From positions 1 through 64,000 of the forward strand of contig MIAR01000021.1 in the NCBI GenBank assembly GCA_001829185.1: a stretch of DNA of 64,000 nt, in the 5' to 3' direction. Below are positions 1 through 64,000 of the stretch, piece after piece. The DNA comes from Spirochaetes bacterium GWB1_60_80. GTDB taxonomy: Bacteria; Spirochaetota; Spirochaetia; Treponematales; UBA12059. Each line of letters starts with the position of its first letter. Position 1 is the stretch's first letter. The notes beneath the pieces were generated by a model, which was not told the origin of the DNA, did no database searches, and was given only the letters and a program-made list of their open reading frames with translations. The position numbers and the translations under genes are program-made.

Positions 1-35
1 CCATAAATCACCCCATGGTAGAGTCTACTCACAGG

Positions 36-92
36 GCTAGATTTTACTTATGAGTCAACCACTTTTTTTCGGCTAGATTAATTATGAGTCAA
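36..92. repeat. Short direct repeat upstream of proS
   Basis: Two copies of a roughly 20-base unit, beginning GCTAGATT and ending TTATGAGTCAA, lie about 35 bases apart (36-57 and 72-92). They are AT-rich against a GC-rich background. They could be binding sites or the edge of an element lying to the left of the window. No function can be assigned. Confidence 0.45.
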
Positions 93-146
93 TGCGGGTT
101 GTTGAAATCGCCGGCCTTTTCAGGCTAGTATCGAAGACACGCAGAC

Positions 147-169
147 CACCGGCTCCGGCCGGTGTTTTT
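147..169 (+). terminator. Intrinsic terminator before proS
   Basis: CACCGGC and GCCGGTG form a perfect 7-bp stem with loop TCCG, followed at once by TTTTT. It most likely ends a gene to the left of the window and insulates proS. Confidence 0.7.
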
Positions 170-254
170 GTTAGCGCGGCTGCCCGCCGCGGGAGCGGGC
201 CATTCCAGCGTCCCGGCCGCCTAGCGCCGGCCCGGGCGGACAATGAGGTTTTAC

Positions 255-1712
255 ATGGCAGAAAAGATTACCGCCCGGAGCGTCGACTACTCGCAATGGT
301 ATATCGACATCATTCTGAAGGCCAAGCTAGCTGACTATTCGCCGGTCAAGGGCTCCATGGTAATTCGGCCGCGCGGCTACGCCATCTGGGAGCGCTTGCG
401 CGACGAGCTCGACCGCCGCTTCAAGGCTACCGGGCACCAGAACGCCTATTTCCCGCTGTTTATCCCGATGAGCTTCCTCAAAAAAGAAGCCGAGCATGTC
501 GAGGGCTTCAGCCCGGAGCTGGCGGTGGTCACCCACGCCGGCGGCGAGGAGCTCGAGGAGCCGTTGGTGGTGCGCCCGACCAGCGAGACCATCATCTGGG
601 CTAAATACCGCGACTGGATCCAGTCCTACCGCGACCTGCCGCTGTTGTACAATCAGTGGGCCAACGTGGTGCGCTGGGAGAAGCGCACCCGGCTGTTCCT
701 GCGCACCTCTGAATTCCTCTGGCAGGAAGGCCATACCGCCCACGAGACCAAGGCCGAGGCGGTGGCCGAGACCGAGCAGATGCTCGAAGTCTACCGCCAC
801 TTCGCCGAGGAAATCCTCTGCCTGCCAGTTATTGCCGGCAAGAAGAGCGAGGCCGAGAAATTCGCCGGCGCCGTCGACACCTATTCCATCGAGGCCATGA
901 TGCAGGACAAGAAGGCCTTGCAAGCCGGCACCAGCCATTTCCTGGGCCAGAATTTCGCCAAGGCCTTCGATGTCCAGTACCAGACCCGCGAGGGCGGGTT
1001 GGAGTATGTCTGGGCTACCAGTTGGGGTGTCTCGACGCGCCTGGTCGGCGCCATCATCATGACCCACTCCGACGACAAGGGCTTGGTGGTGCCGCCGCTG
1101 TTGGCCCAGGACGAGATCGTCATCGTGCCGATTTTTAAGAACGAAACCAAGGCCGACGTTTTAGCCTACACCGCCAAACTGGAGGCGGCGCTCAAGGCCG
1201 ACGGCCGGCGGGTGGTGCTCGACGCCGACGAGAACAACAGCCCTGGCTGGAAGTTCGCCGAATGGGAAATGCGCGGCGTGCCGTTGCGCGTCGAGGCTGG
1301 CCCCAAGGATATGGCCGCCGGCAGCGTAGTGCTGGTCCGCCGCGACACCGGCACCAAGCTAGTGGTCAAGGCTGAAGAACTGCCGACTATGGTCGCATCG
1401 CAGTTGGCGGCCATGCAGAAAGAGATGCTGGAAAAGGCGCGGGCTTTCCGCGACGCCAATACCCGCGACGTGGCCGACCGCGCCGCGATGCTGGCCTTCT
1501 TCGGTAAGGAAGGCGCTGGCATCGACACCGCCACTGGCGGCTTCGCCCGTGGCCTGTGGTGCGGTGGCCGCGACTGCGAAGCCAAGCTGAAGGCCGAGAT
1601 CAAGGTGACCATCCGCAACATGCCGCATGACATGCAGGACAATATCGCCGGCGGCTGCTGTCTGTGCGGCGCGCCGGCCAAACACCGGGCCATCTTTGCC
1701 CGCTCTTACTGA
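255..1712 (+). CDS. proS: Proline--tRNA ligase, short (archaeal/eukaryotic-type) form
   Basis: This is a class II aminoacyl-tRNA synthetase that charges tRNA-Pro with proline in the cytoplasm. The 485 residues show the motif 2 region [20 protein letters not shown], the RPTSET segment, and a Cys-rich C-terminal zinc region (CGGRDC, CCLCG). The protein ends in Tyr, as in the ProS-3 group. The long insertion carrying the editing domain of the common bacterial form is absent. I chose the ATG at 255 (MAEKIT) because GAGG lies 6 bases upstream; the ATG at 243 has no comparable ribosome-binding site. A lipoprotein gene follows after one base. Confidence 0.96.
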
Positions 1713-1713
1713 G

Positions 1714-3048
1714 GTGGCCGCTCGGGGGCGCCTGGCCACCGTCGCGCTGCTACTGGCTGGTTTAGCGGTCGGCTTGGCGGCCTGTGGCCAAGGTCGGGCG
1801 AGCCTGGCGGAACTAGACGCCAACTCCGCCACCGTGCCGCTCGAGCCCGGGGCATCGGATGGCGTTGACGCTTCCAGCCAGGACTGGCGCCTCAGCGCTG
1901 GCGGAGTGTTGGTCTGCGGGTTGGCGGCCGACGGCCGCTACCTGGCCCTGGCCGCGCCGAACCCAGCCCAGCCAGCCGACGCCGAGTGGACCTGGCCAGC
2001 CGGCAGCACCTGGCCGGCGGCGGCTCCCTTCGCGGTTCAGTCCATGCCGCTGACCGCAGTCGGCTTGTCGCCCTACGGCTTGTTGCTGGCCACCAACCGT
2101 CGCGGGCTGCAATTTCTGGAATGGAGCGGCGGCCGCAGCGCCGACCGGTCGCTGCGGCTGGAAACGCTAACTGGCAGCCGCGAGGTATTCGCCCACTACA
2201 CCGTCGCTCCCGGTTGGCTGGCGCCGACTGGTGATGGGGCCGCAGCCAGTCCCGGCGCGACTAGTAGCGGCGTGACCAGTTCTGGTGCCCCCACCAGCGG
2301 CTTGTTTCTCCTGTACCGGCATCCCTTGTTTGAGAATGACGCCCTGTCCGGTAGCGCTTGCCGGGCACTGGAAGGCGCCTTGGTCTTGCCCGCAGGCAGC
2401 CTGGGCGATCCGGCTCTGCCCGGCGCCCAGAACAGCCTGATCGTGCAAGCCAGCCCAACCAGGTTCAGCCTATGGCCGGCCTTTGGATCGCTGCGCCGGG
2501 CCGGGCCGAGCGGAGCCGGCAGCCTGGCGGCTATCTATCCGCAGGAAGCCGGGCGTTGGTACCTCCAGTATCGTCTGGACGACGCCCCCAACCAGAGCGT
2601 GAGCCTGCGCTACGGCCACTGGTCTGGCGGGGAGAGTAGTTTCCAGTACCTTGACCGAGCCGAATTCGAGGCGGCCCTGACCCCGCTGCCATTGTCGGCC
2701 GCCGCCCCATCCCTGCGCCAGGCCGTCGCGGCGCTGGGTGGCGACCTGATCATCGAGACCAATCTGCCCGATGGCCGCCGTGTCAGCTACCGGCAGGGCG
2801 ATCCGGCCTTCGCCGTCACCGCCGCCGCCATGCTTGGTCTGGACGGCGCTGTGACCATCGTTGTGCCGGACGGACGGGCGGCGACGGTAGCCAATGGCCG
2901 CCTCCAGCGCCTCGAGTTGCCGCGCCCGGTGGCCGAGACCCGTTTCGGTGCCGTCGTCGGCCTGAGCGGGGCAGTCTTGGTGCTGTGGGAGGAAGACCTG
3001 TTCCCCCTGGTCGGCCGCTCCGGCTTCCTGGTGCTTTGCCTGCCGTAA
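1714..3048 (+). CDS. Predicted lipoprotein of unknown function
   Basis: I do not recognise the family. Starting at GTG 1714, immediately after the proS stop, the protein begins with a hydrophobic signal segment ending in the lipobox LAAC (Cys near residue 24). This predicts a lipid-anchored envelope protein of about 444 residues. The body is low in charge and rich in Gly, Ala, Leu and short beta-type segments such as GVLVCGLAADGRYLALAA, which suggests a beta-propeller-like fold; that is inference. The open frame extends back into proS to 1627, but only the GTG start gives a proper signal peptide. It is probably co-transcribed with proS. Confidence 0.75.
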   Translation: MAARGRLATVALLLAGLAVGLAACGQGRASLAELDANSATVPLEPGASDGVDASSQDWRLSAGGVLVCGLAADGRYLALAAPNPAQPADAEWTWPAGSTWPAAAPFAVQSMPLTAVGLSPYGLLLATNRRGLQFLEWSGGRSADRSLRLETLTGSREVFAHYTVAPGWLAPTGDGAAASPGATSSGVTSSGAPTSGLFLLYRHPLFENDALSGSACRALEGALVLPAGSLGDPALPGAQNSLIVQASPTRFSLWPAFGSLRRAGPSGAGSLAAIYPQEAGRWYLQYRLDDAPNQSVSLRYGHWSGGESSFQYLDRAEFEAALTPLPLSAAAPSLRQAVAALGGDLIIETNLPDGRRVSYRQGDPAFAVTAAAMLGLDGAVTIVVPDGRAATVANGRLQRLELPRPVAETRFGAVVGLSGAVLVLWEEDLFPLVGRSGFLVLCLP

Positions 3049-3082
3049 AGACCGCCTGCGCCGTTGTGGCGTGGCGCTGGAC

Positions 3083-3319
3083 TAGGAGTCTGTCGGACTT
3101 AGGAGCGCTAAAAAAATATTCTACGTGAAATTGTCCAGCCCCTCTAAAGAACCCAGAATTTTAGCCTGTTTCCACGCTTTTTGGCCGATCTCAGCGCCCC
3201 GCGGCGTAAAATCGGCTCGTCAATCGGGCCATACAGGAAGTATGGCCCTCAATCCTCACCAATTTTCCACTCGCGGCTCGCTTTCGCTGGGCCAAAATCC
3301 TAAGTCCGACAGACTCCTA
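3083..3319. mobile_element. MITE-like element with perfect 22-bp terminal inverted repeats
   Basis: Positions 3083-3104 are the exact reverse complement of 3298-3319, and both ends begin and finish with TA, as expected for TA-target (IS630/Tc1-type) elements. The 237-bp interior has no credible gene. It contains a 9-bp perfect hairpin (GGGCCATAC, loop AGGAA, GTATGGCCC; 3225-3247). The same right end recurs with a few changes at 34195-34227, so this is a dispersed family. The transposase source is not in the window. Confidence 0.8.
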
Positions 3320-3356
3320 GGTTTTTTGGTCGCGCTGCGTTATAGTTCAAGCTATA

Positions 3357-4184
3357 ATGAACGTAACCCGCCGAATTGCCCTGAGTCTGTGCCTCGCCTG
3401 TCTGGGCTGGTCGCTATCCGCCCAGGTTAACCTGCTCGATTCGGCCATTGGCCGCTTCGGCGTTATCGTCATCAACAACACTGTGCCCAATTCCGCGCCT
3501 GATCCGATTCTCAACACCCTGGGCGGTGCCGTGACCATCACTTTCGCCGACGATTTTTGGCTACACCTGGAGCCGGGACTGGATCTGTTCTGGACCAACT
3601 ACGGCAACGACGACGGACGGGCGGTGCCCGTCGAGTCCGAGGCTGGCGATGGCAATAATGTTTTCGTGCTGGGCTTTCTGCTCGACCTGCCACTGATGGC
3701 TAGCTGGCATTTCGGCACGATGCTGTACCCGGAGCGTCGTCAGCGCTTTACGGTCGGCGCTTCGCTTGGGCCGGCCTTCCTGTTTCGTGCCGGCTTCAAG
3801 GGCGACACAACGGCCGCCTACGCTGACAAGATGGTGGTTAACCAGGCGGCCGTGCTCGACTGGTTTTGGCAGCAGGGCCGCTGGTTTTACCCGTCAGCCA
3901 GCCTGCGCTTCGAAGCCTTGTTGCAGGATGATTTTACCTTCGTATTGGGAGTGCGCGGCTTTTTAGCGGTTTCCAACTTGTGGACCGGCCTGAGCCCGGC
4001 CTTGGATCATGCCATGCTGCACGTTGTCCTGGGTATGCGCATTGCCATTCATCCGGTAGCGCCTACTGATAGCGAGGCGGCCAATGAGACCGTGCCACCA
4101 ACGGCTTCGCCGGATGAAGACAGCGCGCCGGTCGAAGATAGCGCTCCAGCCGAAAACGACGAAACGCCCACTACCGGGTCTTGA
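3357..4184 (+). CDS. Exported protein, possible outer-membrane beta-barrel
   Basis: No named family is recognised. The 275-residue product starts with a classical signal peptide ending SLSAQ. It continues with alternating hydrophobic and aromatic strands (for example VTITFADDFWLHLEPGLDLFW, given here as neighbouring short segments) typical of small spirochaetal outer-membrane barrels. The C-terminal 40 residues are an acidic, Ser/Thr/Pro-rich tail with repeats of the type DSAPVEDSAPAE. There is no Shine-Dalgarno sequence; the ATG overlaps a hairpin (TTATAG, six bases, CTATAA at 3340-3357). It lies 37 bp right of the MITE-like element and ends before a strong terminator. Confidence 0.65.
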   Translation: MNVTRRIALSLCLACLGWSLSAQVNLLDSAIGRFGVIVINNTVPNSAPDPILNTLGGAVTITFADDFWLHLEPGLDLFWTNYGNDDGRAVPVESEAGDGNNVFVLGFLLDLPLMASWHFGTMLYPERRQRFTVGASLGPAFLFRAGFKGDTTAAYADKMVVNQAAVLDWFWQQGRWFYPSASLRFEALLQDDFTFVLGVRGFLAVSNLWTGLSPALDHAMLHVVLGMRIAIHPVAPTDSEAANETVPPTASPDEDSAPVEDSAPAENDETPTTGS

Positions 4185-4205
4185 TTTGACAAGCCTTCTG
4201 AAATA

Positions 4206-4238
4206 CAAAACGGGATACCGGCCCGGTATCCCGTTTTG
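4206..4238. terminator. Bidirectional intrinsic terminator
   Basis: A 16-bp perfect stem (CAAAACGGGATACCGG and its complement) has a single-base loop and A/T runs on both sides. It can stop transcripts from either direction. It follows the exported-protein gene. Confidence 0.85.
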
Positions 4239-4614
4239 ATTGATTCTGTAATGTTTTACCTAGGTTCTAGTGCCTTTACAATAACATTATTAAATATTTA
4301 TACCTGCCACTTTATTACATCATTTTTACCACCAACTGTCTACATAGATGCAACAAGCGTGCCAAAATATGATTAAACAAGATAATTATTTAATTACTAA
4401 TACCATTAAGAATTAGTAGACTAACTTTAAGCTCGAAGCTGGGCTGCCTTTGGTGAGCCCCTGTCTGGAATTTGGCAGTATTGAAGCCGAATAGCTGTTG
4501 CCGACGCTTAACTTCAACTGGTGTATCAAGTTAGGTGGCGAGATAGATTTGCACAACTGTGCATATTTGCACAGGGTTGGCGCTAGCTTGTTTCCAGATA
4601 CGTTTCAGAACCGG
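4239..4614. other. AT-rich intergenic island, no gene seen
   Basis: This 376-bp stretch is strikingly AT-rich (about 4240-4430) compared with the GC-rich surroundings. I find no ORF with coding character. Near its right end is a TGCACA-AC-TGTGCA palindrome (4550-4563) with a further TTGCACA copy at 4567-4573, possibly a regulator site. The convergent response-regulator gene ends at 4615. Confidence 0.5.
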
Positions 4615-6015
4615 TCAGTCTTCATCCTCGCGGTTGATCCGGCGGTTAAGGGCTGTCCTGGACAAACCGAGCAAGCCAGCGGCGATGCCCTGATTGCCAC
4701 CGGCGCGCTGCAAGGCCTCTTGGATTAATTGGCGTTCGGCTTCCTTGAGGGTGGGCAGGGCTGGCAGGTGACCAAACGGGTTGTCGGCCTGATCCCGGAT
4801 GGCTGGCTTGGCGTTTTTTCGGGGCAGGATTCGCGACTTGAAGCTGCTCAGTGACAGATTCACCCCATCGGAGCGGCCGACGGCGTCGTGAACCATCGAT
4901 TCCAGCTCCCGGATATTGCCGGGGAAGTCCCAGGTGGATAGCAACTGGTAGAGTTCATCGGGAATATGCGGCTTGCTGCGACTAAATTTGGCGGCTGCGG
5001 TGCCGGCGAAATGCTCGACCAGGAGGGGCAGGTCCTCCAGGCGATCGCGCAGCGGCGGGATCGAAATGTGGTGCGTTTCCAGCCGGTAGAACAGGTCCAG
5101 GCGGAAGCGTCCGGCCTCGGCCTCGGCGCGCAGGTCGCGATGGGTGGCGGCGATGATCAGGGCGTCCGAGCTGCGCGTCAGGTCGGAACCGAGTGGGTAG
5201 TAGAGCCGCTGCTCGATCAGGCGCAGCAGCTTGACCTGGCTCTGGGCCGACAGGTCGCCGATTTCATCCAGGAAGAGGATGCCGCCGGCGGCCTGCTCGA
5301 TTAGGCCCGGGCGCTCGTTGTCGGCGCCGGTAAACGCGCCGCGCTTGTGGCCGAAGAGGGTATCGCTGAACATGGTGTCGTCCAGCCCGGCGATGTTGAC
5401 CGTTACCAGCTTGCCGGAGCGCCCGGAGGCGGCGTGGATGGCGCCGGCGAATAATTCTTTACCGGTGCCCGACTCGCCGTTTATCAGGATGGGTTTTTCT
5501 GACCGGGCGATGGCTTCTATGTATCGGAAGATGGCCATCATGGGACGATTGCGGGTGATGATGCCGGCGAAATACGGCGGCAGCGACTTGTTTTCGGTGA
5601 GCAGGCTGTGCTTGAGGGCTCGGTTGTCGTCGAGCAGGCTGCCGATGGCCTCGGCGTGCTTTATGCTGGCCAGGAGGCGACTGCTTTCGGCCGACTTGGG
5701 CACATAGTCGAAGGCGCCGGCCTTCATGCAACGAATAACCGCTTCCAGGTCGTCGACGGCCGTGGCCACGATGACGGGAATTTCCGGCCGTTTGCTGTTC
5801 AGTTCCTCCAGAACCTGGTAGCCGTCTATTTCCGGCATCAAGAGGTCGAGGATCATGGCCATGACTTTTTTTTCCTTCAGGATCGGCCACAGGTCCTTCG
5901 GATGGCTGCAGGTGATGATATCTTCATAGCCACTGAAGCGGAGCAGGCGCTCGGTGCGCTTGAGGACGCTGCCGTCGTCGTCGACGATCAGAATGCTGCC
6001 TTTTTTATCATCCAT
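4615..6015 (-). CDS. NtrC-family sigma54-dependent response regulator
   Basis: This transcription activator has three parts. The receiver domain has acidic residues D12-D14, phospho-acceptor D57 in ILDLLMPEIDGY, and a conserved Lys near residue 106. The central AAA+ domain has Walker A GESGTGKE and the GAFTGA loop that contacts sigma54. The C-terminal Fis-type helix-turn-helix ends in GLLGLSRTALNRRI. It is 466 residues, normal for the family. Its start overlaps the end of the upstream hybrid kinase by 8 bp, so the two are probably a two-component pair. It is the last gene of a five-gene minus-strand operon. A functional RpoN elsewhere in the genome is implied. Confidence 0.93.
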   Translation of the reverse strand: MDDKKGSILIVDDDGSVLKRTERLLRFSGYEDIITCSHPKDLWPILKEKKVMAMILDLLMPEIDGYQVLEELNSKRPEIPVIVATAVDDLEAVIRCMKAGAFDYVPKSAESSRLLASIKHAEAIGSLLDDNRALKHSLLTENKSLPPYFAGIITRNRPMMAIFRYIEAIARSEKPILINGESGTGKELFAGAIHAASGRSGKLVTVNIAGLDDTMFSDTLFGHKRGAFTGADNERPGLIEQAAGGILFLDEIGDLSAQSQVKLLRLIEQRLYYPLGSDLTRSSDALIIAATHRDLRAEAEAGRFRLDLFYRLETHHISIPPLRDRLEDLPLLVEHFAGTAAAKFSRSKPHIPDELYQLLSTWDFPGNIRELESMVHDAVGRSDGVNLSLSSFKSRILPRKNAKPAIRDQADNPFGHLPALPTLKEAERQLIQEALQRAGGNQGIAAGLLGLSRTALNRRINREDED

Positions 6016-9000
6016 GGCCGTGCTCCTGTGGTTCGTGTCTCTCGCCGTTCTCGGCGTCGTCTTCGCTGTCGCCAGCCACCGCTTTCATCGAAATGGTTAT
6101 GGTAGTTCCCCGGCCCGGGGCCGAATCGACCTCGATTGCGGCATCAAGCTCGCGCAGGATGCCTGATACCACCGCCATTCCCAGGCCGGTACCGCCCCGA
6201 TCGCGCTTGGTTGTGAAGAAAGGATTATATAACGATTTGAGCGTTTCCGCCGTCATGCCGCAGCCCTGGTCGGTGATAACGATACTAACCCGCTCTGGCT
6301 GGCCGGTGGCGGCATCTGTATGGAGCCTGGTTTCTAGCTTGACCATGGCGTCGGGTCTTTCCAGTGCTTGCAGGGCGTTTTCCATTACGTTGACGATTAT
6401 TTGCGTGAGCTTCAGCTTGTCGCCGCGGATGAGAGGCCGCTGGCCGTCGAGTTCGATCCGGAAATCGGTGGTGCTGGCGGCGATAGCGTGGCGCAATAGC
6501 CGGGTGGCGTATTGGATGGCCTGGTTGACGTCGACGATGCCGGACAGTTGGTTTTCTCCGCCAGCGCCGGAGAACTCCTTGAGCTCGGCGACGATTTTGC
6601 GGATGTGCTGGGCGCTGCCGTAGATGTCGTTCAGCATGGCCGGAATCTCGGTTTGCAGCTCGTTGTAGGAAAAGCCGCGCACGTTGAAGACGCCTTCCAG
6701 CCGGTAGAGTTTCTCCAACGCGGCGGTAATCTCCGTCCATATCTCCCGCAGCACCGGCAGGTTACGCAGGATCGAGTTGTTGGGCGTATTGATCTCGTGC
6801 GCCAGTCCGGCGGTCAGCCAGCTGAGGGTGTGCATCTTGTCGATCTCGGCTATACGGCTTTTTTGTTCCAGTTCACGGCGGTTGCTGGCCGCCAGTTGGG
6901 CATGAGTGGTGAGGCGCGCCAGCAGTTCGGCGGTGCTGAAGGGGCGCAGCAAGTAATCGTCGCCGCCGGCCTGGAAGACCTCGTTGATTTCCCTGGTGGT
7001 ATTGTTGTTGATGATAATGATGATGGGCAGCCGGGCGTTGGTCGGCAGTCCGCGCACCAACCGGCAGAACTCGTAGCCGGTAAGATCGCGCAGGCCGGAC
7101 TCCACCAGGACGGCGGTGAAATCGCTGTCGGAACGCAGGGCTTCGATGGCCTGGTCGGGCTGCAGGAAGCTGCGCACCTGCCAGCCGTTGGTTTCCAGCC
7201 GCCGTTTGATGGCGAAAAGTGAAACCGGTTCCTCGTTGAGCAGCAGTACGGTCTGGCCGGTATCGACCACGACGCCGGTCGCAGGATGCTTGGCTGGCAA
7301 GGGGGCGGGCGCTTGGGGCAGGTGTCCCGGCAGATGTTCGGGCAGATGTTCGGGCAGTGCGATGCTGACCGGCCGCTTCACCGTAAGGGTGTCACGATAC
7401 TGCGGCAGCGATAATCGGTAGGTATTACCGGTGCTATCCCGCTCATAGCCGATAGTGGCGCCGATCAATTCGGCCAGTTCCGTGAAGGGATTATGGTCGA
7501 TCATTTCCTGGTCGACTGGACCGTTGTTGCGGATGACTATCTGGATTGTAGACCCGATGCGACGGATGTCGAGGGCGCATTTGTTGACTGCCCAGAAAAA
7601 TTCTTCGCGGTACATGAGGCCGGCCATGATTTTCTGGAGTATTTTACCGTCGGTGGAGACGCTCACCGGCTGACAGTCGATGGTAAACTGGACTTGCTGG
7701 TTGGCGGAAAGGTAACGGGTAAGGCGAACGGCTGAGTCAGCGAGCACCGCCATATTCTCGTTGCTGACAATCAGGTCGTCGCTGCTCTCTCCGCGCGTAT
7801 AAAAAGAATCGAGCGAGCTGATCAGCTTGCCAATCTTGCTGATTTCGAAGCGCACGGTACGCGCTAATTGGGCGGTCGCCGGATCGATTTCGATGCTTTC
7901 CAGAATTTCCATGGTGCTATGCAGCGGATTGAGCAGCATTTTAAAGATTGTGGAGCGTTGGTCTTTCTGGCGTGCTATAAGGAAACGCACCTGCTCGTCG
8001 GCTTGTTGCCTAGTATCGCGCAATTGCGAGAATTGGGCGCGCAGGCGGCTAGCCCGGTCGGTGAATAGCAAGACGCAATGCCACACCAGCAAGGCCGGAT
8101 ACTTGAATTGCTCAAAGACCACGAACAGCGGCCGGCCGCTCAGAATCAGTATCAGACTGGAGAGCGGCAGTAGGGCTGCCGGGATGAGCAGCCAGAGGCT
8201 GCGGGTGCCAGGTCTGGTCGCTCCTTGGTGGTAGCGGCGGGCGAGTGGAGTCAGGCTGGCAAAGAGACTGAAGCCTAGAATTGTCAGATCCGCCAATAGC
8301 TGGTATGAGCTGGCCAGAGCTAACAGGCTGCCGATGTAGCAGGCTGTCGCGCCGATGAGGGTGGCTGGCATCCTACGGTGGCTTCCAGGCAGGCAGTCGA
8401 AAATTCCGGCCGACCAGCCGTACAGGCTGGCCGACAGCAGGATGGCTAAAGCCGGGATGGCGAAATTGAAGAAGGGCTGGAGGGCCGGCGGCGCAAAGGC
8501 TTCAGGGAAAACCAGTACGCCAAACAGCAGCACGTTTAACGTAAATGGTCCGAGGGCGTGGCTGGCCTGTTGCCCAGGCAAAAGCTGGATATAGACCATC
8601 ATGCCGAGCATTAAGAGTAGGCTGCCGGCGGCGATGAAAACGATAGCATTGTAGACGACCGTTAGCGTGGCGTAGTAGCTGTGTTCATAGAGGTGGAGCT
8701 GGAAGACCTGATGAGGGCGGTAGCGCAACTGCAGGTAGACGGTTACGGGCTGTCGCTGGCGGATGGACAAGGTGACGGCTTGCATGCGCGGCAGCAAATG
8801 CCAGGGTTCCAGGCTGATCAGCGGCGATTGGTCGTAGGACGCGGTCGACCCGTCTGCCTGAACCAGTATCATCTGGCGGATGCCATGGTGGAATTTGTCG
8901 GTGGTCAGGACAATATGCTGGAAGTTGTGGCCGTAGAGGGTGAAGGCCACCCACCCGAAGTCTGTCTGGCCGCCGATTTCCGGGATAAATGATCGCCGCC

Positions 9001-9235
9001 GCAAAGCCTCCGACGGGAAGAAGGGAAAACTACCCGGACGGTAGGTATCGAGGTTGTCGCCAAAGACGAAAAGGTGGCGATCCGACAACAGGTACTGAAT
9101 CGGCTGGTACAAAGCAATAGTGCCGAACGCCCGGCCGCTGCCCGGGTTGTCGCGCCGCAGCAGCGACGGGTAAATCAGCCGCAGACTGAGTAGACCAGCC
9201 AGGCACGCCAGGCCGATGAGCAACGGCTTTTTCAT
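6008..9235 (-). CDS. 7TM hybrid sensor histidine kinase with a degenerate internal receiver
   Basis: This membrane sensor has 1075 residues. An N-terminal signal-anchor and extracytoplasmic region (to about residue 190) precedes a block of about seven hydrophobic segments (roughly 190-400), resembling 7TMR-DISM receptors. Next comes a linker with a weak, eroded kinase-like stretch (about 400-620), then a receiver-like domain (about 665-785). In this domain the phospho-acceptor Asp is replaced by Glu (VLVESGLRDLTGYE) and the usual Lys by Arg (LLRPF). The C-terminal kinase has the H-box AGLAHEINTPNN and ATP-binding boxes NVMENAL, DQGCGM and GGTGLGMAV. It overlaps the PHP gene upstream and the NtrC-type regulator downstream. 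Confidence 0.9.
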   Translation of the reverse strand: MKKPLLIGLACLAGLLSLRLIYPSLLRRDNPGSGRAFGTIALYQPIQYLLSDRHLFVFGDNLDTYRPGSFPFFPSEALRRRSFIPEIGGQTDFGWVAFTLYGHNFQHIVLTTDKFHHGIRQMILVQADGSTASYDQSPLISLEPWHLLPRMQAVTLSIRQRQPVTVYLQLRYRPHQVFQLHLYEHSYYATLTVVYNAIVFIAAGSLLLMLGMMVYIQLLPGQQASHALGPFTLNVLLFGVLVFPEAFAPPALQPFFNFAIPALAILLSASLYGWSAGIFDCLPGSHRRMPATLIGATACYIGSLLALASSYQLLADLTILGFSLFASLTPLARRYHQGATRPGTRSLWLLIPAALLPLSSLILILSGRPLFVVFEQFKYPALLVWHCVLLFTDRASRLRAQFSQLRDTRQQADEQVRFLIARQKDQRSTIFKMLLNPLHSTMEILESIEIDPATAQLARTVRFEISKIGKLISSLDSFYTRGESSDDLIVSNENMAVLADSAVRLTRYLSANQQVQFTIDCQPVSVSTDGKILQKIMAGLMYREEFFWAVNKCALDIRRIGSTIQIVIRNNGPVDQEMIDHNPFTELAELIGATIGYERDSTGNTYRLSLPQYRDTLTVKRPVSIALPEHLPEHLPGHLPQAPAPLPAKHPATGVVVDTGQTVLLLNEEPVSLFAIKRRLETNGWQVRSFLQPDQAIEALRSDSDFTAVLVESGLRDLTGYEFCRLVRGLPTNARLPIIIIINNNTTREINEVFQAGGDDYLLRPFSTAELLARLTTHAQLAASNRRELEQKSRIAEIDKMHTLSWLTAGLAHEINTPNNSILRNLPVLREIWTEITAALEKLYRLEGVFNVRGFSYNELQTEIPAMLNDIYGSAQHIRKIVAELKEFSGAGGENQLSGIVDVNQAIQYATRLLRHAIAASTTDFRIELDGQRPLIRGDKLKLTQIIVNVMENALQALERPDAMVKLETRLHTDAATGQPERVSIVITDQGCGMTAETLKSLYNPFFTTKRDRGGTGLGMAVVSGILRELDAAIEVDSAPGRGTTITISMKAVAGDSEDDAENGERHEPQEHGHG

Positions 9236-9969
9236 GGCTGGCCGGGCAAGTTGATGAGCTCGGGCCGCAGGGCCGCGGCCAGTATGGCCATGTCGGCCAA
9301 CCCGTCGGCTTGCTTCCAGCCGGGGGGCAGCTCGATGCCGAAGGGGCGCCGGCCGATGTGCTCCGGGTAGTGGGCGTCGGAGCCGGTGGTAACAGTATGG
9401 CCCGCCGCCAGGGATCGGTCAGCCGGGCGCATCAGCTCGACGGCCTGGTAGGGTCCTTCAGGCAGGAAACCAAGTTGACTGATGGCCCCGAACATTGGCC
9501 GGTCGATGTGCGCCGGGATGACCAAGGCGTCCCAGGCGCGGCCGACGGCGCACAGCTCGTCGAAACCCAGGGTTAATGCGGCGCCGAAATAGATTTCCGG
9601 CAAGTCGACCACGCCCTCGTCGGCATCGACCACCACCTGGTCGCCCAGACGACGCCGGTCGTAGGGCAGGGGCAAGAGCCGCACGCGCAGATACTCGCCG
9701 AAGCCGAGCGCCTCGTCGACCGTGCCGAACAAGCAGAGGACGTGTACTTCCTCGATACTGGTCGCCTCCAGGCCGAAGAGTGGCACCAGGCCTTCACGGC
9801 GGGCGCATTCCAGCCAGGCCGGCGCGTTAAGGGCGCTGTTGTGGTCGGTCAGGGCCACTAGCTCCAGGCCGCGGGCGCGAGCCTGGCGGGCCAACAGCGA
9901 CGGCGACATGTCCAGGCTGGCGCAGGGCGAGAGGCAGGAATGGTTGTGGAAGTCGGCGATTACCTTCAT
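9232..9969 (-). CDS. PHP-domain metal-dependent phosphoesterase
   Basis: The protein belongs to the polymerase and histidinol phosphatase (PHP) superfamily. The N-terminal metal-binding motif DFHNHSCLSPC and the ALTDHN motif are visible, and later His/Asp residues (IPAHIDRP, GSDAHYPEH) complete the site. I chose the ATG at 9969 because GGAGGG lies 4 bases upstream; the longer frame to 10056 adds an unlikely Pro-rich tail. The 245 residues fit a stand-alone PHP enzyme. Substrate unknown. PHP, DRTGG and CBS/ATPase proteins together are, as I recall, found near [FeFe]-hydrogenase genes in other anaerobes; no hydrogenase gene is visible here. Confidence 0.88.
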   Translation of the reverse strand: MKVIADFHNHSCLSPCASLDMSPSLLARQARARGLELVALTDHNSALNAPAWLECARREGLVPLFGLEATSIEEVHVLCLFGTVDEALGFGEYLRVRLLPLPYDRRRLGDQVVVDADEGVVDLPEIYFGAALTLGFDELCAVGRAWDALVIPAHIDRPMFGAISQLGFLPEGPYQAVELMRPADRSLAAGHTVTTGSDAHYPEHIGRRPFGIELPPGWKQADGLADMAILAAALRPELINLPGQP

Positions 9970-9991
9970 CGATCCCTCCGCCAGACCGGCT

Positions 9992-10372
9992 TCAGGCGCG
10001 ATTGGCGACGGGGGCGTCGGAACGGGGAATGGCCGACAGGCCGTGCAGGACGGCATAGAGTTGGCCGGAAACCTCGAACTGGCTTAGAGGCGTCCGGAAG
10101 AGGGCGATGCCTTCCTCCCGGGCGCTGGCTATCATGTCGTCGGGGATGGGACGGGCGTTGCAGATGATAACGCTGCCGATGCCAACTAGGCCGGCTACGG
10201 CTACGGTGTTTTTATGCGCCTGGATGGTGATGAGCACGTCGCTGTCGCCGGCCTTGCCCATGACATCCGACAAGAGGTCGGAGGTGTAGCCGGCGCTGAT
10301 CTCGGCGTCGGTGAATTCGGCTTGAATGGTCTCGAGGCCGAAGTGGCCGGCTAGATCGCTTGTTTTCATCAT
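9992..10372 (-). CDS. DRTGG-domain protein
   Basis: This 126-residue cytoplasmic protein matches the small stand-alone DRTGG family, named after a domain also found in some CBS proteins. Typical features are the start SDLAGHFGLETI, the segment SDVMGKAGDSDVLITIQAHKN, and IICNARPIPDDMI. No catalytic residues are known for the family. AGGAG lies just upstream of the ATG. It sits between the CBS/ATPase and PHP genes in the same operon, which supports a joint regulatory module with a small-molecule-sensing role (inference). Confidence 0.8.
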   Translation of the reverse strand: MMKTSDLAGHFGLETIQAEFTDAEISAGYTSDLLSDVMGKAGDSDVLITIQAHKNTVAVAGLVGIGSVIICNARPIPDDMIASAREEGIALFRTPLSQFEVSGQLYAVLHGLSAIPRSDAPVANRA

Positions 10373-10485
10373 GTGCTCCTGCGGATCGTACTGGTGACGC
10401 CGGCGGCGTCGGTGGCCGCGGCGAGGCGGCCAAGGTGGGCGGGAGGCTCCGCCAGCTGGCCTGGTCGCCCGGGCATTATAGCAAA

Positions 10486-11424
10486 TCAGGCCGGCAGCGC
10501 ATAGTTGATGGTCACGCAGACCGTGGTGCCGCGGCCGGGCGCGGAGTCGAGGCTGAAGTCATCGCCGGCCCGCTTGGCGTTGGGCAGGCCCAGGCCGGCG
10601 CCGAAGCCGAGGCTGCGAATCCAATTGTTGGCGGTGGAAAAGCCTTCGGTCAGCGCTGCCGCGACGTCGGCGATGCCGGGGCCGCTGTCGCGCGCCACGA
10701 TGGTGATGCGGCCGTCGCGCACGATGTACTCCATGACGCCGCCGGAGGAATGGATAACCTGGTTCAGTTCCAGTTCGTAGCTGGCAATCGCGGCCCGCCG
10801 GATGATGGTCGGGTCCATCTTCAGGTTGCGGAGGGCTTTCTTGAGTTCGGCCGAGGCTTTACCGGCGTTGTCGAAATCGAACTGGTAGGTGTTGAAGCTG
10901 AGCGACAGCGCCGCCTCGGCTTCGTCGGAGGCATTGGCAACGGTTGGACTGGCCGGTGCGCGGATGGTGGCCTCTAGCCGCTCCACCTCACGGTTCATGG
11001 CCACCAGCAGCGTCTTGATGATGTCGGCCGCCGTAATGATGCCGGCCAGCGCGCCGTTCTTGTCGAGCACCGGGAAGCGGCGGAACTGGTAGCGGTTCAA
11101 GTAACTGATGGCAAAGGTCAGCGGCATTTCCTCTTCCAGCGTTACCACCGAGCGCGACATGCAGGCCTCTGCGCTGGAGCTGATGCGGCCGTCGTCCAGG
11201 GCCAGGAGCAGGTCGCCGATGGAAACGATGCCCAGGAGGCGGCTGCCCTCGACGATCGGCACGCCGGTGATGCCATTGTCACGCATCAGCTTTTGCACCT
11301 CGCGCATCGGGCTGTCCGGCGCCGCCGTTATCAGCTGGCGGGTCATGACATCGCGGACCTTGAGGCTGTAGATCAAGTCGAGAACGACGCGCGAGCCGCC
11401 CTCGGTATTGATGGGAATGTCCAT
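10486..11424 (-). CDS. CBS-pair protein with a C-terminal anti-sigma-type ATPase domain
   Basis: Two CBS motifs occupy the first half (VRDVMTRQLITAAPDSPMREV; MSRSVVTLEEEMPLTFAI, each followed by a GIVSIGDLL or GIITAADII strand-helix) and would bind an adenine nucleotide. The second half is a GHKL ATPase domain of the RsbW/anti-sigma type: ELELNQVIHSS, ARDSGPGI, GFGAGLGLPN and GRGTTV. I prefer ATG 11424 (MDIPINTEGG): TTGCCT, 17 bp, weak GACAGT, 6 bp and then this ATG fit the leaderless geometry seen elsewhere. ATG 11442 is an alternative. It heads the operon and is divergent from cheD. Confidence 0.85.
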   Translation of the reverse strand: MDIPINTEGGSRVVLDLIYSLKVRDVMTRQLITAAPDSPMREVQKLMRDNGITGVPIVEGSRLLGIVSIGDLLLALDDGRISSSAEACMSRSVVTLEEEMPLTFAISYLNRYQFRRFPVLDKNGALAGIITAADIIKTLLVAMNREVERLEATIRAPASPTVANASDEAEAALSLSFNTYQFDFDNAGKASAELKKALRNLKMDPTIIRRAAIASYELELNQVIHSSGGVMEYIVRDGRITIVARDSGPGIADVAAALTEGFSTANNWIRSLGFGAGLGLPNAKRAGDDFSLDSAPGRGTTVCVTINYALPA

Positions 11425-11515
11425 GCTGATACTGTCGCGCATGGCGACGCAAAAGGCAAACCGGCTGGCTTGGCGGCGGTCCAGCTGCGCCCTTGGTCGC
11501 CCTGACGCCTGAAAA

Positions 11516-11550
11516 TTGCATATTCCAGCGCTTTTCATTATATTGGCTGC
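11516..11550 (+). promoter_or_regulatory. cheD promoter with leaderless geometry
   Basis: TTGCAT (11516-11521), 17 bp, TATATT (11539-11544), then exactly 6 bp to the ATG. The predicted transcription start falls on the start codon, and there is no Shine-Dalgarno sequence. Confidence 0.75.
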
Positions 11551-12168
11551 ATGGAGTACCGCGCGCCTTCGCTCTTTGATCGGATCGTTATACCGCCCGG
11601 CGGCCACCGAGCCCTGGCCGGGAAGGCCGTCCTGCAAACCCTGCTGGGCTCCTGCGTGGCGGCCTGCCTGTACGACGAGCGCGCCAAGGTAGCTGGCATG
11701 AACCATTTCTTGCTGGCCAACAGCCGCTACGCGCGCAGCCTGCCCCTAACCGTTACCGAGGCCGGCCGCTACGGCATCAATGCCATGGAAATGCTGATCA
11801 ACGACATGCTCAAGCTGGGCGCCGAGAAGCGGCGGATGAAGGCCAAGGTGTTTGGCGCCGGCAATGTGGTGTTTGGAATTTCCAGCGACAATTTTTTGTG
11901 CGTAGGCGACGTCAACGGCCGTTTTATTCGGGAGTTCCTGAAAACCGAGGGTATCCCCCTGGTCTCGGAGGACTTGGGCGGTGAGCTAGGCCGGGTGATC
12001 CATTTCCACACCGACACCTACGAGGTTTTTCGCCGCTTTATTCCCCGTACTCAGACGGTGCGTCTGGAAGAAAAAGAGTATACCTTCTGGAGTAGCGAGG
12101 TGGAGCGCAAGCCGCTGGACGGATCGGTGGTTTTGTTTGGCGACCAAAGCCCGCCGCGCTCAAATTGA
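11551..12168 (+). CDS. cheD: CheD chemoreceptor glutamine deamidase
   Basis: CheD deamidates glutamines in methyl-accepting chemotaxis receptors and, in other bacteria, is bound by CheC. The catalytic Cys lies in LLGSCVAACLYD (near residue 31) and the His in GMNHFLLAN (near residue 48), both as in the family. A conserved C-terminal beta region follows (FGAGNVVFGI). At 205 residues it is slightly longer than the usual 160-200. No other che gene is adjacent. It is divergent from the CBS/ATPase operon and ends 19 bp before a strong terminator. Confidence 0.93.
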   Translation: MEYRAPSLFDRIVIPPGGHRALAGKAVLQTLLGSCVAACLYDERAKVAGMNHFLLANSRYARSLPLTVTEAGRYGINAMEMLINDMLKLGAEKRRMKAKVFGAGNVVFGISSDNFLCVGDVNGRFIREFLKTEGIPLVSEDLGGELGRVIHFHTDTYEVFRRFIPRTQTVRLEEKEYTFWSSEVERKPLDGSVVLFGDQSPPRSN

Positions 12169-12186
12169 CCAGCCGGCCGGCCGACC

Positions 12187-12316
12187 GTTAAAAAAAGCCG
12201 AACGCGGCTTTTTTTAACATACTATAACTGTAGCAATTTCGTAGAAAGCCGTAGGGCTTTTCGAGGAATTGCACTGCAGGTTTTTGAAAAGCGTCGAGTT
12301 TTTCAAAAACCTGCTA
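12187..12316. repeat. Terminator hairpin plus divergent copy of the three-hairpin repeat
   Basis: Positions 12187-12218 form a perfect 14-bp stem with loop AACG and runs of seven A and seven T, a good terminator for cheD. The whole stretch keeps the layout of the 135-bp repeat next to it: three stem-loops, the middle one flanked by CAATT and GAGGAATTG, and the last ending ACCTGCTA. The stem sequences differ but still pair (AGGTTTTTGAAAA with TTTTTCAAAAACCT). It abuts the full copy at a shared TA (12315-12316). Confidence 0.6.
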
Positions 12317-12449
12317 GCAGGGTGTTGAAAAACGCGGATGCGGCTTTTCAACACTTCAAAAGCCGGTACAATTACGCAGCATAGCGCAAGCTATGCGAGG
12401 AATTGTTAAGGTTGTTGAGAAAGCAACCGGCTTTTTCAACAACCTGCTA
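12315..12449 (+). mobile_element. 135-bp three-hairpin MITE, copy A
   Basis: TA lies at both ends (12315-12316 and 12448-12449). The outer hairpins contain GTGTTGAAAA...TTTTCAACAC and GGTTGTTGAGAAA...TTTTTCAACAACC. The centre is GCATAGC, loop GCAA, GCTATGC between CAATT and GAATTG. It is nearly identical to copies at 28162, 31119, 38727 and 50463. Its right-hand TA is part of the stop codon of the minus-strand yaeQ gene. Confidence 0.9.
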
Positions 12450-12986
12450 GAGCTCCAGCCGCTGCGGTACCACTTCCACCGCGCCGCCCTCGTCGTCACG
12501 CAGCCACACCACGCCGTCCTGGACGGCACATTGTACGGTCAGCTTGCGCCGGGCCAGGCTGCCCAGGGCGGCGGCCTCCTGGTCGGTGATAGACCAGAGC
12601 GCCAGGTTGCGCAGGCCGGCCAGCCGTTTGCGGATCGGCTCGTACCATCGTTCCGGGAACTGCGAGTAGGTGTAGACCAGCACTTGGCGGGCGCGACCGC
12701 AGGCCTTGGTCAGGACGCGTTCGTCGGGATGCCCCAGCTCCACCCACCGCTCGATGTCGCCGGTCAGGTCCTTCTGCCACAGGTCAGGCTCGCCCGATTC
12801 GGATACTCCGCCGCCGAAGGCCAGGCGTGGGTGGGCCTGGAGGGCGTAGACCAGCAGCCGCACCATCAGGCGCTCCTCGGTCTCGGACGGGTGGCGGGCC
12901 AGCTTTAGCTGATAGGTGGCGAAGTGTTGGCGGTCGAGATCGACCACCTCGAGTTCGGCTGCGTAAATGGTTGCTTTAAGTGCCAT
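12447..12986 (-). CDS. yaeQ: YaeQ family protein (PD-(D/E)XK-like fold)
   Basis: The 179 residues match the YaeQ family along their length: start MALKATIYAAELEVVDLDR, RHPSETEERLMVRLLVYAL, EPDLWQKDLTGDIERWVELG, KACGRARQVLVYTYS and the C-terminal QDGVVWLRDD. YaeQ proteins are cytoplasmic and share a nuclease-like fold, but their job is not settled. The family is mainly proteobacterial, so transfer is possible. The gene is bracketed by repeats: its TAG stop lies at the edge of copy A, and copy B lies 43 bp upstream of its start. Confidence 0.92.
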   Translation of the reverse strand: MALKATIYAAELEVVDLDRQHFATYQLKLARHPSETEERLMVRLLVYALQAHPRLAFGGGVSESGEPDLWQKDLTGDIERWVELGHPDERVLTKACGRARQVLVYTYSQFPERWYEPIRKRLAGLRNLALWSITDQEAAALGSLARRKLTVQCAVQDGVVWLRDDEGGAVEVVPQRLEL

Positions 12987-13028
12987 TGTACCAGTATGGC
13001 GGGAAGCCCGCCACCGCGTCCAGAGCTT

Positions 13029-13083
13029 TAACAGGGTGTTGAAAAACGCGAATGCGGCTTTTCAACACTTCAACAACCTGTCA
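13029..13083. mobile_element. Internally deleted copy of the 135-bp repeat (copy B)
   Basis: It keeps the left hairpin of the family (from TAACAGGGTGTTGAAAAACGC) and then jumps to the last bases of the right end (CAACAACCTG). The junction lies in TTCAA, which occurs on both sides of the missing 80 bp, so deletion between short direct repeats is likely. Its right end, TCA on the plus strand, is the TGA stop of the next minus-strand gene. Confidence 0.75.
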
Positions 13084-13713
13084 GTTATTGCGCCGGTTGT
13101 TCTCGTTGATGAAGCTGGCCGACAGGACGACGTGTTCATGGCTCTGACCGCTGGTGGCGGCATAGCGCACCAGCTCGCCCTTCAGGAAGCGATCCAGGCA
13201 ATCGTCGAACTCTGGCTTGGCCATGCCGACGTGGCTGTTTACCCAGACGCAGAGCGCATCGACCGCTACTTTGTAGCCGCCGTCGAAAATTTTCTCGCCG
13301 TGGCGTAGGGCGTAGTCGACCATGGCGTGGGCCGCCCGCTCGCGCGGGATGGTCTCGGTCAGCTCGGAAATGTGGATATTTGACGAACGGATGCGCGCTG
13401 CCAAGGTCTTAATGATGGTCAGGGCGAATTTGGGATTGCCGAGCACCATAGAATCGAAAATGGCTTCGTCCACCGCCAGCAAGCGGGTCGCTTCGGCCGC
13501 CACCGCCGTAGCCGAGCGCGGACGGCCGTCGATCAAGGCCATCTCGCCGAAAAACTCGTTGGGCGTCTTGACCACCTTGAGCACCATTTCGCCGGCGTCA
13601 ACCTTCTTGCGCAGTTCGACGCAACCGCTGACCATGATGTACATCAGGTCACCCTGGTCGCCCTCTTTGAAAATAACATCGCCGGTGGCGAAGGATTTTG
13701 TGTTGTCTGCCAT
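13081..13713 (-). CDS. Cyclic-nucleotide-binding (Crp/Fnr-like) protein without a clear HTH
   Basis: The N-terminal about 120 residues are a cNMP-binding beta-roll: FATGDVIFKEGDQGDLMYIMVSG, NEFFGEMALIDGRPRSATAVA with the phosphate-binding GEMALID...RSATA pattern. The C-terminal about 85 residues should be the DNA-binding part, but I cannot see a convincing Crp helix-turn-helix, so it may bind DNA divergently or be a signalling protein. The start at 13713 (MADNTK) is supported by the leaderless promoter and the exact fit to the cNMP domain; the longer frame to 13803 is rejected. Confidence 0.85.
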   Translation of the reverse strand: MADNTKSFATGDVIFKEGDQGDLMYIMVSGCVELRKKVDAGEMVLKVVKTPNEFFGEMALIDGRPRSATAVAAEATRLLAVDEAIFDSMVLGNPKFALTIIKTLAARIRSSNIHISELTETIPRERAAHAMVDYALRHGEKIFDGGYKVAVDALCVWVNSHVGMAKPEFDDCLDRFLKGELVRYAATSGQSHEHVVLSASFINENNRRNN

Positions 13714-13719
13714 GCCTGA

Positions 13720-13748
13720 ATAGTAGCTGGTTGGCGGGAGGATTGCAA
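13720..13748 (-). promoter_or_regulatory. Leaderless-type promoter of the cNMP-binding gene
   Basis: On the minus strand: TTGCAA (13748-13743), 17 bp, TACTAT (13725-13720), 6 bp, ATG at 13713. No Shine-Dalgarno sequence precedes the ATG. Confidence 0.7.
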
Positions 13749-13765
13749 GGCGGGGATGGCCTGGC

Positions 13766-13798
13766 AAAAAAGCCTGCCCGGAAAGGGGCAAGCCTTTT
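13766..13798 (-). terminator. Terminator after the LCCL lipoprotein gene
   Basis: Read on the minus strand, GGCTTGCCCC, loop TTTC, GGGCAGGC form a GC-rich stem with wobble pairs, followed by a run of six T. Confidence 0.6.
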
Positions 13799-13818
13799 GT
13801 CATGAATAATCTAGCGGC

Positions 13819-14250
13819 TTAGTTGGCAGTTGTAAAGCGGTAGCTGTAACCCCAGCTGGAGTAATCCATGGTAGTAACGCCATTGGCGGTGCTGTTTGAA
13901 TAGTTATCCTGGCCGGCCAGAATTTCCAAGTAGACGGTGCCGCCGCTGGTAGCGATGACCCCGGCATGGACCGCGGCCGGGCCGATCCGCGAATCGGTGG
14001 TATAGACGGCGGTACCCCAAACCAAGGGACTGCTGATATCAAGCGACAGTGGTTTAGGTGGCACGACTACTTTATAAACCTTGCCGATACTGGCGGCGCT
14101 GAGGTCAACGGAACTGTCGATTCCCTGGGTCCAGGGGTCAAAGTCATTGTCGAAAGATAAATAATTCATAAACAAGCTGTCCAGCAGATCGCAGCTGGAT
14201 ACCATACCCAGCGCCAGCACCGTCAATAAGACGGCCCAAAATTTCTTCAT
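13819..14250 (-). CDS. LCCL-domain lipoprotein
   Basis: The 143-residue product has a lipoprotein signal peptide (lipobox VSSC, Cys near residue 20). From about residue 75 to the end it has an LCCL-type domain: LVWGTAVYTTDSRIGPAAVHAGVI, then GGTVYLEIL, GQDNYSNSTANGVTTMDYSSW and YSYRF. The Cys that normally follows S-x-I in LCCL domains is Gly here. LCCL domains are best known from secreted eukaryotic proteins but also occur in bacteria; binding partners are unknown. AGGAG lies 6 bases upstream of the ATG. It is monocistronic and divergent from the TetR/ABC operon. Confidence 0.82.
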   Translation of the reverse strand: MKKFWAVLLTVLALGMVSSCDLLDSLFMNYLSFDNDFDPWTQGIDSSVDLSAASIGKVYKVVVPPKPLSLDISSPLVWGTAVYTTDSRIGPAAVHAGVIATSGGTVYLEILAGQDNYSNSTANGVTTMDYSSWGYSYRFTTAN

Positions 14251-14300
14251 GTTTCACTCCTGATCTGAGATAGGGCTACCAGTTTGGGTAGCCAGAGGTG

Positions 14301-14329
14301 ACTATAGCACGGGCTAGTTCGAAAACCAA
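14301..14329 (-). promoter_or_regulatory. Promoter of the LCCL lipoprotein gene
   Basis: Minus strand: TTGGTT (14329-14324), 17 bp, TATAGT (14306-14301). Unlike the leaderless set, it leaves a 5' leader of about 45 bases with a Shine-Dalgarno sequence. Confidence 0.6.
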
Positions 14330-14353
14330 CGTGCCGGTGTAGGGTCTGACCCC

Positions 14354-14404
14354 TTGACCACCTGGTCAAGCCGCGTTATATTTAAGCTATGACCACCTGG
14401 TCAA
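14354..14404 (+). promoter_or_regulatory. Promoter with two identical palindromic operators for TetR
   Basis: A perfect 16-bp palindrome, TTGACCACCTGGTCAA, at 14354-14369 contains the -35 box TTGACC. The same sequence, missing one base of symmetry, recurs at 14390-14404. The centres are about 35 bp apart. The -10 box TATATT (14377-14382) lies 17 bp from the -35 and 6 bp from an ATG at 14389. This layout fits autorepression by the downstream TetR protein. Confidence 0.8.
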
Positions 14405-14427
14405 CAGGCTTTTACTGGGAGGACACC

Positions 14428-15093
14428 GTGCCGGATATCTCTCAACTGGTGGACGACAGTTTCTTGCGCCTGCCGGCCGACAAGGCCAGCGCCATCCTGG
14501 CGGCGGCGCGGGCCGAGTTCTCGGAGCAGGGCTTTGCCGCGGCGTCCACCAATCGCATCGTGCAGGCCGCCGGTATCGCCAAGGGCTCGTTGTTCAACTA
14601 TTTCCGCGATAAGGCGGCGCTGTTCCTGTATCTGCACTACCGCTGCGCCTTGGACCAGTTGGCCGTCTTCCGGCAGCATCGGGCGCGCATCCAGGCCGGC
14701 CGTGACGCGGTAGACCGCCTGCGGCTGGCGGTAGAGCTCAGCCTGGCGCAGTACGAACGCGACCCGGCGGCCTATCGCTTCTCGCTGACCCTGGCCGGTG
14801 CCGACGCCGAGGCGCTGGTGCCGCGCTATGCGGCGCTGTTTGACCCGGCGGATAGCCGCGAGCTGTTCCGTGACCTGATGACGCCGCCCGGTTCGGGCGA
14901 CTCGCCGGCCCTGGCCCAGACGCTGCAGTGGCTGCTGGCCGGCATCAAGCTGGAGTTGCAAGCCTGCCTCCGCCGCCGTCTGAGCCCTGCCGAAATCCGC
15001 GACCAGTTGCTGGCGCGCATCGAACTGATCCGCAGCGTCCTGAAAGCCGGTCCACATACCGGCCAGGACAACGGGTCGACCAAGGAGGCATGA
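14428..15093 (+). CDS. TetR-family regulator of an ABC exporter
   Basis: The N-terminal helix-turn-helix is clear: AILAAARAEFSEQGFAAASTNRIVQAAGIAKGSLFNYFRDKAALF. The C-terminal ligand-binding part is helical and poorly conserved, as usual. Two starts are possible: GTG 14428 with a strong GGGAGGA ribosome site 4 bases upstream, or ATG 14389, which fits the leaderless geometry but would place the second operator inside the first codons. I prefer GTG. The exporter ATPase begins 2 bases after the stop, so repressor and exporter form one operon controlled by the palindromes upstream. Confidence 0.9.
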   Translation: MPDISQLVDDSFLRLPADKASAILAAARAEFSEQGFAAASTNRIVQAAGIAKGSLFNYFRDKAALFLYLHYRCALDQLAVFRQHRARIQAGRDAVDRLRLAVELSLAQYERDPAAYRFSLTLAGADAEALVPRYAALFDPADSRELFRDLMTPPGSGDSPALAQTLQWLLAGIKLELQACLRRRLSPAEIRDQLLARIELIRSVLKAGPHTGQDNGSTKEA

Positions 15094-15094
15094 C

Positions 15095-15988
15095 ATGATT
15101 ACTGTGGAACATCTGCGCCACGACTACGAAGGCAAGGGCAATTACGCCGTCGACGACATCAGCTTCCAGGTGCCGCCCGGCCATATTTTCGGCTTTCTGG
15201 GGCCGTCCGGGGCGGGTAAGAGCACGGTACAGAACATTTTGACCGGGCTGCTGCCCCTCCAGGAGGGCGAGGCGACCCTGGCCGGCCAGACAGTGCGGCG
15301 TCTGCGACCAGTCTTCTTCAACCGCATCGGCTACTCCTTCGAGCATCCCAACCTGTTCGGCAAGCTGACCGCCCTCGAGAATCTGCGCTTCTACGCCGGC
15401 CTGTTCGCGGTGCCCACCCTAGACCCCTTCCAGCTGCTGGAACGAGTGGGCCTGGGCGGCTCGGCGCATAAGCGCGTAGCTCAGTATTCCAAGGGCATGA
15501 AACAGCGTCTGCTATTCGTGCGTTCCATCATGCACCGGCCGGACATTCTGTTCCTGGACGAGCCGGAATCGGGCCTTGATCCTAGCACCGCCTTGGTCAT
15601 CAAGCAGATGATCCGCGAGGAGCGCGACCGCGGCGCCGCGGTACTGCTGACTACCCACAACATGTACGCCGCCGACGAACTGTGCGACCAAGTGGCTTTT
15701 ATGGACCACGGCCGCATCCTGGCGGCCGGCAGCCCGCGTCAGCTCAAGTTGCAGTACGGCGAGAGCCTGGTGCGCGTCGAGTACCGGCCGGCCGCCCCAA
15801 CCAGCGCTGCGACAGCCACTGCCGGCGCAGCCGGGCTGGAACGGGCCAGCCTCGACCTGGCGCGGCCGGAGGACCAGGCTAGCCTGAACCGGCTGATGCA
15901 AAGTGCCCGTATCGAGACCATCCATTCCAGCGAGGCCAGCCTGGAGGCCATCTTCATCAAATTGACCGGGCGGAGCCTCAGCCAATGA
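15095..15988 (+). CDS. ABC transporter ATP-binding protein
   Basis: This cytoplasmic ATPase of an ABC-2 type exporter has 297 residues. Walker A is GPSGAGKST. The signature region reads YSKGMKQRL, a variant of LSGG common in drug or antibiotic exporters. Walker B is ILFLDEPESGLD, and the H-loop lies in LLTTHNM. A GGAGG site precedes the ATG. The C-terminal about 60 residues after the nucleotide-binding domain are variable, and its stop overlaps the next permease by 4 bp. Confidence 0.94.
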   Translation: MITVEHLRHDYEGKGNYAVDDISFQVPPGHIFGFLGPSGAGKSTVQNILTGLLPLQEGEATLAGQTVRRLRPVFFNRIGYSFEHPNLFGKLTALENLRFYAGLFAVPTLDPFQLLERVGLGGSAHKRVAQYSKGMKQRLLFVRSIMHRPDILFLDEPESGLDPSTALVIKQMIREERDRGAAVLLTTHNMYAADELCDQVAFMDHGRILAAGSPRQLKLQYGESLVRVEYRPAAPTSAATATAGAAGLERASLDLARPEDQASLNRLMQSARIETIHSSEASLEAIFIKLTGRSLSQ

Positions 15989-16806
15989 AAGCCTTCAGCA
16001 GCTTGATCCGGCAGGAAGCGCTTATCATGGCCCGGAATCACCTGTTTATGGTTTTAGCCATCGTGCTGGCGGCCAGCGCCGGCAGTATCCATCTAGTGCG
16101 CTGGTACGACGCCAGCCGGACAGCTCCCGAGCGGCCGGCCATGCTCCAGGCCGGTGGCCACCGCCTGGCCGTGGAATATCTGCCGGCCAGCGTGGCCGAG
16201 CCACCGTTAGCCGAGCGGATGGCGGTGGCCCTGATGGTCTGCGAGGTGCTGATCCTCGGCTTCCTGTTCGGCTCGGTCGGGCTGTTTCAGGAGAAGGAGG
16301 AAGGCAGCCTGCGCGCTTACCGCCTGAGCCCGGGCGGCCAGGCCCGCTGGATCGGCGCCAAGTTGACGCTCTGGACCGGCCTGAGCGTAGCCTATGCGTT
16401 TGCGCTACTCGGAACGGCGGCGCTCCGGCTGGATGGAGCCAGTCTGGCCGGCATCGCCCTTGTTACCGCTTTAGGCGGCTGCCTGATGACGGCCCTGGGT
16501 TTGGCTATCAGCGCCTGCTTTCAGAACCTCAGCCAGTGGTTCATCCCCGGCGTCGGCGTCCTGCTGGTCAACATGCTGCCGCTGGCCTTTCAGGGCGCGA
16601 CCAACCCGCCGGTCTGGCTGTGGCTTATTCCGGGCTGGCCAGCCCTCCAGGCCTACGGCCAGCTGCTGTCCGGCGCTGGCCAGGCGGCTGGCGGCGGTGT
16701 GGCGCTGAGCTGGCTGGTGGTCTGGTTGTTGGCGGCCAACTGCTTAATGCTGCCGACGCTGGCCTGGGTGGTGCGGCGGCGTATTTTCAAGGAGGCGCGC
16801 TCATGA
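15985..16806 (+). CDS. ABC-2 type exporter permease (first)
   Basis: The 273-residue membrane protein has one N-terminal segment, a short extracytoplasmic loop (about residues 40-75), then about five hydrophobic segments such as LMVCEVLILGFLFGSVGLF and LVTALGGCLMTALGLAIS. This is the layout of ABC-2 permeases. It overlaps its neighbours by 4 bp on each side, and the two permeases probably form a heterodimer with the ATPase. Substrate unknown. Confidence 0.88.
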   Translation: MKAFSSLIRQEALIMARNHLFMVLAIVLAASAGSIHLVRWYDASRTAPERPAMLQAGGHRLAVEYLPASVAEPPLAERMAVALMVCEVLILGFLFGSVGLFQEKEEGSLRAYRLSPGGQARWIGAKLTLWTGLSVAYAFALLGTAALRLDGASLAGIALVTALGGCLMTALGLAISACFQNLSQWFIPGVGVLLVNMLPLAFQGATNPPVWLWLIPGWPALQAYGQLLSGAGQAAGGGVALSWLVVWLLAANCLMLPTLAWVVRRRIFKEARS

Positions 16807-17789
16807 AAGCCATTTTGTCCCTGGTGCGCCAGGACTATACGCGGTCTTTCCGAGACGCCATCGTGGTTTATATTATCCTTAGTCCGCTGTTGCTGGCGCT
16901 GGCGGCCCGCTTCATCCTGCCGGCCATCGCTTCGCCGAGCCTCGCTCTGGCGGTCGACTCGGCGGTCCCAGCGGCGGTCAGTGTTCGCCTAACGCAGGCC
17001 GGCCACCAGGTAGAGTCAGTGGCGGCGGCGGAACTGCCGGCGGCCGTGCAGTCCGGTCGCTTTGACGCCGGCCTGCTGGTCGATAGTCCTGCGGCGGCTG
17101 TCCCCGGGGCAGACCAGCCCTCGCTGCGCCTGTTGGTGGCGCCGGGACAAGAGGCGGCCGTGAATGCGGTCGGAGCGGCCCTGGACGGCCAAGCCAGACC
17201 GACCGCTGCCGGCCTGGAAAGCTGGGTGGCGGCCTTCCTGATGCTGACCGCGTCGCTGCTGGCGGCCCTTGGCGCTGGCCTGGCCATGGTCGACGAGCGC
17301 TCCAGCGGCGCCATCAAGGCGCTCAACCTCAGCCCCTTGTCGCTGGGCAGCTATCTGGCGGCCAAACTGCTCTTTTTCCTGCTGGTGTCCAGCCTGGTCA
17401 TGGTCGGCTCAAGCTTCATCATGCTGGGCTTCCGCCTTAGCTATCCGCACCTGCTGGCGGCCTGCCTGGCGTCGGCGCCGCTCAGCTTGGTGGTGGCCCT
17501 GCTGCTCGGTATCACGGCCGATAGCCAAATCGGCGCCATGGGGTCGATCAAGCTGATCATGCCGCTTTTCCTGACCGTGCCGCTGGTGGCGGCACTGGTG
17601 CCGACGGCCATCCAGCCCTGGTTCCTGGTCTTCCCCAACGTCTGGATGCTCAAGGCCTTCTATGGCGTCTTTGCCGGTCAGACCGGCGCGTCCTTCTGGC
17701 TGGCCGCGCTGGTTACCCTGTTCAGCGGCCTAGCCCTGGTCTGGCTGTTAACCGGCGCCGTCCGCAAACGGCTGGGCTTCGGCACTTGA
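16803..17789 (+). CDS. ABC-2 type exporter permease (second)
   Basis: The 328-residue product starts MKAILSLVRQDYTRSFRDAIV, has one N-terminal membrane segment, an extracytoplasmic domain (about 45-140), and a C-terminal block of about five segments, with the conserved SSGAIKALNLSPLSLGSYLAAKL stretch of ABC-2 permeases. The ATG overlaps the previous stop; the longer frame back to 16536 is an artefact of the overlapping gene. It ends the TetR/ABC operon. Confidence 0.88.
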   Translation: MKAILSLVRQDYTRSFRDAIVVYIILSPLLLALAARFILPAIASPSLALAVDSAVPAAVSVRLTQAGHQVESVAAAELPAAVQSGRFDAGLLVDSPAAAVPGADQPSLRLLVAPGQEAAVNAVGAALDGQARPTAAGLESWVAAFLMLTASLLAALGAGLAMVDERSSGAIKALNLSPLSLGSYLAAKLLFFLLVSSLVMVGSSFIMLGFRLSYPHLLAACLASAPLSLVVALLLGITADSQIGAMGSIKLIMPLFLTVPLVAALVPTAIQPWFLVFPNVWMLKAFYGVFAGQTGASFWLAALVTLFSGLALVWLLTGAVRKRLGFGT

Positions 17790-17825
17790 TTTTCGATCCT
17801 TGATTGCGGATATTTTAGCGGTAGG

Positions 17826-17864
17826 CCCGTTCCGGACGGAACGGGTGGGGGCGACCTGTCGCCC
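17826..17864 (+). promoter_or_regulatory. Two perfect hairpins in the leader of the PhnB-like gene
   Basis: CCCGTTCCG-GA-CGGAACGGG (17826-17845) and GGGCGAC-CT-GTCGCCC (17849-17864) lie 14 bases or more before the ATG, next to the ribosome-binding site AAGGAAG. They may end the upstream operon or shape mRNA stability; no T-run follows. Confidence 0.45.
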
Positions 17865-17877
17865 GGAAGGAAGTATT

Positions 17878-18291
17878 ATGGCTACCTTGAATCCGTATCT
17901 GACCTACGACGGCAATTGCCGAGAGGCGATGGAATTTTACCGCAGCTGCTTGGGCGGCGAACTGAGCTTGATGACCTACGGCGACTCGCCGGACGGCGCT
18001 AGTCTACCTCCCGCCGAGCGCGCCAAGTTGATGCATGCCCACCTCAAGACCGTCAGCTTCAGCCTGATGGCGGCCGACCAGCAACAGGGCGGCCCGATGC
18101 GGCGCGGCAATGACGTCAGCCTGATGCTGTACTGCGAGAGCGAGGCCGAGATCCAGCGCCTTTTCCCGCTCCTGTCGGCCGGTGGAAAGGTTGACATGCC
18201 GCTAGCCGAGCAGTTCTGGGGCGCGGTGTTTGGCAACTTCACCGACCGCTTCGGCATCAACTGGATGATGAACTGGGACAGGCCGGCCTGA
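17878..18291 (+). CDS. PhnB-like VOC (glyoxalase/bleomycin-resistance fold) protein
   Basis: The 137 residues show the PhnB pattern: LNPYLTYDGNCREAMEFYRSCLGGEL, then MTYGDSP and HAHLKTVSFSLMAAD, ending FGNFTDRFGINWMMN. VOC-fold proteins bind a metal or small molecule; the exact role of PhnB-like members is mostly unknown. AAGGAAG precedes the ATG. It stands alone between the exporter operon and the rpsP operon. Confidence 0.88.
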   Translation: MATLNPYLTYDGNCREAMEFYRSCLGGELSLMTYGDSPDGASLPPAERAKLMHAHLKTVSFSLMAADQQQGGPMRRGNDVSLMLYCESEAEIQRLFPLLSAGGKVDMPLAEQFWGAVFGNFTDRFGINWMMNWDRPA

Positions 18292-18304
18292 ATGTCGGCT
18301 GGAA

Positions 18305-18329
18305 CGCCAGACAGCGATACCGTCTGGCG
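18305..18329 (+). terminator. Hairpin after the PhnB-like gene
   Basis: CGCCAGAC and GTCTGGCG form a perfect 8-bp stem with a 9-base loop, 13 bases after the stop codon. The T-run is weak (ACTTCCTT), so it is only a probable terminator. Confidence 0.5.
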
Positions 18330-18335
18330 ACTTCC

Positions 18336-18425
18336 TTGACGCGCCTCGGCCTTTCAGGTTATACATCTCCGGTATAAATTTTACCTAAACAGGGGATCGG
18401 CCCGCGGCAATTCCGATCCCCTTTT
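18336..18425 (+). promoter_or_regulatory. rpsP operon promoter followed by a terminator-like leader hairpin
   Basis: TTGACG (18336-18341) and TATACA (18360-18365) form a promoter with an 18-bp spacer; another TATAAA lies at 18373. About 20 bases after the expected start, AGGGGATCGG pairs perfectly with CCGATCCCCT (18391-18400 with 18413-18422), and TTTT ends the structure. A terminator inside the leader, 126 bases before rpsP, suggests attenuation. Confidence 0.55.
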
Positions 18426-18551
18426 ATGTACCCGAGACCAGGGGAACCCCAGGCTGCGGCGCGCCTTCCGGACGGATGGCTTGGCTGCCGCTTGAACCTC
18501 GATCTTTTCCCGGTGGCGCATAGGCGCGACCGCATTTTTCAGGAGGATTCC

Positions 18552-18809
18552 GTGAGCGTAAAAATTCGACTCAAAAAGTTCGGCGCCAAGAAGCGCCCAT
18601 ATTTCCGCATCGTGGTGCTCGATTCCCGCCAGCCCCGCGACGGCAAGACCATCGACGAGCTCGGCCTCTACCATCCGATCGAAGTGGCCGACAAGCAGCT
18701 GCGCATCGACGAGACCAAGGCCCGCGACTGGATGAAGAAGGGCGCCGAGCTCTCCCCGACCGTCCGCCGCCTTTTCAACCTGAAGAACATCAAGCTCGAG
18801 CGGGTCTGA
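18552..18809 (+). CDS. rpsP: 30S ribosomal protein S16
   Basis: This small-subunit protein has 85 residues with the usual start VKIRLKKFGAKKRPYFRIVV and the motifs SRQPRDGKTIDELGLYHP and GAELSPTVRRLF. The GTG start at 18552 has AGGAGG 5 bases upstream. It is the first gene of the operon with KH protein, rimM, trmD and rplS, as in many bacteria. Confidence 0.97.
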   Translation: MSVKIRLKKFGAKKRPYFRIVVLDSRQPRDGKTIDELGLYHPIEVADKQLRIDETKARDWMKKGAELSPTVRRLFNLKNIKLERV

Positions 18810-18814
18810 CCGCC

Positions 18815-19048
18815 ATGGAACGCGACCTCATCGAATACATCGCCAAGTCGCTGGTTGACGACCCGTCGGCCGTCTCGGTCCGGACCGTCGAAACCGAGGC
18901 CGGGCTGACCATCGAGTTGCGGGTGGCCCCGGCCGACATCGGCAAGGTGATCGGCAAGCAAGGACGCATCGCCAAGGCGATCCGCACCGTCCTGTCGGCC
19001 TCGTCGGTGCGCGGCAACAAGGACGTTCGCCTGCAGATTCTCGACTGA
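18815..19048 (+). CDS. khpA: KH-domain RNA-binding protein (KhpA type)
   Basis: The 77-residue protein is a single KH domain. It carries the Gly-loop VIGKQGRIAKAIRTVL (GxxG as GKQG) and the preceding strand LTIELRVAPADIGK. In other bacteria KhpA is a global RNA chaperone, often acting with KhpB. It always sits between rpsP and rimM in this arrangement. Five bases separate it from rpsP and two from rimM. Confidence 0.93.
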   Translation: MERDLIEYIAKSLVDDPSAVSVRTVETEAGLTIELRVAPADIGKVIGKQGRIAKAIRTVLSASSVRGNKDVRLQILD

Positions 19049-19050
19049 TT

Positions 19051-19554
19051 ATGGAAAGCCTAGCCATCGGCAAAATCGCCAAGCCCTTCGGGGTCCATGG
19101 CTGGCTCAAGGTGCAGTCGTATTCCGGCGAAGTCGACCATTTCCTCAAGCTGTCCACCGTGCAGGCCAAAGCCGAGGGCCGGGAGTGCCTGTTGCGCATT
19201 GAGAAGATCGAGGCGCACGATCCCGGCCTGGTCATCAAGTTCGCCGGCTACGACAGTCCGGAAACGGCCAAGGCCCTGTCCGGACTGGAACTGTGGGTGC
19301 CGCGCGACAAGGCGGCGGCCTGCGGTCCCGGCGAGTATTATTTCGCCGACTTGGTCGGCTGCTCCCTGGTCCATGACGGCCAGGTTGTGGCCCGGGTGGA
19401 AGGCGTCCTGGAAGGCGGCCCGACCGGCTACCTCTTGGAGGCCCATCGCGGCAGCGAGACGCCGGTGCTGGTGGCCTTCGAGGCGCCCTTCATCGGCAAA
19501 GTCGACCTGGCCGCCAAGACCATCGAACTGCTGACGCCATGGGTGCTTGATTGA
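19051..19554 (+). CDS. rimM: Ribosome maturation factor RimM
   Basis: RimM helps mature the 30S subunit head and binds ribosomal protein S19. The 167 residues have the N-terminal beta-barrel (IGKIAKPFGVHGWLKVQSYS) and the PRC-barrel (GEYYFADLVGCSLV ... VLVAFEAPFIGKVDLAAKTIELL). The stop overlaps the TTG start of trmD by 4 bp, so translation is probably coupled. Confidence 0.96.
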   Translation: MESLAIGKIAKPFGVHGWLKVQSYSGEVDHFLKLSTVQAKAEGRECLLRIEKIEAHDPGLVIKFAGYDSPETAKALSGLELWVPRDKAAACGPGEYYFADLVGCSLVHDGQVVARVEGVLEGGPTGYLLEAHRGSETPVLVAFEAPFIGKVDLAAKTIELLTPWVLD

Positions 19555-20282
19555 AGCTCAGCGTCCTGTCGCTCTTTCCCGGCATCATGCGCGGCTTCTT
19601 CGAGAGCTCGATCATGGCCCGGGCCGTGCAGCGCGGCCTGGTCAGCTACGACCTGGTCGACATCCGCGACTTCGCCAACAACAAGCATAACAAGGTCGAT
19701 GACGAGTTGTTTGGCGGCGGCCCCGGCATGCTGATGATGCCCGGTGCGCTGTCCTTGGCCCTGGAAGCGTCCGGCGCGCCCGGCCCGCGCGTGGTCTACG
19801 TCACGCCCGGCGGCCGCCTGTTCAACCAGGCCTACGCCCGCGACCTGGCCAAGGAAGAGAACCTGGTGCTGCTGTGTGGCCGCTATGAAGGCATCGACCA
19901 GCGCATCATTGACAAATATGTAACCGACGAGGTCAGCATTGGCGACTATGTGCTGTCCTCCGGTGAGGTGGCGGCGTTGGCCATCGTCGACGCCATCTAC
20001 CGCCTGATTCCCGGCGTCATTACCGGCGAGTCGCTAGACGAAGAGAGCTTTGAGGGCGGTCTGCTGGAATACCCCCAGTATACACGGCCGGCCGTTTATG
20101 ATACACTCCGAGTCCCGGAGGTCTTGGTCTCCGGACATCATGCCAACATCGAGGCATGGCGCTACCGTAAGCGCTTGGAGAAAACCTTGCTGTACCGGCC
20201 CGATCTGTTGTCGGGCAAGGGGCTGGACGACCAGCTCCGGCAGCTTGTTCAGGAAATATTGGATCAAAGGGGAGAAGAATGA
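19551..20282 (+). CDS. trmD: tRNA (guanine-37-N1)-methyltransferase
   Basis: TrmD methylates G37 of tRNAs reading CNN codons, using S-adenosylmethionine and a trefoil-knot fold. The 243 residues show [36 protein letters not shown] and [28 protein letters not shown]. It starts at TTG, overlapping rimM, and overlaps rplS by 4 bp. Its length is normal. Confidence 0.97.
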
Positions 20283-20662
20283 ACCTTATACGCAAGATCG
20301 AGGCAGCTCAGGTCAAGGAAATGACCGACATAAAAGTGGGCGATACCGTTCGGGTCAATTTCAAGATCGTTGAAGGCAAGACCGAGCGTATCCAGGCCTA
20401 TGAGGGTTTGGTCATCGCTTTCAAGAACGCCGGCATCAGCCGCACCTTCACCGTGCGCAAGACGTCCTACGGCGTCGGCGTGGAACGCGTCTTCCCGCTC
20501 TACTCACCACGCATCGACAGTCTGGAAATCGTCCGCTTCGGCAAGGTTCGCCGCGCCAAGCTGTACTATATCCGCGACAAGGTGGGCAAGAAAGCCAAGA
20601 TCAAGGAGCTGCTGGGCGGCCGCAAGCCAGCCTTCCGCTCCCTCCAAGCCGCCGCCAAATAA
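20279..20662 (+). CDS. rplS: 50S ribosomal protein L19
   Basis: This large-subunit protein at the 30S-50S interface has 127 residues. The family signature is visible: [54 protein letters not shown], and the C-terminal [20 protein letters not shown]. It overlaps trmD and is followed by a flagellar-type gene. Confidence 0.97.
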
Positions 20663-20670
20663 GGCTGGTC

Positions 20671-21753
20671 TTGAAGCCCGTTTCCGCCAGCGGAGACAAT
20701 CGACAGTTACCATCCACGCCACCAGGCACCAGTCCGGTTGACAAGCCGACCGCTGGTGCCTTGGCGCATTCCAGCTCTCTGTCTGGCGACACGGCGGTGC
20801 AAGCGGTGGCCGCTCAGGGCGCCGGTCGGCCGAGCCAAGTGCCGGCCGCTACCGGTCAGGCTCCAGCCGCTTCCTTGGCCGGTGGCCGGCGTCCGGCCGG
20901 ATTGCCCACCGGCACGGTCGCCGTCGGCAGCGCGGCTACCCGGTCCGCTATCACCCAGCCAGCCCCACCTGTCGGGCGGCTGGGCGACTTGCTGGCCGCC
21001 TGGTCGATCAAACCCGAGACGGCTGCCTTGACCGCGTTGCAGGCCATGATGGCCGAGCAGTTACCGTTGCGGCCGGAAACGGTCCGTAGCCTGCGCAATC
21101 TGGCTCGTCGTCACGCCGGCCATGAGGCTCTGGCCAGCGCGGTCGGGGCCCGGGCTCTGGCCAGCGGCGTCGAGCTGACGGATCGGGCGGTAGAAGGCTT
21201 GGCCGGCTTCTTTGACAGCGGCAGCCAGCCCGACGGCTCGTCCGCTGACGGTCAGCCTCGAGGTGGTCAGCCAGGCGACGACTCGTCTCGGGGTCTGACC
21301 CCTCGTCCGCCGTCATTGGGGCCTGATCCCGTCGCCAGTCTGGCGCAGGCTCTGCGTCGGGTGGCTCAGGCCGCCGCAGCCGAATTCTTCGACTTGGCCC
21401 AGCCGGCCGCAGATGGCGCGGCCTGGCTGTTTGTACCCTTCAACTTTTCCGAGCGCAGCCTTGATTTCAGGGGAATGCTGCGTATACACTATAATTACGT
21501 TCACCGGCAGACCGAAGCCCTGATTCTGGACCTTTCGACTGCTGGCGGTCAGCGCAGCTTTGCCGTCGCTGGCCACGGTCGGATCTTGTCAGTGCGGCCC
21601 GTCGCCGCGGTCGAGGGGCGCAACGACCCGGTGGTCAGGCGGCTGGAAGCGGTATTGCGCGCCGCCGGACTGATAGTAACGGTGCGGGAGGTGGGCGATG
21701 AAGGCGACGGGCGCAAGGTAGGGTCATGGCGCGGTGTCGATGAGCAGGTATAA
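20671..21753 (+). CDS. FliK-like protein (possible hook-length control related)
   Basis: The 360-residue product has a long Pro/Ala/Gly/Ser-rich, probably disordered N-terminal half. A folded C-terminal domain follows (about 245-350): AWLFVPFNFSERSLDFRGML, then QTEALILDLSTAGGQRSFAV and VVRRLEAVLRAAGLIVTVREV. This resembles the C-terminal domain of FliK-type hook-length proteins, and the next gene encodes an FlhB C-terminal homologue, FliK's partner. The TTG start at 20671 lies 9 bases after rplS; the start is uncertain because the N-terminus is low complexity. Confidence 0.65.
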   Translation: MKPVSASGDNRQLPSTPPGTSPVDKPTAGALAHSSSLSGDTAVQAVAAQGAGRPSQVPAATGQAPAASLAGGRRPAGLPTGTVAVGSAATRSAITQPAPPVGRLGDLLAAWSIKPETAALTALQAMMAEQLPLRPETVRSLRNLARRHAGHEALASAVGARALASGVELTDRAVEGLAGFFDSGSQPDGSSADGQPRGGQPGDDSSRGLTPRPPSLGPDPVASLAQALRRVAQAAAAEFFDLAQPAADGAAWLFVPFNFSERSLDFRGMLRIHYNYVHRQTEALILDLSTAGGQRSFAVAGHGRILSVRPVAAVEGRNDPVVRRLEAVLRAAGLIVTVREVGDEGDGRKVGSWRGVDEQV

Positions 21754-22003
21754 GCGCGTCCGGGCGCGGGCGGTGGGCATCCGCTACGAGCGCGGTGGCT
21801 ATGCCCCCTGGGTGGTCGCCCGGGCCGACGGTGCCGCGGCGGGACGATTGGTTCGCCTGGCCGGCGAGCGCGGCGTGCCGGTGTTGCGCGATCGTACCTT
21901 GGCCGAAAGCCTCTGCTTGCTGGATCCGGGAGCCTTCGTGCCGGCCGAATATTGGGAAATAGTGGCCAGGATCCTGCTGGCGGTAAAGGACATAAAGTTA
22001 TGA
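21740..22003 (+). CDS. flhX: FlhX, stand-alone FlhB C-terminal-domain homologue
   Basis: The 87-residue protein matches the cytoplasmic domain of the flagellar export switch FlhB: ARAVGIRYERGGYAPWVVARADG, AAAGRLVRLAGERGVPVLRDRTLAESLCLL, FVPAEYWEIVARILLAV. The self-cleaving NPTH sequence and the membrane part are absent. In other bacteria such FlhX proteins can partly replace the FlhB C-domain. The GTG at 21734 is another possible start. It overlaps the FliK-like gene by 14 bp and the HD-GYP gene by 4 bp. Confidence 0.85.
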   Translation: MSRYKRVRARAVGIRYERGGYAPWVVARADGAAAGRLVRLAGERGVPVLRDRTLAESLCLLDPGAFVPAEYWEIVARILLAVKDIKL

Positions 22004-23160
22004 AAAAGAAATTCGCTTTGGAGGACCTGGCCCCGGGCGACTCGTTCAGCAAGGATGCCTTCGTCGATGGCCAGAACATTTTCGTGCCGGCCGGCGTGGC
22101 TGTCCGGATGCGCGATATCGAAGGACTGCGCCAGTGGGATGTGCACCATGTCTTTTCCGAAGGCGAATTGCACCGCAAGGTTGACGCGCCGGCCGCGGCC
22201 GAAGGCAAGAAGAAGAATACCCTGGCCGACGGCAGCCAAATAAGCGGCGGCGGTTTCGTCGACGATAAAATGTTTTCCGATTACGCGGGCATTCTGGCGG
22301 CTGCCAAGACCTGCTTGGAGGGTTTTCGCAGCGGGAGCTTGCCCGAGCAGGCGGCCATCGAGAAGGTAGTCAAGGATATCGTCCAGCTGGAGCAAACCCA
22401 CGGCTCGCTCATCGTGTCGGCTATTATCGGCAGCGACGTCGCCGGCTATCAGGATGCCAAGACCGCCGTCAACTGCGCCCTCCTCAGCCTGGTAGTCGGC
22501 AAGACTCTCAAGCTACCGGCCTACCGCCTGCATCACCTGGTGCTAGGCGCCTTCCTGCACGATATCGGCATGCTGCGCATGCCCCCGGAAATCGTCCATA
22601 AAAAAGACACGTTGACCGTCGAGGAAGCCCAGAAGCTGAAGGCCCACCCCCTGTACGCCTTCCGCACCATCGTGCGCGATATGCATTACCCGGAGGACAT
22701 CGGTCTGATTGCCCTGCAGCATCACGAGCGCTGGGACGGCGATGGCTATCCGCGCAAGACCGCCGGTCAGGAAATTGACCTGTTGGCCAGGATCGTCTCG
22801 GTGACCGACGCCTTTGAGGCCATGATAAGCCAGAAGCCGTACCGCAACTCGATGATCGGCTACGCCGCCATGAAGAGCCTCTTGTCCGATAACGGCCGGC
22901 GTTTTGACCCGGACGTGCTGAAAGCTTTCCTGCGTAGCATGGGTATCTACCCGATCGGTTCCATCGTGGTACTGAACAACGCCGCCATCGCCAAGGTGAT
23001 GGAAACCCACGCCGACGCTCCGCTGCGGCCCAAGCTGCGCATCCTGGTCGACGAATTCGGCAACCACTACCGGGAGCCGGAGGGCGATATGCTTGACCTC
23101 CTGACCGAGAAGACGCTGTTCATCGCCCGAGCCATCGACCCGCGCGAATTGGCTAGCTGA
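22000..23160 (+). CDS. HD-GYP domain protein (putative cyclic-di-GMP phosphodiesterase)
   Basis: The 386-residue cytoplasmic protein has a variable N-terminal half. The HD-GYP domain starts near residue 170: GAFLHDIGMLRMP, a second histidine pair in LQHHERWDGDGYP, and VTDAFEAMIS, followed by FDPDVLKAFL. The GYP motif reads GDGYP, as in active enzymes. In Treponema the same position after FlhX holds an HD-GYP protein. The start at 22000 overlaps flhX, suggesting a link between flagellar secretion and c-di-GMP. Confidence 0.9.
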   Translation: MKKKFALEDLAPGDSFSKDAFVDGQNIFVPAGVAVRMRDIEGLRQWDVHHVFSEGELHRKVDAPAAAEGKKKNTLADGSQISGGGFVDDKMFSDYAGILAAAKTCLEGFRSGSLPEQAAIEKVVKDIVQLEQTHGSLIVSAIIGSDVAGYQDAKTAVNCALLSLVVGKTLKLPAYRLHHLVLGAFLHDIGMLRMPPEIVHKKDTLTVEEAQKLKAHPLYAFRTIVRDMHYPEDIGLIALQHHERWDGDGYPRKTAGQEIDLLARIVSVTDAFEAMISQKPYRNSMIGYAAMKSLLSDNGRRFDPDVLKAFLRSMGIYPIGSIVVLNNAAIAKVMETHADAPLRPKLRILVDEFGNHYREPEGDMLDLLTEKTLFIARAIDPRELAS

Positions 23161-23168
23161 GAGTCGCC

Positions 23169-23582
23169 GTGGTACAGCTCACGGCCATCGTGGCCACGCC
23201 ACCGGCCGCCGAGGTGCCGCCATCGGTCACCTTGTCAACCAGTTGCAAAGGCCGCCACGCCGAAACACTGGCTGCCGACTATGTGGCCGAGGCCGGTTGG
23301 ATGATCCTGGAGCGCAACTTTCGCTCGCCGGGTGGCGAGATCGACCTAGTAGTCAGCAAAGCTTCTATTCTGGCCTTCGTCGAGGTCAAGGCGGTGGACG
23401 CCTATGGCCTGGAATCATTGGCTAGCAGCGTCAATGCCCGGAAACGGCGCCGGATTGTCGAAACGTCTAAACTCTACCTGGCAAGACATCGAGAATATAG
23501 GGGTAGTATCCTGCGGTATGATGTTATTGCGGTGCGGTCCGGACGCGTTGAAGCGTGGCTGGAGGGCGCCTTTGCGGAGTAA
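23169..23582 (+). CDS. yraN: UPF0102 (YraN) family nuclease-like protein
   Basis: The UPF0102 pattern is clear from residue 27 on: KGRHAETLAADYVAEAGW, ILERNFRSPGGEIDLVV, and LAFVEVKAVDAYG, giving the E-x-D...E-V-K residues of an endonuclease-like fold. The family is linked to DNA processing but its role is unproven. The GTG start leaves an unusual N-terminal extension of about 25 residues; a later start near the KGRHAE motif is possible. It follows the HD-GYP gene by 8 bp. Confidence 0.88.
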   Translation: MVQLTAIVATPPAAEVPPSVTLSTSCKGRHAETLAADYVAEAGWMILERNFRSPGGEIDLVVSKASILAFVEVKAVDAYGLESLASSVNARKRRRIVETSKLYLARHREYRGSILRYDVIAVRSGRVEAWLEGAFAE

Positions 23583-23584
23583 GC

Positions 23585-23761
23585 ATGACAGAGACGGCGA
23601 CACGGCAGCGAATCAGGGCGGAAAAAGAATCAAGGCTTGCCGAACTCAAGCAAAAAGTGCATGATGAGGGCTACTTGAGCGGTGCTATTTACCGTATTGC
23701 CCAGGTGATGAGCGCCGAAATCATGGAAGGATTGGGGGATCGCGATGCCCGAAGGCCGTAA
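23585..23761 (+). CDS. Small helical protein, weakly FlgM-like
   Basis: The 58-residue product is highly charged and helical. Its middle, ESRLAELKQKVHDEGYLSGAIYRIAQVMSAEIM, recalls the C-terminal sigma28-binding part of FlgM anti-sigma factors, but the match is too short to be sure. It begins 2 bases after yraN and overlaps the next gene by 17 bp. The frame continues upstream inside yraN, but this ATG is the sensible start. Confidence 0.5.
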   Translation: MTETATRQRIRAEKESRLAELKQKVHDEGYLSGAIYRIAQVMSAEIMEGLGDRDARRP

Positions 23762-24140
23762 GGATGACCGCCGCCGCTTTTACCGCGGTGGTCGCCGCAA
23801 CCGGACCGAAACCAAGGTCGAGGTCAAGCCGAAGCTGCCGGAATTGCCGGCGGTGGATTGTCCCTATTGCAAGAAGCCGATACTGGATGTTTCCTCATCC
23901 CTGGCCGACCCGTCCACCGGGGCGGCCGTCCATTTCGACTGCGCTCTGGCCCGCCTGGCCGAGTACGAGCGCCTTGGCCCCGAAGAACATATCGTCTATA
24001 TCGGCCGCGGCGCCTTTGCCGTCGTCGAGTTCCTCGATAAATCGCACACCCGCTTCAGTATCAAGCGCAGCCTGCCCTGGGAAAAAGAAGGCGAAAAATA
24101 CGACTGGCGCCTGCAGTTGCAGAAGCGCATGGGCATTTAA
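23745..24140 (+). CDS. Small putative zinc-binding protein
   Basis: The 131-residue protein has a basic Arg-rich start (RKDDRRRFYRGGRRNR), then CPYCKKPI and, 29 residues later, HFDCALARL, which could hold a zinc ion (C-x2-C ... H-x2-C). The rest looks globular: EEHIVYIGRGAFAVVEF and an ending LQLQKRMGI. I recognise it only as a conserved-looking spirochaetal protein next to the YraN block. The basic start suggests nucleic-acid contact (inference). Confidence 0.7.
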   Translation: MPEGRKDDRRRFYRGGRRNRTETKVEVKPKLPELPAVDCPYCKKPILDVSSSLADPSTGAAVHFDCALARLAEYERLGPEEHIVYIGRGAFAVVEFLDKSHTRFSIKRSLPWEKEGEKYDWRLQLQKRMGI

Positions 24141-24191
24141 CAGGCTTTTGATCTACATGGAAGCTGCTGTTCGGCCCGGAAGGAGTGTACG

Positions 24192-24431
24192 GTGGATTTG
24201 ATACCTATAGTTGCCATTCTTTCGGTCTTTGTGTTTGCACCTAGCGTGGTTTTTGGTTTCATTTATGTGAGCAAACGCTCTAAGCTGCGTGTCGAAGAAC
24301 TGCGCCTCCAGAAAGAAATGCTGGAGCTGGAAGTTAAGAAAAAGGAATTGTCCATTTACGAACTGCACGAAGAGAACCGCAAGCTGGATCACATCATTAA
24401 CGACGAGATTCGCAAGCTGCCCGGCAGCTAA
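24192..24431 (+). CDS. Small membrane-anchored coiled-coil protein
   Basis: The 79-residue protein has one N-terminal transmembrane segment (IPIVAILSVFVFAPSVVFGFIY in part), then a charged helix with heptad-like Leu spacing (LRVEELRLQKEMLELEVKKKEL) that should form a coiled coil. The layout resembles phage-shock-type or LapA-like small proteins, but no family can be named. GTG start with AAGGAG 7 bases upstream. Confidence 0.7.
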   Translation: MDLIPIVAILSVFVFAPSVVFGFIYVSKRSKLRVEELRLQKEMLELEVKKKELSIYELHEENRKLDHIINDEIRKLPGS

Positions 24432-24537
24432 ACCGGTTTTGCCACACTGCCACCGTCAGGAATTTCCGCGGCGGCGGCTTGAAACTGTGGCCGTTATCCG
24501 GTGGGCTGGCCCGCGGATTACGAGGTGAGGAGGCAGT

Positions 24538-25185
24538 ATGGACTACAGACTGGCCACCGCCGGGGATCTAGCTGGCGTCCTGGCGCTGCAGAGTAAATAT
24601 CATGTTACTACGATACGCGAGGCTGACAAGAAGGATGGTTTCGTGACCACCCTGTTCAGTGCCGAACTGCTGTCCGAGTTGATTGACCGGGAGCAGGGGC
24701 TGTTCCTGGCTGTAGAAGGGTCTGTAGTGCTCGGTTACGCCATGGCCGCCTCCTGGCAGTATTGGTCGCGTTGGCCGCTGTTCCAGCAGATGATGGCTGA
24801 CTTGCCAAACATCCGGGTGCGGGGCGAAAGCTTGACGCTTGAGAATTCGTACCAATATGGCCCGATCTGCATCGATGGAACCTGGCGCGGCAAGGGCGTG
24901 CTGGAAAGCCTGTTCGAGCGCGCCCGGGCGGGCATGGCTGGACGGTATCGCCACCTGGTAACCTTCATCAACCAGATCAATCCTCGTTCCTACGCGGCGC
25001 ACGTCGGCAAGCTGGGGCTGGAAGTGGTCAAGACCTTCACCTTCAACGGCAACAATTATCACGAACTAGTCTATGATACTACGCGGCCGGTTGACCGAGC
25101 CCGCGTTGCTTCTCTTACCGTTGCTTTTCCTACCAATGAGGTTGGGGTGGCCGAGGAAGGTGGCCTGAGGGCCGCTCCGTGCTGA
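24538..25185 (+). CDS. GNAT-family N-acetyltransferase
   Basis: The 215-residue protein starts MDYRLATAGDLAGVLALQSKY, the common first strand and helix of GNAT enzymes. It carries FLAVEGSVVLGYAMA and an acetyl-CoA site in the region ICIDGTWRGKGVLESLFERAR (the RGKG part replaces Q/RxxGxG/A), then NPRSYAAHVGKLGLEVV. Substrate unknown. GAGGAGG precedes the ATG. Its last 7 bases overlap the GTG start of the sensor kinase, so the two genes form an operon. Confidence 0.88.
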   Translation: MDYRLATAGDLAGVLALQSKYHVTTIREADKKDGFVTTLFSAELLSELIDREQGLFLAVEGSVVLGYAMAASWQYWSRWPLFQQMMADLPNIRVRGESLTLENSYQYGPICIDGTWRGKGVLESLFERARAGMAGRYRHLVTFINQINPRSYAAHVGKLGLEVVKTFTFNGNNYHELVYDTTRPVDRARVASLTVAFPTNEVGVAEEGGLRAAPC

Positions 25186-27092
25186 GGCGTCTCTGGGGGC
25201 TGCTAGGCTGCCTCCTGCTGGGTGTAGTGCCGGCTGGCGGCCAGGCTGCGGCCGGTCCGGTAACGGCCGGCGACGGCCAACCCGCTTCTATCATCGTGGT
25301 GCTGGACGACAACTACCCTCCGTATATCTTCAAGGATGAGGCTGGCCACCTGCGTGGTATTCTGGTTGACCAATGGGCGGCCTGGGAACGCGCTACCGGC
25401 GTGCGTGTCGACCTGCGCGGCCTGGACTGGGCGGAAGCGCTGCGTCAGATGTCCTCCGGCGAGGCGGACGTCATCGATACCATTTTCAAAACTGCGGAGC
25501 GCGAGGCGGCCTTTGACTTTACGGCCCCTTACGTGAAACTCGAGGTGCCGGTGTTCTTTCACAAGGGTATCACCGGTATCGCCACGCCCGAGGACCTACG
25601 CGGCTTCCGGGTGGCGGTCAAGGCCGGCGACGCCTGTGCGGCGGTGCTGCAATCCCATGGCGTCACTGACCTTCAGTATTACCCGAGCTACGCGGCTATT
25701 GTCGAGGCGGCGGTGAGCGGCCGCGAACGTATCTTTAGCATCGACCGGCCGCCGGCTATCTACCTGCTGACCAAGGCTGGCGCGGAAACCGAGTTCCTGG
25801 AAAGTTTCAGCTTGTACAGCGGCGAATTTCACCGCGCGGTAGCCCAGGGCGACGGGGCCACGCTGGCCTTGGTGGAACGCGGTTTTGCCGCCATTCCCGC
25901 GGCCGAGCTGCGGTCCATCGACGAGCGTTGGCTAGGCCGGCCGATCTTTGCCAGGGTCGATCCGCGCTTCATGACGGCGTTGGTGGCGTTGGCGATGGTG
26001 GCCCTGATTTTCGCGTTCAATCTGCTGTTCATGAACTGGGTGCTGCGCCGCCGGGTGGCCCGGCGTACTGCGGAACTGGCTGGCAAGGTGGTGGAACTCC
26101 AGGCCAGCAAGGCTAAGGTAAACGCCATCCTCAAGGCGCTGCCGGACCTGTTGTTTGTGTTTGACCGGGAGGGACGCTTCGTTGAGTCTCATGTCGGCGG
26201 CAGCAGCGAGCTGGCCGCGCCGCCGGAAATATTCCTGGGCCGAACCGTCGGCGACGTCTTCGGCGACAAGGAGCTGGACTCGCGTACCAAGGACGCGATT
26301 GACAAGGCCTTGGCAGGTGACGGCGTCCAGTCCATTGTCTACCAGCTGGCAATGCCCTCCGGCCCGCGCAGCAATGAGGCCCGCCTAGTGGCCCTGTCCG
26401 ACGAGGCGGTACTATGCGTGGCTCGCGACATCACCGAGAAGGTGCGGGGCGACGAGTTGGTGGCCGCCTCGCTGCGCGAGAAAGAAACTTTACTCAAGGA
26501 AATTCACCATCGCGTCAAGAACAACCTGCAGATCGTATCCAGCTTGCTTTCCATCCAGGCGGACCGTATCCGCGACGACTTTGACCGCTCGCTGCTGCTG
26601 GAAAGCCAGAGCCGGGTGAACGCCATGGCCCAGGTGCATGAGCAACTCTACCGCTCCAGCGATTTGTCTTCCATCCCGGTGAAGGAATACCTGACCGAGA
26701 TGCTGGGGCAACTGGAATCAGCCTGGGGGCAGGCTAGTCACCCGCCGACCTTCTCCATCGAAACCGACGGGCTAACCCTGGAACTGGAACGGGCTGTGCC
26801 GCTGGGTTTGATCGTCAACGAGTTGGCTACCAATGCCTACAAGTACGCCTTTCCGGGTAAGGATGACGGCCACCTGACGGTGACAGTGGGCCGGGAAAGC
26901 CAGGGCGAGGTGCTGATGCGCGTTCTCGACAACGGCCCGGGCTTTGCGGAGGGTTTTTCGATGGAGGTTTCGGCCGGCATGGGTTATACCATCGTTCGCG
27001 CCTTGGTCGGCCAACTGAGTGGAACCATGACGGCCGGGAATGGGCCGGCCGGCGGGCTGCAGGTGGAGATCCGCCTGCCGGCCAAGCTTTGA
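25179..27092 (+). CDS. Sensor histidine kinase with a periplasmic solute-binding domain
   Basis: The 637-residue protein has a signal peptide (GTG start, LRRLWGLLGCLLLGVVPAG). It continues with a periplasmic amino-acid-binding (SBP_bac_3-like) domain, about 38-265 (LDDNYPPYIFKDEAGHLRGI; GEADVIDTIFKTAER), a transmembrane segment (about 268-290), and a PAS-like domain (about 310-420). A HisKA_2 kinase follows, with LLKEIHHRVKNNLQIVSSLLS and the ATP-binding NELATNAYKYAF, DNGPGF and GMGYTIV. It should sense a small solute. No response regulator is adjacent; the partner is unknown. It shares an operon with the GNAT gene. Confidence 0.92.
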   Translation: MLRRLWGLLGCLLLGVVPAGGQAAAGPVTAGDGQPASIIVVLDDNYPPYIFKDEAGHLRGILVDQWAAWERATGVRVDLRGLDWAEALRQMSSGEADVIDTIFKTAEREAAFDFTAPYVKLEVPVFFHKGITGIATPEDLRGFRVAVKAGDACAAVLQSHGVTDLQYYPSYAAIVEAAVSGRERIFSIDRPPAIYLLTKAGAETEFLESFSLYSGEFHRAVAQGDGATLALVERGFAAIPAAELRSIDERWLGRPIFARVDPRFMTALVALAMVALIFAFNLLFMNWVLRRRVARRTAELAGKVVELQASKAKVNAILKALPDLLFVFDREGRFVESHVGGSSELAAPPEIFLGRTVGDVFGDKELDSRTKDAIDKALAGDGVQSIVYQLAMPSGPRSNEARLVALSDEAVLCVARDITEKVRGDELVAASLREKETLLKEIHHRVKNNLQIVSSLLSIQADRIRDDFDRSLLLESQSRVNAMAQVHEQLYRSSDLSSIPVKEYLTEMLGQLESAWGQASHPPTFSIETDGLTLELERAVPLGLIVNELATNAYKYAFPGKDDGHLTVTVGRESQGEVLMRVLDNGPGFAEGFSMEVSAGMGYTIVRALVGQLSGTMTAGNGPAGGLQVEIRLPAKL

Positions 27093-27120
27093 TTGGGCTG
27101 ATGGGCAAGGCGGCAGTCTC

Positions 27121-28113
27121 ATGGAACTCGACTTCATGGACAAGAAGCAGCTGACGCTGTTCGACAAGGATATGACGAGGTACCGGTTGTATCTTGACCA
27201 GGTGCAGCCGACGCAGCTGCCGGACGCCGCCACGCAGGCCGACCTGCGCAGCTATGCCGGTAAATTGCGCGATCGCCTGCGGCTGATTAAGCAGCCGAAC
27301 CATCCCGACATCGAGGCGCGCCGGGCCAGCATCGACGGGTTCGAGATCCTGGTGGCTGGCAAACTGGCCAGCGCGGGACAAGCCGCCCGTCCAGCGCCAG
27401 TCAGACCGCCGCAGCCGCCAGCGCGCCAGCGGCCACCCCGGCCAAAGACCTGACCGTTTTGTCTGCGGACGACCAGCACCGTGCTAGACAGTGACGGCCG
27501 CGAAGGCAGTTACCACGCCATGGCCAAGCGCCTGCGCAGCATGTTCGGCCTCATCGGCGCCGCCGACAACACCGAAGCCATGGCGCTGGCCACCCGACTG
27601 GCCGATTACGACCGCCTGCTGGCCGAAAAGACCGAAACCAGCCGGCAAAAGCTGGCCGAGCTGCAAAAGGCCGGCGACATCAAAACCGTGATAAACAACT
27701 ATTTTGAAGCCTTCGCGGTCAAGGATTTTCCGCCGCAGTTGGCCTTGCCGGCAACGCCGGCCGCCATCCAGGCCTGGGCCACTGGTCTGCGCACCTGGCA
27801 GGCGCGGCTGGACGAGGCGGTGGATTATTGCCGCCTGGCCGAGTGATGGCTGCCCGCGCTGGCGGCCGACGTCGACCTGCGCAATCGCCTGCGCCGCTTC
27901 CTGGCCGAGCGGCCCGGCCAACTGGCTGCCGCCCAAGCGGCGACCTTGGAACCCTGGAAGGCCGCCGTGGCCCGGGCAACGGCCATCGAGCCGGCAGCCC
28001 TCGCCACCGAGTCGCTGGTCAACGGCGCCGGCGAGGAATTGTTCCGGTTGGCGGCCGTGCACCGGCTTGAGGATGGCGGCTACCGCATCCTCAAGGAACA
28101 TATCGACCGCTAG
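27121..28113 (+). pseudogene. Decayed gene of unknown function, several lesions
   Basis: Three open pieces line up: an N-terminal part (MELDFMDKKQLTLFDKDM..., to 27453), a middle part (from about GTG 27481 to the TGA at 27844) and a tail in the same frame (WLPALAADVDL..., to the TAG at 28111). Around 27390-27470 another frame reads on sensibly (SAPAATPAKDLTVLSADDQHR), so there are probably two frameshifts as well as the in-frame TGA. The pieces look like helical, Ala-rich protein of about 330 residues. I do not recognise the family. A T6G9 tract and MITE copy C follow. Confidence 0.6.
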
Positions 28114-28161
28114 CTTTTTTGGGGGGGGGCGGAAAAGCATCAGGCCGGCGCCGCTGCCCGT

Positions 28162-28296
28162 TAGCAGGTTGTTGAAAAAGCCGGTTGCTTTCTCAACAAC
28201 CTTAACAATTCCTCGCATAGCTTGCGCTATGCTGCGTAATTGTACCGGCTTTTGAAGTGTTGAAAAGCCGCATCCGCGTTTTTCAACACCCTGTTA
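28162..28296 (-). mobile_element. 135-bp three-hairpin MITE, copy C
   Basis: Full-length copy in the opposite orientation to copy A, with TA at 28162-28163 and 28295-28296. It is almost identical to copies A, D, E and F and lies between the decayed gene and the SatP gene. Confidence 0.9.
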
Positions 28297-28310
28297 GGGG
28301 AGCGGCGCCG

Positions 28311-28343
28311 GCCTGATCTTTGTAGCCAGGGGGATACACCCCC
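28311..28343 (-). terminator. 3' hairpin element downstream of satP
   Basis: On the minus strand GGGGG-TGTAT-CCCCC is followed by TGGCTACAAAGATCAGGCC. Nearly the same 33 bases occur after serS at 40031-40062. It begins 16 bases after the satP stop. It may be a 3'-end processing or termination signal; no T-run follows. Confidence 0.5.
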
Positions 28344-28359
28344 AGCTATATACTTTTCA

Positions 28360-28911
28360 TCAGTAGGGCAAAACCCGTTTCTCCAGGCGTTCTTCCACCA
28401 GCTCGGCCATGCCCAGGTAGAGGGCGGCGGCGCCGCAGACGATGCCTTCCCAACCGGCGATCATGCCAATCAGCTTGGAGCCAGTCCAGTTGTACAGGGC
28501 CAAGAGCAGGAACAGGATGTCCAGGGTGACGAAGACGAAGGTCAGCACCTTGCTGGACTTGAGGGTGGCGATGGTCATGAAGACCGAAAAGATGCCCCAG
28601 ACGGCCAGGTACCAGCCCATGTAATCGGGCGGCGTGGGCTCGGCCATGCCCAGTTTGGGCAGTATCCAGGTGGTTACCAGGCTGATCCAGAACGAACCGT
28701 AGGCGATGAAGGCCACGGTGCCAAAGCTATTGCCACGGCGGTATTCCAGGATGCCGGCGATAATCTGGGCGAAACCGCCCATGAAGATGCCCATGGCCAT
28801 GGTCATGGCGCTGACCGGAAAGAAACCGGCGTTATGGATGTTGAGCAGGATGGTCGTTAGACCAAACCCGGCGAGGCCCAAGGGGCCAGGATTGGCGAGT
28901 TTTGGTTCCAT
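28360..28911 (-). CDS. satP: SatP/GPR1-FUN34-YaaH family acetate/succinate transporter
   Basis: The 183-residue inner-membrane protein has about six transmembrane helices. It carries the family signature NPGPLGLAGFGLTTILLN at its start and GGFAQIIAGILEYRRGNSFG, FIAYGSFW and YLAVWGIFS further in. Members carry acetate or succinate, often with protons. The ATG at 28911 is separated from AGGAG by a stretch containing seven C residues; slippage there could change spacing. A promoter-like TTGACC, 18 bp, TATACA lies about 75-110 bases upstream. Monocistronic. Confidence 0.92.
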   Translation of the reverse strand: MEPKLANPGPLGLAGFGLTTILLNIHNAGFFPVSAMTMAMGIFMGGFAQIIAGILEYRRGNSFGTVAFIAYGSFWISLVTTWILPKLGMAEPTPPDYMGWYLAVWGIFSVFMTIATLKSSKVLTFVFVTLDILFLLLALYNWTGSKLIGMIAGWEGIVCGAAALYLGMAELVEERLEKRVLPY

Positions 28912-29092
28912 AGTGGGGGGGAATTCTCCTGAATGGGATGGCTTGTACGGTGGTCGGCGCGATCGGCTGATTCCTGGACAAGTCTGCGTCCGATTGTATA
29001 CACGAAGCGGGGCTGGCTGGTCAAGCCGGGCGCGGCTGGCCGACCGCCGCCGAACGCGCGGACTCCTCATCAGGCCCCTATTGTCGCTACGC

Positions 29093-30124
29093 TTACTCCC
29101 ACTTGAACAAGGCGGCCGAGAGTAGCATACAGACAGCCGTGAATCCAGCCAGGTACGCCAGGTGCGGGGCTATCGTCAAAAGGCCAGCCCCGTCCAGCAT
29201 GACTTGGCGCGCCGCGGCAATGAAGTGCGTCAACGGGAATAACCCGGCTATGGTTTGCAGAATTGGCGGACTGCCTTCCAGCGAGAAGAAGACGCCAGAC
29301 AGGGCCAACATTGGGAAGGTGATGAGGTTCAGTAGCCCGCCGGCCAACTCCTCGCTACGCAAGCGCGCGGCAAACACCAAGCCTAGCGCTATCATGCACA
29401 GAATGCCCAGGGTTGTCAGGAGCAGCAGGGTTAAGTAATTGCCACGCATCATGAAACGCAGGAAGAAATTGCTGCCCACAAACACGAAGACCGAGGTAAG
29501 GAGGACGATGATCAAGCGGCTGGCGGCCTGGGCGCTGACGAAGTTTAGGGCCTTGACTGGCGTGGCCTTGAAGCGCTTGAGTACGCCGTTCTTGCGGTAG
29601 CGCACCAGGACGTACCCGACGCCGAATAAGCTGGAGAACATCATGTTCATGCCGATGACGCCCGGCACCAGCCAGTCGATATAGCGGGCGGCCAGACCGC
29701 TGACGGTCCGTTCAGCGAAGGCTGGGGCGGGGGCGTCGCCTGGTATCCTGACGGTGGCCGCTTGCTGTGCGACAAAAAGGTCACGCAACAGGCGGCCTTT
29801 GTTGGATTGGTGGTTGATGGCATATTGGCCGGCCTCGAAATCGATGACCATGTCCACCTGGTGCCGCTCCAGCTTCTGCAGGGCTGTAGCGGCATCGCCG
29901 TAAAGAATGACCTGCATTTGATCCATAGCCAGGATGGAAAGCTCCGAGTTAGCCGACCCGATAGTTCCAATTTTATACAGCTTTTCCTCGCCGCCGGAGA
30001 AGGCGAAGGCGATGCCGAATACCAGGAAGAGCGGAAAGAGCAGGTTCCAGAAAAACGTGCCTCGGTCGCGCACAAATTCCATGGTACGCGCCTTGAACAT
30101 GGCCTTAAACTGCCGGATAATCAT
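29093..30124 (-). CDS. ABC-2 type exporter permease
   Basis: The 343-residue permease has one N-terminal membrane segment (FFWNLLFPLFLVFGIAFAF), an extracytoplasmic domain (about 45-175), and five C-terminal segments including the conserved RYRKNGVLKRFKATPVKALNFVSAQAASRL stretch. The layout matches drug or polysaccharide-type ABC-2 permeases. It lies 22 bp after its ATPase gene in the same direction. One permease gene only, so it probably forms a homodimer. Confidence 0.9.
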   Translation of the reverse strand: MIIRQFKAMFKARTMEFVRDRGTFFWNLLFPLFLVFGIAFAFSGGEEKLYKIGTIGSANSELSILAMDQMQVILYGDAATALQKLERHQVDMVIDFEAGQYAINHQSNKGRLLRDLFVAQQAATVRIPGDAPAPAFAERTVSGLAARYIDWLVPGVIGMNMMFSSLFGVGYVLVRYRKNGVLKRFKATPVKALNFVSAQAASRLIIVLLTSVFVFVGSNFFLRFMMRGNYLTLLLLTTLGILCMIALGLVFAARLRSEELAGGLLNLITFPMLALSGVFFSLEGSPPILQTIAGLFPLTHFIAAARQVMLDGAGLLTIAPHLAYLAGFTAVCMLLSAALFKWE

Positions 30125-30146
30125 GCTAGAGTTCCTTTCGCTTCGG

Positions 30147-31031
30147 TTACACCCGCAACGAGCTGCCGGTCAGCTTGATGAAAAGATCTTCCAGGTTTGG
30201 CTTGTGAATGGACAGGCCTTCCAGGTTGACGTGGGCGGCCAGCAATTGTTTAAGACTGGTATCCAGGGTGTTAGTCTGCAGTTCAATGGAGTTTTCGCTC
30301 ATCACCAAGCCTTCAAAACCGGCCAGGGAATCGGCGCAGCAGCCATCGTAGGGCAGATGGATCAGCACGCCTTCGAAGTGCTTGGCCAACAGGGCGTCGG
30401 GTGTATCGATCTCCAGTATTTTGCCCTTGTCCATGATGGCCACCCGGTCGCAGAGAATTTGCGCCTCGTCCATGTAGTGGGTAGTTAAGAGCACGGTGGT
30501 CCGCTCGGCCTTGATGCGGCCGATCAATTCCCAGAAATTGCGGCGGGCCTGCGGATCCAGGCCGGTAGTCGGCTCGTCCAGGAAAACCAACTCAGGCTTG
30601 GGGATGATGGCCAGGGCCAGCAACATGCGCTGGCGTTGCCCGCCGGACAGTTTCTGGTTGTCGCGGGTCAGGATATCCTCCAGCGAGCAGAGCCGGATTA
30701 CTTCTTCCATCGGGCGCGGCCGGTTATAGAAAGCCGAGAACAGCTCCAGCGTTTCCTTGACGGTAATAAATTCCGGCAGGGCGGTGGTTTGGAATTGAAT
30801 GCCGACCTTGCCCTTGAAATCGGCGCCCAGCGGCTGGCCACGGAATAATACCCGGCCGCCGCTTGGAGCGGTGATACCTTCCATGATTTCGATGGTCGTG
30901 GTCTTGCCGGCGCCATTCGGGCCAAGCAAGCCGAAGCAGCTGCCCTCGGCAATGCCGAAGGAAATATCATCGACGGCCTTGACCGCCCCATAGCTCTTGG
31001 AAAGCCGTTCGACAGTGACGATGTGATCCAT
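30147..31031 (-). CDS. ABC transporter ATP-binding protein
   Basis: The nucleotide-binding domain is complete: Walker A GPNGAGKTT, Q-loop in QFQTTALPE, signature LSGGQRQRM, Walker B LVFLDEPTTGLD, and H-loop TTHYMD. The C-terminal about 80 residues are the extension seen in ABC-2 exporters of the drug/CcmA type. I chose the ATG at 31031 (MDHIVTVERL), because the longer open frame runs through MITE copy D and adds residues encoded by the repeat. The promoter TTGCCC, 17 bp, TACCTT, 7 bp upstream of this ATG suggests a leaderless mRNA. Confidence 0.92.
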   Translation of the reverse strand: MDHIVTVERLSKSYGAVKAVDDISFGIAEGSCFGLLGPNGAGKTTTIEIMEGITAPSGGRVLFRGQPLGADFKGKVGIQFQTTALPEFITVKETLELFSAFYNRPRPMEEVIRLCSLEDILTRDNQKLSGGQRQRMLLALAIIPKPELVFLDEPTTGLDPQARRNFWELIGRIKAERTTVLLTTHYMDEAQILCDRVAIMDKGKILEIDTPDALLAKHFEGVLIHLPYDGCCADSLAGFEGLVMSENSIELQTNTLDTSLKQLLAAHVNLEGLSIHKPNLEDLFIKLTGSSLRV

Positions 31032-31038
31032 AGGCATC

Positions 31039-31067
31039 AAGGTATCGCTAAAAAGCGTTGCGGGCAA
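31039..31067 (-). promoter_or_regulatory. Promoter of the ABC ATPase gene, near-leaderless
   Basis: Minus strand: TTGCCC (31067-31062), 17 bp, TACCTT (31044-31039), 7 bp to the ATG at 31031. MITE copy D begins 52 bp further upstream. Confidence 0.55.
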
Positions 31068-31118
31068 GGTGCTGGGCAGTGGATGCACCTTGCATTCCGG
31101 GTCGACTTGTTTCATGCT

Positions 31119-31253
31119 TAGCAGGTTGTTGAAAAAGCCGGTTGCTTTCTCAACAACCTTAACAATTCCTCGCATAGCTTGCGCTATGCTGCGTAATTGT
31201 ACCGGCTTTTGAAGTGTTGAAAAGCCGCATCCGCGTTTTTCAACACCCTGTTA
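31119..31253 (-). mobile_element. 135-bp three-hairpin MITE, copy D
   Basis: TA at 31119-31120 and 31252-31253. It sits between the divergent ABC exporter and lipoprotein genes. A frame starting inside it (MRGIVKVVEKATGFFNNLL) runs in phase into the ABC ATPase, an artefact of the repeat also seen at other copies. Confidence 0.9.
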
Positions 31254-31274
31254 GGGCCAGACGGAGGATTGAAC

Positions 31275-31874
31275 ATGAAAAGAATAGTGGGATTGTTGAC
31301 CATCGCTGCCGTGTGCCTTTCGTGTGGCTTCGTTAAGGTGCGCAGCTTGTCGGACGCCGATATCGACAATTTCCTAACGGCTAATGCCGCCTTGCGCCAA
31401 GTGGGACCGAAGCTAGGTCTGGAGGATATCAATTCCGGCCAGGCTGATGGCCAAGCCGGCTTCGCCCAGGTGGAGGCAGCCATAAAAGAAGCCGGTTTCT
31501 CCGGCTACCGCGAGTTCGTGGAGGTGACAGCGGCTATCGGCGCCGCCGTTTCAGTGCTGGAAGGCCAAGCCACCGTGGCCACCTATGACGCCGCCGCTCA
31601 GGACATCAACGCCGCCATGCCGCCGGAAATGCGGGTCGCGTTTGACGAATTCATGAACGACCCGAATAATACGCCGGAAATGAAGGCGGCCTTTGAGGCC
31701 CAGCTGCGGGCCAGCCTGGGCGAGGCCCAAGCCAATTTCAACACGGAATACGCCCGCAATAAACCCTTTGCCACGGCGGTGCTGGAATTCTTCACCAAAA
31801 ACGGCAATGACGCCAACCTTGAACTAGTGCGACCCCGCCTGCGGGAAATAACCGCCGCCCTGGCCGGTCAATAG
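31275..31874 (+). CDS. Predicted lipoprotein, helical
   Basis: The 199-residue product has a short signal peptide ending in CLSC (Cys near residue 17), a plausible spirochaetal lipobox. The mature part is acidic, mostly helical and Ala-rich (ANAALRQVGPKLGLEDIN; AMPPEMRVAFDEFMND). No family recognised. GGAGG lies 7 bases before the ATG. Its start is 21 bp after MITE copy D, so its promoter must lie inside or beyond the repeat. Confidence 0.75.
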   Translation: MKRIVGLLTIAAVCLSCGFVKVRSLSDADIDNFLTANAALRQVGPKLGLEDINSGQADGQAGFAQVEAAIKEAGFSGYREFVEVTAAIGAAVSVLEGQATVATYDAAAQDINAAMPPEMRVAFDEFMNDPNNTPEMKAAFEAQLRASLGEAQANFNTEYARNKPFATAVLEFFTKNGNDANLELVRPRLREITAALAGQ

Positions 31875-31886
31875 CCAGGACAGGCC

Positions 31887-32567
31887 TCAGTTTTGGTAAG
31901 GTCGGGCGTTCAGCTGGCGCGCGCCCAAACCGTTCCGCTTGATTGAGTGGCGCCAGCTAGCCTCGCCGGCCAGCTTGTACAGCCACCAGGGAAAGCTATG
32001 CTGAGTGAAAATATCATCTGGCAGCCGGCCGCCCGGTTCGCGCATCGCCTCGGCCAATCGTCGTTGGGCGCTGGTTACCGGTCGGCGGATGCCCGCCTGC
32101 GGCGGCACGTTACGCAGGCCCACCGCCATGCCGCCGGTGCCGATGCCTAGGCCGCCCGCCCAGTCCAGCCCACTAGCCTGGCAGAACAGCTGGCAGACGC
32201 GCAGGGCCACAGCGTTCTGGACGCCCTCGTAAAAGCCGCAGTTGGCGATGGCGAAAACGCGCTGCGGCGGCCGGCCGGCCCCTTCTTCCCGCTGCCAGGC
32301 TGGGTAGCCGGCGGCGTAGGCCTCCAGGTACTCGACCAGGCTGGCCGGCAGACCGTCGACATACAGCGGGAAGGCGATCAGCAGCGCGTCCGCCCGGTAT
32401 AGGCTAGCCAGCTCCGTGACCGGCGGTGGACCGCGGCGCGCCCAGGGCATGGAGCTGGTCAGGGTCCAGCCCCGGATCTCGGGCAGTAGCAGCTGCATCT
32501 GGTGGATCAATTCGGCCGAAACTGATTTTTCACGGCGCGGGCTGCCGTTGATGGCGGCAACGGTCAT
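31887..32567 (-). CDS. Flavodoxin-fold NAD(P)H-dependent oxidoreductase-like protein
   Basis: The 226-residue protein starts VAAINGSPRREKSVS, the flavin-phosphate loop of multimeric flavodoxin-like proteins. It has ADALLIAFPLYVDGLPASLVEYLEA and FAIANCGFYEG, both family features. The C-terminus is longer than usual (Trp-rich tail from about 195). It overlaps the previous gene by 4 bp, so two related flavoproteins form one operon controlled together with the divergent TetR gene. Confidence 0.85.
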   Translation of the reverse strand: MTVAAINGSPRREKSVSAELIHQMQLLLPEIRGWTLTSSMPWARRGPPPVTELASLYRADALLIAFPLYVDGLPASLVEYLEAYAAGYPAWQREEGAGRPPQRVFAIANCGFYEGVQNAVALRVCQLFCQASGLDWAGGLGIGTGGMAVGLRNVPPQAGIRRPVTSAQRRLAEAMREPGGRLPDDIFTQHSFPWWLYKLAGEASWRHSIKRNGLGARQLNARPYQN

Positions 32568-33148
32568 ACGGAGCCTCCCTTCAGGCGGCCAGAAAACCAG
32601 GCTTGCAAAGCCACGGCGCCCGCCTCGTCGGCCAGGTCGGCGCCGGCCGGCCAGACCCAGCTGTCGGCCGGGTCGCGGCTAGCCAAATTGTCGCGCTGGG
32701 CGCCGGTATAGTCGCGGAAGCAGTCGGCCTCGGCGGCGTTGGCGGCGCCAAAGCCGACCGCCAGGCTGCGCGGGTAACGGCCGTAGCGCAGCCGGTGGTG
32801 CATGCGGCCGTACACCCGGCGGAAATAAGGGTGCAAGAGCGGCAGCATGCGGTCGGCGCAGTACTTGACTCCCGAACCGTAGCTGCCCCAGCGTACGGCC
32901 GAGGCAAAGACCACCCGGTCGGCCGCCACCAGCCTGCGCAGATAGTCCGGCCCGCCGTCGTCTTTAAGGACGCAGATGCCCGGGCTCTTGATCCAGCAGC
33001 CGAAGCAGCCAATACAGGCCTTCAGCTTCAGTTCCGACGCATCCAGGACGGTCAGCGGCTCGGACGCCGCACCGGCCGCCCGTTCCAGTAACTGGCGCAC
33101 TCGCCCAGCCCCGCTGTCTCCCGAATCGTAGATCAGGATGGTACTCAT
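32564..33148 (-). CDS. Flavodoxin-like protein with CxxC motif (WrbA/NADPH-dependent FMN reductase type)
   Basis: The 194-residue protein starts MSTILIYDSGDSGAGRV and carries CIGCFGCWIKSPGICVLKDD, the Cys-containing segment common in multimeric flavodoxins (CxxCxxCW), then RRLVAADRVVFASAVRWGSYGSGVKY for FMN binding. AAGGAG precedes the ATG at 33148, which is preferred over the longer frame to 33193. First gene of the flavoprotein operon. Confidence 0.87.
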   Translation of the reverse strand: MSTILIYDSGDSGAGRVRQLLERAAGAASEPLTVLDASELKLKACIGCFGCWIKSPGICVLKDDGGPDYLRRLVAADRVVFASAVRWGSYGSGVKYCADRMLPLLHPYFRRVYGRMHHRLRYGRYPRSLAVGFGAANAAEADCFRDYTGAQRDNLASRDPADSWVWPAGADLADEAGAVALQAWFSGRLKGGSV

Positions 33149-33159
33149 GGAAACTCCTT

Positions 33160-33228
33160 GCCAACAGCAATGTTGGCACTGGTAACATACCACATCATGT
33201 TTACATCGTCAACATGAATCGTTATGAT
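33160..33228. promoter_or_regulatory. Divergent promoters and operator between flavoprotein operon and tetR
   Basis: Plus strand: TTTACA (33200-33205), 17 bp, TATGAT (33223-33228), 6 bp, ATG 33235. Minus strand: TTGACG, 17 bp, TATGTT (33193-33188). A near-perfect inverted repeat, TCATGTTTAC/GTCAACATGA (33196-33218), covers the -35 boxes of both promoters and is the likely TetR operator. A further hairpin, GCCAACA-GCAA-TGTTGGC (33160-33177), lies in the flavoprotein 5' leader. Confidence 0.75.
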
Positions 33229-33234
33229 TGAATC

Positions 33235-33945
33235 ATGAAGCCAAGCTATCATCACAAGGACCTGCGCAAGCAGTTGGTTAGCGCCGGCCTGCGCCAACTG
33301 AACCGCGACGGCCTGGTCAACTTTTCGATGCGCCGCCTGGCCCAGGACCTGGGCGTTAGCCACGCCGCCGCCTACCGCCACTTTGCCAGCAAGGAAGCCC
33401 TGCTGGCCGCTATCTTCCTGGAAACCTCGGCCGCCTTCCGCGCCGCCCTAAGCGCCAGCCTGGTACAACCGCCGCCGCTGGCCAACGCCTCGTCCGCCAG
33501 CAGCAGCGCCGTCGCGCCGCCCGACGCTAGCGTCGCCCTGACCCGTCTGGGCCGAGCCTATGTGCGCTTCTTCCTGGACAACCCCGAGGCCCTCGGCCTG
33601 TTCAGCGCCCTGCCCGAGGAGCAGAACCTGATGCTCAGCCTGATCGCCAGCCTGGACGGCGCCGTGCCCGCGACCGCGTCCGCCCCCTTAATCGAGCTGG
33701 CCAGCCACGCCGGCGCCGATTGCTTCGACAGCCTGCCGGACGACAGCGCCTTTGGCCTGTTGCGCGGCCTAGTGCGCGCCATCCGCGGCCAACCCGCCTT
33801 CCGCCACCTCTCGGAGCGCGAAGTGATGCTGGGCTACTGGGCCAAGGTACACGGCCTGGCCAGCCTGCTGGTCACCCAGAAAAACTTCCTGCCGCCCGAT
33901 CAACTTGACGCCAGCCTGGACCGCCTCCTGGAAACGGCCTTCTGA
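33235..33945 (+). CDS. TetR-family regulator, divergent from the flavoprotein operon
   Basis: The 236-residue protein has the TetR helix-turn-helix (RKQLVSAGLRQLNRDGLVNFSMRRLAQDLGVSHAAAYRHFASKEALLAAIF). A ligand-binding domain follows, with an Ala/Ser/Pro-rich linker near residues 85-105. The divergent arrangement with a shared palindrome points to control of the two flavoprotein genes and of itself. The mRNA is predicted to be leaderless. Confidence 0.92.
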   Translation: MKPSYHHKDLRKQLVSAGLRQLNRDGLVNFSMRRLAQDLGVSHAAAYRHFASKEALLAAIFLETSAAFRAALSASLVQPPPLANASSASSSAVAPPDASVALTRLGRAYVRFFLDNPEALGLFSALPEEQNLMLSLIASLDGAVPATASAPLIELASHAGADCFDSLPDDSAFGLLRGLVRAIRGQPAFRHLSEREVMLGYWAKVHGLASLLVTQKNFLPPDQLDASLDRLLETAF

Positions 33946-34059
33946 TTTTTCCGGGCGCGTGCCGGGCTACCTCTGCCGCCGCCGGCCGCCGCGCACCCGC
34001 CATCCAGGGTAGCTTCCCGCCAGAGACGGCGGGGGGCAGACCCTAGCAGCGGCGAACGT

Positions 34060-34227
34060 GGGGTCAGTTCCCGGGCGGCGTGGTTCAAGCTGCATCAGTT
34101 GACAAGCGACCGCGCCGCCACCTGGGCAGCCGAGGTCAATGCCAACTGGCGCATCACCTTCTACTTTGAAAAGGGGGATGCATATGTGGTCAATCTGGGC
34201 CAAAATCCAAAGCCCGACAGACTCCTA
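34060..34227 (+). pseudogene. higB: HigB toxin remnant (RelE superfamily), both ends lost
   Basis: The frame reads WFKLHQLTSDRAATWAAEV followed by NANWRITFYFEKGDAYVV, the C-terminal half of a HigB-type RelE-fold mRNase, lying just before a higA gene. No N-terminal half is visible upstream. The usual ending (DVDYEDYH or similar) is replaced from 34195 by the end of the MITE-like element, after which the frame runs into higA. The toxin is therefore dead while its antitoxin looks intact. Confidence 0.75.
34195..34227. mobile_element. Solo right end of the 237-bp MITE-like element
   Basis: Thirty-three bases (CTGGGCCAAAATCC...GACAGACTCCTA) match the right end of the element at 3287-3319 with two mismatches. 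The end TA merges into TAGGAG, which now serves as the ribosome site of higA. No left end is found nearby, so this is a truncated or recombined copy. Confidence 0.7.
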
Positions 34228-34237
34228 GGAGCTACCC

Positions 34238-34555
34238 GTGACCAAGCGAAAACCTACCCATCCGGGCGCCGTGTTGCGTGAAGATGTCTTGGCAGAGTTG
34301 GGTTTGAGTGTGACTGAAGCGGCCAGGGATATGGGAATTACGCGCAAGGCTCTGTCCGAGTTCCTGCATGAGAAGTCCGCCCTCAGCCCGGCCATGGCTA
34401 TTTGGATTGGACGAGCCACTAATACCAGCCCGGAAAGCTGGCTGGCCATGCAGCTCAAGCTGGATATCTGGATCGCCTCATCCAAAGTGGGGCCGGTTAT
34501 TCCCTTTCCGGCGGCCCAGGCTAGGCATAAGCCTGCCAGTACCCAAAAGCGGTAA
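34238..34555 (+). CDS. higA: HigA-type antitoxin (Xre/Cro HTH)
   Basis: The 105-residue protein is a HigA antitoxin: PTHPGAVLREDVLAELGLSVTEAARDMGITRKALSEFLHEKSALSPAMAIWIGRAT ends in a full Xre-type helix-turn-helix, and NTSPESWLAMQLKLDIW is the family tail. It normally neutralises HigB and represses the operon. The GTG start has AGGAG 6 bases upstream. The toxin partner is broken, so this is an orphan antitoxin or stand-alone regulator. Confidence 0.92.
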   Translation: MTKRKPTHPGAVLREDVLAELGLSVTEAARDMGITRKALSEFLHEKSALSPAMAIWIGRATNTSPESWLAMQLKLDIWIASSKVGPVIPFPAAQARHKPASTQKR

Positions 34556-34668
34556 GACTGGGCCTTTTCGGCCTCAGGCCAATATCTGCGCCTTCACGGT
34601 GCCTCCGATGCGGCAAGCCTTGACGCCAGGCCCCCGCGTCTGCGCCCCGCTGAACAAGCGCCGCTTCG

Positions 34669-35718
34669 CTATCGTGGTGCGCGGAACAACCCAGCCGTTG
34701 CCAGCAGCGGCGGCCAGTCGGCCAGGGCGTCGTTCTCGACCACGCCCCATGTGGTGTACAGATGGCCGAGCATGCGCCGGTTGTCGGCAAAGTCCAGGCT
34801 GCGTTCTACAAAGGCGCGTGCGGCCGCCACGTCCTGGTAGCTGGCGCCTAGCACCCTGAAACCCTTGTCCAGAAAGAAGGCGAGCGAACCGTAGTCGGGA
34901 TGCTCGGCGTAGTGCCAGTCGCAGATGACCAGGTCTTTGGGGATCTGGTCGAGGGCCGTCCAGGTGCCATTTAGGGACGTCTCCCATTCATTGCCGTAGT
35001 CCGTGGCGGGATTGGCTCCGTTTATCAGGCGATCGCCCCACAGGTGCATGGTCAGCCCGCGTTCCCCCGCCAAATAGGCATGGAGCGTGCGCACCGCCAG
35101 CGCGAACAGTTCGCCCTTGTCCTTGCCCCGGCAGCGGGAGCACGAGTCTTCGCCGATAAGGAAAACCTCATCCATGCCTACCGACACGCCGTCAGCGCCG
35201 AAGACGGCGACCAGCTCGTCGAACAGGTCGAACAGTAGCGGGTAGACGGCCTCGTTGGACACGCACCAGCTGCGGCAGTAGATGCCTTCATTGTTCGGGT
35301 GCTGGCCCGGCGTCTCGTCGAACTCCGGGTAGGTTTCCAGCAGCCTGTCGGTGGCCGCTTCCCACGATTGATGCCCGACGCAGTTGATCTCGGGAATCAG
35401 CGCCAGGCCGAGGCGTTTGGCTTCCTGGCGGATGGCGTCAGCCGTGGCCTGGCTGAGAGCGCCAGGATAGGACAGCTCGGGATGCGACTTCCAGTCGTAC
35501 CCGTAGCCGACTTCCAGAAACAAGCTATTGACGCCGCGCGCGGCCAGACCGGCCATCGACGCCAGCAGTTTCTGCCCGGCATCCTCGGAGCCGGTCATGC
35601 AATGCAGGTCGACCAGGTACTCGCGCCCCGGAGAGTGGGCCGTGGCGCAGGCCGTGGCGACGAGGGCGAAAAACAATACGAGCAGCGTGATCAGAATAAA
35701 GCGGCGGCCTTTACGCAT
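34669..35718 (-). CDS. GH20-like (beta-N-acetylhexosaminidase-type) lipoprotein
   Basis: The 349-residue product has a lipoprotein signal peptide (VATAC, Cys near residue 24). The body is TIM-barrel-like: LIPEINCVGHQSWE resembles the PEIDMPGH stretch of GH20, and VGMDEVF the catalytic GGDE pair (here GMDE), with HLWGDRL and ICDWHY further on. A surface glycosidase acting on amino-sugar glycans is likely; substrate unknown. GGAGGA precedes the ATG. The frame lacks the extra N-terminal domain of many GH20 enzymes. Confidence 0.7.
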   Translation of the reverse strand: MRKGRRFILITLLVLFFALVATACATAHSPGREYLVDLHCMTGSEDAGQKLLASMAGLAARGVNSLFLEVGYGYDWKSHPELSYPGALSQATADAIRQEAKRLGLALIPEINCVGHQSWEAATDRLLETYPEFDETPGQHPNNEGIYCRSWCVSNEAVYPLLFDLFDELVAVFGADGVSVGMDEVFLIGEDSCSRCRGKDKGELFALAVRTLHAYLAGERGLTMHLWGDRLINGANPATDYGNEWETSLNGTWTALDQIPKDLVICDWHYAEHPDYGSLAFFLDKGFRVLGASYQDVAAARAFVERSLDFADNRRMLGHLYTTWGVVENDALADWPPLLATAGLFRAPR

Positions 35719-35848
35719 GGTTCCTCCATGGGGCCTGCCCCCTGCCGCCAGGCGCTGCCAGGCCGGCGGCCGGGGCGGGCAGGCCGGGGCGGGCAGGCCG
35801 TTTTATCCTTCTCTCAAAAATTGATGCCACAGCCGCGATGGCTGTTGG

Positions 35849-37015
35849 TTATTTTTTCTTTAGGAGGGCGGCAAAGGGGTTGTAGGTATCACTGTCGCTT
35901 GTTTTGTCCATGTACTGGGCGGCGGTCTGGTCTTCTTCTTGGCTGGAGGCCGGCTTTAGGGCGATGCGCCGGTTGGCGCGATCCACGCCTAGGATCTGGA
36001 CAGTCAGGCTCTGGCCGACCTTGAGGGCGGTTGGCTGGCTGTTTGAGTACTTGTTGCCGGTGCGCAGTTCGGAGTTGTGCACTAGGCCGTCCAGGCCGGG
36101 CTCCAGGGTGACGAAGGCGCCGAAATCGGCCAGGCGGGCTACGGTGCCGGTATGTTTGGAGTCCACCGGGTATTTAGCGATGGCTTGTTCCCAGGGGTCG
36201 GCCAGAAGGCGTTTCATGCTCAGGCTGATGCGCTGGTTTTTCCAGTCCAGTTTGAGAACCGAGGCCTCGATTTCCTGGCCGACGCTGAGCAGGGTATGGA
36301 TGTCCTCGACGCGGGCGCGGCCAATCTCGGAGATGGGCAAGAGGGCTTGGACGCCTTCAAGGTCCACGAAAGCGCCGAAGTCCTGGAGGGAGGTGATCAC
36401 GCCTTTGACCACCATATTTTCGCGCAGATTATTCTTGAGGGCTTCAACTTTGGCCTGTTGGGCTTCCTCGTGGATGATGCGGTTTGATACCAGGATCTTT
36501 CGGCCGTTTTCTTTGTACTCGATGATCTTGAAGGTCAGGTGCTTGCCGACTGGGACTGCGGCTGTTTGCTCACTGCGGCGGGGACCCATCTGGGAATAGG
36601 GGCAGAAGGCCCGGGTTTCGCCCAGCTTGATCTCAAAGCCACCCTTGATCTCTTTTTCGATCAAGCCTTCGACGGGTATCTTGTTGAGGTAGGCCTGTTC
36701 CAGCATGGCCGAGCCGGCCTTGTCGCCACTGATCTTGGTGGTGAAACGCAGCTCGCCGTTCCTGGACTGCAGGAAATAGACTTTGATGCTGTCGCCTTCT
36801 TTGACGCTCAGCTGTCCGTCCTGGTCGGCCAGTTCGTCCCGTTCCAGGATGCCTTCGCTTTTGCCGCCCAGCTGCAGGAAGATGCAGTCCTTGGCGATGG
36901 ACACGATGGTGGTTTCCACCAGTTGGCCGGGTTTAAAGTTTTCCATAGTGGCCAGGCTTTGTTCGTACATGGTGGCGAAATCGTCCTGTTTGCTATTGGT
37001 AGTGTCTTGTTTCAT
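35849..37015 (-). CDS. S1-domain RNA-binding protein (ribosomal protein S1-like)
   Basis: The 388-residue protein contains about four S1 repeats (roughly 30-95, 110-180, 200-270, 285-355), for example VVKGVITSLQDFGAFVDLEGVQALLPISEIG and KHTGTVARLADFGAFVTLEPG. Full-length bacterial S1 usually has six repeats, so this is a shorter homologue, either a reduced S1 or a separate RNA-binding protein. GGGAG lies 7 bases before the ATG. A repeat relic lies just upstream. Confidence 0.87.
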   Translation of the reverse strand: MKQDTTNSKQDDFATMYEQSLATMENFKPGQLVETTIVSIAKDCIFLQLGGKSEGILERDELADQDGQLSVKEGDSIKVYFLQSRNGELRFTTKISGDKAGSAMLEQAYLNKIPVEGLIEKEIKGGFEIKLGETRAFCPYSQMGPRRSEQTAAVPVGKHLTFKIIEYKENGRKILVSNRIIHEEAQQAKVEALKNNLRENMVVKGVITSLQDFGAFVDLEGVQALLPISEIGRARVEDIHTLLSVGQEIEASVLKLDWKNQRISLSMKRLLADPWEQAIAKYPVDSKHTGTVARLADFGAFVTLEPGLDGLVHNSELRTGNKYSNSQPTALKVGQSLTVQILGVDRANRRIALKPASSQEEDQTAAQYMDKTSDSDTYNPFAALLKKK

Positions 37016-37039
37016 GTCAGTGCTCCCTGAATAATTGTC

Positions 37040-37083
37040 CGGTTGTTAGTAAAATCACGTTTGCCTTTTAACAACCTGACAGA
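37040..37083. repeat. Relic hairpin related to the 135-bp repeat
   Basis: GGTTGTTAGTAAAA and CTTTTAACAACC form a stem around CACGTTTGC, and the right side ends ACCTGACAG, like the end of copy B. It is a decayed single hairpin of the family, just upstream of the S1-like gene. Confidence 0.45.
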
Positions 37084-37174
37084 GACTATAGCAGATAAGT
37101 CCGCTTGGTGATAGCAGCGAGGAGTGGGCCTTGGCCGGCGGTTGGGACGTGGCAGGCCTGCCAACTGTCTTCCT

Positions 37175-37885
37175 TCAGCTGAAAAACGGATTCTGGAAGC
37201 CGGGGTGGGCGTCGATCCTAGCCACCAAGTCCGGCGTGATGTCGGCCAGCCGATCCACCGTGGCGTCGGGCAGCTCGATGGCCAGGCGCGCTTCCTGGGC
37301 GGCGTGCAGGCCGGTCCGCATCCGGATGGAGCGCATGCCGACGACGTTGGCCGGGTAGATGTCCTTGTCGATGCGGTCGCCAATCATCAGGCTGCGCTGG
37401 GGTACGGCGCCGGCGTTGGCCAGCACGGCCAGGTAGTAGCGCGGGTCGGGCTTGGTCAGGGTGTGGTCGTCCTGGGTGTCCTGGAAGGCGAAGTGACCCA
37501 GCAAGCCGGCCGCCTCCAGGGTTTCCAGCAAGGCCTGTCCGTACTGACCCAGGATGCCGAGTCGGTAGGAGCCGGACAGGCGGGCCAGCATTTCCGGTAG
37601 CCCGGCCATCAGCACCAGTGGCTGGCCTAGCGCCTGCCATTCCGAGCGGTAGCGCGCCATGGCCGCCGGGTAAAGGCCACGGCTATGCAGGTGCTTGAAC
37701 AGGGCATATTCATAGACGCTGGAAACGTGATCCTGCACGGCCTCGGCCGTGTCGCGCCAGTAGTCGGCTTGGCTGTAATCGAGGTGTACGGCCAGAAGGC
37801 CGCAGATCAGGCTAGCTCTGGCAACTTCGGAGGCAGTCTCGTCCAGGATGACGCCACCGGCGTCCAGGAAGATGGCTTCGGTCAT
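37175..37885 (-). CDS. HAD-superfamily hydrolase
   Basis: The 236-residue protein has motif I IFLDAGGVILDE (nucleophile Asp near residue 8), a helical cap, LGILGQYGQALLETL for motif II, and GDRIDKDIYPANVVGM for motif IV. It is a typical small-molecule phosphatase or dehalogenase of the HAD subfamily I; substrate unknown. AAAGGA precedes the ATG. No operon partner. Confidence 0.9.
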   Translation of the reverse strand: MTEAIFLDAGGVILDETASEVARASLICGLLAVHLDYSQADYWRDTAEAVQDHVSSVYEYALFKHLHSRGLYPAAMARYRSEWQALGQPLVLMAGLPEMLARLSGSYRLGILGQYGQALLETLEAAGLLGHFAFQDTQDDHTLTKPDPRYYLAVLANAGAVPQRSLMIGDRIDKDIYPANVVGMRSIRMRTGLHAAQEARLAIELPDATVDRLADITPDLVARIDAHPGFQNPFFS

Positions 37886-38102
37886 GGAGGTCCTTTCAAG
37901 GTATCGCCGGCGCGGCTCAGTCGTCCAGTCTTTGGGGGGTACGACAGCCTGGAATTTCCTTGACCATGGTGGGCGAAGCGCCGGAAATGGTCAAGGGTGC
38001 CGGGCTGCTGGTGTAAGCTTTCGGTTTTGAGGCTAATTCGGATCAGAAGCCAACCGGTGAAGGCATCGCCAACCGCCACTACCGCGCCACAGCCTGAGCG
38101 CC

Positions 38103-38279
38103 ATGGAGCGCGCGCCGGATCGGGCCGCCATCGACGCTTTCGCCCGCCTGCTGGAAGCCAACCTTGACCTGCAGTATGCCGAGTATTGGGACGGCGACGA
38201 GTCTGGCCAGGACTGGCTGTCGGCCTTCTTTACGGCCGGTTCAGGATCGGGCGGTGCTGCCGGAGCATTGAGGGCCTGA
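38103..38279 (+). CDS. Possible small gene or gene fragment
   Basis: The 58-residue frame reads MERAPDRAAIDAFARLLEA, then NLDLQYAEYWDGDESGQDWLSAFFTAGSG. The composition and third-position bias are like coding DNA, but no Shine-Dalgarno sequence precedes the ATG. It may be the tail of a lost gene: the same frame is open upstream of the ATG back to a stop at 38094-38096. No family recognised. Confidence 0.35.
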   Translation: MERAPDRAAIDAFARLLEANLDLQYAEYWDGDESGQDWLSAFFTAGSGSGGAAGALRA

Positions 38280-38362
38280 CCCCGAATCTTGACAGGCCAG
38301 CCAGCCTGATTTACGCTGTTAATATCTATTCGCATGTCTTTCGTGACCCGAAGGAGGATCCC

Positions 38363-39239
38363 ATGAACAGTCGCCATATCCGTTCCGGTACCGCTGGCAT
38401 CTGTGCCAGGCTCCTCTGCCTCCTGCTGGCCGGGTTGGCCGCCGCCGCCCTGTAGGACGAGGATATGGACGTGCTGGAGGCCGAGATTGGCCAGATCATC
38501 GCCGCCATGCAGCGCAAGCCGCTGGAGCTGCGCGTTGGACCGGCCGATTTCCGGCGTTGGCCGACCGCTTTCAACCTGCTTACCATGACGGACGAGAGCG
38601 ACTGTTCTTATCTGTTCATCAATGACGTCACCGAGCAGATCGCCGAAGAGCGCGTTGGCGGCTATACCTATACTACCTATTTCGTCCGCTTTAGCATCCT
38701 GCCCCTGGTGGATCCCAGGCCGGGATTAACAGGTTGTTGAAAAAGCCGGTTGCTTTCTCAACAACCTTAACAATTCCTCGCATAGCTTGCGCTATGCTGC
38801 GTAATTGTACCAGCTTTTGAAGTGTTGAAAAGCCGCATTCGCGTTTTTCAACACCTTGTTAAGCGACCTCGAGATGTGGATGGTGCCGGCCTTGCTCGTC
38901 GACATACCCGACTTTATGGAGAGTCTGCCAATGCGGTGCCTGCAGTCGGTGATGGATGTGGAACGGCTGCGCGCCTTGAACCTGGAGAAAGGCATCTTCA
39001 TGGGCTTGTGCGGCGGCTTGGGCTGGACCTTTGGCGGCATCGGGGTGGCTTGCTTGGCCGGCGGTATAGCCTCGATTGGCAACGATTGGGCGGATATGCT
39101 GTTTGGTACCGCTATCGGCCTGGGCGCCGGCGCCGTGGTGTCGGTGCTGGTCTTTAACCAGGTGAACGACGCCTACAACCGACAGCTGGCCGAGATTTAC
39201 CAGGAGTACGCCGACGCCATGCTGGCCGCAGGCGACTGA
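38363..39239 (+). pseudogene. Exported protein gene broken by an amber codon and a MITE insertion
   Basis: A strong AAGGAGG site precedes ATG 38363. The first 30 codons are a signal peptide (LLCLLLAGLAAAAL) ending in an in-frame TAG at 38453-38455, where CAG would be expected at the cleavage site. The frame then continues (DEDMDVLEAEIGQIIAAM...) to 38728, where MITE copy E begins. Removing 133 bases (38729-38861) joins PRPGL to SDLEMWMVPALLV in the same phase and the protein runs to 39239, with a Gly-rich membrane segment (GLCGGLGWTFGGIGVACLAGG). Family unknown. Either the gene is dead or expression needs suppression. Confidence 0.8.
38727..38861 (-). mobile_element. 135-bp three-hairpin MITE, copy E, inserted inside a gene
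   Basis: TA at 38727-38728 and 38860-38861. It differs from the other copies at a few positions (for example ACCAGC instead of ACCGGC, GCATTCGCG instead of GCATCCGCG). It lies within the exported-protein gene, and exact loss of 133 bases leaves one TTA codon and an open frame. Confidence 0.92.
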
Positions 39240-39355
39240 TGCGTCAGCGTCGGCATTCGGGGGTTGACGCTAAACCGAATCTGGATGGAGATCGTTCTGG
39301 GGACTGTCCCTCGGGGAGCTGCACTTCGGCGCCAGCCTTGCCGGGCGCTGCAGTT

Positions 39356-39619
39356 TCACTCATAATGCGACCACATCCGGAGCACGCGCACGATGCCTTG
39401 GTCTTTGAATACCTCATAAACCAGGCGGTGCTGGATGTTGATGCGGCGCGAGTAAGCGCCCGAGAGGTCGCCTACCAGTTTTTCATAGGGTGGCGGGTTC
39501 TGGAAAGGATCAACCGCCAAAAGCTGCAGCAGGGCGGCAGCTTTGGCCTTGAGGCCGGCGGCGGCCAGCTTGGGTGCATCTTTGAGGGCGGCTTTGGTGT
39601 AAACGACCCGCCACATCAC
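39356..39619 (-). CDS. yoeB: YoeB-type toxin (RelE superfamily mRNA interferase)
   Basis: The 87-residue protein matches YoeB: MWRVVYTKAALKDAPKLAAAGL, FQNPPPYEKLVGDLSGAYSRRINIQHRLVYEVF, and the C-terminal RVLRMWSHYE. These include the catalytic Glu/Arg/His residues of the family. It cleaves mRNA at ribosomes when freed from the antitoxin. It overlaps yefM by 4 bp, in the usual antitoxin-toxin order. Confidence 0.93.
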   Translation of the reverse strand: MMWRVVYTKAALKDAPKLAAAGLKAKAAALLQLLAVDPFQNPPPYEKLVGDLSGAYSRRINIQHRLVYEVFKDQGIVRVLRMWSHYE

Positions 39620-39858
39620 CAGTCCAGGTTAGTGGCAGCGTCGGCCAGGGGTTCGTTCATGCCCTCCAGGATGGAGGCGCGCATCCCTGGGATGGAAACC
39701 AGGTACAAGGTTTCCTGCAGGGCATTCCAGTCCGACTCGCCGATCAGGACGGCATTCTGGCGCTTGCCGGAGATGATAACCGGTTCATGCGATTGGTTGG
39801 CCTCATCGATCAGGCGATAGAGATTGGAACGCGCTTTGCTGGCTGTCAACACGGTCAT
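39616..39858 (-). CDS. yefM: YefM-type antitoxin (Phd/YefM family)
   Basis: The 80-residue protein starts MTVLTASKARSNLYRLIDEANQSHEPVIISGKRQNAVLIGESDWNALQETLYL, a full Phd/YefM DNA-binding domain, with a C-terminal tail that wraps the toxin. AGGAGG lies 5 bases before the ATG. It represses its own promoter, where a 16-bp palindrome is visible. Confidence 0.94.
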   Translation of the reverse strand: MTVLTASKARSNLYRLIDEANQSHEPVIISGKRQNAVLIGESDWNALQETLYLVSIPGMRASILEGMNEPLADAATNLDW

Positions 39859-39875
39859 GGCGGCCTCCTTTGTTT

Positions 39876-39904
39876 AACGTACGCAATTGCGTACATAAAG
39901 TCAA
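39876..39904 (-). promoter_or_regulatory. yefM-yoeB promoter and operator
   Basis: Minus strand: TTGACT (39904-39899), 17 bp, TACGTT (39881-39876). The spacer holds the perfect palindrome GTACGCAATTGCGTAC (39879-39894), which overlaps the -10 box and is the likely YefM-YoeB binding site. Confidence 0.8.
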
Positions 39905-39918
39905 GCTGTCGCATGGTA

Positions 39919-39958
39919 GTATAGCCGCCGCCGCCCGCCCGCCGCCGCCCGCCCGAGG
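39919..39958. repeat. GC-only trinucleotide-like tract
   Basis: A CCG/CCCG-rich tract (GCCGCCGCCCGCCCGCC repeated) of about 38 bases in the 170-bp gap between the toxin promoter and serS. No gene seen. It could be length-variable. Confidence 0.5.
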
Positions 39959-40030
39959 CGCTGCGGCCGAGCTCAAATGGGGGGTGGCGCAAAAGCGTTC
40001 GGCCCGCGGCCGCCTGAGGGCGGGCACGGG

Positions 40031-40062
40031 CCGAACCTTTGGAGCCAGGGGGATACACCCCC
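40031..40062 (-). terminator. 3' hairpin element downstream of serS
   Basis: On the minus strand GGGGG-TGTAT-CCCCC starts 12 bases after the serS stop, followed by TGGCTCCAAAGGTTCGGCC. It is the second copy of the element found after satP. The same place relative to two unrelated genes argues for a 3'-end signal. Confidence 0.5.
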
Positions 40063-40074
40063 TTTATATAATAA

Positions 40075-41352
40075 TTACTGTTTAGCCTTGATAACGTCGA
40101 AGCCGGTGTAGGGCACCAGGGCGGCCGGGATGCGCACGCTGCCGTCCGCCTGCTGGAAGTTTTCCAGGATGGAAACCAGGGCGCGCGAGCAGGCGATGGC
40201 CGTGCCGTTGAGCATGTGGGCGTACTTGTTCTTGCCGTCAAGGTCCTTGAAGCGGATGTTGAGGCGGCGGCTCTGGTAGTCGGTGCAGTTGGAGGTGGAG
40301 GTCACTTCGCCCCATTCGCCTGAGTTGCGGCCGGGCATCCAGGCTTCTAGGTCCCACTTGCGGTAGGCCGGGGCGCCCAGGTCGCCGGTGCAGGTGTCCA
40401 CCACGCGGAAGGGGATGCCCAGGCCGGCAAAGAGTTCTTCCTCGATCTTGCGCAGCTCGGCGTGCTGCTGGCCGGAGTCTTCCGGGGCGCAGATGACGAA
40501 CATCTCGATCTTGGTGAACTGGTGCACGCGGTACAGGCCCTTGGAGAACTGGCCGGAGGCGCCGGCTTCGCGCCGGAAGCAGTGGCTGATGCCGACCATG
40601 CGCAGCGGCAACTTGGCTTTATCCAGGATCTGGCCGGAGTAGTAGCCGCCCAGGGTGATTTCGGCGGTGCCGATCAGGCACATGTCCTCGCCCTCGATGG
40701 CGTAGATGTTGCTTTCCGGGCCACGCGGGTTGAAGCCGATGCCTTCCAGTATCTCGGTCTTGGCGATGTCCGGGGTGATGAAGGGGGTGAAGCCGGCCTT
40801 GACTAGCTTGTTGATGGCGTAGTGCTGCAGGGCCAGATCCAACAGCACGGCCTCGTTCTTGAGGTAGTAGAACTTGGTGCCACAGACGCGGGTGGCGGTG
40901 TCGAAGTCCAGGATGTCCAGCGCCTGGCCCAGTTCGACGTGGTCTTTGGCCGGGAAGGCAAACTGGGTGGGTGCGCCAAAGCGGGCCACTTCCAAGTTGC
41001 TGGTGTCTTCGGCGCCGATGGGGGCGTCCGGGTGGGCCATGTTGGGGATGGCCCACAGCTCGCGGTGCAGGGCAGCCTCGGATTCGGCCAGGCTGGCCTC
41101 CAGGCCGGCGATGGTCTCCTTGAGCCGTTTGCCTTCGTCGATCAGCGGCGTGCGCTGCTCCGGCGACAGTTTGCCCTTCATGGCCTCGGCCACTTCGTTG
41201 CGGCGGCGGCGCTGGTCTTCCAGGGTCTGCAGGGTGGCGAGCTTTTGCTCGTGGAGCAGCACGGCCTTGTCCGGGTCGGCGTGCATGTGACGGGCGGCGA
41301 TGTTGGCCTTGACCGCGCCCAGGTTGTCTTTGATGAATCGGATGTCGAGCAT
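40075..41352 (-). CDS. serS: Serine--tRNA ligase
   Basis: This class II synthetase charges tRNA-Ser (and tRNA-Sec). The 425 residues contain the long N-terminal coiled coil (about 30-105) that grips the tRNA variable arm, motif 2 around SHCFRREAGASGQFSKGLYRVHQFTKIEMF, and motif 3 with LNGTAIACSRALVSILENFQ. I chose ATG 41352 (MLDIRF), the usual SerRS start; the longer frame to 41511 is spurious. The promoter TTGCCG, 17 bp, TACAAT ends 9 bases before the ATG, leaving almost no leader. Confidence 0.97.
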   Translation of the reverse strand: MLDIRFIKDNLGAVKANIAARHMHADPDKAVLLHEQKLATLQTLEDQRRRRNEVAEAMKGKLSPEQRTPLIDEGKRLKETIAGLEASLAESEAALHRELWAIPNMAHPDAPIGAEDTSNLEVARFGAPTQFAFPAKDHVELGQALDILDFDTATRVCGTKFYYLKNEAVLLDLALQHYAINKLVKAGFTPFITPDIAKTEILEGIGFNPRGPESNIYAIEGEDMCLIGTAEITLGGYYSGQILDKAKLPLRMVGISHCFRREAGASGQFSKGLYRVHQFTKIEMFVICAPEDSGQQHAELRKIEEELFAGLGIPFRVVDTCTGDLGAPAYRKWDLEAWMPGRNSGEWGEVTSTSNCTDYQSRRLNIRFKDLDGKNKYAHMLNGTAIACSRALVSILENFQQADGSVRIPAALVPYTGFDVIKAKQ

Positions 41353-41361
41353 AGTGCGCCT

Positions 41362-41390
41362 ATTGTAAACCGAAAACGGCCGCTCGGCAA
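41362..41390 (-). promoter_or_regulatory. serS promoter, near-leaderless
   Basis: Minus strand: TTGCCG (41390-41385), 17 bp, TACAAT (41367-41362). The expected start lies about 2-3 bases before the ATG at 41352. Confidence 0.6.
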
Positions 41391-41395
41391 GGGCG

Positions 41396-42556
41396 CTAAA
41401 GCATCCCGAGGGCCGCCCAGGGCAGGATCGAAATACCTTGGTGGCTAAAAGACTCGGTTCCATCATAACGCAGCTCCAGGTCGCTCGGCTCAAGCCCGGC
41501 CAAGGCGGCAAAGGCTTTCAGGTTTTTTAGATGCTCAGGCTTGAAGGTTTGGGTAGACTTGATTTCTATGGCTCGCAGCCTGGTGCCGCAGGTTCGGATC
41601 AGATCGACTTCTATCCCTTGAGGGCTGGCCCAGAAATACCACTCGCCGGGCGGCGCTGCATATAGTGATCGTTTTATCAAGTCGCTTACCACCAACGTCT
41701 CGAAAAACGCGCCGCGTTGCGGGTGGCTATACCATTGCCTGGCATCGGAAATGCCCGCCAGGTAGGCGGCCAATCCGACATCCCAAAAATAGAGCTTAGG
41801 GCTTTTTACCAAACGCTTCTGGTAATTGGCTTGCCAAGGTTGTAAAAAAAAAATCAGGAATCCGGCTTCCAGAACCGAAAGCCAGTGCTTGACCGTAGTA
41901 TGGCTGACATCGGCATCACGCGCCAGGTCAGCCATGTTGATTACCTGTCCAGTCCGGCCGGCGCAAAGTTTCAGGAAGCGATGAAAAGATCGCAAATCCT
42001 TCACGTGCAGCAATTGGGAAAGATCCCTTTCGACATAGGTGTTTACATATTGGGCAAACCAATCCAAAGGCTCAAAAGGACGGTCGTAAAGCGGCGGATA
42101 GAAGCCCTTGGCCATCCAGCCGTCGGCTGTCTCCGGTAGGGTTGGACAGCCTGCCAGCTCCGCACTGCTAAAGGTGGATTGATGAAGGTAGGCAGCCCGG
42201 CCGGCTAAGGATTGCGCCACATGCGCTTTCAGGAGGGGTTGGTTGCTGCCCGTCAGGAAAAAGCGACCCGGAGCTGGATTGGCATCGACCAAAATTTGCA
42301 GCCAGGAAGGCAAGTCGGGCCAGCGCTGGGCTTCGTCAATGATAAGCGGCTCATTACCATAGCGCTTGAGAAAAGCTTTTGGGTCATCCAATGCTTGGGC
42401 TAGGATATCCGGTTGTTCTAGGTTTACATACGGTAGCTTGGGGTAAAGGGATCGGATGGTGGTGGTTTTTCCGGATTGGCGCGGACCGGTGAGCACCAAT
42501 ACCGGAAATTGCTTGGCTAAACTGATGATGCGGGCAGCGCTGGCTCTGTCAATCAT
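41396..42556 (-). CDS. DUF4143-type AAA ATPase
   Basis: The 386-residue protein has Walker A LTGPRQSGKTTTIRSLYP, Walker B PLIIDEAQRWPDL, and sensor 1 FFLTGSNQPLLKA. The DUF4143 C-terminal half follows (SHTTVKHWLSVLEAGFLIFFLQPW; then the nuclease-like GIEVDLIRTCGTRLRAIEIKSTQTF with D...E-x-K). These proteins are widespread, often horizontally acquired and of unclear function. The start ATG 42556 fits a leaderless promoter; the frame to 42727 is spurious. The region upstream is AT-richer than the gene. Confidence 0.9.
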   Translation of the reverse strand: MIDRASAARIISLAKQFPVLVLTGPRQSGKTTTIRSLYPKLPYVNLEQPDILAQALDDPKAFLKRYGNEPLIIDEAQRWPDLPSWLQILVDANPAPGRFFLTGSNQPLLKAHVAQSLAGRAAYLHQSTFSSAELAGCPTLPETADGWMAKGFYPPLYDRPFEPLDWFAQYVNTYVERDLSQLLHVKDLRSFHRFLKLCAGRTGQVINMADLARDADVSHTTVKHWLSVLEAGFLIFFLQPWQANYQKRLVKSPKLYFWDVGLAAYLAGISDARQWYSHPQRGAFFETLVVSDLIKRSLYAAPPGEWYFWASPQGIEVDLIRTCGTRLRAIEIKSTQTFKPEHLKNLKAFAALAGLEPSDLELRYDGTESFSHQGISILPWAALGML

Positions 42557-42562
42557 GCGTCT

Positions 42563-42618
42563 ATGATACGCATAATCTATGCAAAATGCAAGTTCAACTT
42601 GCAGATTACATAGATTAT
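42563..42618. promoter_or_regulatory. Leaderless promoter with nested palindrome for the ATPase gene
   Basis: Minus strand: TTGCAT (42591-42586), 17 bp, TATCAT (42568-42563), 6 bp, ATG 42556. A nested inverted repeat spans 42572-42618: outer arms ATAATCTATG/CATAGATTAT and inner arms TGCAAGTT/AACTTGCA around one central base. It covers the -35 box, so it is a probable operator. Confidence 0.7.
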
Positions 42619-42771
42619 TATAGTATAGGACTAATCCCAGAGGACAAACGCGGCCTGTGAGGACTGTTGTGCTTTTCGGTGTCTTTGCTAACCATGGTCT
42701 AGGCTGACGTCGGGCTCTGCGCTGCAAGTCCGCGCCGATCCCTCACGCGGCTTGTGCGGCTGGCCGACTGA

Positions 42772-42902
42772 TTGATTTTGGTAAATAACAGGATTATAGT
42801 ATAGGTATGCCTACTATTTTGCGGAGTGGAAATTTGACCTCGCGGCTAAAACCTCGCCGTGTGGCAGATTGCGCTGATACAATCTGCCGCACCCTGGCTT
42901 AA
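42772..42902 (+). promoter_or_regulatory. Promoter with a 31-codon leaderless ORF
   Basis: TTGATT (42772-42777), 17 bp, TATAGT (42795-42800), 6 bp, ATG 42807. This ATG opens a 31-codon frame (MPTILRSGNLTSRLK...) ending at 42902, inside which lies a hairpin (GGCAGATTG/CAATCTGCC, 42863-42888). The geometry is that of the leaderless genes, but the peptide has no recognisable feature. It could be a leader peptide or sRNA promoter. Confidence 0.45.
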
Positions 42903-42927
42903 TAGCCTCGGCCCTGTCCCCCGTCCC

Positions 42928-42962
42928 TTGTGCTTACCCCCTAATTTTGCTATTTTATAGGC
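42928..42962 (+). promoter_or_regulatory. Leaderless-type promoter of the small Cys-rich gene and prfA operon
   Basis: TTGTGC (42928-42933), 17 bp, TATTTT (42951-42956), 6 bp, ATG 42963. No Shine-Dalgarno sequence. Confidence 0.65.
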
Positions 42963-43142
42963 ATGAACCTTGAAATTAATCCCCGTGGCAACGGTGCCTG
43001 CCCGATGTGCTTGCATAATCGCAACTGCCATGTCCAGAAGCAACTGGTGAGCAACATTGTCGAACTGAAGGCCGCCTCGGCGCAGGAACTGGAGATCGTC
43101 ATCTATTCCTGCCCGTATTTCCAGGAAGCGCTGGCGCTGTGA
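42963..43142 (+). CDS. Small Cys-containing protein upstream of prfA
   Basis: The 59-residue protein [19 protein letters not shown]... has Cys at about 13, 16, 22 and 50 (CPMC-x5-C...C), a possible zinc knuckle or redox site. It ends with TGA overlapping the GTG start of prfA by 4 bp, which couples translation to the release factor. It sits at the head of the prfA-prmC-rel operon behind a good promoter. No family is recognised. Confidence 0.75.
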
Positions 43143-44209
43143 TCGCCAAGCTGGAATCTTCCCTCATTCGGTTTCGCGAACTTGAGGACTTGGTGCTTGA
43201 CGGCAGCCTGGCCCGCGACCCGGCGCGCTACAAGGCCGTGATGCGCGAGCGTTCGCAGCTGGCGGCGGTGGTCGAAGCCTACCATGAGTACCGCGACCTG
43301 GCCGCCCAGATCGGTGGCGCCCGCGGCATGATGAAGGACGAGGCCGACCCGGAGCTGCGCGAGTTGGCTAAGCTTGAACTGGCCGAGCTGGAGGCCGCCC
43401 TGGTCGCCCTGGAAGCGCGCATCCAGCTGCTGCTCATCCCACGCGACCCGCTGGACGACAAGAACACCATCATGGAGATTCGCGCTGGTACCGGCGGTGA
43501 TGAGGCTGCCTTGTTTGCGGCCGACCTGTACCGCATGTACTCGCGCCTGGCCGACCGCCGCAAGTGGAAGCTCGAGGTGATGAGCTTATCCGAGACCGGG
43601 CTGGGCGGCTTTAAGGAAATTATCTTCTCGCTGTCCGGCGAGGGCGTTTTCGGCGCCTTGCGTTGGGAATCGGGCGTGCACCGGGTACAGCGGGTGCCGG
43701 CCACCGAGGGTTCCGGCCGCATCCACACCAGCGCCGTCACCGTGGCGGTGCTGCCGGAGGCCGAGGAGACCGAGATCGACATCAAGCCGGACGACATCCG
43801 CATCGACGTGATGCGCGCCGGCGGCCCTGGTGGCCAGTGCGTCAACACCACCGATTCGGCGGTACGCATCACCCACCTGGCTACCGGCCTGTCGGTGCAC
43901 TGCCAGGATGAAAAAAGCCAGATCAAGAACCGGGCCAAGGCCATGCGCATTTTGCGGGCCCGCCTGTTCGACCTGGAAGAGGAAAAGAAAAACGCCGAGC
44001 GTTCCGAGAACCGCCGCAGCCAGATCGGGTCGGGCGACCGCTCGGAGCGCATCCGCACCTACAACTTTCCCCAGAACCGGGTCAGCGACCACCGCATCGA
44101 CCTGACGCTCTACAAGCTGGAGCTCTTCATGCAGGGTGACATGGACGAAATCCTCGACGGCCTGGCCATCCAGGCGCGGGAAAGCGCCATCAAGGCGTCC
44201 CTGCAATAG
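43139..44209 (+). CDS. prfA: Peptide chain release factor 1
   Basis: RF1 recognises UAA and UAG and triggers peptide release. The 356 residues carry the GGQ catalytic motif ([18 protein letters not shown]), a stop-recognition segment near residue 185 (EGSGRIHTS), and the C-terminal [12 protein letters not shown]. The GTG start overlaps the upstream small gene. prmC, which methylates the GGQ glutamine, follows 16 bp later. Confidence 0.97.
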
Positions 44210-44225
44210 CGGAAGGGGTGACCAC

Positions 44226-45134
44226 GTGACCGTGCGAAAGGTCCTGGCCAACGCGGCAATACTGCTGGCGGGTGGCGTCGACCCGGATGCGGCTGACGTT
44301 GGACTCGGCGAGAGGTTCAATCCGCGACTCGACGCTTCGCTGCTGTTAGCCAAGACGCTTGGGTTAGCGCGCCATCGCTTGTTGGCCAGCCTGAGCGACC
44401 AGGTGACGGCGGCAGACGCTACTGTCTTCGACGCGTTACTCTCCCGCCGGCTGGCCGGCGAGAGCGTCGCCTATATATTGGGCAGCCGGGAATTCTACGG
44501 CCGACCCTTCCTGGTGGACCATCGGGTGCTGGTGCCGCGGCCGGAGACCGAATTGCTGGTGGCTTTGGCTTTGGGCTTCCTAGACAGCTTCGCCGCCCAT
44601 TACGGCGGGCCGTTGCGCTGCCACGACGCCTGCACCGGCAGCGGCTGCGTCGGCTTGACCATCGCCTGCCAGCGGCCGGGCCTATCCGTATCGTTGTCCG
44701 ATCTGTCGGCCGGGGCGCTGGCGGTGGCCGCCGCCAACATACGGGCGCTGCAGGCCGACGGCGAGCTGCTTGGCGCGGTGGATTGCCTGGAGTCCGACCT
44801 ACTGGCCGCCGTGCCGGGAACTTATTGCCTGATAACCGCCAATCCACCCTACGTGGACAGTACAACCACCGACGTTATTTTTTCCGGCGGCAGCGTCGAG
44901 CCGCGCCTGGCGCTGGACGGCGGGGCGGACGGCCTGCGGCTGTACGGCGATCTGGCCGCCCAGGCCTACCAACGGCTGGTGGCTGGCGGCGCCTTGCTAG
45001 TCGAGATCGGCGAGGAGCAGGGCGCCGCCGTGGCTGCCCTCTTCCGGCAGGCCGGTTTCCGGGACGTTGGCGTGAAGCAAGACCTGGCCGACCAGGATCG
45101 AGTGGTGATAGGGTATAAACATGAAGCAGACTGA
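44226..45134 (+). CDS. prmC: Release factor glutamine methyltransferase
   Basis: PrmC methylates the GGQ glutamine of RF1 and RF2 with S-adenosylmethionine. The 302 residues show VPRPETELLV, the SAM-binding DACTGSGCVGLTIA, and the catalytic TANPPYVDS (NPPY). The GTG start at 44226 is preceded by AAGGGG; the longer frame overlaps prfA. It overlaps the rel gene by 14 bp, so prfA, prmC and rel are co-transcribed. Confidence 0.94.
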   Translation: MTVRKVLANAAILLAGGVDPDAADVGLGERFNPRLDASLLLAKTLGLARHRLLASLSDQVTAADATVFDALLSRRLAGESVAYILGSREFYGRPFLVDHRVLVPRPETELLVALALGFLDSFAAHYGGPLRCHDACTGSGCVGLTIACQRPGLSVSLSDLSAGALAVAAANIRALQADGELLGAVDCLESDLLAAVPGTYCLITANPPYVDSTTTDVIFSGGSVEPRLALDGGADGLRLYGDLAAQAYQRLVAGGALLVEIGEEQGAAVAALFRQAGFRDVGVKQDLADQDRVVIGYKHEAD

Positions 45135-47157
45135 GGAACGGATCGACGAGCTGGCCGGGCACTTGGAGCGTTTCAGCGCCGCCGACCGAGAGCAGGTGCT
45201 GGCGGCGTTGGCCTGGGCCAGAGCGCTGCACGTCGGCCAGACGCGCTTGTCCGGCGAGCCGGCCATCCGGCATCCGGAGCGGGTGGCCATTACCCTGGCC
45301 GACCTGGGTATGGACGCCGTCGGTTTGATCGCGGCGCTGCTGCATCATAGTTTGGAGCCGGCCACGCCCGGCCAGCCGCCAACACCCAACCCGGAAATCC
45401 GCCAGCGCTTCGGCGACAAGCCGGCCGACTTGGTGGAGGAACTAGCTCGGATCGCGGCGCTCAAGGCCAAGAATAAGACGCGGCAGGCGGCCGAAACCAT
45501 CCGCAAGATGCTGTTTGCCATGGCTCGCGACCTGCGCGTCATCCTGGTCAAGTTGGCCGACAAGCTGGACAACATGCGCACCATCAAGTGGCTGCCGGAG
45601 CTGGAACGCAAACGCATCGCCACCGAGTGCCTGCAGATTTTCGCGCCGCTGGCCGACCGCCTCGGCATCAGCTGGCTGAAGGACGAGCTGGAAGATCTGT
45701 CGCTCAAGGAGATCAACCGCGAGGCCTTTGACCAGATCAAGCTATTGGTGTCTGGTAAGAAGGCGGAACGGGAAGACTACCTGCGCAAGATTAGTGAAGA
45801 CCTAATCACCGCCGCGGCGGCCGATGGCCTGGTCATCGGCGTCGAGGCCCGGGCCAAGCATTTCTACTCGATCTACCAGAAGATGCGCAAGCGGGCCAAG
45901 GGTAGCGGCGAGCTGTACGACTTGTTCGGCATCCGGGTGATGTGCGAGGCGCCGGCCGACTGCTACGCCGCGCTGGGCTTGGCCCACCGCCTCTGGAAGC
46001 CGCTGGATGGGCGCTTCAAGGACTACATCGCCATGCCCAAGTCCAATGGCTACCAGAGCCTGCATACCACGGTGCTGGCGCTGGACGGCAAGTTCCTGGA
46101 AATCCAGATCCGCACCCGGCAGATGCACCGCATCGCCGAATTCGGCATCGCCTCGCACTGGCTGTACAAGAAGGGTAGCTCGGTAGAATCGATCCGCCTG
46201 GAGGACCTGCCCCTGGTCAACCGGCTCAAGGACTGGAGCAGCATGCTCGAGTCAAGCGAAGATTTCCTGGAGGACATCAAGCGCGAGCTGCTGAAGGGGT
46301 CGATCATCGTCTTCACGCCGCGCGGCGACGCCATCGAGTTGCCGAGCGGTGCCACCCCCCTTGACTTCGCCTACGCTATCCACAGCGATGTCGGCCACCG
46401 CTGTATCGCCGCCAAGATTGACGGTTCCATCGCCTCACTGGCCACCGAACTCAAGAATACACAGGTGGTGGAGATCCAGACCAGCGCCAGCGCCCATCCC
46501 AGCGTCAACTGGCTCAACGCTGTCCGGACCAGCAAGGCTAGATCCAAGATCCGCCAGTGGCTGGTAGCCGAGGGTCATGTCCTGGCCATCGACAAGAACG
46601 TCGTCGCCCGCCGCCAGGACGAGCCGAAGGCCGAGGAGCGCAAGCCGGAGGTACAGCAGGACGTCCATCCGGCCAGCCTGGCCTTTCACGCCGCGGCTGA
46701 AGCCAAGGCTCAGGCCGCCGAGGCGGCTGGCCTGGCCATCGACGGCGGTTTCGGCCTGTTGGTCCGCTTTGCGGCCTGCTGCAAGCCCATCGCTGGCGAC
46801 CTGATCGTCGGCTACGTGTCGCGCGGCCGCGGCGTGGTGGTGCACCGCGCCAACTGCCCCAACCTGCCTGGCATCAGCGAGTTTGCCGAACGCCGCGTCG
46901 ACGTGCACTGGGAAGTGACGCCGGACCTGCGCCGCACCTACATCGTCCAGGCCAAACGCACCCACGACTTGTTCTCGGAAATCGACAACGCCGTCAAGAA
47001 GCACGGCGGCACTCTGCTCGAAGGCAAGCTGGAGGAGACGCCCGGTGGGCTGACCGGCCGCTTTACCCTGTCCTACCTGACAGCGGCCGCCGCCCGCACC
47101 GTCGAGCGCAACCTGAAGAACGTGCCATCGATCATCAAGCTGCAGCGGGTCGGCTGA
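45121..47157 (+). CDS. rel: RelA/SpoT-family (p)ppGpp synthetase with an altered hydrolase site
   Basis: The 678-residue alarmone enzyme has an N-terminal HD-type domain, a synthetase domain (GELYDLFGIRV; RFKDYIAMPKSNGYQSLHTT; EIQIRTRQMHRIAEFGIASHW), a TGS domain (FTPRGDAIELPSGATPLDFAY), a Cys-containing segment (FAACCKPIAGD) and an ACT-type end. RFKD is the RXKD form typical of bifunctional Rel enzymes. In the hydrolase domain, the usual HDxxED reads HHSLEP (residues 75-80): the metal-binding Asp is His and the last Asp is Pro, while H51, D147 and N151 are kept. (p)ppGpp breakdown is probably lost or weak. Confidence 0.93.
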   Translation: MKQTEERIDELAGHLERFSAADREQVLAALAWARALHVGQTRLSGEPAIRHPERVAITLADLGMDAVGLIAALLHHSLEPATPGQPPTPNPEIRQRFGDKPADLVEELARIAALKAKNKTRQAAETIRKMLFAMARDLRVILVKLADKLDNMRTIKWLPELERKRIATECLQIFAPLADRLGISWLKDELEDLSLKEINREAFDQIKLLVSGKKAEREDYLRKISEDLITAAAADGLVIGVEARAKHFYSIYQKMRKRAKGSGELYDLFGIRVMCEAPADCYAALGLAHRLWKPLDGRFKDYIAMPKSNGYQSLHTTVLALDGKFLEIQIRTRQMHRIAEFGIASHWLYKKGSSVESIRLEDLPLVNRLKDWSSMLESSEDFLEDIKRELLKGSIIVFTPRGDAIELPSGATPLDFAYAIHSDVGHRCIAAKIDGSIASLATELKNTQVVEIQTSASAHPSVNWLNAVRTSKARSKIRQWLVAEGHVLAIDKNVVARRQDEPKAEERKPEVQQDVHPASLAFHAAAEAKAQAAEAAGLAIDGGFGLLVRFAACCKPIAGDLIVGYVSRGRGVVVHRANCPNLPGISEFAERRVDVHWEVTPDLRRTYIVQAKRTHDLFSEIDNAVKKHGGTLLEGKLEETPGGLTGRFTLSYLTAAAARTVERNLKNVPSIIKLQRVG

Positions 47158-47158
47158 C

Positions 47159-47698
47159 TTAGCCGGCAGCCTTGGCGCGCTGCGCCAGCACCTTGTCCAG
47201 GGCGTTGGCGAAGGCCGTCAGCTCCTTGCGGCCGAAGGCGCCGTGCTGCGGCATCGCTGCCAAGCCGGCGGCGCGCAGCTCGGCCATCCGGTCGCGCATC
47301 GATAGCCGTTGGCGTACGCTGTCGGCGCTCCAGATGTCGCCGCGGTCGTTGATGGCCTGCAGGCCGTTGGCGATGGCCCGGGCGGCTAGCGGAATGTCGC
47401 GAGTTACCAGAATATCACCAGCTGTGGAATGGGCCATGATGTAGTCGTCGGCGGCGTCCGCTCCGGAGCTGGCGGCTGGTTTGCCGTCGAGGTCGGTCTG
47501 CGCCAGCCCGTCAGGGAGCGCCTCGTCGACGCGGATCAGGCGGCACTGGCCGCCGGCCGGCAGCGGCACCGGGCGGGCGGCCACGAACACCACCTCGATC
47601 AGTTCGGCCCCACCCGGGCGTAGGCTACGTCCGCCGCGGCGGGCGCACAGTTCGCGCACCCCCGGCGGCAGCGAGTCGGCGTCGGCCCACAGGGTCAT
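47159..47698 (-). CDS. UPF0178 (YaiI/YqxD) family protein
   Basis: The 179-residue protein matches UPF0178: start LWADADSLPPGVRELCARRGGR, FVAARPVPL, ADDYIMAHSTAGDILVTRDIPLAARAIANG, and the tail MRDRMAELRAAG followed by AFGRKELTAFANALD. The PIN-like fold with acidic residues suggests an RNA-related nuclease, but the role is unknown. It overlaps the helicase gene by 4 bp and is convergent with rel, one base apart. Confidence 0.9.
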   Translation of the reverse strand: MTLWADADSLPPGVRELCARRGGRSLRPGGAELIEVVFVAARPVPLPAGGQCRLIRVDEALPDGLAQTDLDGKPAASSGADAADDYIMAHSTAGDILVTRDIPLAARAIANGLQAINDRGDIWSADSVRQRLSMRDRMAELRAAGLAAMPQHGAFGRKELTAFANALDKVLAQRAKAAG

Positions 47699-50448
47699 TG
47701 TACCTGCTCCCCGCCGCCCTCGTCGGCCGGCGGGGCCAACTCGCGTGGGGCGTCGCCACCGGGCAGGCGCTTCTTGCGCTTGGCCGGACGCTTGGCTGGC
47801 TTGTTCACCCCAGCCGGTGCTTGAGCCTCTGGCCGGCCGCCGCCGCTGGCTGGCGCTGCCGGCCGGACGCTATCGTCCGGCTCGGCGGCCAGCGCCAGTC
47901 CGGACAAGGCCGAGTTGGTCTGGAGTGCGGCGCTGGCGCGCCGCGCCGTCGCTCTTGCCGGGCCCGTCCCGGCCGGCGGCGGCGGCTGTTCCAGCCGGTC
48001 GAAGGCCTGGCGGCGCATGGTCTGCAGGAAGCCGCGCACGTCTTCGCACAAACCGGCCAGCGGTTTGAAGCTGGTGGCCGTTTCCGGCAGCGAGGACAGG
48101 AAAATCTTGCCGTACTGCTTCTTGAGCAGCCGGGCGTCGAGGATGGCCACGGCGCCGTAGTCGTCGGAGTGGCGGATCAGGCGGCCGAAGCCCTGCTTGA
48201 GCCGGATGACCGCTTCCGGCAGCGACAGGTCGGCGAAGGCGTTGCCGCCGCGGCGTTCGATAGCCTCGGCCCGGGCCATCTGCACCGGGTCGGTCGGCAC
48301 CCGGAAGGGCAGTTTGGTTATTATAACTAGTTGCAGGGTGCTGCCCGGCGCGTCGACGCCTTCCCAGAAGGAGTCGGTGGCGAACAAGACGCTGGAGTGG
48401 TCGGTCTTGAAGCGTTCCAGCAGCCGCGAGCGCTCGTCGTCGCCCTGGCGCAGGGCGCTGATGCCGCAGCGATCCAGCAGCGGCTGCACCTCGTCCCAAC
48501 AGGCGCGCAGGCTGGCGTAGGAGGTAAACAGCACCAGGGCATGTCCGCCGGAGGCCTCGAGCAGCTGGCTGACCGCCTGGTTGATGTAGGCCTGCCAGCC
48601 GGGATCGTTCGGGAAGGGGGCGTCCGGCGGCGAGGCCAGCAGGGCGTGGTCACGGTAGGGGAAGGGCGAGTCGAGGATGTGGTAGTCGGTCAGGCAGTCG
48701 GCCAGGTTTAGGCCGACGCGCTTCTTCCAAAAATCGAAGCGGCGGTCGACCGTCAGGGTGGCCGACACGCAGATGCAGCAGCGGTAGGGCTCGAAGACGG
48801 CCTCGTTCATCAGCTTGGTGATGTCTAGCGGCGTGATGCGTAGGATGGCGAAAGCCTCGTCGCGCCCGGTGCGGCCTTTCTCCAGCCAGAAGATGTTTTC
48901 CGGCTCGTCGTGCCGGGAACGGAAGCGGGCGCACAGCCGGGCCATGGCCGACAGCCGGGTCAGGGCCAGGCTGGTCTCGTAGACTGACATTTCCTTCGCG
49001 TTCGGCTCGTCGACCTCATCGATGATATCTTTTAATAATTGCGTCAGGGCCAGTAGCGCCCGCTCCAGGGCGCCCAGCGGGCCGTAGATCAATTCTTCGA
49101 TGGCCGGGCTGTCGGCCAGCAATCGCAGGTTGCCGGAGTCGCCCAGCAGGCGTTGGGCGCAGTCGTCGGCGTAGTCGATGCAGGCCCGCACTTGGTCGAT
49201 GGCGTCGGGGACGCGCTTAAATAAAGTTTGCGGAATGCCCTGCAGGTTTTGCAGCTTGGTGAGGATGCCGAATTTGCGGTCGCGCTTCTCGCGGTACAGC
49301 CGGGACAGCTGCTTGAAGACGGCGAACTTGGCCAGTTCGGCCGCGAAGAAGCTTGAGGCGCTGCTCTCGATGGCGTGGGCCTCGTCGAAGATGATGGTCT
49401 GGAAAGGCGGCAGCACCACGGTGCCGTCGTAACCGGCGCCGTCCATGCGCGCCGCCAGGTCGCTGAACAGGATGTGGTGGTTGGCCACCAGGATGTCGGC
49501 GTCGGCGCAGTTTTTCTTCATGCGCAGGATGAAGCAGCTCTCGCGGTAGGCGCAGCGCAGGCCGAGGCAATTGTCGGCCTCGGCGCAGACCCGGCTCCAG
49601 GTGGAGTCTTCTGGCCAGAATGACAAGTCGGCCCGGTCGCCGGTTTCGCTAGTGTCGCTCCAGCGGGTGATGCGCTTCAGCGGGTGCTCGTCGTCGGCGA
49701 AGAGGCCTTCCTCGTCCAGGGCCTCCATCAGGCGGTTGAAGCACAGGTAGTTGCCGCGACCCTTGACCAATACGGCCTTGAGTTGCTTCTTGAAGATCGA
49801 GCCGACGCGCGGGATGTCCTTGTCCATCAGCTGCTTCTGCAGGTTGATGGTGGCGGTGGACACGACGATGCGCTGGCGGTTGCGGATGACCCAGGCGAAG
49901 GCCGGAATCAGGTAGGCGAAAGATTTGCCGACGCCGGTGCCGGCCTCGGCGGCCAGCACGATGCCTTCGTTCATGGCGTTGGCGATGGCCTTGACCAGCT
50001 CGATCTGGCTGTCGCGCGGCTCGTAGTCGGTCAGCAGCCGGGCCAGCTTGCCGTCCTTGCGCAGGACTCCGGCCAGCTCCTCGGGGTTGATGGCCACCAG
50101 CGGCCGCCGCCGCACCGGTTCGGCTACGACGTAGACCTCATCCACCATGTTGTCGACGATGTACGAGCCGGTGCCGGTCTCGCCGGCCTTGGCGGCGATG
50201 GCCATGTCGGCCTCGCTGGGGATGAGCGTTCCCGACGGGTGGTTGTGCACCAGGACGTCGTATTCCTCGAGGAAGGCGGTCAGAGCATTGACCTTGGTCT
50301 TGCTGCCGCGGGCCACGATGGCCAGGTCGATCAACAGACCCTGGCCGTCGAGCTTGCCGGCGGCAAAGACCTCATTGCCTTTGGCGTCCTCGATGGCGTG
50401 GCGTAGTAGGGCGATGGCTTCGGCGCTGAAGCGTTCGGTGCACAGCAT
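47695..50448 (-). CDS. DinG/XPD-type helicase fused to an N-terminal JAMM (RadC-like) domain
   Basis: The 917-residue protein begins with a RadC/JAMM-type metalloprotease-like domain (about 1-125) carrying HNHPSGTLIPSEAD, which fits HxHPxG...SxxD. The helicase has Walker A AAEAGTGVGKS, a four-Cys iron-sulphur region (VCAEADNCLGLRCAYRESC), DEAH in FDEAHAIE, and motif VI GFGRLIRHSDD. The C-terminus is a basic Lys/Arg/Pro-rich tail. DinG helicases unwind R-loops and other DNA structures. The JAMM fusion is uncommon. It overlaps the UPF0178 gene; AAAGGA precedes the ATG. Confidence 0.9.
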   Translation of the reverse strand: MLCTERFSAEAIALLRHAIEDAKGNEVFAAGKLDGQGLLIDLAIVARGSKTKVNALTAFLEEYDVLVHNHPSGTLIPSEADMAIAAKAGETGTGSYIVDNMVDEVYVVAEPVRRRPLVAINPEELAGVLRKDGKLARLLTDYEPRDSQIELVKAIANAMNEGIVLAAEAGTGVGKSFAYLIPAFAWVIRNRQRIVVSTATINLQKQLMDKDIPRVGSIFKKQLKAVLVKGRGNYLCFNRLMEALDEEGLFADDEHPLKRITRWSDTSETGDRADLSFWPEDSTWSRVCAEADNCLGLRCAYRESCFILRMKKNCADADILVANHHILFSDLAARMDGAGYDGTVVLPPFQTIIFDEAHAIESSASSFFAAELAKFAVFKQLSRLYREKRDRKFGILTKLQNLQGIPQTLFKRVPDAIDQVRACIDYADDCAQRLLGDSGNLRLLADSPAIEELIYGPLGALERALLALTQLLKDIIDEVDEPNAKEMSVYETSLALTRLSAMARLCARFRSRHDEPENIFWLEKGRTGRDEAFAILRITPLDITKLMNEAVFEPYRCCICVSATLTVDRRFDFWKKRVGLNLADCLTDYHILDSPFPYRDHALLASPPDAPFPNDPGWQAYINQAVSQLLEASGGHALVLFTSYASLRACWDEVQPLLDRCGISALRQGDDERSRLLERFKTDHSSVLFATDSFWEGVDAPGSTLQLVIITKLPFRVPTDPVQMARAEAIERRGGNAFADLSLPEAVIRLKQGFGRLIRHSDDYGAVAILDARLLKKQYGKIFLSSLPETATSFKPLAGLCEDVRGFLQTMRRQAFDRLEQPPPPAGTGPARATARRASAALQTNSALSGLALAAEPDDSVRPAAPASGGGRPEAQAPAGVNKPAKRPAKRKKRLPGGDAPRELAPPADEGGGEQVQ

Positions 50449-50462
50449 GGTACGGGTTCCTT

Positions 50463-50597
50463 TAGCAGGTTGTTGAAAAAGCCGGTTGCTTTCTCAACAA
50501 CCTTAACAATTCCTCGCATAGCTTGCGCTATGCTGCGTAATTGTACCGGCTTTTGAAGTGTTGAAAAGCCGCATCCGCGTTTTTCAACACCCTGTTA
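50463..50597 (-). mobile_element. 135-bp three-hairpin MITE, copy F
   Basis: TA at 50463-50464 and 50596-50597. It lies between the peptidase gene and the DinG gene, both on the minus strand. Its right-hand TTA is the TAA stop codon of the peptidase gene. Confidence 0.92.
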
Positions 50598-53369
50598 GTA
50601 GCCGCCGACCAGGCTGAGGCTGAATTCGTAACTGTCAGTCAGCGGGCGGTAGCGCACTTCCAGGCTGGTGGCGGGGCGCAGGTAGCTGCCCACCCCGCCG
50701 ATTAAGGGCGACCAGTTGACGGCCAGGCGCCCGTAGAGGTACCAGTCCAGGTCCGGCCAAGCCGAGAAGGGGGCGCTCGAATTACTGGACAGCTGGGTAT
50801 AGCTGCCGGCCCGAGCGCTTAGGCTACTGTAGTATAGCCGGCCGGTCTGGCGTTCCAGCGCCACATTCAGCAGCTGCAAGCCAGCGTCGAGGGCGCTGTA
50901 CCAGCTGTCGGGCTGGACTCGGAAGGCGCTTGGGGCGTCGTCGTCAAAGCCGGCCAGGGCGCTCAGCCCGACGGACAGGGAAGTCTGGATGGCCAGTGGC
51001 CGGAAGGATAGTCCGAAGGCGGTATTCAGGCTCAGCCTGGTGTCGTTGTCCAACGGGAAGAGGCGGTAGCGGCCGTTCAGGCTGGCCGACAGCCGGTAGC
51101 CGGAGCGGGCTTGGGGCTCGCCCAGGGTAGCGCTGAAACGGCTCAGGCTGAGGCTGGTGCCTAGGCCGGCGTCTATGGTCGCCCAGGGACGGTACAGGCT
51201 TTGGCCGATGGCCAGTGTGTCGTTGGCCTGAACCAGGGCCAGGGCGTTCCAGGCAAAGACGGCGCCGGCCTGGCTGGCGGCGCTGTCGGCCACCTGCAGT
51301 AGCGCCAGGCTCAGCCGTTCGATGTAGGGCGTGCCGTCCTCGGTGACTTGCTGGCCGTGACTGTCGACCAGGTTCAAGCCCAGCTGGGCGGGCAGTCCAC
51401 TGTACACCAAGTTGAGGCTGAAGCTGGGCGCAGCGACACTGAAATTCCAACTGCCGGACAGTAGGGCGTCGAGTCGCTCGATGGGGTCGTCGAAATAGAC
51501 GGCGGCCCCGGCGGCGGTGCCGGCGGCGTTAAGCGTCAGGGTAGGGTGCCAGAAACGTGGCAACAGCCACCAGGCGGCGTTGTAGGGAACGGTCTCGCGT
51601 ACGGCTGGGCGGTCGTAGGCCGAGGCCGTGGTGGCCAGGGCGGAGGCGGCTTGCCAGGTAGCCGGTTGTCGCCGCCAGCCCGTCTGGCCGTCCAGGTCGG
51701 TCCAGGCGCTCAGGCTTAGGCCGCTTGAAAACTGGCTGAGGTGGTAGGTGCCGGAGTCGGTGGCGACTGGCTGGTGGACGCCGCCGGATAGTGGTACGTT
51801 CTGCCAACCGACGCTGTCGGCATCCAGGTCGACGATCAGCAGGCGGGCCAGCTTGTCGTCGTCCCAGGCGGCGTATAGGCTGTTTCCGTGCAGCGACAGG
51901 TAGCGCAGCCAAGGGATGCCGGCCGGCAGGTTCAGCCGCTCGATGGTCGATCCGTCGACCGCCTGGCCGCTTATCGGCAGGCGCAGGCGTACTATACTGT
52001 TGACGCCGGCCTGACGGATCAGGCAATAGACGCGGCCATCGGGGGCCAGGACTGGAGTGCTGTAACTGACCGACTCGCTGCCGGCCAGGAGTCGCTCCAC
52101 CGTCTGGCCGACGGTACGCACCAGGTTGGTTTGGTAGCCGTCAACTTCAATGGCCAGGATATCGTCAGCGTCTAGCCAGCTGGCGTCGCGCAGATTTTCC
52201 CAGGGCAAGAGCCGGTACTGGCTGCCGTCGGCCGCCAGGCTGGCCAGGGCCAGGCGCGACAACTGGCCGGCCTCCCGGCTGGTAGACAAGAGCAGGCGAC
52301 CGTCAGCCGGGTGCACGGCGATGCGGGTAATCGGCTGGCCGCTATCCAGTAACGCTTCCTCCCGCCCGCTGACCGGGTCCATGGTCAGCAGGGTCAGGCG
52401 GTAGCGGTCATAATAATATAGTCGCTTGGCGTCGGCCGCCAGGGCTCCCAGGGCCGATAGCGGCCGCAGTGGCCGCGGCGTTATCAAGACTGGCACGCTA
52501 ATGGTCAGGCTGTCCTTCAGTTCCTGCCAAGCCTGGTCCAGGCTGAAGCCATAGACCTCGAAGAAGTGTCCCGGGCTGAACAGGAAGGAGTCGAAGGGTT
52601 TCAGCAAATTGTCCGAGCCGATGCGCTGCCACAGCTCGGCGTAGCGCTCTATACCATAGCGGTCAATCAGCATTTTCGAGAAATAACCGCCATATATATA
52701 GAAGAGTGTGCGACCCGGCCAGGCTGAATAGACGCCGGTGGTCTGGTAAAAGCTTTTCCACTCGCCTTCCAAGATGTCCTGGCGCAACAGGGCGCCGGCG
52801 AATGGGTCGCTGGCCCGGCCAAAGCCGTTGCGGCTCTCGAAGGCCACGGTAATGCCTTCCACCAGGTTGAGCGGCGTGCGCAGGCTGTTCAGGCTGAACG
52901 GGTCGCCGAACAGGCCGGCCAGCAGCCGTTGCAGCGGGCCGCGTTGGCTGAGCGACACGGCATGGGTCAATTCGTGGTAAAACAGCTTGAACAGGTCGTT
53001 GTCAAAACCAGCTAGGCTGCCGTTGGCGTCGGTAGCGGCTTGGTACAGGACGATACGCGGGTACGGATAGTTGGTATAGTAACCGTTCACCTGGTCGACC
53101 TCCGGCGTGATGACCACCGGAAAACGTTGGAATACCGGTTCGCAGGCCAAAAGGCTGGTAATTTCCTCGTAGCTGGCGTCGGCGAAGCTGGCCAGATATT
53201 CTGCAGCCGGCCGGCTTTCCGCCTGGAATAGCAGGCTGAAGTAGCGGGTTTCGATGGTCAGCAGGCTGGACGCACCGTCCATCAGGTCAGCCAGAACCGG
53301 CTGCAGGCTCAGCGCCAACAAGTAGCAGAGCAGGATGAGTCGTCCCGGGATATTCCTGGCATGGGGCAT
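50595..53369 (-). CDS. Exported HExxH metallopeptidase with propeller and beta-barrel regions
   Basis: The 924-residue product has a signal peptide (ILLCYLLALSLQPVLA). A gluzincin-like peptidase region follows (about 30-300) with FYHELTHAVSLSQRG, the HExxH zinc site, and LVEGITVAFE (E-G-x), as in peptidase-MA families. A middle region (about 300-600) of short beta repeats resembles a WD40/PD40 propeller (RIAVHPADGRLLLSTSR; VLAPDGRVYCLIR). The final about 300 residues are alternating beta strands ending in an aromatic residue (LSLVGGY), as in outer-membrane barrels. It probably acts at the cell surface. ATG 53369 has GGAGG 7 bases upstream; the stop lies on MITE copy F. Confidence 0.75.
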   Translation of the reverse strand: MPHARNIPGRLILLCYLLALSLQPVLADLMDGASSLLTIETRYFSLLFQAESRPAAEYLASFADASYEEITSLLACEPVFQRFPVVITPEVDQVNGYYTNYPYPRIVLYQAATDANGSLAGFDNDLFKLFYHELTHAVSLSQRGPLQRLLAGLFGDPFSLNSLRTPLNLVEGITVAFESRNGFGRASDPFAGALLRQDILEGEWKSFYQTTGVYSAWPGRTLFYIYGGYFSKMLIDRYGIERYAELWQRIGSDNLLKPFDSFLFSPGHFFEVYGFSLDQAWQELKDSLTISVPVLITPRPLRPLSALGALAADAKRLYYYDRYRLTLLTMDPVSGREEALLDSGQPITRIAVHPADGRLLLSTSREAGQLSRLALASLAADGSQYRLLPWENLRDASWLDADDILAIEVDGYQTNLVRTVGQTVERLLAGSESVSYSTPVLAPDGRVYCLIRQAGVNSIVRLRLPISGQAVDGSTIERLNLPAGIPWLRYLSLHGNSLYAAWDDDKLARLLIVDLDADSVGWQNVPLSGGVHQPVATDSGTYHLSQFSSGLSLSAWTDLDGQTGWRRQPATWQAASALATTASAYDRPAVRETVPYNAAWWLLPRFWHPTLTLNAAGTAAGAAVYFDDPIERLDALLSGSWNFSVAAPSFSLNLVYSGLPAQLGLNLVDSHGQQVTEDGTPYIERLSLALLQVADSAASQAGAVFAWNALALVQANDTLAIGQSLYRPWATIDAGLGTSLSLSRFSATLGEPQARSGYRLSASLNGRYRLFPLDNDTRLSLNTAFGLSFRPLAIQTSLSVGLSALAGFDDDAPSAFRVQPDSWYSALDAGLQLLNVALERQTGRLYYSSLSARAGSYTQLSSNSSAPFSAWPDLDWYLYGRLAVNWSPLIGGVGSYLRPATSLEVRYRPLTDSYEFSLSLVGGY

Positions 53370-53384
53370 GGCGCTTCCTCCGTT

Positions 53385-53552
53385 TAACAAACTGTTGAAA
53401 AAGCCGAACGCGGCTTTTCCAACAGTCCCAAACTAGAATTACCATGAGGGATAGCGGTATCCCGTGTCAACCGCTGTCACGAGGCAGTCATTACTGAACA
53501 AAGGGCCGGAAACGCTTTAAAAACCGACGACGGCTTTTTCAACAGCTTGCTA
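53385..53552. mobile_element. Divergent 168-bp relative of the three-hairpin repeat (copy G)
   Basis: TA lies at both ends. The ends are imperfect inverted repeats (TTAACAAACTGTTGAAAAAGCCG and, inverted, TTAGCAAGCTGTTGAAAAAGCCG, split here for length). The left hairpin shares AAAAGCCGAACGCGGCTTTT with the structure after cheD. The centre has a GGGATA-GCGG-TATCCC hairpin. It fills the gap between divergent envelope genes, so it may affect both promoters. Confidence 0.65.
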
Positions 53553-53608
53553 AGTGTTATACTTGAAGCTGCCGATAGACAGGTTGATGTCTCGTGGTAA
53601 AGGGGTAT

Positions 53609-56596
53609 ATGTCCAGCTCGGTTAAAGCCATAATCAGTTTCCTCCTCGCTGCCCTTCTGGCGGTGGCTTTCGGCGCTCTGGGCTGGTCGGGTCTGTTCGA
53701 CTATATCGAGACTCGCTTTTTCGACCAACGGGTCCGGCGGCAGGTCGATAGCGGCCTGGATGGCTTGGCCGCGGCGGTCGACGACTGGCACGAAGGCAAC
53801 CTGACCGTCTGGCAGGATCTGTTCAACCAGGATTTCCTGCGGCGAGCCTATCTGCCCAATCAGACCGCCGAAGACATTTTTCAGCGCAGCGACCGCTTTG
53901 GGCGCTTGCAGGCCGAGGTGCCGGGCTTTCTGGGCAGCCGCATCCTGGATCAAGACGGCAGCCGCATCCATTTCAGCACCTTCCCGCAGGATATCGCCCG
54001 CTCCGAGGACCTGCGCCTGGTCTACCGCAATTATGGCGAGCCTGGCGACGAGGCCTTCGCGACGTTAACCCTGTCGGCCAATGACCGGCCGCTGGTGGCG
54101 CTGGCACCCGGCCGGCGGGTGTTCATGTATCTGTTTCCCTTCTTCGACAGCTTTGAAGTCTACCGTGGCGTGGCCATCGCCTATGTGTCGTATAACGGGC
54201 TGCTTGAATACCTGGTCGGCCAAAACTATCTGGCCTTGGGCGACGATGTGCGCCAGGCCGGCAGTGGCTTGGTGTTTGGCGTGCCGGCCTGGGTGGATCA
54301 GGTCTTCCTGGAGCGCATCGCCGGCACCTGGCAGACCGGCAGTAACGCCGAGCCGTTGCCGCTAGGGGCCCTCGAAGATAGCGTCGCCTGGTTGCTGTTT
54401 GCCCGTAATAGTCTGACTGGCCCCCTCGGCCGGGTGGTGCCGGAGAGCCTGTTCGCCTTCCCGACCTACCTGCAGTGGCTGTTACTGGCCAGTTTCTTCA
54501 TTACAGTATATTTACTGATTTTCCTGCTGCTCAACTTGCGGCAAGACCAGTTTGCGGTGCTGTCCGCCCGCATCAAGAGGCTGCAGATCCAGCTATTGCA
54601 GGATTACTTCGCTGTCGGCCTGGAGATGGAACCGGCTCGCTGGCGGCGCGAGCTGGAGGCCAAGCGGGCCGAGGTGCGTGACCGTATCCGTCGCTCTTCC
54701 CGCCGCTTGGCCAAGCGGCGTAGCGCCGAAGTCGACGCGCTGATAAACCGGAACTGGGACGAGATAATCGAGATACTCAGTGGCCGCCCGGCCGCTAGCC
54801 TGGCCTTACCGGCCAATACCGCCATCGATATGAACCGGCTCGAGACCATGCTGCGCGAGCTGCTCAGCAAGGGCTCGTTCATGGTTAATGCCAGCCAGGC
54901 TGCCGCGCCAAGCACTGCCAAGGCGGCCGGCTCGCCGCTTGCCCCCAAACCTAGCCACCCGACGGTCAGCCCGGTAGTCAGCCAAATCGCGGAGCCCGTG
55001 CCGCCGGTCGAATTGGACGAACTCGATGCCGTCGAGGAACTGACCGAGCTCGACGAGTCCGGCGAGATATCCGACGTTGTAGACACTACTCCGCCGGTGG
55101 ACGCCGAACTGGAAACGCTGGAAGAGGTCGAGGAACTTTCGGATGTCGAAGAACTCGAGGAAGTCGAGGAACTCGAAGAGATCGAAGCAGCCGAGGAACT
55201 CGCCGAAGCCGGAGCCCTGGAAGAAGCCGAAGAGCTCGCCGAAGCCGAAACGCTGGAAGAAGTCGAGGAACTCGCCGAGGTCGAAACGCTGGAAGCAGTC
55301 GAAGCGGTAGCCGAGGCTGAAGAGCTTGAGGCCTTCGAAGAGGCCGAGGAGCTTGAAGCGCTCGAAGCGCTGGAAGAAACGGCCATCGAGATAGTGGAGG
55401 GCGATACCGACCAGGCTGCCGAGGTATCGGCCGATGGCTTCGACTTAGGCGCAGCCGCCCTTTCCTTGGCTGGCAGCGTCGACGACGATGTTCCGGTCAT
55501 TCCAGAGAGCTTGGGCCTCGAGCTGGTCGAGGACGATGCCATCGGCGACATCGAATCCTACTTGTACGACGGCGCACCTTCCGGCTTGGCTTCTGACGTG
55601 GAAGAACTGGAAGCGCTCGAAGAGCTTGATGAAGTGGAGTCAAGAGCTGGCTTGCCGGCCGAAGAGGCCTCCAGCGCCGAGGGCGCCACACCAACGAAAG
55701 CCCATAGTGTGGCAGTCAGCGATGCCATCGGCAACGTCGTCGAGCATTTCCCCGGTATGGAACCCGCGCTAGCCGCCGTCAACCCCGACGCAGACGGCGC
55801 GGAGCCGGTCGACCTGGATTCCTTCGGGTACACTGGCAGCGCCCGCTTCGAGTTGTCCAATCCGTTGGACGATGCGGCTGGCGATACCGAGATCGATACC
55901 GCTGAAGGCTTGTGGCGTGATGAAGCCTTTCGCAAACGCATCCGCCAGAAATCACTGGAGCAGGGCAAGGCGCAGCGCGAACTGGACGAGATGCTGGACG
56001 CCGTTGAGTTCGAGCTGGAATTGTCCACTCTCGATTTGGGTGTCCTGGAGAACTACCGCGACGAAGAAGGCTTCCTTGAGTTGGACACGGCCGACTTTCC
56101 GCTGGCCGGTGAACAAGCCGTCTTCAGTATGGCCGAGGAAGCAACACTCGCCGAGGGTGCCGGGGCTGAGGACGAGCTGGAAATCCAGATGCTGTCCGAT
56201 GCCGATCGCGAGCGTCTCGAGGAATTGCAGGTTTTGAGTGACGGCAACGAAGATGCGGCCGCCGAAGACGTGTTGGCCTTGCCAGAATTCGTGCCCCAGT
56301 TTACCCGCCACCAGTTGCCAGCCAATTTTACCCGCTTTTACCAGCAATCGTTGGCCGAACTCGAAGCTGTCGGAGACGAGGAGCTTGGTTCGTTGGAGCA
56401 GGTCGACGCGTTTGACGCCACCGGCACCTCGATGTCGTCGGCTACCACGGCGGCTGGGTCGGTTCCGGTCGCGCCTGGCGGCATCGTCGAGACCGAGGAT
56501 GGGTTATTCATCCTGGATCGATCGGCCGTGGATCCGGCCGTCCCGGTGGACAAGGACCTCTTGTCCCTGGCCCGCGACGTGATCGATAAGCCCTGA
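53609..56596 (+). CDS. Membrane protein with extracytoplasmic sensor-like domain and a long Glu-rich cytoplasmic region
   Basis: I do not recognise the family. The 995-residue product has an N-terminal membrane segment, an extracytoplasmic domain of about 250 residues (double-Cache-like spacing, VFMYLFPFFDSFEVYRGVAIAYVSYN), a second membrane segment (about 290-312), a charged coiled coil (about 315-385), and then about 500 residues of acidic, low-complexity sequence built on units like EELEEVEELEEI. The ATG at 53609 has AAAGGGG upstream. It looks like a scaffold or receptor without a known output domain. Confidence 0.7.
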   Translation: MSSSVKAIISFLLAALLAVAFGALGWSGLFDYIETRFFDQRVRRQVDSGLDGLAAAVDDWHEGNLTVWQDLFNQDFLRRAYLPNQTAEDIFQRSDRFGRLQAEVPGFLGSRILDQDGSRIHFSTFPQDIARSEDLRLVYRNYGEPGDEAFATLTLSANDRPLVALAPGRRVFMYLFPFFDSFEVYRGVAIAYVSYNGLLEYLVGQNYLALGDDVRQAGSGLVFGVPAWVDQVFLERIAGTWQTGSNAEPLPLGALEDSVAWLLFARNSLTGPLGRVVPESLFAFPTYLQWLLLASFFITVYLLIFLLLNLRQDQFAVLSARIKRLQIQLLQDYFAVGLEMEPARWRRELEAKRAEVRDRIRRSSRRLAKRRSAEVDALINRNWDEIIEILSGRPAASLALPANTAIDMNRLETMLRELLSKGSFMVNASQAAAPSTAKAAGSPLAPKPSHPTVSPVVSQIAEPVPPVELDELDAVEELTELDESGEISDVVDTTPPVDAELETLEEVEELSDVEELEEVEELEEIEAAEELAEAGALEEAEELAEAETLEEVEELAEVETLEAVEAVAEAEELEAFEEAEELEALEALEETAIEIVEGDTDQAAEVSADGFDLGAAALSLAGSVDDDVPVIPESLGLELVEDDAIGDIESYLYDGAPSGLASDVEELEALEELDEVESRAGLPAEEASSAEGATPTKAHSVAVSDAIGNVVEHFPGMEPALAAVNPDADGAEPVDLDSFGYTGSARFELSNPLDDAAGDTEIDTAEGLWRDEAFRKRIRQKSLEQGKAQRELDEMLDAVEFELELSTLDLGVLENYRDEEGFLELDTADFPLAGEQAVFSMAEEATLAEGAGAEDELEIQMLSDADRERLEELQVLSDGNEDAAAEDVLALPEFVPQFTRHQLPANFTRFYQQSLAELEAVGDEELGSLEQVDAFDATGTSMSSATTAAGSVPVAPGGIVETEDGLFILDRSAVDPAVPVDKDLLSLARDVIDKP

Positions 56597-56613
56597 GGCC
56601 GGCTTGTCGCGCC

Positions 56614-56648
56614 TTGACAGAATCCGCCGGCTTGCGTACCTTGTTGTT
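56614..56648 (+). promoter_or_regulatory. Leaderless-type promoter within the gap after the Glu-rich gene
   Basis: TTGACA (56614-56619), 17 bp, TACCTT (56637-56642), 6 bp, ATG 56649. It supports the start at 56649 rather than the longer frame from 56604. Confidence 0.75.
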
Positions 56649-57416
56649 ATGAGCAATGAATTTCTGTTCATCATAAAAGGCGGCGACCAAGTGCTGCTTC
56701 ATCCCTTCGTTCCCGGGGCGCTTGCCTTCGACCGGCTGGATGAGGTCGCCGTCGAGGGGCGCTTCGGCATCGCGGCCGAGGGCTTGGTGGCCGAAACCCT
56801 ACGTTCCCAGCTGAACGACCAGGCTGGCAGGTCTTTGCGCCGGCACCAGCTGGGCAAGGGCTACTACCTGCGGCTTTTCGCCAGCGCTGGAATTTTCATG
56901 GCGGTCTACCTGTTTTTCTCCATCGTGGTGCGCGACCCCTTGCCCTTTGTCGACGAATTCCTGCTGTCCAGCCTGGCCGCCGTGGCTTTTTTTCTGTTAA
57001 TCGAGCGCCGTATCCTGGCCGCGTCAGCCTTCCACGCTACCAGCGTCCGCCTGCGCCAACTGATCGATACCATCTTCTTCGTGGAAAGCCGCGTGGTTTC
57101 TATGGTCGAGACCTGGCGTGAAGAATATATCATGCTGGGTGGCGGCAGTTTCTACCGCGACATCGGCGCCCTGCGGACCGATGCGCTGGGCGAGGCCGAC
57201 CTGCCGGAGGCCGAGGCCTTGTGCCGGCATTTCGCGGCCCGCTGGCGGAATGTCGCCCTGGTACGGGCTATCTACGATGCCATCAAGCTGGGCAATCCCA
57301 TCAGCGGCCTTTTGGACAGACTGACGCGCCGCCTGGGCAAGGCCGAGGCGGCGTTGGTGATGTCCTATATGAAACTTTTGTATATCCTGGAGAATGGGCC
57401 GTCCCGCGAACGGTGA
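56649..57416 (+). CDS. Two-TM membrane protein of unknown function
   Basis: The 255-residue protein begins MSNEFLFIIKGGDQVLLHPF. It has two close hydrophobic segments (about 85-125: LFASAGIFMAVYLFFSIVV and FLLSSLAAVAFFLL) and a long cytoplasmic C-terminal domain (ESRVVSMVETWREEYIML; GKAEAALVMSYMKLLYILE). No family recognised. It is the first gene of an envelope cluster with the M23 peptidase downstream. The leaderless promoter supports this start. Confidence 0.7.
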   Translation: MSNEFLFIIKGGDQVLLHPFVPGALAFDRLDEVAVEGRFGIAAEGLVAETLRSQLNDQAGRSLRRHQLGKGYYLRLFASAGIFMAVYLFFSIVVRDPLPFVDEFLLSSLAAVAFFLLIERRILAASAFHATSVRLRQLIDTIFFVESRVVSMVETWREEYIMLGGGSFYRDIGALRTDALGEADLPEAEALCRHFAARWRNVALVRAIYDAIKLGNPISGLLDRLTRRLGKAEAALVMSYMKLLYILENGPSRER

Positions 57417-57496
57417 TTCTTCATGCCGCCCAGCCCGACAGCGGGGCGAGCCGAGCGAGTCTCCCGGCCCCGGGGCGAGGATGGAAGGTGTCAGTC

Positions 57497-57748
57497 ATGG
57501 GCGACGACGTAGCTGTATGTAAGAAAAAACCAGGCAGCCGGCTCTGGCGAACGACCCTGGATTTTCTGTTTCTCATGGCCGGGCTGGCCGCCATCATCGG
57601 TGGGGCCATCCTGCTGGTCTGGCCATTATGGTATCTGGCCACCCATCATGTGCGGCTCTATACCAGCCTGACGCTCGGCCTGATCGGCCTTGCCTTGCTG
57701 GTAGTCCTGGCGCTGCGCTGGCGTTCGCGCCGCCGCCGCCAAGCCTGA
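57497..57748 (+). CDS. Small two-helix membrane protein
   Basis: The 83-residue protein has two hydrophobic helices (LFLMAGLAAIIGGAILLVWPLWYLATHH and the following VRLYTSLTLGLIGLALLVVLALRW) and a basic tail (RSRRRRQA). GGAAGG lies about 8 bases before the ATG at 57497; GTG 57488 is an alternative. It lies 17 bp before the M23 peptidase gene and may help place it in the membrane (inference). Confidence 0.65.
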   Translation: MGDDVAVCKKKPGSRLWRTTLDFLFLMAGLAAIIGGAILLVWPLWYLATHHVRLYTSLTLGLIGLALLVVLALRWRSRRRRQA

Positions 57749-57765
57749 GACCGGTCGGGACGCGC

Positions 57766-58725
57766 GTGCGCCGAGCCTGGTTGCTGGCCTGCCTGACGCT
57801 GTGCCAAGCCGCTGTTTGCCTGGCGGCCGGCAACGGGGAGCTGCCCTATCCTTGGGTAGGGCGGCTCGATTCTAGCGATGCCGTCTTTAAGCAACTGCAG
57901 GACTCCATCGCCCTCGGCTATCGCGCCGAGATGCGCGGCGGCAGCTGGCCCGACCTGTTCTACGCCGCCTACCGCGTCCGACCCGGCGACGACCTGCTCG
58001 CCCTGGCGGCGCGCTTTAATCTACCTTACGATACCATCGCCAGCCTCAACGGACTGGTCAGCCCGGCCGCCTTGCTGGTCGGCCAGACGCTGCTGGTGCC
58101 ATCGTTGCACGGTCTGTTCCTGCCGGACAATATCCGCAATGACCTCGATTACCTGCTGCTGGCCAGGTCGGAGGCGGCGCCAGGGGTACTGGCGGCCCCG
58201 CCGACAACGGCTACGGCCACCAACCCGGAGGCCATGACGGTCGCCGTGTTCCTGCCGGAGCGCCGCGAGTTCCGCTTCTTGGCCGGAATCCGCTTTTCGG
58301 CCACCGAGCGCGGTTTTTTCCTTAACCCCGGCTTTCGTCTGCCGGTAAGCGGCGCCAGCCTGTCCAGCGCTTACGGCATGCGGCAAAGCCCCATCGACGG
58401 CCGCCACCGCATGCACAGCGGCATTGACCTGGCCGCGCCGGCTGGCAGCCCCGTCCTAGCGGCGCGGGCCGGACGAGTCGTGGAGCAAGCCTGGAGCGAG
58501 GTGCTGGGAAATTATATCGTTATCGAGCATAGCGGCGGCTTGAGGACAATTTACGGCCACCTGTCGCGCATCGATACCGTATTGAATCAAACTGTCGGAT
58601 CGGGTACACTAATCGGGACGGTGGGCTCTACCGGCTTGTCGACCGGTCCGCATCTGCATTTCGAAATCCGGCTTGGTTCAACGAGCAAAGACCCGGCAGA
58701 CTATATACCAGGATTGTCACCATGA
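57766..58725 (+). CDS. LysM-M23 peptidoglycan endopeptidase, exported
   Basis: The 319-residue product has a signal peptide (GTG start, RRAWLLACLTLCQAAVCLAA). A LysM motif binds glycan (about 65-115: YRVRPGDDLLALAARFNLPYDTIASLNGL). The M23 zinc endopeptidase domain (about 190-310) has HSGIDLAAPAG, YGHLS and HLHFEIR as metal and catalytic residues. It cuts peptidoglycan cross-links during growth or division. The frame back to 57628 is not used. It overlaps the next gene by 4 bp. Confidence 0.9.
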   Translation: MRRAWLLACLTLCQAAVCLAAGNGELPYPWVGRLDSSDAVFKQLQDSIALGYRAEMRGGSWPDLFYAAYRVRPGDDLLALAARFNLPYDTIASLNGLVSPAALLVGQTLLVPSLHGLFLPDNIRNDLDYLLLARSEAAPGVLAAPPTTATATNPEAMTVAVFLPERREFRFLAGIRFSATERGFFLNPGFRLPVSGASLSSAYGMRQSPIDGRHRMHSGIDLAAPAGSPVLAARAGRVVEQAWSEVLGNYIVIEHSGGLRTIYGHLSRIDTVLNQTVGSGTLIGTVGSTGLSTGPHLHFEIRLGSTSKDPADYIPGLSP

Positions 58726-59699
58726 ACAGGTTGCTTGCAGTGATTCTCACTCTGCTGAGTTGTGCGCTCCCGCTCGCGGCCGATGCGGTGCGCACCAACC
58801 TGGCCGGGGTCCTGACCCTGAGCGCCGAGCGTCCCGAAGGCGAGACCATCAATATTCATTACAATGACGCCGTTGGCATCATGTTGCCAGTCGACCCGGT
58901 TTTCTTCCAGGCCATCGAGCTCGAGCTGCGCATCCCCCGCGCCCTCCAGAACCAAGGCACAGTAGTGGCTTGGGCGCTCTACCAGAGCGTTACGCCGCAA
59001 CCGCGCAGCGGCCAGCTCGACTATCTGGCTACCTCCATACTTACCCAGCCGGTGCCGTCCCGAGCCAGCCTGATCTTGCAACTGCCCGTCATGGCCCGCC
59101 ATACCCTGCGCAATTCTCCCTACGCCACCCTGATACCGGCCATCGCCCAAGCTGCCTCATTTCCGCTGCTCTTCAAGTTATCCCCGGCTGGAAAGGCCAT
59201 GGGCAGCCTGATCGAGAGCCAGATCTTCCAGTTAACGGTTCGTCCCATCTTGACCGACGAGGGACAATTGCGGCTGTCGCATCCCCTGGCCGTACAACTT
59301 GGAAATGACGCCGTCAGCGTATTCATCGATGACCGGCCCTACGCCAATTGGTTTGAGCCGCACTTACTGACCAGGGGCGTGCACACTGTCCGCTTCAGCG
59401 TCGAGGGCTACCGCGACGAGGTCTACTCGGTGGTGATGGAAGCCGGCCGGGTGCAGACTCTGGCCGCCAATCCGGCGTCCGATGTGCCAAGTATCGCCTT
59501 CACGGTTCCAGATGGCGCTGTCATCCGGCTGAACGGGGAGTTGGTCGATCTCGGTACTGGCCAGCTGACGCTCGAGGCCATCGAGTATACGGTGGAATGT
59601 ACCATTGGCGACTATGTGATCATTCGCAAGTTCAACGCGGTACGCGGTCGGCATTATACGCTGACGGTTTCGGTTGACATGCAAATCGTCTCCGATTGA
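58722..59699 (+). CDS. Exported protein with PEGA-like domains
   Basis: The 325-residue product has a signal peptide (LLAVILTLLSCALPLAADA). A domain of about 190 residues of unknown type follows, and then two beta-rich repeats in the last 120 residues (DAVSVFIDDRPYANWF ... GVHTVRFSVEGYRDEV; AFTVPDGAVIRLNGELVDLG ... QLTLEAIEYTVEC) that resemble PEGA domains. They suggest a surface or envelope protein tied to the M23 peptidase gene it overlaps. Confidence 0.72.
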   Translation: MNRLLAVILTLLSCALPLAADAVRTNLAGVLTLSAERPEGETINIHYNDAVGIMLPVDPVFFQAIELELRIPRALQNQGTVVAWALYQSVTPQPRSGQLDYLATSILTQPVPSRASLILQLPVMARHTLRNSPYATLIPAIAQAASFPLLFKLSPAGKAMGSLIESQIFQLTVRPILTDEGQLRLSHPLAVQLGNDAVSVFIDDRPYANWFEPHLLTRGVHTVRFSVEGYRDEVYSVVMEAGRVQTLAANPASDVPSIAFTVPDGAVIRLNGELVDLGTGQLTLEAIEYTVECTIGDYVIIRKFNAVRGRHYTLTVSVDMQIVSD

Positions 59700-59745
59700 T
59701 AGGCCGGCGCAGCCCGGCCCACCCCGCATCCTTCTGGAGCGCATC

Positions 59746-60525
59746 ATGAGAATCCTATCCTGGAACGTCAATGGCATTCGCGCCGTCTCCACCAAAGGCT
59801 TTTTCGAGTGGCTGACCGCCAGTGGCGCGGATGTCGTCTGCCTGCAGGAGACCAAGGCCCGGCCCGAACAGCTGACTAAGGACTTTTTCGAGGTGCCGGA
59901 TTCCAGCGGCCAAATCTATCACAGCCACTTCAGCAGCGCCAAGCGTCCCGGCTACTCGGGCGTGGCCATCTACAGCCGCCAGGAGCCTCTTTCAGTCCAG
60001 CGTTTGGGCATTGAAGAGTTTGATGACGAGGGCCGTTACCTGGAGGCGGAATACCGCGATCTGACCGTCATCAGCGCCTACTTCCCGAATTCGCAGGATG
60101 CCGGCGCCAGAATAGACTACAAGATCCGCTTCTGCGAAGCCGCCCTGGCCCGTATGGACGAGCTGGTGAAGGCCGGCCGCAGGATCGTGCTGTGCGGTGA
60201 TTACAATATAGCGCATTGCCCGATCGACCTGGCTAGGCCGGAAGCCAACGAACAGAATCCCGGTTACCTGCCGGAGGAGCGGGCTTTCATGGGGCGCTTC
60301 CTGGCCGCTGGTTACGTCGATACCTTCCGGTACCTGTATCCGGAGGCCGCCGACCGCTACAGTTGGTGGAGCTACCGCATGCGGGCCCGCGAGAAGAACG
60401 TCGGTTGGCGCATCGATTATGCCTGCATCAATCAGACCTTTCTGCCGGCGCTGCGGTCGGCGGACATCCACGATGCCGTGACCGGCTCTGACCACTGCCC
60501 GGTTAGCGTTGAGCTGGCCTTGTAA
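59746..60525 (+). CDS. exoA: Exodeoxyribonuclease III (AP endonuclease)
   Basis: ExoIII-type enzymes remove abasic sites in base-excision repair. The 259 residues carry the fold's motifs: MRILSWNVNGIRA, VCLQETKA (metal-binding Glu), YSGVAIYSR, YFPNSQDAGARIDYK, CGDYNIAHCPIDLARP and GSDHCPVSVEL (catalytic His). GGAG lies 6 bases before the ATG; the longer frame to 59674 overlaps the preceding gene. It ends at a strong terminator. Confidence 0.95.
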   Translation: MRILSWNVNGIRAVSTKGFFEWLTASGADVVCLQETKARPEQLTKDFFEVPDSSGQIYHSHFSSAKRPGYSGVAIYSRQEPLSVQRLGIEEFDDEGRYLEAEYRDLTVISAYFPNSQDAGARIDYKIRFCEAALARMDELVKAGRRIVLCGDYNIAHCPIDLARPEANEQNPGYLPEERAFMGRFLAAGYVDTFRYLYPEAADRYSWWSYRMRAREKNVGWRIDYACINQTFLPALRSADIHDAVTGSDHCPVSVELAL

Positions 60526-60563
60526 CTGCTGGGTTGCTTGGTCACAGTCGGCACGGCAGCAGG

Positions 60564-60626
60564 CCGCAACCATAAAACCGAGGGGAACCGCCTGGCAGGC
60601 GGTTCCCCTCGGTTTTATGGTTGCGG
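60564..60626. terminator. Long bidirectional terminator between exoA and the tetR-like gene
   Basis: A 29-bp perfect stem (60564-60592 with 60598-60626) with loop TGGCA has AAAA on one side and TTTT on the other, internal to the stem. It can end transcripts from both convergent genes. The stem is much longer than a typical terminator. Confidence 0.8.
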
Positions 60627-60650
60627 GCCGTTGTTGACGGCCCGGCTGAT

Positions 60651-61595
60651 TCAAGCCTTCGGTTTGGTGGTCGGTTTAGCGACGGGTTTGGCGGACGCTG
60701 GCTTGGTTGCTGCCGGTTTAGCGGTAGCGGGCTTGGCAGTTGCTGGCTTGGCGACAGCGGGTTTTACAGCCGCTGGCTTGGTTGCGGCCGGCTTTTTGGC
60801 ATCGGCTTTAGCGGCCGGTTTGGCAGCCGTGGCTTTTATCACTTTCTTGGCCGCTGCGGGAGCCTGGCTGCTCTTGGCCTTAGCGCTTGCCTTGGTCTTG
60901 CCGGCGGGTTTCGCGGCAGGCTTGGTAGCAGGCGCTGTTTTTTCGATCGGCTTGAGCACGACCTTGGATACCAGGCCGGCCTTGCCGAATGCTTGCCTGG
61001 CGCCATTGATTAGCTTGCGGCCTTCCTTGAGCGGGTCGAAACCGTCGATATTGTCGTTCCACGACACCAGTAGGGCGTAGATACCGCCGTAAACCATGAG
61101 TCCGGTAGTCTCAACGTCCACCGTGGCCAGCAGTTGGCCCTTGGCTTTGGCTTCCTTGAGGCATTCGATTACCGAGGCCTTTTCTTTGGCGCGAATTTCT
61201 TCCAGGCGTTTCTTGAGCTTGGGGTATTGGCGGAAAATAGCGTCAGGCTGCGACAGGAGGTAACCGAATTTGCGGTCGGTTTTGAGTGCCTGCATCATTT
61301 GCAGCAAAGCGCTCTCCAGCTTGTCGAGGCCGGTGTATTCGGCTACTTTGTAGTAGGACTGAAACAGCCCAAAGTACAGCTCATATACCGAAAAAAGCGA
61401 CTGGAACACGCCATCCACGCCGTCAAAATGGCGGAAGATGGCCGGTTCGGTTACGCCGGCGTGACCGGCGATATTTTTGAGAGTTGCTGCGCGCGGACCT
61501 TGTTTGCACATGACCTCGGCAGCGGCCTGGAGGAGAAGCGACTTTGCCCTGGAAAAGGACCAGTCTTCCCCAAAAATTGTTGTTTCGTTAGTCAT
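60651..61595 (-). CDS. TetR-family regulator with a histone-H1-like Lys/Ala/Pro tail
   Basis: The N-terminal about 205 residues are a normal TetR protein (SLLLQAAAEVMCKQGPRAATLKNIAGHAGVTEPAIFRHFDGVDGVFQ). The last about 105 residues are almost only Lys, Ala, Pro and Thr in units such as AAKPAG, KPATAKPA and TKPASAKP, like histone H1 tails or bacterial H1-like proteins. The tail is strongly basic, so it should add non-specific DNA binding. It is one reading frame, without a break in the sequence. The leaderless promoter marks the start. Confidence 0.88.
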   Translation of the reverse strand: MTNETTIFGEDWSFSRAKSLLLQAAAEVMCKQGPRAATLKNIAGHAGVTEPAIFRHFDGVDGVFQSLFSVYELYFGLFQSYYKVAEYTGLDKLESALLQMMQALKTDRKFGYLLSQPDAIFRQYPKLKKRLEEIRAKEKASVIECLKEAKAKGQLLATVDVETTGLMVYGGIYALLVSWNDNIDGFDPLKEGRKLINGARQAFGKAGLVSKVVLKPIEKTAPATKPAAKPAGKTKASAKAKSSQAPAAAKKVIKATAAKPAAKADAKKPAATKPAAVKPAVAKPATAKPATAKPAATKPASAKPVAKPTTKPKA

Positions 61596-61601
61596 GGAAC
61601 G

Positions 61602-61630
61602 ATTATAAACAATTTTTTATCATTTGAAAA
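61602..61630 (-). promoter_or_regulatory. Leaderless-type promoter of the tetR-like gene
   Basis: Minus strand: TTTTCA (61630-61625), 17 bp, TATAAT (61607-61602), 6 bp, ATG at 61595. No Shine-Dalgarno sequence. Confidence 0.75.
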
Positions 61631-62067
61631 GCTCGATTCTGCAAAATTCGCCGAAATACGGCGTATTTATAGGATTTTTACAGTATTAGTTAACTGCTAA
61701 TATAACTTGTTGTACTTGTTTCTTTACAATTATATGTTATTCGCTGTTGCTGCCTGGTTTTTGCAAGGTGGCAAAATCAAAGTTTTGCGTTTTTTGGCTT
61801 TATCAGAACTGGCATAGTGGTAAATTTGACGTGCCGGTGCGCACGGGAACGAGGACCAGGTTGACTACACTAGGCCGGCGGTCCGCTTAAGACTCAGCGG
61901 GTAGGCCGCTGGCATTAGTAAAAACCGTCTTGGGTACTTAGTTTACAAGGCCTTTTTCAGACTGTCAGGCCGCTTTTCGTTTTAAAAAACGAACTTTTTA
62001 CCTATAAAGCTGAAGCGCTTGGCTAGTTAGGCAGCAAAATTGCTTGACAAAAGCTGGATTGACGGTT
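61631..62067. other. AT-rich intergenic region without a gene; possible sRNA
   Basis: About 440 bp without a credible ORF. A terminator-like structure lies at 61976-61993 (TTCGTTTT-AA-AAAACGAA then CTTTTTA), and CATAGT near 61814 could be a -10 box. A transcript of about 170 bases would fit between them. A repeat-like TTTTGC-GCAAAA pair lies near 61759-61776. This is weak evidence. Confidence 0.3.
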
Positions 62068-62130
62068 AATTTGATAAAACGTTTCAAATTTTGCATGGAT
62101 TGTTTCACAACAAGAAACGAGAGTATATGA
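62044..62130 (+). promoter_or_regulatory. iclR promoter region, operator candidate and overlapping leader peptide
   Basis: TTGACA (62044-62049) and TTGACG (62059-62064) are -35 candidates. An inverted repeat AATTTGA...TCAAATT (62068-62090) covers the likely -10 region and may be the IclR operator. An 11-codon ORF (ATG 62095, MDCFTTRNESI) ends with TGA at 62128-62130, overlapping the iclR ATG by two bases, so translation may be coupled. Confidence 0.45.
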
Positions 62131-62957
62131 GCGAATCGGCATTGAAGGCTTTTGAATTATTATTCTTTTTGGCAAAATCGGGCCATTTATCCCTGGCTAG
62201 GCTGGCCCGGGAAACCGGTTGGGACAAGGCAACCGCCCTGCGCTATTTGACCGCCATGGAGAAACGCGGCGTCGTGGAGCGCCAGGATGGTGACTGGGCC
62301 TTGGGGCTGGCCCTGGTCGAGCTGGCCAGTCGCGTGCCGGTATCCCAGAATATCGCCTCGCGCGCTGAGCCGATCCTCAAAGAACTGGCCCTGGGCGTGG
62401 ATGAAACGGCCAGTCTCTCTGCCCAGGTGGGTTCCGACGTCATGTACGTGGCTAAGGCCGAAGGCAAGCGAGCCTTGCGCCTGCGCTTCAACTCCGGCGA
62501 CCGGCTGCCGCTCTACTGTACCGCCGCCGGTAAAAGCATCTTGTCGCGCATGACGGCGTCAATGCGCTCGCAATATCTGGCCGACGCCCAGCTGGTGCCG
62601 GTAGCCCCCCGGACCATCACCGACCCGCACCGTCTGGCGGTGGAAATAGACGAGACCATCCGCCGTGGCTGGGCGGTCGACGACGAGGAGCTGGAACCGG
62701 GCCTGGTCTGTTACGCCATGCCGCTGGATCTGCCGCGCTACGGCTTTACCGGCGCTGTCAGCGTTTCCGGCCCTTCCGGGCGCATGCACCAGGCCCGTGA
62801 CGAGGTGCTGGCCGCCCTGCGTTGGGCCATCACGCGCCTGCAAAACGAACTGGGCGGCAGCGGTCCGGATTATGAAGAATCTTCCATATTTGGTCCGGGG
62901 CGCGGCGGCTTCAAGAATGCTGACTGGCACCGTCCTGGATCGGAGACTTACGAATAA
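62127..62957 (+). CDS. IclR-family transcriptional regulator
   Basis: The 276-residue protein has the winged helix-turn-helix (KAFELLFFLAKSGHLSLARLARETGWDKATALRYLTAMEKRGVVERQDGDWALG) and the IclR effector domain (VSQNIASRAEPILKELALGVDETASLSAQVGSDVMYV; LPLYCTAAGKSIL; YGFTGAVSVSGPSGRM). I prefer ATG 62127 (MSESAL). It may control the downstream panB-like gene; the TTTCAT-TAG-ATGAAA palindrome between them is a candidate site. Confidence 0.92.
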   Translation: MSESALKAFELLFFLAKSGHLSLARLARETGWDKATALRYLTAMEKRGVVERQDGDWALGLALVELASRVPVSQNIASRAEPILKELALGVDETASLSAQVGSDVMYVAKAEGKRALRLRFNSGDRLPLYCTAAGKSILSRMTASMRSQYLADAQLVPVAPRTITDPHRLAVEIDETIRRGWAVDDEELEPGLVCYAMPLDLPRYGFTGAVSVSGPSGRMHQARDEVLAALRWAITRLQNELGGSGPDYEESSIFGPGRGGFKNADWHRPGSETYE

Positions 62958-63044
62958 ACCTGTCACCTGCCGTGTCCAGTGCTCACCGGCACGGTTGGTG
63001 GGGTGGTTGCGTTGGGTGCAGCTCCCGGCAAACAAGGCAGGATA

Positions 63045-63105
63045 TTTCATTAGATGAAACACGGCAACTATTTTTTAACTTGACAAGTTGCACTAGTCAG
63101 CGACA
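63045..63105 (+). promoter_or_regulatory. panB upstream operator and promoter candidate
   Basis: TTTCAT-TAG-ATGAAA (63045-63059) is a perfect palindrome. A few bases further, TTGACA then about 18 bp then CAGTAT could be the promoter. The palindrome resembles the GTTTCA-type half-sites of IclR/KdgR regulators. Confidence 0.4.
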
Positions 63106-63192
63106 GTATCCTTGTACCGGCTGGGGGCAGCGTTCCTGGATCCGGCTGAACATTCCCCGGATACACCGGGAGACAAAATCTAAGGAGAAGTT

Positions 63193-64000
63193 ATGGCCGA
63201 GACACGCAAGAAAATGACCATGCCAGGCTTGTTCAAGAAAGTAGCCGAGGGTAAACCGCTCAGCTGGATGACCTGTTATGATTATCCTACCGCCGTCATG
63301 CAGGATCAGGCCGGCATGGACATGATCCTGGTCGGTGACAGCCTTGGCATGACCATGTTGGGCTACGACAGCACCCTGCCGGTAACCATGGACGACATGA
63401 TTCGGCATACCGCCGCCGTCCGGCGGGGATCTCCCAATTCCTGGCTGGTTGGCGACATGCCTTACATGAGCTATCAGCCGTCGGTCGAGACAGCCATCCG
63501 CAATGCCGGCCGCTTCATGGCCGAAACTGGCTGCGACTCCATCAAGCTGGAAGGCGGCATCGAAATGGCCGACCGGATCGCCGGTATCGTCCGCTCCGGC
63601 ATCCCGGCCATCGGCCACCTCGGCCTGACGCCGCAGAGTGTCAGTGCCCTGGGTGGATTCCGCCTGCAGGGCAAGGGCGCCGCCCAAGCCAAGAAAATTG
63701 TCGACGATGCCAAGGCCCTCGAAGAGGCCGGCGCCTTCTGCATTCTGCTGGAACTGATTCCGGATCGCCTATGCAAGCTCATCACCGAACGCGCGAAAGG
63801 TTGTATCATCATGAGCCTGGGTTCCGGGCTGGACGCGCATGGTCAATTGCTGATCTACCATGACGCCTTTGCCTTGTACCCCAAATTCAAACCGCGGATG
63901 GCCAGGGTGTTTGCCGACGCCGGCAAGGTTATCCAGGAAGGCCTGAATGGCTACGTCAAGGAAGTCGGCGAGAAAACCTTCCCCAGCCAGGAAAACTGGT
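63193..64000 (+). CDS. panB: 3-methyl-2-oxobutanoate hydroxymethyltransferase, 3' end outside the window
   Basis: PanB makes ketopantoate from ketoisovalerate with methylenetetrahydrofolate, in coenzyme A synthesis. The visible 269 residues contain MTCYDYPTAVMQDQAGMDMILVGDSLGMTMLGYDSTLPVTMDDMI (split motifs), DMPYMSYQPS, VKLEGG-type IKLEGG, IPAIGHLGLTPQS and ELIPDRL. AAGGAG lies 5 bases before the ATG. No other pantothenate gene is visible, and an IclR regulator sits next to it, so a paralogue acting in another pathway is possible. Confidence 0.9.
   Translation, partial: MAETRKKMTMPGLFKKVAEGKPLSWMTCYDYPTAVMQDQAGMDMILVGDSLGMTMLGYDSTLPVTMDDMIRHTAAVRRGSPNSWLVGDMPYMSYQPSVETAIRNAGRFMAETGCDSIKLEGGIEMADRIAGIVRSGIPAIGHLGLTPQSVSALGGFRLQGKGAAQAKKIVDDAKALEEAGAFCILLELIPDRLCKLITERAKGCIIMSLGSGLDAHGQLLIYHDAFALYPKFKPRMARVFADAGKVIQEGLNGYVKEVGEKTFPSQENW

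Follow-up and report, generated by a model that had tools for sequence, protein, structure and literature searches.

A hairpin-tipped miniature element inside an orphan gene of a spirochaete, and its relatives across the order

The interrupted gene and its neighborhood

The window (the whole stretch of 64,000 nucleotides that was analysed) contains an orphan gene that starts with an ATG at 38363, preceded by an AAGGAGG at 38351-38357 as read from the sequence. The segment that follows the start codon is signal-peptide-like, and at its end, in codon 31, the frame meets an in-frame TAG, which the earlier note had already pointed out and which constitutes a second lesion of the gene. Beyond this codon, the frame stays open up to a short repeat (Table 1). 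Deleting 133 bases, so that 38728 is joined to 38862, produces the junction GGA-TTA-AGC, where PRPGL is followed in phase by SDLEMW, and the rejoined frame runs over 744 nt in frame 0 to the TGA at 39237-39239. The claim that excision of the repeat restores the frame is thus confirmed, and the coding signal matches in both halves. Scored with a codon-usage model that was built from 134 long ORFs of the same genome, the 5' half reaches +27.0 in the joined frame (-43.1 and -32.9 in the other forward frames) and the 3' half +44.8 (-69.6 and -48.2).

Table 1. Features of the interrupted gene and of the MITE copies in the window.
Feature	Positions	Strand	Basis
5' part of the interrupted orphan gene	38363..38728	+	open after codon 31; sole positive forward frame
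In-frame TAG, codon 31, end of signal-peptide-like segment	38453..38455	+	sequence reading
Left 4-bp target duplication, TTAA	38726..38729	+	flank comparison
MITE core, 129 bp, CAGGTTGTTGAAAAAG...TTTTTCAACACCTTG, three substitutions relative to the consensus	38730..38858	+	
Hairpin 1: left terminal repeat folded onto its inner arm	38731..38767	+	
Hairpin 2: central, outside the terminal repeats, most covariation	38770..38808	+	
Hairpin 3: right terminal repeat folded onto its inner arm	38822..38854	+	
Right 4-bp target duplication, TTAA	38859..38862	+	flank comparison
3' part of the orphan gene, with a glycine-rich hydrophobic segment and the TGA stop	38863..39239	+	sole positive forward frame
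Sister MITE copy, CTAG/CTAG	12318..12446	-	
Shortened MITE derivative: right hairpin and outer left end, interior deleted	13029..13081	+	
Sister MITE copy, TTAG/TTAG	28165..28293	+	
Sister MITE copy, TTAG/TTAG	31122..31250	+	
Sister MITE copy, TTAG/TTAG	50466..50594	+	

The intact gene may have encoded the continuous exported protein that the same note proposed, which has neither a homolog nor a Pfam domain in the searches made and would, with the TAG, come from a gene with two lesions. A query carrying one extra leucine at the junction found no homolog in 58 relatives, only the self-match at E <= 0.001 in 294 genomes of the order, and no Pfam domain above the cut-off. No homolog was found on plasmids with the exact junction as query, nor on viral contigs with the 3' half alone. 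In the seven relatives tested, serS is the sole part of the 64-kb stretch that finds a match, MITE copies aside. The comparison with relatives suggested in the earlier note accordingly showed no empty site. A YoeB/ParE-like toxin and a Phd/YefM antitoxin are encoded just 3' of the interrupted gene, at 39356-39858 on the minus strand.

Copies and target duplications in the host genome

The host assembly comprises 3.6 Mb in 59 contigs and is 96% complete. The 21-base core taken from the repeat has 166 genome matches at up to two mismatches, which puts the number of copies at about 166, and the reversed control has none. Copy statistics rest on the surroundings of about 100 copies, which were picked in the order of listing and do not form a random sample. 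Among the 101 copies with readable ends, 98 are exactly 129 bp long and 96 have identical 4-mers on both flanks, while identity over five bases occurs in none. The duplicated words are CTAG (36), TTAG (20), CTAA (20), TTAA (19), and GTAG (1), so that nearly all conform to YTAR. The remaining five copies carry two different YTAR words as flanks, explicable by recombination between copies. Both ends of the element hold the terminal inverted repeat CAGG[T/G]TGTTGAAAAA.

The earlier note was right in calling the repeat a MITE: it measures 129 bp (<600 bp), has no coding capacity, and combines its many copies with inverted ends and target duplications. The TA duplication proposed in the same place has to be replaced, since the flanks of the 101 copies reveal a duplicated target of 4 bp, TTAA in the gene, of the YTAR type. 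These flank statistics rule out a MITE of the IS630/mariner type, with its 2-bp TA duplication, and the 4-bp YTAR duplication indicates an IS5-type transposase instead. The entry of the repeat into the gene is supported as well; its direction is deduced from the coding signal that both halves carry in the joined frame and from the target duplications around some 100 sister copies.

The burst of copies is recent, since 75 of the 98 full-length copies are identical to the consensus. The copy inside the gene differs from this consensus at three positions, each of the substitutions being found in some other copies too. Genes are avoided: a predicted gene harbours 20 of the 101 copies, compared with 602 of 995 control YTAR sites in the same stretches (p = 2e-15), and an insertion that interrupts a gene is therefore the minority case. 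There is also a weak orientation bias relative to transcription, the plus strand of the MITE being the transcribed sense in 24 and opposed in 9 of 33 same-direction gene pairs of this genome (p = 0.014). A search of plasmids for the MITE found no copy.

Some further observations concern repeats. Three MITE copies about 420 bp apart with shared flanks (L069:1453-2432) apparently represent a tandem duplication with the MITE as the joint. Another repeat, about 230 bp long and bounded by the inverted ends GGAGTCTGTCGGGC, is apparently flanked by TA and often abuts the CTAG of a MITE copy (L071, about 1589-1817; L092, about 1209-1437); nine of its ends were counted in the 376 kb of sequence examined, one of them near 34222 (-) of the window. 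A 40-bp repeat ending in GGGGGATACACCCCC occurs at 28304-28343 and 40023-40062, the two copies being 85% identical and one of them directly adjoining a MITE. Finally, a run of a 9-base repeat at 55102-55375 codes for a Glu-rich, low-complexity protein stretch.

Three hairpins across the spirochaete order

With DNA parameters, the MITE folds as three separate local hairpins (z = -6.9). Copies in other genera are about 70-79% identical to it, measure 128-131 bp, and show the same three hairpins, with YTAR duplications wherever these are readable. Covariation was assessed in an alignment of 21 such elements from other genera (A1), in which 26 of 46 pairs are changed on both sides (shuffled mean 13.2), with all three hairpins affected, and the covariation score reaches 0.255 against 0.086 after shuffling. 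Standard pairs fill 89.0% of the cells, compared with 78.3% in shuffled alignments and at most 46% when the structure is slid; related sequences can beat such shuffles without any structure, while the slid control keeps the relatedness and is far exceeded too, and the tested structure is somewhat favoured by its derivation from the same sequences. A search of Rfam with the window and the MITEs of six test loci gave no match to the MITE, and a known RNA family was discarded as an identity, the sole Rfam match being an unrelated TPP riboswitch.

A covariance model built from the same 21 elements was run on 294 genomes of the spirochaete order and hit 90 of them at E <= 0.001, covering 47 of the 83 genera; in a phylum sample of 393 genomes all matches at E <= 1e-6 fall within this order. 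Many of the distant members carry other terminal repeats on shared interior sequence. When they are sorted by hand from their first 16 bases, three classes appear besides the type found here (class A). Class B ends (GAGCCAATTTCAAAAG) go with 4-bp duplications of unconstrained sequence in 11 of 15 cases, class C ends (GTGTCTGTCCACAAAG) with duplications of the form NNTA in 7 of 8, and class D ends (GGGGCTGTCCG) with no clear target duplication. A profile of the class A interior matches class B and D members in register (1.1e-6 for L287 of class B and 2e-5 for L281 of class D), with none of 1260 shuffled controls better than 2. Class C members are matched by a profile of the B and D interiors with values from 4e-13 to 7e-8, and the best members of class A with values of up to 7e-13, in register in both cases; the best shuffle reaches 0.31. 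On this evidence, which comes from sequence alone, the end classes are shown to have in common a core and not just a shape.

The end types are also similar to one another, following roughly xxGGCTGTxxxAAAAG, and this resemblance makes it more probable that they diverged within a single transposase superfamily than that the element was captured by unrelated transposases. A tentative reading, to which less than even weight is given, is that one ancient core of three covarying hairpins, about 120-150 bp long, persists throughout the order, with terminal repeats that are altered to suit different transposases. Of its end types, no fewer than three would make 4-bp duplications (YTAR, unconstrained, and NNTA), in addition to a fourth type without a defined duplication. 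As the core is conserved and the ends are not, the core may have a function of its own.

Hairpin-tipped MITEs with like ends and YTAR duplications are found outside the spirochaetes as well. They include multi-hairpin elements of 160-163 bp in gammaproteobacteria such as Sedimenticola, with 11 pairs changed on both sides among seven sequences, and one 130-bp hairpin-tipped MITE in a deltaproteobacterium. Solo hairpins of 32-37 bp (CAGG..CCTG) lie between identical YTAR words in gammaproteobacteria and one spirochaete (L188, L217, L236, L237), and are possibly the smallest mobile units of the hairpin-tipped kind.

Mobilisation and persistence of the element

A scan of viral contigs for the end sequence led to an element with the sequence CTAG-CAGGGTGTTGAAAAAG, whose gene encodes an IS5-family transposase (NF033581, 266 bits; DUF772 and DDE_Tnp_1). 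Its plasmid relatives end in identical or similar sequences and are flanked by 4-bp duplications, namely CTAG/CTAG in S. meliloti and Methylomonas, TTAG/TTAG in S. medicae, and CTAA/CTAA in Rhodobacter, the ends of the last being less exact than those of the Sinorhizobium and Methylomonas elements. The IS5-family elements that share the ends of the MITE include L135, L136, and L139. YTAR is the known duplication motif of IS5 (PMC10359306). The IS5 family, in its NF033581 or ISRme1-like group, thus resembles the MITE in having termini like CAGG[G/C]TGTTGAAAAA and a 4-bp YTAR duplication; in contrast, the MITE carries no gene, and its host genome lacks the transposase. No DDE_Tnp_1, DUF772, or NF033581-like gene was found in the 96% complete host assembly, and the NF033581 type is also missing from nearly all genomes of the host's family. 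Multi-copy insertion sequences are often lost at contig ends, so that absence from an assembly is not proof. We infer that such a transposase mobilised the MITE, and that it existed here until recently and has since been lost or has escaped assembly. Within the order, two elements of about 1.6 kb (L346 and L353), assigned to the IS1182 type from their DUF772 transposase and length, have ends (G/C)AGACTGTGTCAAAAGTC and matching 4-bp flanks; these ends resemble those of class B by similarity only and are not identical to them. A search for inverted ends around 30 DUF772 loci found class-B-like ends at just these two.

The repeat is very probably a non-autonomous DNA transposon moved in trans by a transposase of the IS5/IS1182 superfamily into the gene at TTAA. 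The transposase would bind the 15-16 bp terminal repeats (CAGGNTGTTGAAAAA), mobilise the MITE, and join its ends to the staggered break made at a YTAR site, and repair of the 4-base gaps would leave TTAA on either side and split the gene. Pairing within the hairpins would be kept mainly at the DNA level, each end being a palindrome that carries the terminal repeat twice, and the palindromic ends would either be copied anew through template switching or be required when the DNA is single-stranded.

It is very improbable that the two halves are separate genes with the repeat as a structured intergenic spacer. A possible TTG start for the 3' half exists at 38856, inside the repeat, and 80% of the sister copies are intergenic; however, exact removal of the repeat and one duplicate puts both halves in one frame, the coding signal follows this frame on either side, and outside the repeat the 3' half has no upstream ATG with a ribosome site. 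Even less credence goes to a single-strand HUH transposase that would use the hairpins as recognition sites, as RAYT does with REP/REPIN sequences. The strong, covarying hairpins would fit such a mechanism, REPINs being hairpin-forming miniature mobile DNAs of bacteria (PMC3116915), but the exact 4-bp duplications of 96 of the 101 copies, together with the long terminal inverted repeats, are the mark of a DDE transposase and already contradict it. HUH elements are not known to make target duplications, and an element with 4-bp duplications departs from the REPIN/RAYT pattern of HUH-moved hairpins without them.

As for the persistence of the hairpins, selection on a transcript, through an RNA function or the protection of host mRNA, is an unlikely though not negligible part of the explanation. 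Such selection would agree with the compensatory changes in all three hairpins and with an interior that stays conserved while the ends diverge. When folded as RNA, the minus strand is the more stable one in 20 of 21 and 52 of 63 elements, and in class A at the genome level A-C mismatches, which are wobbles on the other strand, outnumber G-T ones by 23 to 5. This asymmetry nevertheless fades to 80 against 62 order-wide (p = 0.15, not significant), for which reason RNA-level selection is not claimed from it. The lack of an Rfam match also speaks against a role of the transcript, as does the orientation bias, by which the plus strand, opposite to the better-folding one, is the usual transcribed sense. 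The balance leans towards maintenance of the hairpins at the DNA level, although this is not proven. Through template switching within a palindrome, a change in one arm can be transferred to its partner. Entropy is lower in the outer than in the inner arm at both ends (0.40 vs 0.52 on the left, 0.06 vs 0.19 on the right), and the outer arm of each palindromic end would, if maintenance acts on DNA, be the transposase site.

Among described elements, RUP and BOX of the pneumococcus come close in size scale, copy number, and folding: they are highly folded MITEs on the 100-bp scale with 110-125 copies, thought to be moved in trans by an insertion sequence (PMC3049150). Their terminal repeats pair with each other (PMC3049150), whereas each end of the spirochaete MITE folds on itself with a third hairpin between them, and, unlike them, the family spans an order. 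ERIC, Correia, and QMITE elements are likewise high-copy and mostly intergenic (PMC10969869, PMC5896051). QMITE1 duplicates 2-3 nt and QMITE2 7-9 nt, in contrast to the 4 bp found here, and the cited descriptions of these elements contain no covarying three-hairpin chassis with several end types. The insertion of a MITE in a gene is itself ordinary (PMC10969869). In the open-licence literature searched, no MITE family came to light that spans an order and combines a covarying multi-hairpin core with several types of ends. As far as searched, the family is previously undescribed, and its interest lies in this order-wide, structured character.

Bacterial MITE families are usually regarded as short-lived derivatives of one insertion sequence in one species or genus. 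An element without genes that can be traced through 47 genera, with its stems compensated and its ends diverged, would be a non-autonomous element that outlives its transposases. The recent burst in this genome and the older copies elsewhere make up a comparative set suited to two questions: do hairpin-tipped ends aid transposition, and can the maintenance of palindromes in DNA mimic the covariation of RNA?

Follow-up and report, generated by a model that had tools for sequence, protein, structure and literature searches.

A TetR-family regulator is expected to recognise a specific operator, and the gene studied here raises the question of what such a protein might do with a long C-terminal tail rich in lysine, alanine and proline (K/A/P). 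The earlier note on this DNA had described it as a complete TetR regulator with an H1-like tail and had proposed that it links specific repression with chromosome compaction. In the following, we examine the gene and its surroundings in the window, i.e. the whole 64,000-nucleotide stretch of DNA that was analysed, and follow the tail through related genomes and onto other proteins.

The TetR core and its tail

The gene is complete, and the coordinates given for it proved exact. It comprises the following parts:

60651..61595, minus strand: coding sequence of the TetR-family regulator, 314 amino acids, with ATG at 61595 and TGA at 60653-60651
60987..61595, minus strand: TetR core, residues 1-203, with the HTH and an all-helical C-terminal domain (AlphaFold, Foldseek)
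61419..61499, minus strand: recognition region, residues 33-59, GPRxATLKNIAxxAGVTEPAIFRHFDG, the best-conserved part among orthologs
60654..60986, minus strand: K/A/P-rich tail, residues 204-314, net charge +25, predicted to be disordered
60654..60797, minus strand: regular part of the tail, residues 267-314, with KP mostly at five-residue spacing

In Pfam, TetR_N (PF00440) matches residues 21-65 with E=6.1e-10 and a score of 39.2 bits, well above the cut-off of 24. No TetR C-terminal family of Pfam exceeds its cut-off for the 314-residue protein, and the same applies to the NCBIfam models of named TetR subfamilies (ScbR, MtrR, AcrR, SlmA, FadR and others), where the best scores are 48.4 bits for ScbR (cut-off 150) and 43.8 bits for MtrR (cut-off 280). 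The AlphaFold model, computed from an input alignment of 23 rows, has an all-helical core with a pLDDT of at least 90 for 189 residues. With this core, Foldseek finds FadR, KstR2, AcrR and SmeT as the nearest structures (E-values down to 3.1e-7), a placement by fold and not by ligand. The specific operator has probably been kept among the orthologs described below, because their recognition region is nearly invariant.

The 111 residues of the tail include 27 lysines (24%), 36 alanines (32%), 16 prolines (14%) and 10 threonines, but no arginine and just one aspartate and one glutamate. KP occurs 14 times, KPA ten times and KPAA five times. Nine lysine pairs in the last 62 residues are spaced five apart, against a mean of 3.2 in shuffled sequences, and none of 5000 shuffles reached this number. 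The predicted disorder is reflected in the AlphaFold model, where ten-residue blocks of the tail, starting at about residue 221, have pLDDT values of 42-58, compared with values above 90 for most of the core. Such a lysine-rich tail is not a product of chance, since only one of the 268 open frames in the window (stop-to-stop, at least 100 amino acids, all six frames), that of the TetR protein, contains a 100-residue stretch with at least 15 lysines; the best 100-residue stretch of this frame consists of K, A and P to 76%.

This composition agrees with the earlier description of the tail as H1-like. The term is apt in the sense of AlgP and PhaF, as the tail, like those of this type, is a K/A/P-rich C-terminal domain that contains units of the KPAA type and is predicted to be disordered, but the term does not refer to linker histone H1 proper. 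No linker-histone family is found among the seven Pfam matches of the protein at E ≤ 1, and S/TPKK, a motif of linker histone H1 tails, does not occur in the tail.

The earlier note had held that its reading would fall if the tail arose from a sequencing or assembly artefact in the repeat, and the source genome is indeed a draft of 59 contigs. The repeat units, however, differ in their codons: no two of the five AKPA units are spelled alike, and the ten KPA units show nine spellings. Likewise, Tandem Repeats Finder detects just one weak array in the tail at its lowest threshold (3.7 copies, 68% matches), and GC3 is 0.61 in the tail versus 0.67 in the core. To judge from the sequence, the AKPA repeat is maintained at the protein level, since its units all differ in codons. 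Furthermore, the open frame continues to a stop codon that is followed by a strong hairpin, as expected of a gene end, and K/A/P tails are also present in eight other orthologs, which come from separate assemblies. We regard an artefact as a very unlikely origin of the tail, to the point of being negligible.

Tail length among the orthologs

Among the TetR proteins of the source genome the tail is exceptional, in line with the earlier suggestion that it is unusual: TetR_N is matched 15 times there, in 14 open frames, and a single one of these frames carries it. In 38 of 58 near genomes, the whole protein found matches at E ≤ 0.001, many of which are other TetR proteins to judge by their weak scores. 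When a profile of 24 cores was run (E ≤ 1e-40) against 390 genomes sampled from the order, 27 of them yielded one ortholog each, with 16 in the family of the window and 11 in one other family. A sample of 392 genomes from the phylum contained 16 with a match at E ≤ 1e-25, namely 10 with known orthologs and 6 with weaker matches in open frames of 197-211 amino acids. G001, the sole other genome of the window's genus returned by these searches, is without an ortholog.

Tail lengths were determined for the 26 orthologs with a complete C-terminus, with the profile position of residue 203 as the start of the tail; L121, cut by a contig end, was excluded. The earlier note had proposed a search for further TetR proteins with such tails and a comparison of tail lengths, and both were productive among these relatives, whose tails range from 2 to 118 residues. 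Nine orthologs have long K/A/P tails (71-118 residues, net +17 to +28), eight have short tails (18-25 residues) and nine are near-tailless (2-9 residues). Seven of the short tails are basic, with a net charge of +4 to +8 and K or R within the last two residues, and one is neutral. The nine long tails keep their composition and charge, with 1-8 acidic residues each, and vary in length and order.

In the tree built from the core sequences, the pattern of long tails takes five changes, four of which are forced by well-supported branches (L121 excluded; L116 lies on a long branch, so that its position is unsure). The tree thus indicates that long tails came or went repeatedly among the orthologs, where each change may be a gain or a loss. 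A single clade of long tails is rejected (p-AU 9.9e-9), yet the long tails are still somewhat clustered, given that shuffled patterns require 7.6 changes on average and only 18 of 500 required as few as the observed five.

Such a history might point to a nearly neutral, low-complexity tail of little function, produced by slippage and the expansion of repeats where the C-terminus tolerates them. The at least four to five gains or losses are in line with this idea, as are the existence of tailless orthologs and the tail of G022, which, in comparison with its short-tailed relative G021, resembles an expansion of KPA units between common flanks. It does not explain well, however, why nine tails of few acidic residues have kept their composition and positive charge, or why the amino-acid period is kept while the codons differ between units. 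Moreover, dN is lower than dS in the one close pair of long-tailed orthologs, G417 and G041, not only in the core (dN 0.156, dS 1.07) but also in the tail (dN 0.402, dS 1.42). Identity in this pair falls from 0.76 for the core to 0.49 for the tail. The tail is looser than the core but apparently constrained, although a dS above 1 makes this a rough estimate for one pair. We therefore consider a largely neutral tail unlikely.

The locus and other carriers of K/A/P stretches

The surroundings of the gene bear on how it is expressed and on what it might control. Four features are of relevance:

61625..61630, minus strand: −35-like element TTTTCA, 17 bases from TATAAT
61602..61607, minus strand: −10-like element TATAAT, six bases before the ATG
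60557..60633, no strand assigned: inverted repeat directly after the TetR stop, with arms of 38 nucleotides that are 92% complementary and 1 nucleotide apart
62091..62957, plus strand: divergent IclR-family gene (Pfam IclR on its relative in L099)

When 26 of the 27 TetR orthologs are stacked on their ATG (L117 is left out by the start rule), position −35 is T in 20 of the sequences, while 17 have T at −12 and 19 have A at −11. Near the −35 place, by eye, 12 of the 26 have CTTCAC or CTTTTC and about seven more CTTCTC or CTTCCC. Together with the spacing of TTTTCA and TATAAT in the window, these positions suggest a promoter that ends just before the ATG and a possible leaderless transcript. At the other end, the minus-strand RNA of the inverted repeat has a computed fold of −73.5 kcal/mol (z −13), and its 13-base core has no further exact copy in the window. 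This repeat is probably a two-way terminator, very strong for one, between the TetR gene and a convergent gene, which we take to be exonuclease III-like. Elsewhere in the window, positions 55121-55367 hold a tandem repeat array with periods of 9, 18, 27, 36 and 72, whose units would be Glu-rich if coding.

An IclR-family gene lies near TetR in 11 of the 27 ortholog loci. In eight loci (L097-L100, L102, L103, L113 and L120), a branched-chain-type ABC transporter cluster of a binding protein, two permeases and an ATPase (named with Pfam on L099 only) directly precedes TetR, with IclR at its far end in seven; in L100, the contig ends first. The window is without a transporter between IclR and TetR (61596-62090), and the single match to the binding protein in the source genome at E ≤ 1e-20 (39% identical) is located elsewhere. 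In the other family, genes upstream of TetR belong to the PF00144 hydrolase family in 10 loci and to the type III glutamine synthetase family in seven, both named on L110. These gene neighbourhoods hint at a role in amino-acid or nitrogen control. They are not uniform, however, and we therefore claim no target. A palindrome search of 23 upstream regions, which left out L111, L112 and L115 (unsure starts or near-identity) as well as L117, yielded no credible operator. The best shared palindrome, ATTTTT-N8-AAAAAT, occurs in nine of the 23 regions versus at most five in 12 crude shuffles of 2-base blocks; being AT-rich, it was set aside as an operator.

To what extent the tail is specific to TetR is a separate matter. 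Tail-based protein searches of the source genome (G000) returned no other real carrier, just three weak matches whose frames are, by eye, short or overlap with other ORFs. These searches are nearly blind, as they recovered two of the nine long TetR tails (G000 and G022); a match in G421 is located elsewhere in that genome and contains stops. DNA patterns for K-(A/P) repeats, by contrast, gave three further carriers in the source genome, namely an HU-family protein, topoisomerase I (TopA) and pyruvate phosphate dikinase, and the notion that the tail is confined to TetR there was dropped. One of the two patterns hit 42 sites, compared with 10 for a control pattern, and 22 of the 42 fall within the four carriers (14 in dikinase, six in HU and one each in TetR and TopA); among the other 20, we read 13 and found no comparable tail. 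The other pattern covered 14 of the 27 genomes with an ortholog, and both are narrower than a full proteome scan.

The dikinase (L209:194-3208, contig C4) matches NCBIfam TIGR01828 over residues 5-891 of 1004 (1299 bits, cut-off 843) and ends in a K/A/P tail of 113 residues with a 24-bp repeat. A survey of 23 genomes from the family found 27 dikinase-like loci in 20 of them: seven are tailed (L182-L188, source genome included), 12 are tailless (L190-L201) and eight were not readable by the end motif. The tailed enzymes are 72-100% identical to the query and differ in tail length. The tailless ones may represent another version of the enzyme instead of losses or pre-gain states, because they are only 48-54% identical to it. 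In the HU-family protein (L150:1330-1992, contig C59 near 63126-63268), a KPAA-rich stretch forms an N-terminal extension, comparable to that of an HU-family protein in G006 (L134), and topoisomerase I likewise has a K/A/P-rich N-terminal extension (L170:1387-3018, contig C23 near 42621). Finally, G025, whose TetR ortholog is tailless, encodes a MarR-family regulator that ends, at its C-terminus, in a long K/A/P tail (L146:1398-2117). The same genome has an open frame of 557 residues without a Pfam match and with a K/A/P-rich C-terminal end (L128:1-1671).

Since a metabolic enzyme carries a similar tail, such tails should not be called histone-like as a matter of course, and the proposed link to chromosome compaction is weakened. 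That proposal, a TetR head on a nucleoid protein that joins specific repression and compaction, might be supported by the likeness of the tail to bacterial H1-like tails and by the reported condensation of DNA by Hc1 and Hc2 of Chlamydia (PMC2848022, as far as its available text goes). However, the core occurs once per genome at strong match, nine of the 26 orthologs do without the tail, and the source genome has such stretches on HU and TopA, which are known to act in DNA packing or topology. A compaction role is thus highly improbable in our view.

The dikinase tail instead strengthens the main rival to a DNA anchor, according to which the tail is a general polycationic localisation tag that directs any carrier to a store of polyanions (polyphosphate granules, RNA or the nucleoid surface, for instance). 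In the TetR protein, the tag could either keep the regulator sequestered or make it responsive to the phosphate or starvation state. The presence of K/A/P stretches on dikinase in seven genomes, on HU and on TopA favours a tag, and so does the observation, from the accessible part of the source, that the spacing of polyphosphate granules is disturbed once the KPAA-bearing C-terminus of AlgP is removed (PMC9239181). Yet four of the five carriers of identified family (TetR, HU, TopA and MarR, but not dikinase) are DNA-binding. A localisation tag seems to us the less likely explanation, albeit one to be taken seriously. Rather unlikely, finally, is the broader possibility that the K/A/P tails of these spirochaetes serve as an interchangeable address label. 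Proteins as unrelated as a specific repressor, HU, topoisomerase I, a MarR regulator and dikinase would each have gained it independently, and it would place them all on a common polyanionic scaffold, such as the nucleoid or polyphosphate. If true, this would mean that a specific repressor and central metabolism are coupled to the state of this scaffold.

The tail as a possible DNA anchor, and known systems

Considering these points, we lean towards the view that the protein is a specific repressor with an optional anchor to DNA, or another polyanion. Here, the protein would be a one-component repressor whose folded TetR dimer recognises a specific operator, while the polycationic tail on each subunit would make sequence-independent contacts with the DNA backbone or some other polyanion. 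As a flexible anchor, the tail could raise the local affinity for DNA, lengthen the residence near the operator and aid the search by hopping among DNA segments; it would not compact the chromosome. The combination of a TetR core with a disordered tail, the near-invariant recognition region, the conserved composition and charge of the nine long tails, the apparent constraint on the tail of G417 and G041, the basic nature of seven of the eight short tails with their terminal K or R, and the K/A/P stretches on HU and TopA of the source genome are all consistent with an anchor. Its weak points are that nine of 26 orthologs manage without a tail, that the dikinase tails in seven genomes need not serve DNA, that the constraint estimate is a rough one from a single pair, and that no credible operator emerged from the upstream regions. 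In any case, this orthologous repressor offers a natural series of tails from 2 to 118 residues, and such natural proteins allow one to measure how a charged, disordered tail affects the finding and holding of an operator by a bacterial repressor.

In fold and HTH family (PF00440), the core is similar to FadR, KstR2, AcrR and SmeT, none of which has such a tail to our knowledge. A literature search, largely without subscription journals, returned no TetR protein with a K/A/P tail and no pyruvate phosphate dikinase with one. In the literature searched, the combination of a TetR head and a K/A/P tail thus appears undescribed; its parts and their likely action are known. We read the tail as a DNA anchor because the stretches functionally closest to it, those of AlgP, PhaF, Hc2 and actinobacterial TopA, bind DNA and that of TopA slows its loss from DNA, according to the accessible portions of the respective sources, to which the following comparisons also refer.

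AlgP of Pseudomonas aeruginosa is similar in that a predicted disordered K/A/P tail, built of KPAA and variants, lies C-terminal to a predicted helical domain, and both KPAA peptides and a fragment of the C-terminus bind DNA (PMC9239181). However, its N-terminal domain of 124 residues is not described as TetR in the accessible text, and its 154-residue repeat block consists mainly of four-residue units, whereas the spacing in the TetR tail is mainly five. The phasin PhaF of Pseudomonas putida likewise joins an AlgP-like DNA-binding C-terminal domain, which is unfolded without DNA (PMC3574117), to a domain of another function, but its N-terminal part binds PHA and it is not a sequence-specific regulator. 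Hc2/HctB of Chlamydia and BpH1 of Bordetella resemble the tail in their lysine-rich pentamers, which carry two basic residues each in Hc2, and in their variable length; unlike the TetR protein, they are described as independent histone-like proteins, without a TetR head. Lastly, actinobacterial topoisomerase I has lysine-rich, H1-resembling repeats on a protein that acts on DNA. These repeats have been shown to slow its loss from DNA, as the Streptomyces protein leaves DNA more easily without them (PMC7398561); it differs in being an enzyme and not a repressor.
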